From an uncultured Lachnospiraceae bacterium (lineage in GTDB: Bacteria > Bacillota > Clostridia > Lachnospirales > Lachnospiraceae), in NCBI GenBank assembly GCA_946403625.1, contig CAMJAP010000026.1:1-32235 (forward strand): 32,235 nt of DNA, written 5' to 3'. Each line of letters starts with the position of its first letter. The first letter of the stretch is position 1. Under the pieces are notes generated by a model, which saw only the letters and a list, made by a program, of their open reading frames with translations, was not told where the DNA came from and ran no database searches. Shown here piece after piece: positions 1-32,235 of this stretch. The translations under genes and the position numbers were made by a program.

Positions 1-37
1 ATTTTCTGTATTGCAGGGGATCACCAGCGAAGGTGCC

Positions 38-87
38 CCTCATCCGGCCTTCGGCCACCTTCCCCCCGCAAGCGAGGGGAAGGCAAG
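38..87. repeat. Dispersed structured repeat, copy 1
   Basis: A 50-nt GC-rich element lies just past the 3' end of sufD. It matches a second copy at 3653-3702 at 47 of 50 positions by eye. It contains a small hairpin (GGCC, loop TTC, GGCC; 46-56) and a larger one (CCTTCCCC near 58-66 with GGGGAAGG at 76-83). A degenerate partial copy of the larger hairpin and its AAGGCAAG tail follows at about 96-117. Similar pyrimidine/purine hairpin repeats are common between genes of gut Clostridia; I know of no agreed function. It may also help end sufD transcription, but there is no good U-tract. Confidence 0.75.
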
Positions 88-124
88 AATAACAACTCCC
101 CTCAAGGGGAAGGCAAGTTTCTAT

Positions 125-1300
125 CTATCGGCAGACGCCGTCGCAGTCGGTGCGGTTGCAGTAGATGCGGTCGACGCAGAGGCCGGCGGCCTGTTTGATC
201 TCGTCGTCGGGGATGCGGCCGGCCACTTCCATAATGCGGGCGCGTACCATCAACTCCTGTGCCTTTGCCGTATCGATGCCGCGGCTCTGCATATAGAAGA
301 GCATCTCGGGGGAGAGCTTGCCGATCGTTACGGCGTGACGCCCGCCCATCTTTTCCTCTTCGCCCAGGATCATCGGATTGGCCTTGTTGATGATGTCATC
401 GCCCAATACCAGGATATCCTCTTCTTCATCGCCCTCGGCATCCGTACAATTCTGACGGAAATCCAGTGTCTCACGGGAAACCTTGTGCGAATTCTCAAAC
501 ATCGCACCACGGAAGCGCATCACGCCCTCCGTCTTTTTCCCGCGGAAGGTATCCACATAGTTATAATCCAAAAAGCTGCCCGGCATTGTCATATAGCCCA
601 TATCGGCACGCAGCACGGAACGATCACCGATCTGGTCAAAGCAGGCACCTGCATAGGCCTTGTCCGATCCCAGTTCCAGCTGGGTAAAGGTAAAGTCCGC
701 GTCGTCCAGCTGCTTTACGCCCAGATCATCAAAGAATACAAAATCCTTCGGCAGCATCTGCGCTTTAACCAGATGCATCTTGGCGCCTTCTTCGAGATAC
801 ACTCTCGTAGAAGTTCCTACAAAGCCCTTGCCCGCGTCCCCCGTAAAATACTGAATCAGCGTGATCTCGGCACCCTTCTTCACATGGATGAGTAACGCTT
901 CCATCGAAGCGGCTCCTTCCGGATAGTGATAGTGAAACTTCACCGGTGTTGTGATCTTTTTGCCTGCTTCTACCTCGTAGAGCTGCGTCTTTACGCCGGC
1001 TTCCTCCAGCAGATCATCGATCTCGCTGCCCATACCGGTCTGAAACTGCTCCGGTGCATACATCGGGAACTTGCCTGCCACGATGGCTTCCGGCTTATTT
1101 TCACAACCGTGCGCTTTGCTCCATTCGTTCAAAGCTGCGCGGTCCAGTTCTTTCACCAGCTGCATGCCTTCCGGCAGTTCGGTATCTTTTCGGCAGGACT
1201 GCGTTGTAAATTCCGCATCGGCAGTCATTACCGCTTCGTTAAAATCCAGCCTGTTCCAGGTAAATACCGGCAGATGGTTTACGATCTTCTTTATCTCCAT
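125..1300 (-). CDS. sufD: Fe-S cluster assembly protein SufD
   Basis: This 391-residue protein is the SufD subunit of the SufBC2D scaffold, which builds Fe-S clusters in the cytosol. The C-terminal half has the beta-helix SufB/SufD core. It includes a GGRHAVTIGKLS stretch that carries the conserved histidine region, then the MLFYMQSRGI segment shared with SufB. It lies 4 nt after sufB, so the two are translationally coupled in a sufC-sufB-sufD operon. The cysteine desulfurase SufS and SufU expected in Firmicutes would be downstream, outside the left edge. One oddity is a C-terminal tail with four cysteines at residues 375, 381, 386 and 390 (C-x5-C-x4-C-x3-C), which well-known SufD proteins such as that of E. 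coli do not have. Identity is secure; the role of the tail is unknown. Confidence 0.93.
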   Translation of the reverse strand: MEIKKIVNHLPVFTWNRLDFNEAVMTADAEFTTQSCRKDTELPEGMQLVKELDRAALNEWSKAHGCENKPEAIVAGKFPMYAPEQFQTGMGSEIDDLLEEAGVKTQLYEVEAGKKITTPVKFHYHYPEGAASMEALLIHVKKGAEITLIQYFTGDAGKGFVGTSTRVYLEEGAKMHLVKAQMLPKDFVFFDDLGVKQLDDADFTFTQLELGSDKAYAGACFDQIGDRSVLRADMGYMTMPGSFLDYNYVDTFRGKKTEGVMRFRGAMFENSHKVSRETLDFRQNCTDAEGDEEEDILVLGDDIINKANPMILGEEEKMGGRHAVTIGKLSPEMLFYMQSRGIDTAKAQELMVRARIMEVAGRIPDDEIKQAAGLCVDRIYCNRTDCDGVCR

Positions 1301-1304
1301 ATCC

Positions 1305-2753
1305 TTACCCCTGCTCCATTTCCAATTTGATCAGGTTGTTCATCTCGGCAGCATACTCGAGCGGAAGCTCCTTGCTCACCGGATTTGCAAAACCGCTGAC
1401 GATCATCGCTCTGGCTTCTGCCTCGCTGATGCCGCGGCTCATCATATAGAAAACAGCCTCATCGCTGATACGACCGATCTTTGCTTCGTGTCCCACATCT
1501 GCCTTGTCCGTGCGGATGTCCATTGCCGGCACCGTATCGGAGCGGGAGATGGAATCGAGCATCAAGGAACCGCAGTTGACGGATGCCTTTGCGCCTTCCG
1601 CCTGCTTACGGATCTCCACGGAACTGCGATAGGTGCTGATACCGCCGCTCTTGCAGATCGACTTGGTATCGATGAAACTCGAAGTGTTCTTGCCCAGATG
1701 GATCATCTTGGCGCCGGTATCCAGGTTCTGTCCCTTACCGGCAAAAGTGATACCGGTAAACTCCGCGTGGGAATGATCCCCCTTCAATACGGAGGTCGGA
1801 TACAGATAGGATACGTGAGATCCGAAGGATCCCGAGATCCACTCGATCGTGCCGCCCTCTTCGCAGATGGCGCGCTTGGTATTTAAGTTATACATATTTT
1901 TCGACCAGTTCTCGATGGTCGAATAACGCAGGTGTGCGTTCTTGCCGACAAACAGCTCCACGCAGCCCGCATGCAGATTGGCCACATTGTATTTCGGTGC
2001 CGAGCATCCCTCGATGAAATGCACATCCGAGCCTTCGTCCACGATGATCAGTGTGTGCTCAAACTGTCCGGCGCCCGGTGCATTCAGCCGGAAATAGGAC
2101 TGCAGCGGGATCTCCACCTTGGTTCCGGGCGGTACATAAACAAAGGATCCGCCGGACCATACCGCACCGTGCAATGCCGCAAACTTGTGATCCGTCGGCG
2201 GCACCAGTTTCATAAAGTGCTCACGAACCATATCGGCATACTGCCCGGTCAGTGCGCTCTCCATATCGGTATAGATGACGCCCTGCTCTTCCACGTCCTT
2301 ACGCACGTTGTGATAAACCAGCTCGGAATCGTACTGTGCGCCCACGCCGGCCAGCTGCTCGCGCTCCGCCTGCGGAATGCCCAGTTTTTCAAATGCATTC
2401 TTGATGTCATCCGGCAGTTCTTCCCAGCTCGCCTTCATCTCGGTCTTGGACTTTACATAGGTCACGATCCGTGCCATATCCAAACCGTCAATGGGCGGGC
2501 CCCACTGCGGAACCCCCAGCTCGTGATAGATCTTTAAAGATTTCAGACGGAAGTCCAGCATCCAGTCCGGATCGTGTTTTTCCGCCGAAATCTGCCGAAC
2601 GATCTCTTCTGTCAGACCTTCGTCTACTTTATAGAAATCTTCGTCACGTTCCTCGTCCTTAAAGTCATACAGTCCGCGCTCCACATCATTTAAGAGTTCG
2701 CGGTTGTTATCTTCGGATATATCGATGGGATTGTCCCTTCGCATTTCTGCCAT
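1305..2753 (-). CDS. sufB: Fe-S cluster assembly protein SufB
   Basis: This 482-residue SufB is the core scaffold subunit on which the nascent cluster forms, together with SufC ATPase and SufD. Visible family marks are the SGGSFVYVPPGTKVEIPLQ block, the TIENWSKNMYNLNTKRA block, and SVNCGSLMLD, whose cysteine corresponds to the sulfur-accepting cysteine of E. coli SufB. GHEAKIGRISDEAVFYM near the C-terminus carries the conserved acidic/histidine surface. Length is normal for the family. It starts 16 nt after the sufC stop and is followed 4 nt later by sufD, so all three are surely co-transcribed. Confidence 0.97.
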   Translation of the reverse strand: MAEMRRDNPIDISEDNNRELLNDVERGLYDFKDEERDEDFYKVDEGLTEEIVRQISAEKHDPDWMLDFRLKSLKIYHELGVPQWGPPIDGLDMARIVTYVKSKTEMKASWEELPDDIKNAFEKLGIPQAEREQLAGVGAQYDSELVYHNVRKDVEEQGVIYTDMESALTGQYADMVREHFMKLVPPTDHKFAALHGAVWSGGSFVYVPPGTKVEIPLQSYFRLNAPGAGQFEHTLIIVDEGSDVHFIEGCSAPKYNVANLHAGCVELFVGKNAHLRYSTIENWSKNMYNLNTKRAICEEGGTIEWISGSFGSHVSYLYPTSVLKGDHSHAEFTGITFAGKGQNLDTGAKMIHLGKNTSSFIDTKSICKSGGISTYRSSVEIRKQAEGAKASVNCGSLMLDSISRSDTVPAMDIRTDKADVGHEAKIGRISDEAVFYMMSRGISEAEARAMIVSGFANPVSKELPLEYAAEMNNLIKLEMEQG

Positions 2754-2769
2754 TTATAAATCCTCTTAC

Positions 2770-3510
2770 TTATTTCGTATACTTCGCATAGCCGCCCTGG
2801 TTGATCTCGTCTACCAGGCTGCCGTCACCCTCTGCCACGATCTTGCCGTCGATCAGTACATGCGTGTGATCTACCTTCAGCGCATCCAGAATACGGGTGC
2901 TGTGGGTGATGATCAGCAGTGTGCCGCCGTTCTGGCAGAAGATATCGATGCCCTTGGAAACCGTACGTACCGCATCCACATCCAGACCGGAATCGGTCTC
3001 GTCCAGGATCGCCAGCTTCGGCTCCAGCATCAACAGCTGGAAGATCTCGGCCTTTTTCTTTTCACCGCCGGAAAATCCCACATTCAGGTCACGATCCACA
3101 TAGGATGCGTCCATATCCAGCAGTTTCAGCACTTCTTCCATACGCTTTTTGAACTGAAAGATCTTGACCGGTTTGCCGGTCTTTTCGCGGATCGCATTGC
3201 GCAGGAACGCTTCCATAGAAAGTCCCGGCACCTCTAACGGATTCTGGAACGAAAGGAAGATGCCCTTCTTTGCTCTGGCATCTACGCTCAGTTGCGTGAT
3301 ATCCTCGCCCTCAAACAGGATCTGTCCGCCGGTCATCTGATATACCGGGCTACCCATGATCACATTGCCGAGAGTCGATTTGCCGGCGCCGTTATGTCCC
3401 ATCAGTACATGGATCTCGCCGCGTCCGACCTGCAGGTTGATGTGATGCAGAATCTCTTCGCCTTCGATCCCGGCGCTCAGGTCTTTGATCTCTAAAATTG
3501 TTTCTGACAT
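2770..3510 (-). CDS. sufC: Fe-S assembly ATPase SufC
   Basis: This 246-residue ABC-type ATPase powers conformational change in the SufBCD scaffold and does not transport anything. The Walker A motif is GHNGAGKS (about residues 38-45), the signature is GFSGGEKKKAEIFQ, and the Walker B/D-loop region is LAILDETDSGLD, all typical of SufC. A strong AGAGAGGAACC ribosome site precedes the ATG at 3510. It is the first gene of the suf operon, and the 356-bp gap in front of it must hold the operon promoter. No suf regulator gene (SufR or IscR type) lies in the window. Confidence 0.97.
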   Translation of the reverse strand: MSETILEIKDLSAGIEGEEILHHINLQVGRGEIHVLMGHNGAGKSTLGNVIMGSPVYQMTGGQILFEGEDITQLSVDARAKKGIFLSFQNPLEVPGLSMEAFLRNAIREKTGKPVKIFQFKKRMEEVLKLLDMDASYVDRDLNVGFSGGEKKKAEIFQLLMLEPKLAILDETDSGLDVDAVRTVSKGIDIFCQNGGTLLIITHSTRILDALKVDHTHVLIDGKIVAEGDGSLVDEINQGGYAKYTK

Positions 3511-3526
3511 TTTGGTTCCTCTCTAT

Positions 3527-3555
3527 GATAATTTACTACTTCGATAGTTTACTAT
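3527..3555 (-). promoter_or_regulatory. Tandem operator-like repeat ahead of sufC
   Basis: Two 12-nt units, GATAATTTACTA (3527-3538) and GATAGTTTACTA (3543-3554), differ at one base and are spaced 16 nt start to start, directly upstream of the sufC ribosome site. The distal unit is part of a 12-nt palindrome, ATAGTTTACTAT (3544-3555). AT-rich tandem dyads here could be the -10 region or a repressor site of the Rrf2/IscR kind. I could not fix the -35/-10 pair, so the promoter itself is not assigned. Confidence 0.35.
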
Positions 3556-3618
3556 TTCCTTTACATCGTAAGGAATCCCCCCGCAAGCGGGTCCCCCCTT
3601 ACGAATATCTCAGGGCAC

Positions 3619-3660
3619 CTTCCCACTTCGTGGGCCCCTCCCTAAGATGAATCCTCATCC
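3619..3660. repeat. 42-nt direct repeat, unit 1
   Basis: This 42-nt segment is repeated at 3750-3791 with only two differences (40 of 42). It opens with a small hairpin, CCCAC-TTC-GTGGG, and ends in CCTCATCC, the same sequence that starts the 50-nt dispersed repeat. The unit is therefore a diverged relative of that repeat, and the whole 3570-3791 stretch is a nest of nested copies in the sufC upstream gap. Confidence 0.75.
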
Positions 3661-3702
3661 GCCCTTCGGGCACCTTCCCCCCGCAAGCGGGGGGAAGGCA
3701 AG
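3653..3702. repeat. Dispersed structured repeat, copy 2
   Basis: This is the second full copy of the 50-nt element found at 38-87. Its large hairpin is perfect here: CCTTCCCCCCGC (3673-3684), loop AA, GCGGGGGGAAGG (3687-3698). The small hairpin is GCCC-TTC-GGGC (3661-3671). Relative to copy 1, the second base pair of the small stem is changed from G-C to C-G on both sides, so pairing is kept. Together the two copies bracket the suf operon. Confidence 0.78.
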
Positions 3703-3749
3703 TAACGGTTGGGTGCTTCCTCCAATTAAAATCACAATATAGCAGTTCG

Positions 3750-3791
3750 CTTCCCACTTCGTGGGCTCCTCCCTAAGATGAATCTTCATCC
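3750..3791. repeat. 42-nt direct repeat, unit 2
   Basis: Second unit of the 42-nt direct repeat (unit 1 at 3619-3660), with the same CCCAC-TTC-GTGGG hairpin and CCTAAGATGAATC core. It ends about 75 nt from the 3' end of the downstream minus-strand gene. The remaining bases 3792-3866 are AT-rich and show nothing I can assign. Confidence 0.72.
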
Positions 3792-3866
3792 TATATGGTT
3801 CGGCTCTACAAACTACAATTAAATACTTCCCTAGTATATCGTATCGTTAGTTACAAATCAAGAAAA

Positions 3867-5657
3867 TTAAAACCCACTAACAAACGGGGTAAGTGACATT
3901 GCGTCATCCACGTAAACGTACCATCCGTTTTCTTCCGAATCGCAGGCATAGATCATCGGATGCGAATCGACCAGCACGATCTCGTTTGCATACCAGTAGC
4001 CGGCGTCTTCGAGATAGATCTGCTTCTCGCTTCCGTTCGTCAGATCGATGCGCACCAGGCTCTCGCCATCCTCGGTCGTAAACATGGCATACTTGTCATA
4101 AAACAGCACGCAGTAGGTATCGTGCTTGCTGCCGTTGTAGGATCCGCCGATCGTTGTTTCGGTACCGTTCCAGATATCCAGCACATGCAGGGAGAGCGTT
4201 TCCTTGTCATAATCAAACGCAACATAATAGAGGTAATCCCCCGCCTGCTCGGCCATATCGCATTCGTAGGAATGGTTGCAGCTCTCGCACAGATAGCCGC
4301 AGTCTTCGCCGGTCTTGGCATCGATCAATTCCCACACATCACCGTCAAACAAAAAGATCAGGTTTTCATCGGTGACTTCATAGCAGTACACGCCGTAATC
4401 CCACAGCACCTCACTGCTGCCGCTCATGGAAAGTTTCACCAGTTTGGTGTAATCGGTATAGTAAATGTAATTGCCCATCACACAGAAATCCGATACGGTA
4501 TCTTCCACCAGAAGTGTCGGCGTACCGCCATTCAGATCCATTCGATACAGGGCGTCCGTTCCGTAGGATCCGTTTTCCGGGTTGCCCTCGCCGATCAGCA
4601 GCTGTTTTCCGTCAGTGCCGAACACCGTCACGATCCTGCCGTCCGCCGGCTGATACAGCAGTGTCGGCTGGGTGCCGCTGCCGTCCAGCGGAATCCGGTA
4701 CAAAGCGTTGTGGTCCTTATCCCCCCGCTTAAAGATCAGTTCATTGCCGACCTGGATCGCATTCACACTCTCCTTATAGGTCCCGTCCGCAGTAAAGCGC
4801 ACATCCGCCATAGTGAAACCGCCGTCGGCTGCCGTGTTTGCCGTAGAGGCCGTCAATGCTTCCTCCGGGATCTCTGCTCCGCCCGGGAACTTGCCATCCA
4901 ATGCATCTGCCGTAAGCAGGTCGATCTTTTTGGCCGGCAGTGCCTCGCTCCAGCCGCTGTCATAGATCGCTGCCACATTTTCATTTGCTGCCACATAGAT
5001 GGCATAGCGGCTGCCATGTCTGCGGCTGCCGTAATACACTTCCAGATCCGCTACCACATCCAGACGGAAATAGGCCGCGTGATCCACGGAATCTACCAGT
5101 GCCGCCGCCTCACTCTCCAGCATTTCCTCGCGGGTCACTTCTTTGATCTGCGCACCGCCCTTGATATAGTTCTCGGTCTTGGGTCCGATGAAGTAATAGT
5201 AATCCGCTTCCCCCAGGAAGTAGTAATCGCCGTCTTCCGTCTCCCACGCCGTTCCCGCGATGCTGGCGATGGGCGGCTTTCTCACCGTGATGCTGCACTG
5301 CAGTTCCTCACAATGATCGGCCGTCAGTGTCAGTGTGACCTGTCCCGCCGCTTTGGCCGTAACCTCGGCGGTACCGTCCTTGTTATCTTTGACCGATGCA
5401 ATCTCGCGGTCACTGACAGTCCATTTTACATACGGATCGCCCAGGCGGTGAATGTTCATGATCCGGAGAGTGCATTTTTCCCCTTCCTCCAGATCAACGG
5501 TTGTCTGTGAAAGCGTGATGGTTCGGATCTCCGGCTCGCCTTTGAACCAGCCCAGGATCAGGCCCATGATGCCCAGGGTTCCCCCGATCATGAGCAGCCC
5601 GATCAGAACCAGTTTGGCGATCAGAGCGCCGATGCTTTTTTCTTGTTTGTTATTCAT
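3867..5657 (-). CDS. Membrane-anchored Ig-like/propeller surface protein
   Basis: I do not recognise a function. The start chosen is the ATG at 5657, which has GAGGTG just upstream. An earlier in-frame ATG at 5669 overlaps the mfd stop but has no ribosome site. The 596-residue product has a single N-terminal membrane helix (about residues 10-35), then a bacterial Ig-like (BIG2-type) domain at about 40-125 ending AAGQVTLTLTADH. The long C-terminal part (about 285-596) has repeated segments of the type Y-R-x-x-L-x-G, as in DUF5050-type beta-propellers of clostridial surface proteins. A small cysteine cluster (C-x3-C-x2-C-x5-C, in CGYLCESCNHSYEC) sits in the propeller part; related lipoproteins often carry a Cys/His knot there. 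Most of it should be outside the cell. It directly follows mfd and is probably co-transcribed, with no evident functional link. Confidence 0.6.
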   Translation of the reverse strand: MNNKQEKSIGALIAKLVLIGLLMIGGTLGIMGLILGWFKGEPEIRTITLSQTTVDLEEGEKCTLRIMNIHRLGDPYVKWTVSDREIASVKDNKDGTAEVTAKAAGQVTLTLTADHCEELQCSITVRKPPIASIAGTAWETEDGDYYFLGEADYYYFIGPKTENYIKGGAQIKEVTREEMLESEAAALVDSVDHAAYFRLDVVADLEVYYGSRRHGSRYAIYVAANENVAAIYDSGWSEALPAKKIDLLTADALDGKFPGGAEIPEEALTASTANTAADGGFTMADVRFTADGTYKESVNAIQVGNELIFKRGDKDHNALYRIPLDGSGTQPTLLYQPADGRIVTVFGTDGKQLLIGEGNPENGSYGTDALYRMDLNGGTPTLLVEDTVSDFCVMGNYIYYTDYTKLVKLSMSGSSEVLWDYGVYCYEVTDENLIFLFDGDVWELIDAKTGEDCGYLCESCNHSYECDMAEQAGDYLYYVAFDYDKETLSLHVLDIWNGTETTIGGSYNGSKHDTYCVLFYDKYAMFTTEDGESLVRIDLTNGSEKQIYLEDAGYWYANEIVLVDSHPMIYACDSEENGWYVYVDDAMSLTPFVSGF

Positions 5658-5665
5658 ATCACACC

Positions 5666-8600
5666 TCATCCGGTCGTCGGATATAATATACTAAAACTCT
5701 CCACTACTTTCTCACACTGTGCCAGCAGCAGTTCCGCATCCTGCTCTACCAGACCTTCGATCTCATAGACGTAGATAAATTCCGGGTCCGGTCCGGTCTG
5801 CAGACGCAGGTCACCGGCATATTCGTTGACCAGCACCGGGATCTGCGTGGTATCCAGCGGTGCCGTTCTCTCCATAATAAAGCGGATCCGTCCCACTTTT
5901 CCGCGGATCTCGGTAATATGATAAGACACGGCCTTGGCTTTGACAAGCGCGATGCGCAGCAGGTTCTCCGCCTGCTTGGGCAGAGTACCGAAACGGTCTT
6001 TCAATTCGTCCCGCATTGCATCGGCATCCGCCGCATCCCGTACCGCGGCGATACGCTTGTAAATATCCAGTTTCTGCATTTCGTTGACGATGTACTCCGG
6101 CGGAATGTAGGCGTTCACATCCAGGTCGATCGTGCAGTTGCCTTCGATGGATTCCTTTTCGCCCTGCTCTTCCCGCACGGCTTCCTCCAGCATCTTGCAG
6201 TACAGATCATAACCGACGCTCTCGATGTGTCCGTGCTGCTCTTTGCCCAGCAGCGTACCCGCACCGCGGATCTCCAGATCCCGCATCGCGATCTTGAATC
6301 CGCTGCCCAGCTCCGTAAATTCACGGATCGCCGTCAGTCGCTTCTCCGCCACTTCTTTGAGTACCTTGTTCCGCTGATACATCAGGAATGCGTAGCTGGT
6401 ACGGTCGGATCGTCCCACACGTCCGCGCAGCTGATACAACTGTGAAAGTCCCAGCTGGTCGGCATCGTGGATGATCATCGTATTGACATTCGGGATATCC
6501 AGACCGGTCTCGATGATGGTCGTGGATACCAGCACATCGATCTCTTTTTTGATGAAGCGCATCATGATATCTTCCAGTTCGCGCTCCTGCATCTGACCGT
6601 GTGCATAGGCCACGCTGGCTTCCGGCACCAGCTGTGCCACCATCGCCGCCATATCCTGAATGTTATTGACGCGGTTATAGACATAGTACACCTGACCGCC
6701 GCGATTTAACTCACGCTGCACTGCTTCGCGTACCATTTCTTCATTGAACTCGCAGACATAGGTCTGGATCGGCTGGCGGTTGAGCGGTGCCTCTTCCAAC
6801 AGGCTCATATCACGGATGCCCACCAGACTCATATGCAACGTACGCGGGATCGGCGTCGCCGTCAGGGTCAACACATCCACATTTTCGCGCAGCTGCTTGA
6901 TCTTTTCCTTGTGCCCCACACCGAAGCGCTGCTCCTCATCGACAATGAGCAGACCCAGATCGGAATAGACCACATCCTTGGAAAGCAGGCGGTGTGTACC
7001 GATCACGATATCCACCAGACCTTTCTTCAGGTCGGTCAGCGCCTTCTTGATCTGTCCCGGCGTACGGAAACGCGAAAGCATCTCGATGCGCACCGGATAC
7101 TGACTCATACGCTCCTTAAAGGTATTGTAATGCTGCTCCGCCAGGATGGTTGTCGGCACCAGGTATGCCACCTGCTTGCCTTCCTGCACCGCCTTGAATG
7201 CCGCACGGATCGCCACTTCGGTCTTGCCGAAGCCTACATCTCCGCAGATCAGACGATCCATGATCTTGGTGCTTTCCATATCGTCCTTGGTCGCATTGAT
7301 CGCATTGAGCTGATCTTCCGTCTCTTCGTAGGGGAACAGCTCCTCAAACTCTTTCTGCCATACCGTATCCTTGCCGAACTCGTAGCCGTTGCGCTGGCTG
7401 CGCAGTGCATACAGGCTCACCAGTTCCTTGGCCACACCGGCCACTGCCACACGCACCTTCTCTTTGGTGCGGTGCCATTCCTGGGTGCCCAGCTTGTTCA
7501 GCTTCGGCTTCTTGGCTTCCTTATCCGCATAGAGCTGGATCATATCGAGGGAGGTCGCCAGCACATACAGGCTGCTGCCGCCCTTGTACTCGATCTTCAT
7601 ATAATCCTTCTGCACATGCTCGACTTCCACTTTTTCGATGCCGCGGTAAATACCCACACCGTAGTTTTCGTGGATCACGTAGTCGCCCACATGCAGTTCC
7701 GTATAATCGCGTACCTTTTTGCCGCCGGTATATTTCGGCGCTTTCTTGCGTGTCTTGCGCTCCGCCCCGAAGATATCCGTCTCCGCGATCACGGTGAAGC
7801 GCAGTTCCGGATAGGAAAAACCTTTACGGATGCGGCCGTAACAGGTCACGATCTCGCCCGGCTGCAATACTTTGTTTTCGTCTTCGGTATAGGCCGCCAC
7901 CAGATCTTCCTGCAGCATATCATCCGCCAGACGCTTGGCTCTGGTACGGGATGCGCACAGGATCACGATCTTGTACTGTTCCTTCTTCAGATCCCGCAGG
8001 TTGCCCACCAATGCGGTAAAGCTGCTGTTGTAGGAAGCCAGGGTCCTGGCCTGTATCGTAAAGCGTTTCTCACCGGCAAACAGTTTGGTCGCCGGCTCCA
8101 TCGCCATCAGCTGTACGCTGCGTCCCTGCTCTACTTCCGCCATGGTCTCTTCGCAGCCGCGCAGCAGTGTGGTCTGTCCCGGCAGCACAAAACCCTTTTC
8201 CAGACGGTGGCTCATGCTCTCGCGGAACTCCGTCTCCACGCCGTGCATATGCTCCAGCAGGCGGGTCGGCTCATCCAGAAACAAAAGCGGTCTGGTATCT
8301 CCGAACAGTTTCAGGAAGGTGGTCGTCTCCCCGATCGGATAGAAATAATGCAGGTAACTTTCCAGATTGAGCATGCCGTTTCCGTTCAGCAGCTGCTCTT
8401 CCAGTTCTTCCAGCTGGATCTTGATGCGGTGTGCCTCTTCGGTCATCATCGCCGCGCGCAGTTTCTCCCGCTGCGCCTTGGCCTCATCCTCGATCCGGTG
8501 AAAACCTTCGTAGCGCTGTGTCTGCGTCAGAATCATCTCCGATGCCGGAAAGATGGTGACCTCCTGCAGTGTCTCGATGGACCGCTGACTCTCCGCGTCA

Positions 8601-9211
8601 AAACTGCGCACCGAATCCACGGTATCGCCCCACAGCTCGATACGGAAGGGGTTGGGCGAGGTCAGATCAAAGATATCTACGATGCCGCCGCGCACGGAAA
8701 ACTGCCCCGGTGCCTCCACCTGGTAGTTCTTTTCATACCCCATTTCGATCAGTTTCTGCGCCAGCGCATTCTCATCGACGGTACCGTTCACCCGGATCGA
8801 AACCATATTGTCCTGCAGGATCCGCAGCGGCAGACAGTATCCGAGCAATGCATCGATGGTCGTTACGATGGTTCCCGGCTTGCCCTCCAGGATACGACGC
8901 ATAACTTTCAACCGCTCCATCGTGGTCTGCCGTCCGTTGATGTCCGCCTGGTAAAAAATCAGGTCCTTTGCCGGATACAGCAGAGTCTCTTTGTCATAGA
9001 AAAGATACTCCTCGTAGATCTCTCTGGCGCGGCGCTCCGACCATGTCAGGATGAGTACGGCGCCTTCGTCTTCCGCAAGGGCATTCATCAGATGCAGCTT
9101 GTGAGAATCCGCGCTTCCGCACACGCAAACAGAGCCACTGCGTTCCCGCAGTGCCTGCTTTGCTTCTTTCATCCATACAATTTGTTCTAAGGGGTGATTC
9201 AGTAATCTCAT
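5666..9211 (-). CDS. mfd: Transcription-repair coupling factor Mfd
   Basis: This 1181-residue DNA translocase removes RNA polymerase stalled at lesions and recruits UvrA. The order is complete: an N-terminal UvrB-like module, then the CarD-like RNA-polymerase-binding domain with [16 protein letters not shown] near residue 510. The SF2 helicase core follows, with Walker [13 protein letters not shown] near 657, [13 protein letters not shown] near 757 and [15 protein letters not shown]. The translocation/TRG block [19 protein letters not shown] is near 976-995, and a C-terminal TRCF domain ends the protein. Length is normal. It starts 4 nt after pth, and its stop overlaps a weak upstream start of the next gene, so pth-mfd and the surface-protein gene form one transcript. 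pth-mfd adjacency is also known in Bacillus. Confidence 0.97.
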
Positions 9212-9215
9212 GTTC

Positions 9216-9788
9216 TCAACCGTTCTTGGTATTAAACCGGTTCATGGCGGCATCCACGCCGTCCGTCAGTATCATCTCCACCGCATCGGCCGCGCGGTCA
9301 AAGGCTTCGTCCAGGATCTTGGCATCCACTTCGTCCGGATGGCCCAGCACATAATCCGCCAAATCCCATCCCTTGGGCTTTTCGCCGATGCCTACCCGTA
9401 CGCGCGGGAACACATCCCCGCCCAGCAGCTGGATGATGTTCTTGATCCCGTTATGCCCGCCGGCACTGCCCTTCGGCCGCACCCGCAGCTGTCCCGGCGG
9501 CAGGCTGATATCGTCATAGATCACGATCAGTTCCGTCTCCGGATCGGCCTTGAAATAGTCCACCAGTGCCCGTACGCTTTCGCCGCTCAGATTCATAAAG
9601 GTCTGCGGTTCTGCCAGGATCACCTTTTGTCCCGCGATCATGCCTTTGCCGTAGACGGCTTTGAGCTTTTCCTCCGAAGCCGCGATCCGATGCCGCTCTG
9701 CCAGACGCTCGATCACGGCAAAGCCCATATTATGTCTTGTTCCGGCGTATTTTTTTCCCGGATTTCCCAGTCCTACGATGATATACAT
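9216..9788 (-). CDS. pth: Peptidyl-tRNA hydrolase
   Basis: This 190-residue Pth releases peptides from peptidyl-tRNA that has dropped off the ribosome. The N-terminus VGLGNPGKKYAGTRHNMGF holds the conserved Asn and the catalytic His. YDDISLPPGQLRVRPKGSAGGHNG carries the conserved Asp and the second Asn/His region. Length matches the family. The ATG at 9788 has only a poor ribosome site (purine stretch GAAAAAG close to the start), so translation may be modest or rely on upstream context. mfd follows after 4 nt. Confidence 0.96.
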   Translation of the reverse strand: MYIIVGLGNPGKKYAGTRHNMGFAVIERLAERHRIAASEEKLKAVYGKGMIAGQKVILAEPQTFMNLSGESVRALVDYFKADPETELIVIYDDISLPPGQLRVRPKGSAGGHNGIKNIIQLLGGDVFPRVRVGIGEKPKGWDLADYVLGHPDEVDAKILDEAFDRAADAVEMILTDGVDAAMNRFNTKNG

Positions 9789-9904
9789 ACTTTTTCACAC
9801 AACACTTTCTGTCCGGAATGCGCTGCACCCCGGACTGCATAAATTCCTATAGTGAACTGATTATAACATACCCCGTCCCTGTTGTGCAAAGCCTTTTATC
9901 GCAA

Positions 9905-9941
9905 ACAAAAACAGGACCTGTCATTCATCAACAAGTCCTGT
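9905..9941 (-). terminator. Terminator after spoVG
   Basis: On the minus strand a 7-bp stem (ACAGGAC at 9935-9941, GTCCTGT at 9911-9917, written 5' to 3' on that strand) with a 17-nt loop is followed by TTTTTGTTTG. It lies 29 nt past the spoVG stop and before pth. The loop is long, so termination may be partial, leaving pth with its own or read-through transcription. Confidence 0.5.
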
Positions 9942-9969
9942 CGTCAACCATACCCCCTGAATTGGTTGT

Positions 9970-10230
9970 TCAATTGTCTGACATCTGCTCGAACGTCTTG
10001 AGGATCCTACTCTGCAATTCTTCGCGTGTCTCCGAGTTGATCGGATGAACGATATCCTTGTAGGTACCATCCTGTGCCTTTCGGCTGGGCATTGCAATGA
10101 ACAGACCGTGGTCGCCTTCGATTACCTTGATGTCGTGGATCACAAAGCAGTCTTCAATCGTGACGGAAACAACAGCCTTCAGCTTGCCCTCTTTGTCCAC
10201 TTTACGGACACGTACATCTGTGATGGTCAT
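9970..10230 (-). CDS. spoVG: SpoVG family RNA/DNA-binding regulator
   Basis: This 86-residue protein begins [20 protein letters not shown] and includes [11 protein letters not shown] and FIAMPSRK, the hallmark SpoVG strands. SpoVG binds nucleic acid and affects septation, sporulation and surface or capsule genes in Firmicutes. I chose the ATG at 10230 because AGGAAAGGAGTT lies directly in front of it; ten extra codons upstream are open but have no ribosome site. It sits between glgD and pth. In Bacillus the order is spoVG-glmU-prs-ctc-pth-mfd, so part of that neighbourhood is conserved. Confidence 0.95.
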
Positions 10231-10265
10231 GCTGTGAACTCCTTTCCTCATTGAATACAACTGCT

Positions 10266-10294
10266 ACCGTATCGCCAAGTTGTCAATTCGTCAA
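10266..10294 (-). promoter_or_regulatory. Possible sigma-A promoter for spoVG
   Basis: On the minus strand TTGACG (10289-10294) and TACGGT (10266-10271) are 17 nt apart, about 30 nt ahead of the spoVG ribosome site. Two further TTGAC-type hexamers overlap nearby (TTGACT and TTGACA), so the -35 choice is uncertain. I did not find a clear sigma-H promoter of the kind that drives spoVG in Bacillus. Confidence 0.35.
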
Positions 10295-10317
10295 AGAGTC
10301 AAAGATACAATGTATTC

Positions 10318-10360
10318 AGTTGCTTAGGGCTACCTTCTCTGTTACACGATATAAGCAACT
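10318..10360. repeat. Inverted repeat between glgD and spoVG
   Basis: AGTTGCTTA (10318-10326) and TAAGCAACT (10352-10360) are perfect 9-bp arms 25 nt apart, lying 25 nt past the glgD stop. It has no U-tract, so it is not an obvious terminator. It could be an RNA processing or stability hairpin between glgD and spoVG. Confidence 0.45.
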
Positions 10361-10384
10361 TCATCCTTATTACGTGCCATCACA

Positions 10385-11509
10385 TTATATCACATACCGT
10401 TCGTTTTTCTCAACAACAATTTTTATGCCGTCCTCACCCTTATGCGATGAGTTGGCACGGATTGTGCCGCGTGCTTCCACGATACAATTTTCAATGTATG
10501 TGTTATCCCCGATATACACATCATTCAAAATGATGGAATTCTTTATAGTGCAATTGTTCCCCACAAATACCTTCTTGAAAATGACGGAGTTTTCAACCGT
10601 TCCGTTGATGATGCTTCCGCTGGCCACCAAGCTGTTCTTCACGCTAACCCCCACATTGTACTTGGCAGGCGGCAGATCATCTACTTTGGAGTAAATATCC
10701 GGATACGTCTTGAAGAAGAAGTTACGGATCTCCGGATTCAGGAAATCCATATTCGTCTGATAGTAATCTTCAATCGTCGAGATATTCTTCCAGTAATCAG
10801 TCATCTTGTACGCATAGATGCGTTTGATGTCCTTGTAACGGATCAGGATGTCGTTTACGAAATCGTAACGGTTTTCCTGGGATGCCTTTTCGATCATTTC
10901 CACCAACTGGCGTCTGCGGATGATGTAGATACCGCAGGAGATCGTGTTGGACATTGCCTTCACCGGCTTTTCCTCAAACTCGGTGATACGTCCGTCCATA
11001 TCCGTCTTGACACAACCGAAACGCTCCACATTCACGTTGTTGCCCACTTCCTTGCAGACAACGGTGATATCCGCTTTCTTCTCGATGTGGTACTCCAGAA
11101 TCTTGTTGTAATCCATCTTGTACACACAGTCACCGGATGCGATCACCACATACGGCTCGTGGCTGTCCTTGATGAAATCCAGGTTCTGCGCGATGGAATC
11201 TGCGGTACCGCGATACCAGTCGGAGTTGTCCAGCGTACGGGTCGGCGTAAATACATACATACCGCCCTGCTTACGGCCGAAGTCCCACCACTTGGAAGAA
11301 CTCAGGTGCTCGTTTAAGCTTCTTGCATTGTCCTGTGTGAGGACCGCTACTTTCTGAATATGGGAGTTCGTCATATTGCTCAGGGCAAAATCGATACTCC
11401 GATAACTGCCTGCTACGGGCATTGCAGCTACAGCACGACGGGAAGCAAGTTCTCCCATCCGGCTGTTCTTCATGCCGCCGCCGGCCAAAATGATACCCAT
11501 TGCTCTCAT
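10385..11509 (-). CDS. glgD: ADP-glucose pyrophosphorylase subunit GlgD
   Basis: This 374-residue protein is the second, mainly regulatory subunit of the Firmicute GlgC/GlgD ADP-glucose pyrophosphorylase, which makes ADP-glucose for glycogen. It has the nucleotidyltransferase fold with a degenerate N-terminal motif ([18 protein letters not shown] in place of the canonical GGxGxRLxxLTxxR), which fits weak catalysis. The C-terminal left-handed beta-helix shows hexapeptide-type repeats ([20 protein letters not shown]). The start at 11509 overlaps the glgC stop by ATGA and has AAGGAGGGG before it. An alternative start nine bases downstream would give MGIILAGG. Confidence 0.93.
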
Positions 11510-12780
11510 GCTTTATTCCCCTCCTTGATCAGAGATTTTCCGCTGGCAAGCGTCTTGTTCGGATAATCCTCCGCCACGGTCTCACCGAAGATCACGACAT
11601 TCTTTCCGATCGTCACATCTGCCGGTACCACGGTATGCTCTCCGATGCATACCAGACCGTGGTTATAAATATGAGGGTCTGTCTCATTATCAACTTCATC
11701 ACCGATACCGGTCTTTACACCGTTCTTGATGACGGTATTTTCCGCGATGATCGTCTTGTTGATCTCGCAGTTTTCGCCGATCACGGTATCGTTCATAATG
11801 ATGGAATCCCGGATCACGCTGCCCTTGCCGATCTCGACGTTGCATCCGATGATGGAGGAATAAACCTCGCCGTATACCGATGCGCCCTCACCGATCAGGC
11901 TGCGCTCTACCTTGCTGTCTGCCGAGATGTACTGCGGTGTCAGCGCATCCGACTTGGTGTAGATCTTCCAATACTCTTCATAGAGGTTGAATTCCGGAAC
12001 GATATCGATCAGCTCCATATTGGCTTCCCAATAGGAATTGAGCGTTCCTACATCCTTCCAGTATCCGTTGTACTCGTAAGCATAGATCGGAGACTGGTTC
12101 TGGTGGCAGTACGGAATGACATGCTTACCGAAATCCAGTGCCGGCTGGTCTGCCTTGGCGATCAGCGCTTCCTTCAGGGTCTTCCAGTTGAAGATGTAGA
12201 TACCCATGGATGCCAGATTGGAACGCGGATGCTCCGGCTTTTCTTCAAAGTCGGTGATCTTGCGGTTCTCATCCGTGATCACGATTCCGAAACGCTTTGC
12301 CTCTTCCAGAGGAACCGGCATAACGGCGATCGTTACTTCCGCTCCGTTTGCTTTATGGAAATCGAGCATGACCTCGTAATCCATCTTATAAATGTGGTCA
12401 CCGGAAAGGATCAACACGTAGTCCGGATTGAAGCTTTCCATATAATCCAGGTTCTGATAGATCGCGTTGGCCGTACCGGTATACCATTCCGTATTGGTAG
12501 ATTTTTCATACGGAGGAAGTACCGTCACACCGCCGACATTTCGATCCAGATCCCAGGGAATACCGATACCGATGTGCGTATTCAAACGTAACGGCTGGTA
12601 CTGTGTCAGTACGCCGACCGTATCTACGCCGGAATCGATGCAGTTACTGAGCGGAAAGTCGATGATACGATACTTGCCGCCGAAAGAAACTGCAGGCTTT
12701 GCAACCTTGCGGGTCAGAACGCCCAAACGACTTCCCTGACCTCCTGCCAAAAGCATGGCTATCATTTCTTTCTTTACCAT
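11506..12780 (-). CDS. glgC: Glucose-1-phosphate adenylyltransferase GlgC
   Basis: GlgC joins glucose 1-phosphate and ATP into ADP-glucose, the first committed step of bacterial glycogen synthesis. The 424-residue form starts [20 protein letters not shown] at 12780, with AGAGGTG 6 nt ahead; the reading frame is open upstream to 12906 but that part is not protein-like. The motif [19 protein letters not shown], the catalytic region [13 protein letters not shown]-like ([14 protein letters not shown]) and [11 protein letters not shown] are intact. A C-terminal beta-helix carries hexapeptide repeats. It is coupled to glgD by a 4-nt overlap. glgA, glgB and glgP are not in the window. Confidence 0.95.
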
Positions 12781-12855
12781 GAAATCACCTCTATGCTTGT
12801 ATTTTTTGTATCCCCCGGCCATCCATAGCCTTCGCGCCCTTCCGGGCCCCCTCAT

Positions 12856-12874
12856 CACCCATGTGGGATGGGTG
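12856..12874. repeat. Hairpin in the glgC leader
   Basis: CACCCAT, loop GTGGG, ATGGGTG forms a 7-bp perfect hairpin between the likely glgC start of transcription and the gene. The sequence around it (12827-12860) is rich in CCTTC/GGGCC and CCTCATC words that recall the dispersed repeat near suf, perhaps an old decayed copy. There is no sign of a known riboswitch. Confidence 0.4.
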
Positions 12875-12894
12875 TCGCTCACGCGTCTTTGTGT

Positions 12895-12903
12895 ATTATA
12901 ACA
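12895..12903 (-). promoter_or_regulatory. Extended -10 promoter for glgCD
   Basis: The minus strand reads TGTTATAAT here, a perfect extended -10 (TGnTATAAT). No good -35 lies 17 nt away (CCCACA), as is usual for extended -10 promoters. It is about 115 nt ahead of the glgC start. The divergent murC promoter starts about 145 bp further right. Confidence 0.6.
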
Positions 12904-13028
12904 CAATTTTTCTGTTTTGTGGGACTATTTTTATAAATATTTTCACAAAAAGTATTTCTCTTTGTTGTATTTTTTACCAAAACAGCGTCATGCATAGCCC
13001 TATTTTTTTGTAAGTGTCAGACAAATCC

Positions 13029-13045
13029 CGTTTCAAAAAGAAACG
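13029..13045. promoter_or_regulatory. Palindrome next to the murC promoter
   Basis: CGTTTC-AAAAA-GAAACG is a perfect 6-bp inverted repeat that ends one base before the -35 hexamer of the murC promoter. The position suits an activator or repressor site. The rest of the 12,904-13,028 gap is AT-rich without assignable features. Confidence 0.35.
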
Positions 13046-13046
13046 A

Positions 13047-13074
13047 TTGTATTTTCCGTTGCGTTCGCTATAAT
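13047..13074 (+). promoter_or_regulatory. Sigma-A promoter for murC
   Basis: TTGTAT (13047-13052), 16-nt spacer, TATAAT (13069-13074). The -10 is perfect. The leader to the murC ATG is about 100 nt. Confidence 0.6.
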
Positions 13075-13182
13075 AGAAGAGAATCATGATGTTTACATAA
13101 CATCCCCCGTTGCAGGGGAAAACATACAAAAATACTCAGAACGAGACTTTATCACGAGACTACAGCAAAGGAGATCACTTCC

Positions 13183-14559
13183 ATGTATCAGATTGATTTT
13201 CAAAAACCGATTCATGTACATTTCATCGGCATCGGCGGCATCAGCATGAGCGGCCTGGCCGAGATCCTGCTTTCCAAACATTTCCCGGTTTCCGGTTCCG
13301 ATTCCAAAGCCAGCGACCTGACCAGACATCTGAGCGCCCTCGGCGCCAATGTCTACATCGGACAGAGTGCCGGTAACCTGACGGATGATATCGACCTGGT
13401 GGTATACACGGCCGCCATCTCCAAAGAGAATCCCGAGTGGAATGCGGCTCTGGAGCGCGGTATCCCGATGCTCACCCGGGCACAGCTGCTGGGCCAGTTG
13501 ATGAAAAACTATCTGATCCCGATCAACATTGCCGGAACCCACGGCAAGACCACGACCACCTCTATGGTTTCCGAGATCCTGATCCACGCCGGCTGCGATC
13601 CCACCCTTTCTCTGGGCGGTATCTTAAAAAGCATCGGCGGCAACCTGCGCATCGGACATTCCGACTATTTCGTTGCGGAAGCCTGCGAATATACAAACAG
13701 CTATCATTCGTTCTTTCCGCGTATCAGCCTGATCCTTAATATAGAAGAAGACCATCTGGACTTTTTCCGGGACATCAACGAGATCCGTGCATCCTTCCGT
13801 ACCTTTATGGAACTGCTGCCGGCAGACGGTGCCCTCATCATCAACGGTATGATCGACGATGTGGACAAACTGACCGCCGACCTGCCCTGCCCGGTGATCA
13901 CCTACGGCGATGCCCCGCTGTACGATTACTATCCGACGGATATCACCTTTGACGAAATGGGGCGCGGAAACTACACGCTGCATCACGGCGAGGAAAGCTA
14001 TCCGGTGAAGCTGGGCGTGGTCGGCATTCACAATGTCTACAACTCTCTCGCCGCCATCGCTCTGGCCGAGTATCTGGGCATTGCCAGAGAGCATATCCTG
14101 GCAGCTCTGGAAGCCTTTACCGGTACGGATCGCCGCTTTGAAAAGAAAGGCGAGATCGGCGGTGTCACGATCCTGGATGATTACGCACACCACCCGACCG
14201 AGATCCGTGCAACGCTGAATGCCGCAAAGAACTATCCGCACAAGAAACTCTGGTGCGTGTTCCAGCCGCATACCTACACCCGTACCAAAGCCTTCTTGGA
14301 TGACTTTGCCGATGCCCTGACGCTCGCCGATGCTGTGATCCTCACGGATATCTACGCCGCAAGAGAACAGAATACCGTGGGCGTCACCTCCCGCGATCTG
14401 CTGGCAAAGCTGCAGGCCAAAGGAAAAGAAACGCATTATTTCTCCTATTTTGACGACATAGAGAACTTCTTATTGCTGAATGCACAGCCCGGTGATGTCG
14501 TACTCACCATGGGTGCCGGCGATGTTGTACAGATTGGTGAACACCTTCTCGGGAAATAG
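13183..14559 (+). CDS. murC: UDP-N-acetylmuramate--L-alanine ligase
   Basis: MurC adds L-alanine to UDP-N-acetylmuramic acid using ATP, starting the peptide stem of peptidoglycan in the cytosol. The 458-residue protein has the N-terminal Rossmann mark FIGIGGISMSGLAEIL. The ATP loop GTHGKTTTT lies at 118-126, EACEY and LNIEEDHLDFF in the central domain, and DDYAHHPTEIRATLNAA, the conserved C-terminal Mur-ligase motif. AAAGGAGAT lies 9 nt before the ATG. It stands alone, read away from glgC, with the replication pair next on the same strand. Confidence 0.97.
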   Translation: MYQIDFQKPIHVHFIGIGGISMSGLAEILLSKHFPVSGSDSKASDLTRHLSALGANVYIGQSAGNLTDDIDLVVYTAAISKENPEWNAALERGIPMLTRAQLLGQLMKNYLIPINIAGTHGKTTTTSMVSEILIHAGCDPTLSLGGILKSIGGNLRIGHSDYFVAEACEYTNSYHSFFPRISLILNIEEDHLDFFRDINEIRASFRTFMELLPADGALIINGMIDDVDKLTADLPCPVITYGDAPLYDYYPTDITFDEMGRGNYTLHHGEESYPVKLGVVGIHNVYNSLAAIALAEYLGIAREHILAALEAFTGTDRRFEKKGEIGGVTILDDYAHHPTEIRATLNAAKNYPHKKLWCVFQPHTYTRTKAFLDDFADALTLADAVILTDIYAAREQNTVGVTSRDLLAKLQAKGKETHYFSYFDDIENFLLLNAQPGDVVLTMGAGDVVQIGEHLLGK

Positions 14560-14631
14560 ACTTTTTCTTCCCCCTATTTGCCGGAGAAGTCCGACAGATC
14601 AAGGCTCATTTGGGGGCAGAAAAAAAACTTT

Positions 14632-14649
14632 TCAACAAAATATTGTTGA
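14632..14649. repeat. Small inverted repeat after murC
   Basis: TCAACAA-AATA-TTGTTGA is a perfect 7-bp inverted repeat in an AT-rich tract about 70 nt past murC. It is followed by TTACTTTTCTTGATTTT, so it could act as a weak terminator for murC, or be part of the DnaA-box region just downstream. Confidence 0.35.
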
Positions 14650-14693
14650 TTACTTTTCTTGATTTTACGCGGATTTCGGGTCCTAAATCCTAC

Positions 14694-14749
14694 TTGTCCA
14701 CATTATCCACAAGCCCGCAAACGCCCATTGTATATGGGCTTGTGGATAG
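14694..14749 (+). promoter_or_regulatory. DnaA box cluster ahead of dnaD-dnaC
   Basis: Two DnaA-type 9-mers lie back to back, TTGTCCACA (14694-14702) and the perfect consensus TTATCCACA (14703-14711). A third in reverse orientation, TGTGGATAG (14741-14749; reverse CTATCCACA), matches at 8 of 9. The cluster ends 7 bp before the -35 of the promoter for the primosome gene pair. DnaA is the initiator that also acts as a transcription factor at such boxes. I infer DnaA control of dnaD-dnaC; a replication-origin role is less likely because no dnaA or dnaN is nearby. Confidence 0.7.
14704..14748. repeat. 13-bp inverted repeat with a nested rival hairpin
   Basis: TATCCACAAGCCC (14704-14716) and GGGCTTGTGGATA (14736-14748) are perfect 13-bp arms. 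Within the 19-nt loop, GCCCAT (14723-14728) can instead pair with ATGGGC (14734-14739), which uses part of the right arm, so two structures exclude each other. The outer arms coincide with the two inward-facing DnaA boxes. Confidence 0.65.
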
Positions 14750-14756
14750 TGATCTA

Positions 14757-14784
14757 TTGATTTTCACGGTCCAAGTGTTATACT
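14757..14784 (+). promoter_or_regulatory. Promoter for dnaD-dnaC
   Basis: TTGATT (14757-14762), 16-nt spacer ending TGT, TATACT (14779-14784), giving an extended -10 as well as a fair -35. It lies between the DnaA boxes and the dnaD-like gene, leaving a leader of about 45-50 nt. Confidence 0.65.
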
Positions 14785-14838
14785 TTTTCATGCAAATCCC
14801 AAAGAAAAAAAAATACGAAAAACGGAAGTAAATTACAA

Positions 14839-16005
14839 ATGTTGCCTATTGACTTAACACTGGACGGAAGTACCGGAGTCACTCTCCTGTCCAACATCTT
14901 TATCGATCATTATATGAAGGATGCCAACGATGTGCAGATCAAGGTATACCTGTATCTTCTCAGGACCGTTTCCGCAGGTCGCGCCGCCGATCTCAATACA
15001 CTCGCCGATTTTTTGAATTGTTCCGAACGTGATATCATCCGCGCCCTGCGTTATTGGGCGAATCAGGGCGTTTTGTCGTTAAGTTACGACCAGGCGCTCA
15101 TGGTCAGCGGAAATGATTTTTATGAGGGCCGTCTGTCCGGCATCCGTCTGCAGAATCTGCACCAGCCGGCAGTCATGTCTTCCAACGGCAGCTCCAACGG
15201 ATTTTCCAATGGTTTTTCCACGATCCCCGTTTCGACGGCTGCCCCTGTCGATAACCGTGCAAACACTACGGCTCCGGCACATCCGCAGTCCTTTGCGTCT
15301 GCCGTATCCCTGCCGGATCCCGCAACCTGCAAAGCATCCTATACCATGGATGATCTGAAAGCATTCAAGTCCAAACCGGACAATATGTTTCTTTTGACTG
15401 CCGCACAGCAGTACCTGGGCGCACCTTTGAGTGAGCCGCAGTTCCGCTCCCTTCTGTTCCTTTCCGACGGACTGGGATTTTCCGCGGAATTGACCGATTA
15501 TCTGCTGCAGTACTGCATCGGCAACAAGCAGAAGAGTTTTCATTATATTGAAGCAACCGCCCTGGCCTGGGCAGAACAGGGCATCACCACCGTGGAAGAT
15601 GCCAAGGCCAAAACGCATCCGAAGGACGACCGCGAAAGTGCCGCCATTATGACCTGGCTGGGCCGCACCGGTACTCCCGCTCCCGAGGAAGCACGACTGA
15701 TCCATCGCTGGCTGCGCATCTACGCCTGCCCGATGCCGCTCATTGAAGAAGCCTGCCGTCGCGCGGTACTTGCCGTATCGACCAACCGCTTCTCCTATAC
15801 CGAAAAGATCCTGAAGAGCTGGCACGATCAGGGACTGATGACACTGGAGGCGGTAAACGCTGCCGATGAAGCTTTCCGACAGGCTACCCGCCCGCAGGTT
15901 TCTGCCGCAAAAGGACAGAATTCCGGCAAGCACAGTTCCTATGCCAATATGAAGCAGCACGATTATGACTTTGATGAGCTGACCAAAACGCTGATCAACA
16001 ATTAA
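14839..16005 (+). CDS. DnaD/DnaB-type primosome protein
   Basis: DnaD and DnaB of Firmicutes remodel DNA at origins and stalled forks so that the helicase can be loaded. This 388-residue protein has an N-terminal winged-helix part (about residues 20-90; TLADFLNCSERDIIRALRYW). A Ser/Asn/Gly-rich linker follows with a short SNG repeat (DNA 15178-15219). Two DnaD C-terminal-type domains are in tandem: one at about 185-255 (YLGAPLSEPQFRSLLFL, then YIEATALAWAEQGI), one at about 270-345 (WLGRTGTPAPEEARLIHRWL, then FSYTEKILKSWHDQGLMT). The ribosome site is weak (GGAAG 11 nt ahead). The downstream loader gene starts 10 nt later, so they are an operon. Which Bacillus protein it equals (DnaD or DnaB) cannot be settled by eye. 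Confidence 0.85.
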   Translation: MLPIDLTLDGSTGVTLLSNIFIDHYMKDANDVQIKVYLYLLRTVSAGRAADLNTLADFLNCSERDIIRALRYWANQGVLSLSYDQALMVSGNDFYEGRLSGIRLQNLHQPAVMSSNGSSNGFSNGFSTIPVSTAAPVDNRANTTAPAHPQSFASAVSLPDPATCKASYTMDDLKAFKSKPDNMFLLTAAQQYLGAPLSEPQFRSLLFLSDGLGFSAELTDYLLQYCIGNKQKSFHYIEATALAWAEQGITTVEDAKAKTHPKDDRESAAIMTWLGRTGTPAPEEARLIHRWLRIYACPMPLIEEACRRAVLAVSTNRFSYTEKILKSWHDQGLMTLEAVNAADEAFRQATRPQVSAAKGQNSGKHSSYANMKQHDYDFDELTKTLINN

Positions 16006-16015
16006 AGGAGCAGTT

Positions 16016-17002
16016 ATGTCCCTGACCAACGAACAGTTTCAAAAGATCAGCCGTATCTACGAAGAACGGCGCTTAAATAATGATTATCAACTGATGCAGC
16101 GCAAGGAAGAGATCTATCAAAAGATCCCTTCCTATCGTGCTTTGGACCGGCAGATCGCCGATCTTTCCATGGAATGCAGCCGCGCCCTGATCGAAGGTGC
16201 AAGCGATATGGATCCGGCAGCACGCCTGGCCGCTCTCCGCTCCCGCATTCTGGATCTGCGACTGGAGAAGAAAAAACTGCTGGAGGAAAACGGCTATCCG
16301 CGGGATTATCTGGAGCCCTCTTTCGTCTGCAGCAAATGCCGCGACACCGGCTTTATCGAAGGTGAAAAATGCAGCTGTTTCAAACAGTACGAGATCTCCT
16401 ATCTGTATGCATCTTCCAATCTGCATGAAATTCTGGAGAAGAACAACTTTTCCCTGCTTTCCAGACATTACTATACTTCCGAAGAATCCCTGGAGCATTT
16501 TGACAAGGCGGTGGAGAACTGCCGCAAGTTCATCGATCAGTTCGGGCAGGACTATCGCAATATGATGTTTTACGGCACGGTGGGCACCGGCAAATCTTTC
16601 TTAAGCGGCTGTATCGCAAAAGAACTGCTGGACCGCGGCACTTCCATTCTCTATTTCAGCGCCGTGCAATTGTTCCAGTCTCTGTTAAATGCTTCCTACA
16701 ACACCGACAAATCCGAACTGAACCGTCTGTATGATACGCTCTTCTCTTCCGATCTGCTGATCATCGACGACCTGGGAAGCGAGCACGTTACGGACTATAC
16801 CAGATCCCAGCTGTTCCAGATCCTGAACGAGCGAGCCCTGCGACAAAAACCGTTCCTGCTCTCCACCAATCTGGATCTGCAGGAGCTGCGCGAAGTCTAC
16901 TACGACCGCATTTTTTCACGGCTGATCGACAACAGTTACATCTGCCGTCTGACCGGTCCGGACATCCGAATGAAAAAAAAGATTGAAAATGATCATAAAT
17001 AG
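16016..17002 (+). CDS. Replicative helicase loader, DnaC/DnaI family
   Basis: This 328-residue AAA+ ATPase probably loads the replicative helicase DnaB/DnaC onto DNA with its DnaD-like partner. A helical N-terminal part is followed by a zinc-type cluster with Cys105, Cys108, Cys119 and Cys121 (VCSKCRDTGF, then KCSCF). The AAA+ core has Walker A GTVGTGKS (187-194), Walker B LLIIDDLGSE (247-256), and a sensor region LLSTNLDLQEL. AAAGGAG sits in the 10-nt gap after the dnaD-like stop. Length and cysteine pattern fit DnaI/DnaC-like loaders rather than IstB of insertion sequences, which lacks the long N-terminus. Confidence 0.88.
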   Translation: MSLTNEQFQKISRIYEERRLNNDYQLMQRKEEIYQKIPSYRALDRQIADLSMECSRALIEGASDMDPAARLAALRSRILDLRLEKKKLLEENGYPRDYLEPSFVCSKCRDTGFIEGEKCSCFKQYEISYLYASSNLHEILEKNNFSLLSRHYYTSEESLEHFDKAVENCRKFIDQFGQDYRNMMFYGTVGTGKSFLSGCIAKELLDRGTSILYFSAVQLFQSLLNASYNTDKSELNRLYDTLFSSDLLIIDDLGSEHVTDYTRSQLFQILNERALRQKPFLLSTNLDLQELREVYYDRIFSRLIDNSYICRLTGPDIRMKKKIENDHK

Positions 17003-17087
17003 TTATATAGTATTAAACGCTCTTGGTTTGTTTCATTTAACGAACTCAAAGGATAAGCTTCAAATAAGAAAGGTAGGTATTTAACAC

Positions 17088-18284
17088 ATGGCAACGCAAA
17101 TCGATGACATCCGCAACCTGGACACAATCCCCGTCGGATCTTTGGGCATCATTCCTCTGGAAAGCAGCCGCGAACTGGGCGAAAAGGTCGACTATTATCT
17201 GGTCAACTGGCGTACGGTTCGTGAAAACGAGCACGCCGATAACCCGGCATTCCAGGGATACAAAAGAGATTCCTATCTGCTGAATGCAAAGGTTCCCCGT
17301 TTCGGTTCCGGTGAGGCAAAAGGCATCATCTTAAACTCCGTGCGTGGCCATGACCTTTATATTCTGGTAGATGTCTGCAACTACAGCCTCACTTACTCAC
17401 ACTTCGGTCATATCGGACATATGTCTCCGGACGATCACTTCCAGGATCTGAAGCGTGTGATCGCAGCCGTTGGTGGTAAAGCACGCCGCATCACCGTGAT
17501 CATGCCGTTTTTGTATGAAAGCCGTCAGCACAAGCGCAGCGCAAGAGAGTCTCTGGACTGTGCACTGGCACTGCAGGAACTGGTAAACATGGGCGTAGAC
17601 AACATCATCACCTTTGATGCACACGACCCGCGTGTACAGAACGCGATCCCTCTGCACGGTTTCGAGACCGTACAGCCGGCATACCAGTTCATCAAGGCTC
17701 TGTGCAAGAACGTAAAAGACCTGACCATCGATGCAAAGCATATGACCGTGATCAGCCCGGACGAAGGCGGTATGGGCCGTGCGATCTATATGGCAAACGT
17801 ACTGGGTCTGGATGTGGGTATGTTCTACAAGCGCCGTGATTATTCCCGTATCGTAGACGGACGTAATCCGATCGTAGCTCACGAATACCTGGGCAGCTCC
17901 GTAGAGGGCCAGGATATGATCATCGTTGACGATATGATCGCATCCGGTGAAAGTATGATCGAAGTTGCTACCGAATTGAAGAAGCGCAAAGCAAAACGTA
18001 TCTTCTGCTTCTCCACCTTCGGTCTGTTCTCCAGCGGTCTGGAGAAATTTGACAAGGCATACGAGGAAGGCATCATCACCCGCGTACTGACCACCAACCT
18101 GATCTATCAGACACCGGAACTGCTGAAGCGTGAATGGTACATCAACTGCGATCTGAGCAAGTACATTGCTTACATCATCGATACCCTGAACCACGATACC
18201 TCCATCAGCGATCTGCTGGATCCGAGCGAACGAATCCAGAAACTTCTGACCAAGTATCGCAAGGAACAGGAAGAAAACAAATAA
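17088..18284 (+). CDS. prs: Ribose-phosphate pyrophosphokinase, long divergent type
   Basis: The enzyme makes PRPP from ribose 5-phosphate and ATP for nucleotide, His and Trp synthesis. Two phosphoribosyltransferase-fold halves are visible: PFLYESRQHKRSARE (140-154, the ATP loop region, canonical PYxxxARQDRK), FDAHDPRVQ (176-184), SPDEGGMGRA (223-232, canonical SPDxGGxxRA) and the PRPP loop IIVDDMIASGESM (278-290). At 398 residues it is about 80 longer than the usual 310-320, with an extended N-terminus and insertions. Similar long forms occur in Clostridia. AAAGGTAGG precedes the ATG. It is followed by a strong terminator. In Bacillus prs lies in the spoVG-pth-mfd area, which also flanks this region. 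Activity is inferred. Confidence 0.85.
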   Translation: MATQIDDIRNLDTIPVGSLGIIPLESSRELGEKVDYYLVNWRTVRENEHADNPAFQGYKRDSYLLNAKVPRFGSGEAKGIILNSVRGHDLYILVDVCNYSLTYSHFGHIGHMSPDDHFQDLKRVIAAVGGKARRITVIMPFLYESRQHKRSARESLDCALALQELVNMGVDNIITFDAHDPRVQNAIPLHGFETVQPAYQFIKALCKNVKDLTIDAKHMTVISPDEGGMGRAIYMANVLGLDVGMFYKRRDYSRIVDGRNPIVAHEYLGSSVEGQDMIIVDDMIASGESMIEVATELKKRKAKRIFCFSTFGLFSSGLEKFDKAYEEGIITRVLTTNLIYQTPELLKREWYINCDLSKYIAYIIDTLNHDTSISDLLDPSERIQKLLTKYRKEQEENK

Positions 18285-18299
18285 GACTGCTGTGAAATG

Positions 18300-18328
18300 G
18301 GACGGCTCAACAGAGCCGTCCTTTTTTT
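18300..18328 (+). terminator. Terminator of prs
   Basis: GGACGGCTC, loop AACA, GAGCCGTCC, then seven T: a perfect 9-bp stem 15 nt past the prs stop. Confidence 0.93.
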
Positions 18329-18332
18329 GTAC

Positions 18333-18363
18333 AAAAAAACAGGCGGCTTTGCCAAGCCGCCTG
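18333..18363 (-). terminator. Terminator of the nucleotidyltransferase gene
   Basis: On the minus strand CAGGCGGCTT, loop GGCA, AAGCCGCCTG is followed by seven T. It faces the prs terminator with only 4 nt between the two U-tracts, so the convergent genes are insulated from each other. Confidence 0.92.
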
Positions 18364-18382
18364 CCTGTTCGTGTTTTGATTC

Positions 18383-19312
18383 TTAATCCCAGAGTTTCTC
18401 CGGATATACACCCTGCTCCTTCAGTTTCTGGATGGACTCCATAACGAAGGGCTTATCCTCTTTGTAGGTTACGCCGAACCATTTGTCCTTGGAAGACAGC
18501 ACCTTTACGGATACCTTCTCTTCCTTCACCATACGGCCTACCTCGATCGGGATGAAGCACTCACCCTTTAACGGATTCTTTGCCAGATCCTCTGCGAAGA
18601 AACGCTTTACGGAATTCTCCAGTTCGTCAAAGATCTCCGGCTGGAATCCCCACATATTCATGGATACCAGGGAATCTACCGAAATATCCTGCCAGGTTGC
18701 ACCGTCATCCTGTGTATAACGCGCGCCGTCAACCGTTTTTTCGATCTTGGTCAGCTCCTCGATCTGGGTCAGATAGCCTGCCTCATTCATACGGCAGCAT
18801 CCGCGTGCTACGCTTCCGTTCTCGGTCAGTGTATTCTTTAACTGATAGCCTACCATGCAGAACGGCATCTGGCCTTCCTTCTGTGCCTGCGGCGCTGCCA
18901 GGAAATCCACCAGTGTCTTATAAGCACTTACGCCGTAATAATCGTCTGCGTTGATCACAGCAAACGGTTCCTTTACCTTATCCTTGCAGCAAAGGATCGC
19001 ATGTGCCGTACCCCAGGGTTTTACGCGGCCTTCCGGGATGGTAACACCTTCCGGGATCTTGGTCATCTCCTGGAACACATATTCCACTTCCGTTTTTTTG
19101 CTCACGGCATCGCCGATCACCGCACGGAAATCTGCCTCATGCTCTTTTTTGATGATGAAAACGACTTTTCCGAATCCGGCGCGCAATGCATCGTAGATGG
19201 AAAAATCAATGATCTTGTGACCTGCCGCATCGATCGGATCGATCTGCTTGAGTCCGCCGTAACGGCTTCCCATACCTGCTGCCAGGATCACTAATGTCGG
19301 TTTAACGCTCAT
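18383..19312 (-). CDS. Sugar-phosphate nucleotidyltransferase
   Basis: This 309-residue protein has the nucleotidyltransferase fold. LAAGMGSRYGGLKQIDPID (residues 10-28) is the nucleotide loop, VINADDYYG (about 119-127) the metal-binding Asp, and PWGTAHAILCCKDK the substrate region. Proteins of this type in Clostridia are annotated as UTP-glucose-1-phosphate uridylyltransferase-like, but it differs from GalU (LPAAGxGTRxLPxTK). The sugar and nucleotide are therefore uncertain. It has its own promoter and terminator, so it is a single-gene unit. The O-acetylation cassette next door suggests surface-polysaccharide work, but that is inference. Confidence 0.75.
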   Translation of the reverse strand: MSVKPTLVILAAGMGSRYGGLKQIDPIDAAGHKIIDFSIYDALRAGFGKVVFIIKKEHEADFRAVIGDAVSKKTEVEYVFQEMTKIPEGVTIPEGRVKPWGTAHAILCCKDKVKEPFAVINADDYYGVSAYKTLVDFLAAPQAQKEGQMPFCMVGYQLKNTLTENGSVARGCCRMNEAGYLTQIEELTKIEKTVDGARYTQDDGATWQDISVDSLVSMNMWGFQPEIFDELENSVKRFFAEDLAKNPLKGECFIPIEVGRMVKEEKVSVKVLSSKDKWFGVTYKEDKPFVMESIQKLKEQGVYPEKLWD

Positions 19313-19420
19313 GCCTTATTCCCCTCGCTTATCTTAGTTTTTTCGGCCTCTCGGACCGGCTCATCGCCGCATACGAATATGATCGGAATCTGATCTTTCT
19401 GCATCCGGCGTTAATATGAT

Positions 19421-19449
19421 ATTTTATCAAAGGCTATGATAGAATTCAA
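19421..19449 (-). promoter_or_regulatory. Promoter for the nucleotidyltransferase gene
   Basis: The minus strand has TTGAAT (19444-19449), a 17-nt spacer ending TGA, and TAAAAT (19421-19426), a good extended sigma-A promoter about 105 nt ahead of the gene. It starts just past the stop of the upstream lipoprotein gene. Confidence 0.65.
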
Positions 19450-19474
19450 GTGGCAGACTATGGCTCCTGCCCTG

Positions 19475-20083
19475 TCATTTTTGTGCTACATTGAGCAGCC
19501 GCAGCGATGCCTCACTCTCCATAAAGGCCTTTTTCCAGTCAAATTCCGGATCCCTTGCATATACCATCTCAAAGATATATTTGTCCGTGATGAAGATGTG
19601 CTCGGAAACCTCGATCTTGCGCTCTTCTACGGTATAGGAAAACCGGATGTTCACATGCGTGTTGCCGTCTCCGGGCGTTTTTTCGATGCTCTCGATCACC
19701 GAATTGACCGAAAGCGCTTCGTCCACGGAGGCTTTGTAATCCTCATCGGTCAGATTGGTATAATCCTTGCTCCCGTCGTTCTCCTGCCGCATATAGGTGA
19801 TGTAGGAATAGTCTCCCACCTGCTCGCTGGAATAGATATCCAGCAGATCGGTACTGTCCGGCGTACGGACAAAACCTTCCGGGATCTTGTAATCCAGTGT
19901 ATAGTACTCCAGTGCCTCTGCCGGGATCACATTCTGCGATACCCCGTTGGCGATCTCTTCGGCCACGCTGACCGTATTTTCGCTGACGACCGGCTCTTCC
20001 GGCTGCTTCTGACAGCCTGCCAGACAAAGTACGGCCGCAAGCCATCCGGCTGTCAGGATGATTCTTTGTTGTGTTTTCCTCAT
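19475..20083 (-). CDS. Small lipoprotein of an O-acetylation cassette
   Basis: I do not recognise the family. The N-terminus is a lipoprotein signal: a hydrophobic stretch ending LAGC with the lipid-bearing cysteine at residue 24. The mature part (about 178 residues) is acidic and soluble. It has alternating strands such as NTHVNIRFSYTVEERKIEVSEHIFITDKYIFEM, seen here as separate blocks, which suggests a small beta-rich domain. Its ATG overlaps the stop of the SGNH gene (ATGA), so the two are translationally coupled. It should be anchored on the outer face of the membrane. A helper role in surface acetylation is inference from context only. Confidence 0.7.
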   Translation of the reverse strand: MRKTQQRIILTAGWLAAVLCLAGCQKQPEEPVVSENTVSVAEEIANGVSQNVIPAEALEYYTLDYKIPEGFVRTPDSTDLLDIYSSEQVGDYSYITYMRQENDGSKDYTNLTDEDYKASVDEALSVNSVIESIEKTPGDGNTHVNIRFSYTVEERKIEVSEHIFITDKYIFEMVYARDPEFDWKKAFMESEASLRLLNVAQK

Positions 20084-21114
20084 TCTCCGCTCTCCCCTGT
20101 TGTTTCCGGAACCTCCACGGCATGGGTCAGATAAAACTCATGCCACAGGTCATAATGGTTTGCTTTCAAGTGTACATCATCTGCCGTATAGGATGCCGGC
20201 AGATCCCCGTTTTCATCATCGTATGCCTCATTCACATCCAGATACACCGCGCCCATCTCTTCCGCCAGAGCGGCCAGCGCTTCGTTCTTCCGGTTGATCG
20301 CATCGTTATTGAATACCGAATCCTTTTTCCGGTCCAGTCGCCCGCTCACATGCATAATGCCCTGGATATAGATCAGCGCATCCGGCTGCATCCTCTGGAT
20401 CTCCTGTACCACGTTACGATAGGCATTGATAAAATACTCGGTGTTTCCGACACCCAGCTCGTTCAGTCCGACCATCAGATACACCTTGCGGAAGTGATTT
20501 TTCTTCAGCCCTTCCTGCACGGTACGCACATCCCGCGTGGTCTCCACACGACTCTCCAGCATCTTGTAGATCGTCATGGATGTCTTGGCATAGAAGGTGG
20601 CATTCTTCATTCCCGCATATTCACAGACACCGACGATACGCGAATCCCCGATAAATACGGCATCCGAAAAATAATCGTCCGTCACCGTCTGAAATCTCGG
20701 ATCCGTCACTTCCACCGGCGTCTCCGCAAGTTCCGTGCCTGCCTGCTCTGCGTTCTCCGCGGCCGTTTCCGCCACGGCATCTTCCGCAGCCGTCTCCGAC
20801 GCCTCGGTCAGTTCTTCCTTCGCCAGGATTGCTTCCGCCTCGGCAAATACATCCGATTTGTCGTCCCATGCGGTCTCCGGCAAAGGATCCGGCTCTGCTT
20901 CCTCCATCACCATCATCTCATTTTCCGTTTCCATATTCCAAGGAAAAATGCCTTCCCGCAGGGACAATGCCGCCAATGCGATGCGGCCTCCCACGCCCTC
21001 CTGCGGTGCATAGCCCTGTGCCGTCAGCGCCAGTCCGTAGCCCTCCAGCGCCAGGCTGCAGAACACCACCGTGAACAGGCAGATATTATTTTTCAAAAAA
21101 CGCTTCATTCTCAC
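20080..21114 (-). CDS. Membrane-anchored SGNH/GDSL acyl-esterase or transferase
   Basis: This 344-residue protein has an N-terminal membrane helix (about residues 8-30), then an acidic Ala/Glu-rich stalk (about 70-130). The SGNH domain follows, with block I VFIGDSRIVG near 153 (nucleophile Ser), VGLNELG as the Gly/Asn block, and DDVHLK near 313 (Asp/His pair). In cassettes with an MBOAT protein such enzymes move acetyl groups onto, or off, extracellular polysaccharides. Start is a GTG at 21114 with GAGG 6 nt ahead; an ATG at 21108 is the alternative. It lies 32 nt after the MBOAT gene and overlaps the lipoprotein gene. Confidence 0.82.
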   Translation of the reverse strand: MRMKRFLKNNICLFTVVFCSLALEGYGLALTAQGYAPQEGVGGRIALAALSLREGIFPWNMETENEMMVMEEAEPDPLPETAWDDKSDVFAEAEAILAKEELTEASETAAEDAVAETAAENAEQAGTELAETPVEVTDPRFQTVTDDYFSDAVFIGDSRIVGVCEYAGMKNATFYAKTSMTIYKMLESRVETTRDVRTVQEGLKKNHFRKVYLMVGLNELGVGNTEYFINAYRNVVQEIQRMQPDALIYIQGIMHVSGRLDRKKDSVFNNDAINRKNEALAALAEEMGAVYLDVNEAYDDENGDLPASYTADDVHLKANHYDLWHEFYLTHAVEVPETTGESGE

Positions 21115-21146
21115 GCAAACCTCAGATCATTCAAACCACAGTCTTC

Positions 21147-22604
21147 TCAAAAACGATAATACAAAAACGGATTGTCCAGCCCCTGCGCCAGGAAGTACAC
21201 ACTGCAGAGGAACAACGCAACGCACAGGATCGTTCCGACCGGCCGGCGCAGCATCTTTTCGATCCGCTTCTTCACCCACGGGATGCAAAAGACGATCGCG
21301 ATCCCGAAACTGAGCGCATACACCTGTCCGTAACGCACAAAATCTTCCGTATTCACATTGGAAGCATAGTTTACCGGCACAAACGGAAACATCCGGCTGA
21401 AATACACACCGAGCCGCTGCAGATCCGAGATGGCAAAGATCACCCATGATACCGGGATCACTAACAGCATATAGGGAACGGAAAGCAGCGGAACCTTATC
21501 CAGAACCTTTCCGAAAAACAGCCGCTCCAGCATCAGCAGTACAAAGAACAGCATACCCCAGATGATGAAATTCCAGTCTGCCCCATGCCACATTCCCGTG
21601 AACAGCCAGACCACAAAGATATTACGGATGGTCTTGAGCGTTCCTTCCCGGCTCCCGCCCAGCGGGATATACAGATAGGTACGAAACCACCGTCCCAGGG
21701 TAATGTGCCACCGGCGCCAAAAATCCGTAGCACTGCGCGCCAGATAGGGATCCTTAAAATTCTCCGGGAGCGCAAATCCCAGCATACGCCCCAGGCCGAT
21801 CGCCATCAGCGAATATCCGTAAAAGTCAAAATAGAGCTGAAACGAATAGGCAAAGGCTCCCATCCAGGCAAGGGGCGTGGAAATACTCTCATACCCGATG
21901 CGCTCGATATCGGTCCACAGGATACCGATACGGTTGGCGATAAGGACTTTGGCCGCCAATCCCAGGATAAAGGTCTTGAATCCCAGATCGAATCCCTTGG
22001 CCGAAATATGCCGCCGGTGCAGACGCCGCCCCATCTCCGGATAGGTCACGATGGGTCCCGCGATCAACTGCGGGAACATAGAGATATAGGTTCCCAGCGA
22101 CAGAATATTCCGCTCGGGCGCATATCTTCTATAATAGACATCGATCACATAGGACATGATCTGAAAGGTATAAAAACTGATGCCCACCGGATTCTTAAGC
22201 TGCACCTCCGGAAGGTATGGGACGGGCATATCCGTATACATCATCAGCTGATACAGTCCCCGGTTAATATTGTGGGCCACAAAAAAAGAATACTTAAAAA
22301 AGAACAGCATCCCGATATTGAAGAGCAACGCCGTAACAAAATAAAACTTCCTGCGCCGTTTGCCCGCAAGACTCATATTCCGTTCATCCGCGATCTGAAC
22401 CGTCAGGAAATAATTGATCACGATACTGGCCAGCATCAGAAAAACATAGCGCGGCTCGCCGTGAGCATAGAACAGCAGACTGCCGATAAACAGCAGGAGA
22501 TTACGCGCAGTGGTACCATGTTCCCACTTTTCCGGGATCAGGTAATATATCAAAAAAAACAACGGCATAAAGCCGAAAATAAACAACAAGCTCGAAAAAA
22601 CCAT
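21147..22604 (-). CDS. MBOAT-family O-acyltransferase (AlgI-like)
   Basis: This 485-residue polytopic membrane protein is of the MBOAT family, which carries acyl groups across the membrane for O-acetylation of alginate, teichoic acids or other wall polymers. It has about ten or more hydrophobic segments. The family mark is RRWHITLGRWFRTYLYIPLGG, followed by the conserved histidine in TGMWHGADWNFIIWG near residue 338. The N-terminus MVFSSLLFIFGFMPLFFLIYY is typical of AlgI/PatA proteins. AGGA precedes the ATG. It is the first gene of the MBOAT-SGNH-lipoprotein unit. No D-alanine genes (dltA, dltC) are near, so DltB is unlikely. Confidence 0.92.
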   Translation of the reverse strand: MVFSSLLFIFGFMPLFFLIYYLIPEKWEHGTTARNLLLFIGSLLFYAHGEPRYVFLMLASIVINYFLTVQIADERNMSLAGKRRRKFYFVTALLFNIGMLFFFKYSFFVAHNINRGLYQLMMYTDMPVPYLPEVQLKNPVGISFYTFQIMSYVIDVYYRRYAPERNILSLGTYISMFPQLIAGPIVTYPEMGRRLHRRHISAKGFDLGFKTFILGLAAKVLIANRIGILWTDIERIGYESISTPLAWMGAFAYSFQLYFDFYGYSLMAIGLGRMLGFALPENFKDPYLARSATDFWRRWHITLGRWFRTYLYIPLGGSREGTLKTIRNIFVVWLFTGMWHGADWNFIIWGMLFFVLLMLERLFFGKVLDKVPLLSVPYMLLVIPVSWVIFAISDLQRLGVYFSRMFPFVPVNYASNVNTEDFVRYGQVYALSFGIAIVFCIPWVKKRIEKMLRRPVGTILCVALFLCSVYFLAQGLDNPFLYYRF

Positions 22605-22789
22605 CTTAGAATCCTATAACATCTATATATAAAACCGGTGTGTCCGACTGCGTGCCGTGACCTTTTTCCGGTGAATTTCAAAAAATTTTCTACCTAAATA
22701 ACTATACCGAAAAACAACCACAGAAACAAGGCATTTCACAGACTTTTCTTCTTTATTTTCGACTTAATAATAAAAGAATTTTGCTCCGC

Positions 22790-22818
22790 TTGACATAGTA
22801 TTGAATACTATGTTATAT
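22790..22818 (+). promoter_or_regulatory. Promoter with a palindromic operator in its spacer
   Basis: A perfect -35 TTGACA (22790-22795), 17-nt spacer, TTATAT (22813-22818; or TATATT with 18 nt). The spacer is almost entirely the perfect 19-nt palindrome CATAGTATTGAATACTATG (22794-22812; 9-bp arms around one G). This is the usual place for a one-component repressor site, for example of the PadR or TetR type. No regulator gene is adjacent. The rest of the 22,605-22,789 gap is AT-rich and shows nothing else. Confidence 0.72.
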
Positions 22819-22878
22819 TGTCTTTGCGAATATTTCATGTGATCATTATGGATTTTTATGAAAACAGGAGATGGAATT

Positions 22879-23286
22879 ATGGAAAAATATATGACTTCGG
22901 ATCATAAAAACTATAGCAGTAATTACGAGATCGTAACGGATCTGGCCGGGGATCTGACCGCCGATCTGCAGAACGCATATCATATCCGCGTTGCACACTT
23001 CGATCAGGCCGCAGAAGACGCCCGCGCAAACGACCGTGACATCCTGTTCATCGGTTCCGCCGCCGCCTCCGTATCCGCCGATACCAACGGCCGCATCCTT
23101 TGTGTCGATGCGCAGCCGGAAACACCGGGGCTGGATGTTCTGGTCCTGAAACTGTCCCGTCTGCGTGCAGCAGGAGCAACCCTGGAAGAGGCTGCTGCCT
23201 ATTTTGAGCATCATCTGGCAGATGCCGCTACCTTTGCATCCCGGCTCGTATGCCCGATCTGGAGCCCGGAAGCCGTTTGCGGCTGA
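22879..23286 (+). CDS. Half-size DegV-like protein
   Basis: This 135-residue protein resembles the N-terminal domain of DegV fatty-acid-binding proteins, but with the central part removed. YEIVTDLAGDLTADLQNAYHIRVAHF (16-41, split here only for description) matches the DegV opening IVTDSxxDLP..., DILFIGSAAASVSA (54-67) matches the Ser-rich loop region, and VDAQPETPGLDVLVLKLSRL (76-95) matches VDSxxxSxGxGxLV. The T-x-S-Q-P loop and the whole C-terminal domain of the normal 280-residue protein are missing. Start at 22879 is chosen for the AGGAG 8 nt ahead; an ATG at 22858 has none. It is a single-gene unit with its own promoter and terminator. Lipid binding cannot be assumed. Confidence 0.6.
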   Translation: MEKYMTSDHKNYSSNYEIVTDLAGDLTADLQNAYHIRVAHFDQAAEDARANDRDILFIGSAAASVSADTNGRILCVDAQPETPGLDVLVLKLSRLRAAGATLEEAAAYFEHHLADAATFASRLVCPIWSPEAVCG

Positions 23287-23321
23287 TCGACTCGTTGTTT
23301 TTACTTTTGAATCTTAAACAC

Positions 23322-23350
23322 GAAAAAACCCCGCCTTGCGCGGGGATTTT
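23322..23350. terminator. Bidirectional terminator
   Basis: CCCCGC (23329-23334), loop CTTGC, GCGGGG (23340-23345). It has ATTTT after it on the plus strand and six A before it (T on the minus strand), so it can stop both the degV-like gene and the convergent PolC-like gene. Confidence 0.85.
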
Positions 23351-23369
23351 GTTATTCTGAATGTTGTAT

Positions 23370-23960
23370 CTATTCCTCGATGGATTCCTTTGCCCGAACC
23401 GAAGTATGCTTCACTGCCTTCGTGATCTGACGCACCGTCTCGCGGATCATCTGATCGCGCTTCGGGATCATTCTGCAGGACATGATCGCATCGCTCAAAC
23501 CGTCCGGAACATCATACAGTTCCAAAAAGTCTCTCAATTCGATCCTGTCGGAATCACTCTGCTGCGTCTCATAGAACTCCGCAACCTCCAGAGCCTCTTT
23601 GTTGGAGAATCCCTCCTCCAGCAACAACTCATAGATATCCTCGATCACGAGTACCGGATAACGACGGAACCAACGTTCCTTGTATACCCGTCCTCTGGTC
23701 TCGTACTTTGCGTTGAGTACCGTGAACGCATCACACATCTGCCAGAAATTCTTCGGACGAAGCTCTTCCAATACCGACTTTGCCCGTTCCGAATTCTGTA
23801 CAGCGTATAAATCTTCCCATGTCAATTTACGAAAATCTCTCGGATCTACCCCCGCCTCATATAACAGCTGATTGATCCACGTTGCATTGATACACAATGC
23901 ACAGCATCCCTGTTGGAATCCCAAATCCCGAAGGATAAATCGATAACCGCGGTTTCTCAC
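23370..23960 (-). CDS. Stand-alone PolC-like non-catalytic domain protein
   Basis: This 196-residue protein looks related to the part of DNA polymerase III alpha (PolC/DnaE) that follows the catalytic palm. LLYEAGVDPRDFRKLTWEDL (32-51) recalls the PolC LTGVDPxxIPLDD segment, VLEELRPKNFWQM (63-75) the LEDTRPKTFSEL segment, and EDIYELLLEEGFSNKEA (107-123) with VPDGLSDAIMSCR (151-163) the DDIMxYLxxKGLEPxxA ... VPxWYIxSCxKIK region. The palm Asp residues, PHP/exonuclease and DNA-binding C-terminus are absent, so it cannot be a polymerase. Start: GTG at 23960 has GGGAGAG 5 nt ahead; an ATG at 23978 and a TTG at 23990 lack a site. The resemblance is from memory of the family and needs a profile search. 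Confidence 0.55.
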   Translation of the reverse strand: MRNRGYRFILRDLGFQQGCCALCINATWINQLLYEAGVDPRDFRKLTWEDLYAVQNSERAKSVLEELRPKNFWQMCDAFTVLNAKYETRGRVYKERWFRRYPVLVIEDIYELLLEEGFSNKEALEVAEFYETQQSDSDRIELRDFLELYDVPDGLSDAIMSCRMIPKRDQMIRETVRQITKAVKHTSVRAKESIEE

Positions 23961-24028
23961 AGATTCTCTCCCACTCATTGCCGCTAACAATATCTTGTGC
24001 TATCCCAGATATGAACACCACTTTTTTC

Positions 24029-24034
24029 ATTATA
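24029..24034 (-). promoter_or_regulatory. -10 element ahead of the PolC-like gene
   Basis: A perfect TATAAT on the minus strand about 70 nt ahead of the proposed GTG start. The hexamer 17 nt upstream (CTACCA) is a poor -35, so the promoter is tentative. The plus-strand bases 24,035-24,120 hold nothing else that I can assign. Confidence 0.4.
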
Positions 24035-24126
24035 CACTGTTTTTGTGAAAATGGTAGTCTTTTTTCATAGATTTTGTATTTTTTATTTTCAAGTTCCACA
24101 TCCCCTTGTTTCCCTTGAAAATCAAA

Positions 24127-24155
24127 GAACCGGCCGCGGTAAAGCCGGCCGGTTC
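24127..24155 (-). terminator. Terminator of galE
   Basis: GAACCGGCCG (24127-24136) and CGGCCGGTTC (24146-24155) are perfect 10-bp arms with a 9-nt loop. On the minus strand the stem is followed by TTTGATTTTC. It lies about 75 nt past the galE stop. Confidence 0.75.
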
Positions 24156-24228
24156 CCTTAGGATCACTAGATATTGTATTGACAATTATGACCTTACTGA
24201 CGAAATGCGAGACACTCCGCCGCTTCGA

Positions 24229-25245
24229 TCAGCCCTCAAATCCGTTCGGATTGTTCTTCTGCCAGTTCCAGCTGTCGCGGCACATCTCCTGGATACCGAA
24301 CTGCGCCTTCCAGCCCATCTCACGCTCTGCCTTGGTTGCATCTGCGTAATTCTCCGCGATATCGCCCGGTCTTCTTGCCTGGATCTCATAGGGGATCTTT
24401 ACGCCGGAAGCCTCTTCAAAGTTCTTTACGATGTCCAGCACGCTGTATCCTTTGCCCGTGCCAAGGTTGTAAACCGCCAGTCCGCAGTTTGCCTTGATGC
24501 GGTCCAGCGCCTTTACATGGCCCTTTGCCAAGTCGACCACGTGAATGTAGTCACGCACGCCGGTGCCGTCGTGGGTCGGATAGTCGTTACCGAAGACACG
24601 CAGAAACGGCATCTTGCCCACAGCCACCTGGGTGATGTAGGGCATCAGATTGTTGGGGATACCGTTCGGGTTCTCGCCGATCTTACCGGACGGATGCGCG
24701 CCGATCGGATTGAAATAACGCAGCAGCACGATGTTCCATTCCTTGTCCGAATTATAGATATCCGTAAAGATCGTCTCCTGCATCGACTTGGTGGAGCCGT
24801 ACGGATTGGTGCACTTCTTTACCGGGCTCTCTTCGGTTACCGGCACGCTGTCCGGATCGCCGTATACCGTAGACGAAGACGAGAAGATGATGTTCTTCAC
24901 GCCGTGCTTACGCATCACATCCAGCAGCACGAGGGTACCGCCGATATTGTTCTCATAGTATTCCCAGGGCTTTGCCACCGATTCGCCGACGGCCTTTAAG
25001 CCTGCGAAATGGATGCAGCTGTCGATGTTCTCTGCCGCAAATACCTTTTCCAGACCTTCGCGGTCACGGATGTCTACTTTGTAAAACGTCACCGGCTTGC
25101 CCGTGATCTCCTGCACGCGCTGCAGGGACACTTCCGTCGAGTTGCTCAGGTTGTCGATCACAACCACATCGTAGCCTGCTTCCTGCAATTCCACTACCGT
25201 ATGGCTGCCGATGAAACCGGAGCCGCCTGTTACCAATACTGCCAT
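24229..25245 (-). CDS. galE: UDP-glucose 4-epimerase
   Basis: GalE interconverts UDP-glucose and UDP-galactose with bound NAD. The 338-residue protein starts with the NAD loop VTGGSGFIGSHT (5-16) and has VIDNLSNS, the SSSSTVYG serine region and the catalytic YGSTK (Tyr-x3-Lys). NPIGAHPSGKIGENP and GTGKGYSVLDIV are also typical. Length is standard. AAAGGTGG lies 9 nt ahead of the ATG. It is a separate unit with its own promoter (see 25306-25336) and terminator. It supplies UDP-galactose for surface glycans or the Leloir pathway; no galK/galT are in the window. Confidence 0.97.
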   Translation of the reverse strand: MAVLVTGGSGFIGSHTVVELQEAGYDVVVIDNLSNSTEVSLQRVQEITGKPVTFYKVDIRDREGLEKVFAAENIDSCIHFAGLKAVGESVAKPWEYYENNIGGTLVLLDVMRKHGVKNIIFSSSSTVYGDPDSVPVTEESPVKKCTNPYGSTKSMQETIFTDIYNSDKEWNIVLLRYFNPIGAHPSGKIGENPNGIPNNLMPYITQVAVGKMPFLRVFGNDYPTHDGTGVRDYIHVVDLAKGHVKALDRIKANCGLAVYNLGTGKGYSVLDIVKNFEEASGVKIPYEIQARRPGDIAENYADATKAEREMGWKAQFGIQEMCRDSWNWQKNNPNGFEG

Positions 25246-25277
25246 AGTCCTTTACCACCTTTCTTATTGATCTGTCC

Positions 25278-25295
25278 GGAACCGAAACCGGTTCC
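25278..25295. repeat. Hairpin in the galE leader
   Basis: GGAACCG, loop AAAC, CGGTTCC: perfect 7-bp arms between the proposed galE start of transcription and its ribosome site. There is no U-tract on either strand, so it is not a terminator. Confidence 0.5.
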
Positions 25296-25305
25296 TTTCG
25301 GATTT

Positions 25306-25336
25306 ACTATAAACTTTTCCCTTAGGGAAAGGTCAA
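25306..25336 (-). promoter_or_regulatory. MerR-type promoter of galE
   Basis: On the minus strand TTGACC (25331-25336) and TATAGT (25306-25311) are separated by 19 nt. That overlong spacer contains the dyad TTTCCCT-A-AGGGAAA (25316-25330). A 19-20 nt spacer with a dyad between the hexamers is the hallmark of promoters untwisted by MerR-family activators. A 17-nt alternative -10 (TTTATA) also exists. It begins 18 nt past the tex stop, in a gap with no other tex terminator. Confidence 0.55.
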
Positions 25337-25354
25337 TAAAAATATTATAAATTT

Positions 25355-27514
25355 TTATCCGTTCAATTTCATGGTCAGTGAGATCCGCTTCTTCTTCAGA
25401 TCCACTTCCAGCACCTTCACATCCACGATGTCGCCCACCTTGACCACTTCCAGCGGATGCTTGATGAACTTGTCCGAGATCCTGGAAATGTGTACCAGGC
25501 CGTCCTGATGCACGCCGATATCCACGAACACACCAAAGTCCACGGCATTACGCACCGTGCCCTTCAGGATCATGCCGGGCTTTAAGTCTTCCATCTCCAG
25601 AACATCCTCTTTCAGGATCGGTGCCGGCATATCCTCTCGGGGATCGCGTCCCGGCTTTTCCAGTTCCTTTAAGATATCGTTTAAAGTGATCTCACCAATG
25701 CCCAGTTCCGCAGCCATAGCTTTCTTGTCTTTTACTTTGGCGGCTACCTGTACCGGCTGCGCATTTTTCCATCCGGCACGGATCTCTTCCACATCCAGCT
25801 GCAGTTTCTTTAACAGCTCTTCCGCTGCCGTGTAAGACTCCGGATGCACACCGGTGGCATCGAGGGGCTGCTTGCCGTCACGGATGCGCAGGAAACCCGC
25901 ACACTGCTCGTAGGCTTTGGGTCCCAGCTTGGGCACCTTGAGCAGTTCCTTACGGCTCTTAAAGCTGCCGTTTGCCTCGCGGTATTCCACGATATTCTTT
26001 GCCAGTGTCTTGGTGATACCGGAAATGTAGGAAAGCAGGGATGCCGATGCCGTATTCAGATCCACACCCACGCGGTTTACGCTGCTCTCTACCACACCGG
26101 TCAGCGCCGCATCCAGCTTCTTCTGGTTCATATCGTGCTGGTACTGCCCCACGCCGATGGACTTGGGATCGATCTTGACCAGCTCTGCCAGCGGATCCTG
26201 CAAGCGGCGTGCGATGGATGCCGCACTACGCTGTCCCACATCAAACTGCGGAAACTCTTCCGTTGCCAGCTTGCTTGCGGAATAGACCGATGCGCCCGCT
26301 TCGTTGACGATCACATAGGAAACCGGGCGGCTCAGTTCTTTGATGAGTCCCACGATCACCTGCTCCGACTCGCGGGATGCGGTACCGTTTCCGAGGGAGA
26401 TCAGATCCACCTTGTATTTGTCGATCAGCTTCTTCAGCTCCGCCTTGGCTTCCGCCACTTTGTTCTGCGGTGCCGTCGGGTAGATTACTTTGGTATCCAG
26501 CACCTTGCCGGTGGGATCTACGATGGCCAGCTTGCAGCCGGTACGGAAAGCCGGGTCCCAGCCCAGTACCACCTTGCCGGCGATGGGCTGCTGCATCAGG
26601 AGCTGTTCCAGATTACGTCCGAATACGGAGATCGCACCGTCCTCTGCCTGCTCGGTCAGTTCGGAACGGATCTCGCGCTCTACGGACGGCTCGATCAGAC
26701 GCTCATAAGCATCTTCGTAAGCACGCTTCAAATGCGGTGTAGTGTAGGGATTGTCCCGCACGATCACCTGCTTTTCCAGATAATGCATGATCTGCTCTTC
26801 CGGTGCCACGATCTTGACCTGCAATACCTTTTCCGCCTCACCGCGGTTCAATGCCAGCACGCGATGTCCCACCAGTTTTTTCACCGGCTCGGAGAAATCA
26901 TAATACATCTCGTAGACACTCTCTGCCTCGGCATCTTTTGCCGTACTCTTGACCGTACCTTCTTCCCAGGTCAGCTTACGGATCTTGGCACGATAATCCG
27001 CGTTGTCCGAGATCATCTCGGCGATGATATCTTCCGCCCCCTGCAGGGCTGCCGCCACATCGGGCACTTCGTTTTCTTCCGATACATAGCGCTGTGCTTC
27101 TTTCTCTAACGGCTCTTTTGCCATCTGCAGCAGGATCGTGGTAGCCAGTCCCTCCAGTCCGCGCTTCTTGGCGATCTGTGCTCTGGTCACACGCTTGGGC
27201 TTGTACGGGCGGTACAGGTCTTCCAAAACCACCATCGTCTGCGCCGCTTCGATCTTTGCCTTCAGCTCATCGTCCAGCTTGCCCTGCTCTTCGATGCTTG
27301 CAAGGATCGTGGCTTTACGCTCCTCTAAACCTCTTAAGTAGGTCAGGCGCTCCGACAGATTACGCAGCACCTCGTCATTTAAGGAACCGGTCATTTCCTT
27401 ACGATACCGCGCGATAAACGGGATCGTGTTTCCTTCGTCGATCAGTTTTACCGTAGCCTCCACCTGCGATAATTTGATCTTCAGCTCATCCGCTATGATC
27501 TGTTCAATGTTCAT
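25355..27514 (-). CDS. tex: Tex RNA-binding S1 protein
   Basis: Tex is a conserved cytosolic nucleic-acid-binding protein linked to transcription and RNA quality. I start it at the ATG at 27514 (MNIEQIIADELKIKLSQVEA), which has AGGAG 10 nt ahead and matches the family start; the frame is open another 135 nt upstream without family similarity. The 719-residue product has an N-terminal helical part with GNTIPFIARYRKEMTG. A YqgF-like RNase H fold follows (VLGWDPAFRTGCKLAIVDPTG), then helix-hairpin-helix segments (DLNTASASLLSYISGI), and a C-terminal S1 domain (GMILKGTVRNAVDFGVFVDI). It follows the channel gene after 76 nt and may share its transcript. Confidence 0.95.
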   Translation of the reverse strand: MNIEQIIADELKIKLSQVEATVKLIDEGNTIPFIARYRKEMTGSLNDEVLRNLSERLTYLRGLEERKATILASIEEQGKLDDELKAKIEAAQTMVVLEDLYRPYKPKRVTRAQIAKKRGLEGLATTILLQMAKEPLEKEAQRYVSEENEVPDVAAALQGAEDIIAEMISDNADYRAKIRKLTWEEGTVKSTAKDAEAESVYEMYYDFSEPVKKLVGHRVLALNRGEAEKVLQVKIVAPEEQIMHYLEKQVIVRDNPYTTPHLKRAYEDAYERLIEPSVEREIRSELTEQAEDGAISVFGRNLEQLLMQQPIAGKVVLGWDPAFRTGCKLAIVDPTGKVLDTKVIYPTAPQNKVAEAKAELKKLIDKYKVDLISLGNGTASRESEQVIVGLIKELSRPVSYVIVNEAGASVYSASKLATEEFPQFDVGQRSAASIARRLQDPLAELVKIDPKSIGVGQYQHDMNQKKLDAALTGVVESSVNRVGVDLNTASASLLSYISGITKTLAKNIVEYREANGSFKSRKELLKVPKLGPKAYEQCAGFLRIRDGKQPLDATGVHPESYTAAEELLKKLQLDVEEIRAGWKNAQPVQVAAKVKDKKAMAAELGIGEITLNDILKELEKPGRDPREDMPAPILKEDVLEMEDLKPGMILKGTVRNAVDFGVFVDIGVHQDGLVHISRISDKFIKHPLEVVKVGDIVDVKVLEVDLKKKRISLTMKLNG

Positions 27515-27590
27515 GTTACTCTTACTCCTGTTTATTCTTTTTCCGGATCTCTCCGGAGTATTACCTGTTCTTAACTTTCGTCCGTGTCTC

Positions 27591-28826
27591 CTACAGACGG
27601 ATCTCCTTTGCATCCGGCATGTACTTCTTGGTATAGAGCAGCAGTACATCCCCGGCCTGCAGTTTCAGATCGCCGCTTGGCACGATCGTTTTTCCCTTTC
27701 GGCGCACACTCACGATGTAGGTACGACGGCTGATATCCAGGTCTTTGATCATCATCCCGTTCCATTCGTGCTGCTCCTTGAGCTCGATCTCCTTGAGGCT
27801 CAGATTCAGCCCGTTCCGGTTGCCTTCGACGCCCAGGATCACACCGTCTCCCGCCAGCAGCTCCTGCTCACCGCGCGGCAGCAATACTTCCTTATTCCGC
27901 TGTACCGCCGCGATCATCATTCCCTTGGGCAAACGCAGTTCCGCAATCTTCTTATCCGCCCAGACATCCTTCTCCTGCAGAGTCACGCAGATAAAATGCA
28001 CATCCGTCTCCTCCGCCTCTTCGCTGCGGGTCTTAAACATCTCGTACTGTTCTACGAAACCGGCGGAAATGATACCGGTAGGGATTGCCACCAGGCCGAC
28101 ACCCAAAATGGTGATCAAAATACCGATCAGTTTTCCGGCTGCGGTGATCGGATAGATATCGCCGTAGCCCACCGTAAACATGGTTGCCGCTGCCCACCAC
28201 AGACCGGACAGCGCATTATCAAATGCCTCCGGCTGTACGGAATGCTCCAGACTGTACATACACAGGCTGCCCGCCAGCATCAGCATCAGAATAATAAATA
28301 CCGAGGACAACAACAATCTTGCCTTATTTTTAATGACCGCACCGATCACATTCAGGGAATCAAAATATGCATTCAACCGAAAGATTCGGAAGATACGCAT
28401 CACGCGGAAGATACGGAATGCCGCCATACCGCTCGGGAAGAACACCGGCAGGTAATAGGGCAGACACGAAAAGATATCCACCAGACCATTAAAGGAAAAG
28501 ATATACCGCAACAGAGCAATGGGCTCGCTGCTGTTGGGATACAGACACTTCGCCGTCCACATACGCAGAACCAGATCCAGCGCAAAAAAAGCAACGGTCA
28601 CCGCTTCGATCGCCAACAACAGTTCTCCGTAGATTGCCGTTACCTGCTCATAGGTCATCAACACGCTGACGATCAGGTTGACTACGATAAACGCCAGATT
28701 GAACACATCGTAGGCACGCCCAATGAAATCTTCATTATAGCCCACCTCGATGATGTCAAAGACACGGTTCCGTAACTTCTGATATTTGGTTAGCTGATGT
28801 CCCGGCTTTTGCTTGGCCTGTCCCAT
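27591..28826 (-). CDS. Voltage-sensor-type K+ channel with TrkA-C domains
   Basis: This 411-residue channel has six predicted helices. S4 carries regularly spaced arginines at about 138-150 (FRIFRVMRIFRIFRLN), the pore holds the selectivity filter TVGYGD (218-223), and S6 is followed directly by a cytosolic tail. The tail has two TrkA-C-like (RCK-C) ligand domains at about 290-340 and 350-405 (for example KGMMIAAVQRNKEVLLPRG and AGDVLLLY). It lacks the Rossmann RCK-N domain usually present. Start at 28826 is chosen for AAAGG 8 nt ahead and because the upstream 30 codons are not channel-like. Potassium selectivity follows from the filter; gating by voltage or ligand is inference. Confidence 0.88.
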   Translation of the reverse strand: MGQAKQKPGHQLTKYQKLRNRVFDIIEVGYNEDFIGRAYDVFNLAFIVVNLIVSVLMTYEQVTAIYGELLLAIEAVTVAFFALDLVLRMWTAKCLYPNSSEPIALLRYIFSFNGLVDIFSCLPYYLPVFFPSGMAAFRIFRVMRIFRIFRLNAYFDSLNVIGAVIKNKARLLLSSVFIILMLMLAGSLCMYSLEHSVQPEAFDNALSGLWWAAATMFTVGYGDIYPITAAGKLIGILITILGVGLVAIPTGIISAGFVEQYEMFKTRSEEAEETDVHFICVTLQEKDVWADKKIAELRLPKGMMIAAVQRNKEVLLPRGEQELLAGDGVILGVEGNRNGLNLSLKEIELKEQHEWNGMMIKDLDISRRTYIVSVRRKGKTIVPSGDLKLQAGDVLLLYTKKYMPDAKEIRL

Positions 28827-28873
28827 ATGATATGCCTTTCTGCAGAGCATTCTCTCCGCACAATATATGGAAC

Positions 28874-28882
28874 ATTTTACCA
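28874..28882 (-). promoter_or_regulatory. Extended -10 ahead of the channel gene
   Basis: The minus strand reads TGGTAAAAT (TGn plus a near-consensus -10), about 50 nt ahead of the channel start and after the phosphatase terminator. No good -35 accompanies it. Confidence 0.35.
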
Positions 28883-28907
28883 TAAATGTGCCGCTTTTTC
28901 CACCAAA

Positions 28908-28942
28908 AAGTAACAATGGGGACGGTTCGATCCGTCCCCATT
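28908..28942 (-). terminator. Terminator of the phosphatase gene
   Basis: AATGGGGACGG (28915-28925) and CCGTCCCCATT (28932-28942) form a perfect 11-bp stem with a 6-nt loop. On the minus strand GTTACTTTTT follows. It lies 19 nt past the phosphatase stop. Confidence 0.8.
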
Positions 28943-28961
28943 TGCCACCTCAAGGTACTGT

Positions 28962-29468
28962 TTAAGCTTCCCAAATAAGCCCGTCCTCTTTTAGTTTCTC
29001 CAGTAGCGCCGTGCAGCCCTCGATCACATCGCGGTAGGTCTCGTCAAAACGTCCGGTATACCAGGGATCCGCGATACTCCTGCCCGGCCGGTCCGTATAG
29101 TCCAGCAGCAGCTTGATCTTTCCTTCCGTATCCGCACCGGTGATGCGCGTCGTGTTGCGGATATTCGCCGCATCCGCACACAACAACAGGTCATAATGCG
29201 CATAATCCGCCCTTGTCACCTGCCGCGCTCTCTTGGAACTGAAATTCGTATATGCCGTATTTCCGATCCCATGTTCCCGAAGCACCTTTTGTGCCGGCGG
29301 ATACACCGGGTTTCCCACACCGGCCCAGATCTCCTCCGTACTGGTCGCCGCAGACGCGATCTCAAACTGCTCTTTGATCCCCCGCTTCTCCACCATATCC
29401 TTCAAAACAAACTCCGCAATGGGTGACCGACAGATATTGCCGTGGCAGATAAATAAGACTTTTATCAT
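28962..29468 (-). CDS. Low-molecular-weight protein tyrosine phosphatase
   Basis: This 168-residue enzyme removes phosphate from phosphotyrosine, in bacteria often on capsule or stress kinases. The catalytic loop CHGNICRS (C-x5-R-S, residues 8-15) is at the N-terminus and the general acid is in DPWYTG (about 128-133). Both are intact, and length is normal. Start at 29468 is fixed by the catalytic loop and AAAGGA 8 nt ahead. It follows the GNAT-CHAP gene after 40 nt and may be read with it. No tyrosine kinase gene is in the window. Confidence 0.93.
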   Translation of the reverse strand: MIKVLFICHGNICRSPIAEFVLKDMVEKRGIKEQFEIASAATSTEEIWAGVGNPVYPPAQKVLREHGIGNTAYTNFSSKRARQVTRADYAHYDLLLCADAANIRNTTRITGADTEGKIKLLLDYTDRPGRSIADPWYTGRFDETYRDVIEGCTALLEKLKEDGLIWEA

Positions 29469-29508
29469 TTCATAGATCCTTTCAAAATGCTCTGTTTTGC
29501 GCCGAATT

Positions 29509-30531
29509 TCAATCAGGTTCTGTAATCCTCTGTTCACTGTATTTATATCCGTCCGGGATACGGATATACGCCCTGATATGTTCGTCAACAGGACGTTCTA
29601 TAATTTCCGACCTGTTGTTAACATTCCCTTCTGCCACGAGGATGAATCCCTCACGCATTTCAACTATGATCCCGATATGATCGTGCTCCCGGTTTTCAAA
29701 TACGCGGTCATAAAGGACTATGTCACCCGGTTTTACCGCAAACTCTTCTCCGCCTTTATGATACTCGATCTCGGAATCCCCCATGGCAAATTCTTCCCAC
29801 GCGATACATCCTGCAAGATGACAGGTTTTGCACCCGCTCGGACGGATAGGGATTTCGAATCCCGCTTTCACGCAGCAATAATACACAAATGCCGCGCACC
29901 AGAGTCTGTCTGCTTCGTCTACAGTCCACCCCGGGAAAAACTGAACTATCGGTTCCAGATTTGATCTTTCCCCTTCCGCAAAACCATGAAACGGCATCTG
30001 TGCCAGCGCCATAGCGACACTTGCCAGTTGTTTTCCTGTTGCCTCAAGTCCAAGCACAATCTCATAATACAGATAATCGCCTGTATAGGCGCTTTTCGCA
30101 TTGTTCTTTTTCCTGTCGTACAGCCGAAACCCAACCGACTCATAATTCTTCGGTGCGGCCAGATTACTGTTGGTGCAGACAATGATTCTTTTCAGCCCAT
30201 CGTATTCTTTAATTCTGCGGATAGCCTCTTCCAGTTGCTTGCGGCCGTAGCCCTGTCTTTTATACTTTTCCCGGATTCCATTATGTCCGATTTCGACATA
30301 TTCAGGGCGATTGCGGGGATCCCAGGTGACAAAACCTATCGGTTCTCCGTCAATACATGTGACCAGCCCATACTTATCTGCAATCTCAGGATTATCGTAA
30401 AAGAAATCATCGGATTCCTTCCAGTTACTATCCCAAATGCATTGATTTCGCTCATCATATGAGTAGGCGTCACACAATATATCGTATATGGTTCCTCTCG
30501 GGAAATCCGTTATCTTCTTGAATTCCGGCAT
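29509..30531 (-). CDS. GNAT acetyltransferase fused to a CHAP amidase domain
   Basis: Two domains lie in one 340-residue protein starting at 30531 (MPEFKKITDF); the frame is open further upstream but that part runs through the previous gene. Residues 1-160 are a GNAT N-acetyltransferase with the acetyl-CoA loop RQGYGR (92-97) after EIGHNGIREKYK. Residues about 165-330 are a CHAP-type cysteine peptidase/amidase. Cys212 is in WCAAFVYY, His285 in HDHIGIIVE, and Glu301/Asn303 in AEGN, a full catalytic set. There is no signal peptide or membrane helix, although CHAP enzymes normally cut peptidoglycan outside the cell. The ribosome site (AGGAAGGA) is 11 nt from the ATG. Function is unknown; a cytosolic modifier or an effector released by lysis are both possible. 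Confidence 0.8.
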   Translation of the reverse strand: MPEFKKITDFPRGTIYDILCDAYSYDERNQCIWDSNWKESDDFFYDNPEIADKYGLVTCIDGEPIGFVTWDPRNRPEYVEIGHNGIREKYKRQGYGRKQLEEAIRRIKEYDGLKRIIVCTNSNLAAPKNYESVGFRLYDRKKNNAKSAYTGDYLYYEIVLGLEATGKQLASVAMALAQMPFHGFAEGERSNLEPIVQFFPGWTVDEADRLWCAAFVYYCCVKAGFEIPIRPSGCKTCHLAGCIAWEEFAMGDSEIEYHKGGEEFAVKPGDIVLYDRVFENREHDHIGIIVEMREGFILVAEGNVNNRSEIIERPVDEHIRAYIRIPDGYKYSEQRITEPD

Positions 30532-30572
30532 ACGTATATATATCCTTCCTGAAGCATGGGAAATGTTTACTA

Positions 30573-31220
30573 CTATCCCCAATAAGGTATAAACAGCTGA
30601 TACACGAATGCTATCGGTAGTGATATCACTAACTCCAACATTGTTTCTTTCGGTTTCCTGATCAAAATGATGACACCGACCAGCCACGTTATAACCTCCG
30701 GCAGGTGAGTCACATAGAATCCCTGCGTGATCAAAAATGCCTGTGAGAATAACACTCCCAGGATACAGGCTGATATCAGGACAGCAATAACTCCATCTCC
30801 CTTCGCATACCAACAGATAAACGCCAGTATCGGTGAAACCAAAGAGAATATGACCCATACCATCATATATGTCCTTGGCAGGAAGCCCAATACATAATGG
30901 CAATACAAGTAGTATCCGGTAACCATGCAAATGAAAAACAAAAAAGTATTGATTGCTGCCCTTACCGGCGTTCTGGTATATACTGATATAACCGTCCCCA
31001 ACAGGATCCATATTGCAAATCTTCCAAAGTAGTTACCAATATCAATCCTCTGCAATATTACCGGCAACTCATTTACAGCACCGGAGTCAAGCCTTTTCTG
31101 CAACACTCCAAGAGCAAATCCTGCCATTGCAATGCCTATGCTTACCAATATCTGAATATGCCGTGGAGTGCTCTTATCCGGCTTACGTATCCTTATCAAA
31201 AATGATTTTACGTTTTCCAT
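30573..31220 (-). CDS. Seven-helix membrane protein, possibly DUF6518-like
   Basis: I do not recognise the function. The 215-residue protein has a basic N-terminus and seven hydrophobic segments, from HIQILVSIGIAMAGFALGVL near residue 21 to LVISLPIAFVYQLFIPYW at the C-terminus. There are no obvious transporter motifs; YLYCHYVLGFLPRTYMMVW in the centre has a conserved look. The size and pattern remind me of DUF6518 proteins, but I cannot verify that. It lies 37 nt after the ART-like gene and 41 nt before the GNAT-CHAP gene, and its base composition is more AT-rich than the genes to its left. Confidence 0.6.
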   Translation of the reverse strand: MENVKSFLIRIRKPDKSTPRHIQILVSIGIAMAGFALGVLQKRLDSGAVNELPVILQRIDIGNYFGRFAIWILLGTVISVYTRTPVRAAINTFLFFICMVTGYYLYCHYVLGFLPRTYMMVWVIFSLVSPILAFICWYAKGDGVIAVLISACILGVLFSQAFLITQGFYVTHLPEVITWLVGVIILIRKPKETMLELVISLPIAFVYQLFIPYWG

Positions 31221-31257
31221 AGCCTATTTCTCTTTGTAGTATACCGGTGAGTTTATG

Positions 31258-31821
31258 TTAATGTTCCAACATCTCCCAAGCCATTGGCATCTTTTCTCTT
31301 ACAAACCTCGCATAAGAACATTCGGGTGTTTTCAACATATTTTTTTCTCTCATAGTATCTGCAACCATTTTGTACCAAAAGGCGAGCTGAGTAGCTGTCT
31401 TATCCTCATACCTGCTTACTTTCAGTTTTCCCTGCATAATATAATCCTGAAGAAACGCATATGCATCGTCTACTATGAAGCGGTCTATTACTTCTACCGG
31501 GGTTGTACCAAGCCTTGCACACGGAATATCCTTAAATGGAATATACTGGTCTTCATTTGCGTCAACCACATAAATGCAACCACTTATGCCCTCCGACACT
31601 TCTCTTAATGCGTTAGGATATAGTTCGTGGTAAACAGGCACCTTTCCGCTTTCATCAAATCCATAAGGAAACCAATAATACGGTTTCTCAACCGCATTGC
31701 AAAGATAAAGTGCTGCAACGGTATCTATAGTTGTCATATAGACATATGGTCTGTCATGATCCGCCAACCGTGGCTCAAGAACATCCAACCCCAAGACATT
31801 ACTTCCATGATATAAAAGCAT
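31258..31821 (-). CDS. Small ADP-ribosyltransferase-fold-like protein
   Basis: This 187-residue protein opens MLLYHGSNVLGLDVLEP and then PYVYMTTIDTVAALYL. That is the YHGS ... Y-x-T-T ... A pattern of ADP-ribosyltransferase-fold families such as DUF3990. The middle has GISGCIYVVDANE, and the C-terminal half is helical. Relatives with the same layout, mostly unnamed, are scattered in Firmicutes. I could not place the catalytic Glu with confidence, so enzyme activity is open. AGAGGG lies 5 nt ahead of the ATG. It sits 59 nt past a broken RhuM/Fic gene, another family that includes proteins which modify targets with nucleotides. Confidence 0.55.
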   Translation of the reverse strand: MLLYHGSNVLGLDVLEPRLADHDRPYVYMTTIDTVAALYLCNAVEKPYYWFPYGFDESGKVPVYHELYPNALREVSEGISGCIYVVDANEDQYIPFKDIPCARLGTTPVEVIDRFIVDDAYAFLQDYIMQGKLKVSRYEDKTATQLAFWYKMVADTMREKNMLKTPECSYARFVREKMPMAWEMLEH

Positions 31822-31880
31822 CGTTTCCCTCTATAAATATAGATTTTGTTAGTACAAAAAATTAAAATATTAAATCCCCG

Positions 31881-32235
31881 TCAACCTACACTCAAAAGAT
31901 TCATCACCATAGTCGTCATGATGTCTTTTTCCTTCGGGTCAGACTCGGCTATCATGAGAGTGATGGCAACAAGGGCTCCGTCACTGATAACCTTATGTCC
32001 GTCTCTGAAAAGTGCATTGTTGCGGTTCAAAAACTCCAAGAACAATGATGCCGCTATTCTTTTGCAACCATCGGCGAAAGGATGATCTTTTATCATGAAA
32101 TACAAAAGATTGGCCGCTTTCTCCTCCAAAGAAGGATAAACTTCTTTTGAACTGTCGCAAAATTTGCGACAGTTGAATTGTCTAATTCTTCCTTCAAAGC
32201 ATTATTGATATGCTTGCCAATTGTCTTAACATCTC
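31881..32235 (-). pseudogene. RhuM/Fic-DOC gene with internal deletion, partial
   Basis: Two pieces of one family lie out of frame. From the right edge (32233) the minus strand reads DVKTIGKHINNALKEELDNS, then TVANFATVQK, the N-terminal RhuM segment; this frame hits TGA at 32093-32095. In another frame, from about 32140, it reads EVYPSLEEKAANLLYFMIKD, HPFADGCKRIAASLFLEFL and later VAITLMIAESDPKEKD, ending at 31881: the Fic/DOC C-terminus. The normal proteins have roughly 150-200 residues between these parts, so the middle is missing and the frame is broken. The Fic motif has Cys where Asn is usual (HPFADGNKR), either decay or a subfamily trait. The 5' end lies outside the window. Confidence 0.78.
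32150..32174. repeat. 25-nt perfect palindrome at the deletion point
   Basis: AACTGTCGCAAA and TTTGCGACAGTT are perfect 12-bp arms around a single A. It lies inside the RhuM N-terminal segment, coding for part of STVANFATVQ, and ends within 10 nt of the place where the reading jumps to the Fic part. Confidence 0.85.

Follow-up and report, generated by a model that had tools for sequence, protein, structure and literature searches.

Conserved DnaA boxes in register with the dnaD-dnaI promoter of Lachnospiraceae suggest a DnaA-responsive promoter region

Does the replication initiator DnaA act on the promoter of its own helicase-loading partners? A short intergenic region of an uncultured Lachnospiraceae bacterium raises the question, because three DnaA boxes stand there in front of a dnaD-like gene and a helicase-loader gene. 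The window, by which we mean the whole 32,235-nt stretch that was analysed, is contig C26 of an assembly of 3.52 Mb in 195 contigs.

Results

What lies at the murC-dnaD junction? The features are listed below by position.

13183..14559, plus strand: murC, the upstream neighbour (NCBIfam TIGR01082, 8.3e-143)
14694-14702, plus strand: DnaA box 1, TTGTCCACA, 8/9 match
14703-14711, plus strand: DnaA box 2, TTATCCACA, 9/9 and exact consensus, directly abutting box 1
14701..14751: inverted repeat with arms 14701-14716 and 14736-14751, holding boxes 2 and 3
14719..14742, plus strand: dyad AAAC-CCC...GGG-TTG, 7 nt past box 2, from a motif model of 84 spacers
14741-14749, minus strand: DnaA box 3, CTATCCACA, 8/9 match, reversed
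14757..14784, plus strand: promoter with a poor -35, TTGATT, and an extended -10, TGTTATACT
14839..16005, plus strand: dnaD-like gene (Pfam PF07261, DnaB_2, 8.4e-38; NCBIfam TIGR01446, DnaD_dom, 1e-21)
16016..17002, plus strand: dnaC/dnaI-like helicase-loader gene, an AAA+ ATPase (NCBIfam NF005304, PRK06835, 4.5e-104)

The original prediction had named murC upstream and the dnaD-like and dnaC/dnaI-like genes downstream, a tandem pair of boxes (one perfect) plus a reversed 8/9 box within 56 bp, and an extended -10 next to them. Pfam and NCBIfam profiles support the gene calls, all three boxes lie where they had been placed, and the extended -10 is present, with box 2 ending 67 nt before it. The two downstream genes are separated by 10 nt, and the best named match of the loader comes from a Lachnospiraceae MAG from water-deer rumen (85% identity). 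The promoter consists of TTGATT (14757-14762), a 16-nt spacer, TG (14776-14777) and TATACT (14779-14784); this match is weak by itself, the chance expectation for the region being 0.6 such sites. Of the 119 upstreams in the family and genus sets, 103 have a clear extended -10 (TGnTATAmT).

Could the boxes have come together by chance? Single boxes are ordinary in this DNA: the looser motif TTATNCACA occurs at one mismatch 31 times in the window versus 22.8 expected, and sites at most one mismatch from TTATCCACA number 10 versus a shuffle mean of 7.0. Three boxes within 56 bp were seen in 0/1000 dinucleotide-preserving shuffles of the window, which rules out a chance origin of the cluster; any pair of boxes 9 bp apart was seen in 3/1000. 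The promoter is accompanied by at least two consensus DnaA 9-mers beyond chance, a mark of DnaA-regulated promoters, and the locus carries several DnaA boxes outside oriC, a mark of DnaA titration sites.

How widely is the array kept among relatives? A dnaD match was present in 198 of 200 family genomes, and the family counts come from 129 of these 198 loci. The first 90 were taken in score order, with the window included and the partial row G055 excluded; a further 39 of 40 came from lower in the list, L370 being excluded by the start rule even though the tandem is present in it. The dnaD starts were chosen by rule, so that single rows may be off, and all conservation figures are raw locus counts in which shared ancestry is ignored. 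A tandem was defined as a 9-bp head-to-tail arrangement whose members may carry two mismatches but must end in CCACA. By these measures, 124 of the 129 family upstreams contain a DnaA box and 102 of the 129 a head-to-tail tandem. Within the score-ordered set the tandem was found at 70 of 90 loci, and exact TTATCCACA occurred 180 times in 70 of the 90 upstream stretches of 450 nt; the reversed motif occurred once, and letter-permuted 9-mers (up to 60) had a mean of 0.5 and a maximum of 4 in the same stretches. One-mismatch boxes numbered 473 in 86 of 90 loci, many of them being TTATCAACA on the reverse strand in the murC end; with TTATCAACA excluded, 392 were left in 86/90, versus 17 in 15/90 for the reversed control. 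The later set of 39 gave a similar picture (box in 38, tandem in 32, reversed-control site in 5), as did the genus set, window included (box in 28/30), and the named set of 79 out of 80 loci, which overlaps the other sets and from which L188, without an upstream gene, was dropped (box in 78/79).

Across the 79 named loci, exact boxes reach 3.37 per kb in the dnaD upstreams but 0.041 per kb outside them, an enrichment of ~80-fold that rules out a high box density everywhere. General conservation of the DNA around dnaD is ruled out as well, because alignment columns outside the elements carry little information. A promoter kept while its boxes are lost, the outcome that by the original prediction would refute it, is not the rule, as only five of the 129 family upstreams are box-less (L068, L073, L080, L085 and L357), and two of these, L080 and L085, are also without murC upstream. 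Boxes are conserved together with the promoter in relatives. The seven nearest relatives keep the forward box in seven cases and the reversed box in six; it is largely within the sub-clade of the window that the reversed third box can be clearly recognised as a DnaA box in this position.

Over whole genomes the tandem TCCACANTDTCCACA is rare, with 44 matches in 13 genomes versus 0 for its control. By coordinates, 18 of the 44, in 11 of the 13 genomes, lie just upstream of dnaD, and in 8 of those 11 the dnaD-side matches were read directly (the window, L023, L105, L350, L360, L370, L374 and L379).

Box groups were also seen elsewhere in these genomes. The window's own genome has a further pair of exact TTATCCACA sites 45 bp apart (L344, G000:C2:41462 and 41507). 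A second intergenic cluster, with a tandem DnaA pair and a box 53 bp away (start to start), recurs near position 2000 of L106, L107, L108, L109, L110 and L113; an NlpC/P60 SH3 protein gene is nearby, some of the loci also having MecA, and in G035 and G138 the cluster is ~40-50 kb from dnaA. In three relatives (L111, L112 and L121, near position 2000), a tandem and additional boxes lie near the gene of a ribosome hibernation factor from the S30AE/HPF family.

Are the boxes placed at a fixed distance from the promoter? The 90, 30 and 79 rows of the three sets collapse to 189 distinct upstreams, 155 of which have a clear extended -10 (34 were excluded); 147 of the 155 have a plus-strand box within 130 nt and make up the spacing sample. 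Measured back from the -10, the end of the last box is 65-71 nt away in 69 of these loci, 74-80 nt in 37, 47-53 nt in 14, 56-60 nt in 8, 86-89 nt in 5 and elsewhere in 14. When any box is counted, 129 of the 147 loci have one ending at 65-71 or 74-80 nt, and of the 307 boxes at 40-100 nt, 199 end in these two intervals versus 70 if they were evenly spread. Among the less similar loci of the later set, 28/31 have some box at 65-71 or 74-80 nt; their last box falls there in 13/31 and at 52-53 nt in 10/31, and in the loci read a last box at 52-53 nt is a third box 14 nt past the tandem. The distance from the -10 to the ATG is loose by contrast, its middle half running from 43 to 70.5 nt. If transcription begins ~12 nt past the first base of the -10, as is the usual rule, the boxes occupy positions of about -80 to -100. 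Register to the -10, conservation across the family and a place at the dnaD-dnaI promoter are together what is expected of a DnaA site acting on a promoter.

Between the last box and the -35, the 84 spacers modelled share a 24-nt dyad, AAACCC-N11-GGGTTTG, whose best site lies 7-9 nt past the last box in 58/84 and scores above 6 in 54/84. The model scored 499, and shuffled spacers, given fewer iterations and fewer restarts in the fitting, reached 66-76. When whole spacers were searched for motifs without guidance, again with fewer iterations for the shuffled fits, mainly the -35 region came up. The common core CCTTGATTTTACTGG occurs in both orientations at the dnaD spacer. The dyad was not upheld as a private site of the dnaD promoter: its commonest core, CCTTGWDWWTACTGG, is found in 104/200 family genomes (0-7 each), often beside tRNA genes among the 19 stretches fetched. 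Copies of CCTTGATTTTACTGG flanked by AAAC/GTTT (L325-L343) recur beside tRNA genes or near contig ends, and these repeats, similar to the dyad core, are possibly an integration or other repeat site. The conserved dyad between boxes and promoter is a new observation.

The inverted repeat, absent from the original prediction, has arms of 16 nt that are 94% complementary and an RNA fold z of ~ -6. It has no T run on its 3' side, which rules it out as an intrinsic terminator, and a scan of window positions 14500-14900 for a GC-rich stem followed by a T run found 0. Many relatives have an extra box cluster 3' of the murC stop: inverted pairs TATCCACA...TGTGGATA, 8-45 nt apart, occur in 87/189 upstreams versus 0 for the reversed-motif control among the same 189, and 73 of the 87 (73/189 upstreams) are followed by at least 6 T in 10. 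As read from the DNA, the terminator-like stem in those relatives is two DnaA boxes at once, a putative protein site and RNA stem in one. Examples just past the murC stop include L003-L010 and others. The window's nearest relatives do not have this murC-side cluster, and the window's own inverted box pair sits closer to the promoter than that cluster does. A terminator-like hairpin made of DnaA boxes is a new observation.

Is the array confined to the family? The loader profile matched 195/196 genomes of the class, and for comparison we took 40 loci with good loader matches, each from a different other family, two of these families belonging to the same order. A DnaD-like gene lies just 5' of the loader gene in 39/40 of these loci; a forward tandem was found in 0/40 whole stretches and murC upstream in 0/40, while murC adjoins dnaD in 88/90, 27/29 and 77/80 loci of the three family sets. 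By the start rule, a box within one mismatch was present in 4/39 other-family loci versus 3/39 for the reversed control, one of the four (L305) having an exact box at -16. Because two of the 39 have <70 nt upstream (L297 and L315) and some starts are doubtful, whole stretches were scanned too; they gave 25 boxes versus 18 reversed, and 4 exact versus 0 reversed, with a sole reverse tandem among the 40, in L317. As far as sampled, the array seems to be family-specific, and the array and the murC neighbourhood appear to go together in the family, while the gene pair is widespread.

Where does the locus lie relative to the replication origin? GC skew along the complete relative G185 goes from -0.207 (705-720 kb) to +0.195 (724-739 kb), with dnaA lying between, at 722 kb; samples taken to either side of dnaD (~1000 kb), over 930 to 1065 kb, run from +0.18 to +0.24. 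In this one relative the skew changes sign at dnaA and shows no sign change at the dnaD locus, which rules out a main origin there. The window's genome has its dnaA on contig C48, in an ordinary box-rich region with DnaA boxes of its own in front. Eight relatives carry dnaD and dnaA on a single contig, 0.15-0.67 Mb apart, two of these distances (G191 and G102) being measured across contig ends as if circular. The DnaA of the window's genome matches PF00308 (2.4e-64), and direct reading of the protein found KKDHSTVLHG near its end, which we take to be the DHSTV-type box-reading motif; with the motif so understood, the genome encodes a DnaA with a box-reading domain.

Discussion

What does the array do? 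We think it fairly probable that the locus is a DnaA-responsive promoter region controlling dnaD-dnaI transcription, because DnaA control accounts jointly for the consensus boxes, the tandem, the register and the identity of the genes. DnaA would bind the head-to-tail 9-mers, with box 2 as the best match, and box 3 may help binding in the window's sub-clade. Bound ~80-100 bp upstream of the expected start and in register, it would act on RNA polymerase, whose promoter here combines a poor -35 with a strong extended -10. Since the boxes are upstream and in register and the -35 is poor, activation is somewhat likelier than repression. Of the original reading of DnaA control, the boxes at the dnaD-dnaI promoter stand, being conserved and in register, while the reversed box proves to be mainly a feature of the sub-clade. 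Against DnaA control stand the five box-less family upstreams, the 14/147 last boxes that lie outside all preferred distances, the dyad, through which another protein may be the chief regulator, and the lack of dnaD and dnaB-dnaI among the ten DnaA regions strongest in vitro in B. subtilis (PMC4447404). An array that lies upstream in register may also be structural in function.

A feedback loop is plausible in addition: DnaA would set the supply of DnaD and DnaI, and DnaD would damp its own promoter, as suggested by analogy with B. subtilis, where DnaD inhibits cooperative DnaA binding according to the available part of the report (PMC5295017). A larger, family-only circuit is possible though doubtful. 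In it the junction formed when murC came to precede dnaD-dnaI would have become a DnaA sensor, the tandem array in register activating the loader genes through array, dyad and extended -10, and DnaD loosening DnaA cooperativity; in many members DnaA would also sit on the murC-side hairpin stem, so that initiator level would set loader supply and perhaps murC read-through.

Might the boxes instead be a sink? A site that titrates or inactivates DnaA, on the model of the B. subtilis box clusters or E. coli datA, would soak it up once the locus is copied, its place at a promoter being secondary. There are several boxes per locus, dnaD lies at the distances from dnaA given above, and removal of six clusters outside oriC leads to early initiation in B. 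subtilis, as described in the accessible text of PMC5295017 and PMC13220808. A sink needs no register to a promoter, however, yet 129/147 loci show it, and the window holds three boxes only. Pure titration, the other alternative in the original prediction, is made less likely by the register and we consider it unlikely; the murC-side cluster is the likeliest place for it.

The dyad raises another reading, in which a different protein may be the main regulator of the promoter, reading the region mainly via AAACCC-N11-GGGTTT, and DnaA merely modulates or is blocked. The conservation of the dyad 7-9 nt past the last box, in 58 of 84 spacers, speaks for it. The boxes, however, are exact DnaA consensus and occur in more loci than the dyad, the box count and not the dyad count is extreme against controls, and the core also recurs at other genomic sites, tRNA genes often being close by; we hold this reading to be quite improbable. 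A secondary or main origin at the locus, suggested by tandem DnaA boxes adjoining replication-initiation genes, seems very improbable, given the ordinary dnaA region elsewhere in the window's genome and the skew of G185, a single genome whose pattern is compatible with a weak second origin.

How does DnaA control of dnaD-dnaI compare with known systems? Titles and abstract beginnings in the open-access literature, a body that leaves most subscription papers outside, yielded no report of DnaA boxes at dnaD or in Lachnospiraceae. Transcript studies in B. subtilis reportedly consider how DnaA affects replication genes, perhaps dnaB-dnaI among them; the idea, though not the array, would then have a precedent. 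The available portion of PMC4447404 names sda as a gene that B. subtilis DnaA activates, and ywlC, vpr, yyzF-yydD, trmE-noc and ywcI-sacT as genes that it apparently represses; the ten DnaA regions strongest in vitro include neither dnaD nor dnaB-dnaI. Those promoters resemble ours in that DnaA 9-mers cluster next to them at a distance from oriC; as far as that text goes, they differ in that the putative target here is the dnaD-dnaI pair, the arrangement is conserved across a family, and a 9-bp head-to-tail tandem stands in register with an extended -10 beside a dyad (PMC4447404). Caulobacter crescentus dnaB and dnaQ belong to the DnaA regulon and likewise have DnaA boxes upstream of replication-machinery genes; there the target is the helicase itself, not the loader, in a distant phylum, and the excerpt describes no such array (PMC8203912). 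The B. subtilis clusters that serve as initiation control sites are similar as non-oriC box groups but act through the level of free DnaA, whereas here register to a promoter is kept (PMC5295017 and PMC13220808, both in part). Autoregulation of dnaA-dnaN, as outlined in the accessible part of PMC13220808, also places initiator boxes at a replication-gene promoter; here the target is not dnaA and the site is outside oriC. For C. difficile, a DnaD homologue is mentioned and no such array in the available passages of PMC7561715.

If DnaA control of dnaD-dnaI is true, a major gut and rumen family would have wired its initiator to the supply of the proteins that the initiator must recruit. The array through which this would work was seen, as far as sampled, in that family only, although dnaD-dnaI itself is much more widespread in the class. 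The promoter would be usable as a reporter of active DnaA, and the arrangement would offer a simple, testable route coupling initiation competence to DnaA level in bacteria for which little has been found on replication control.
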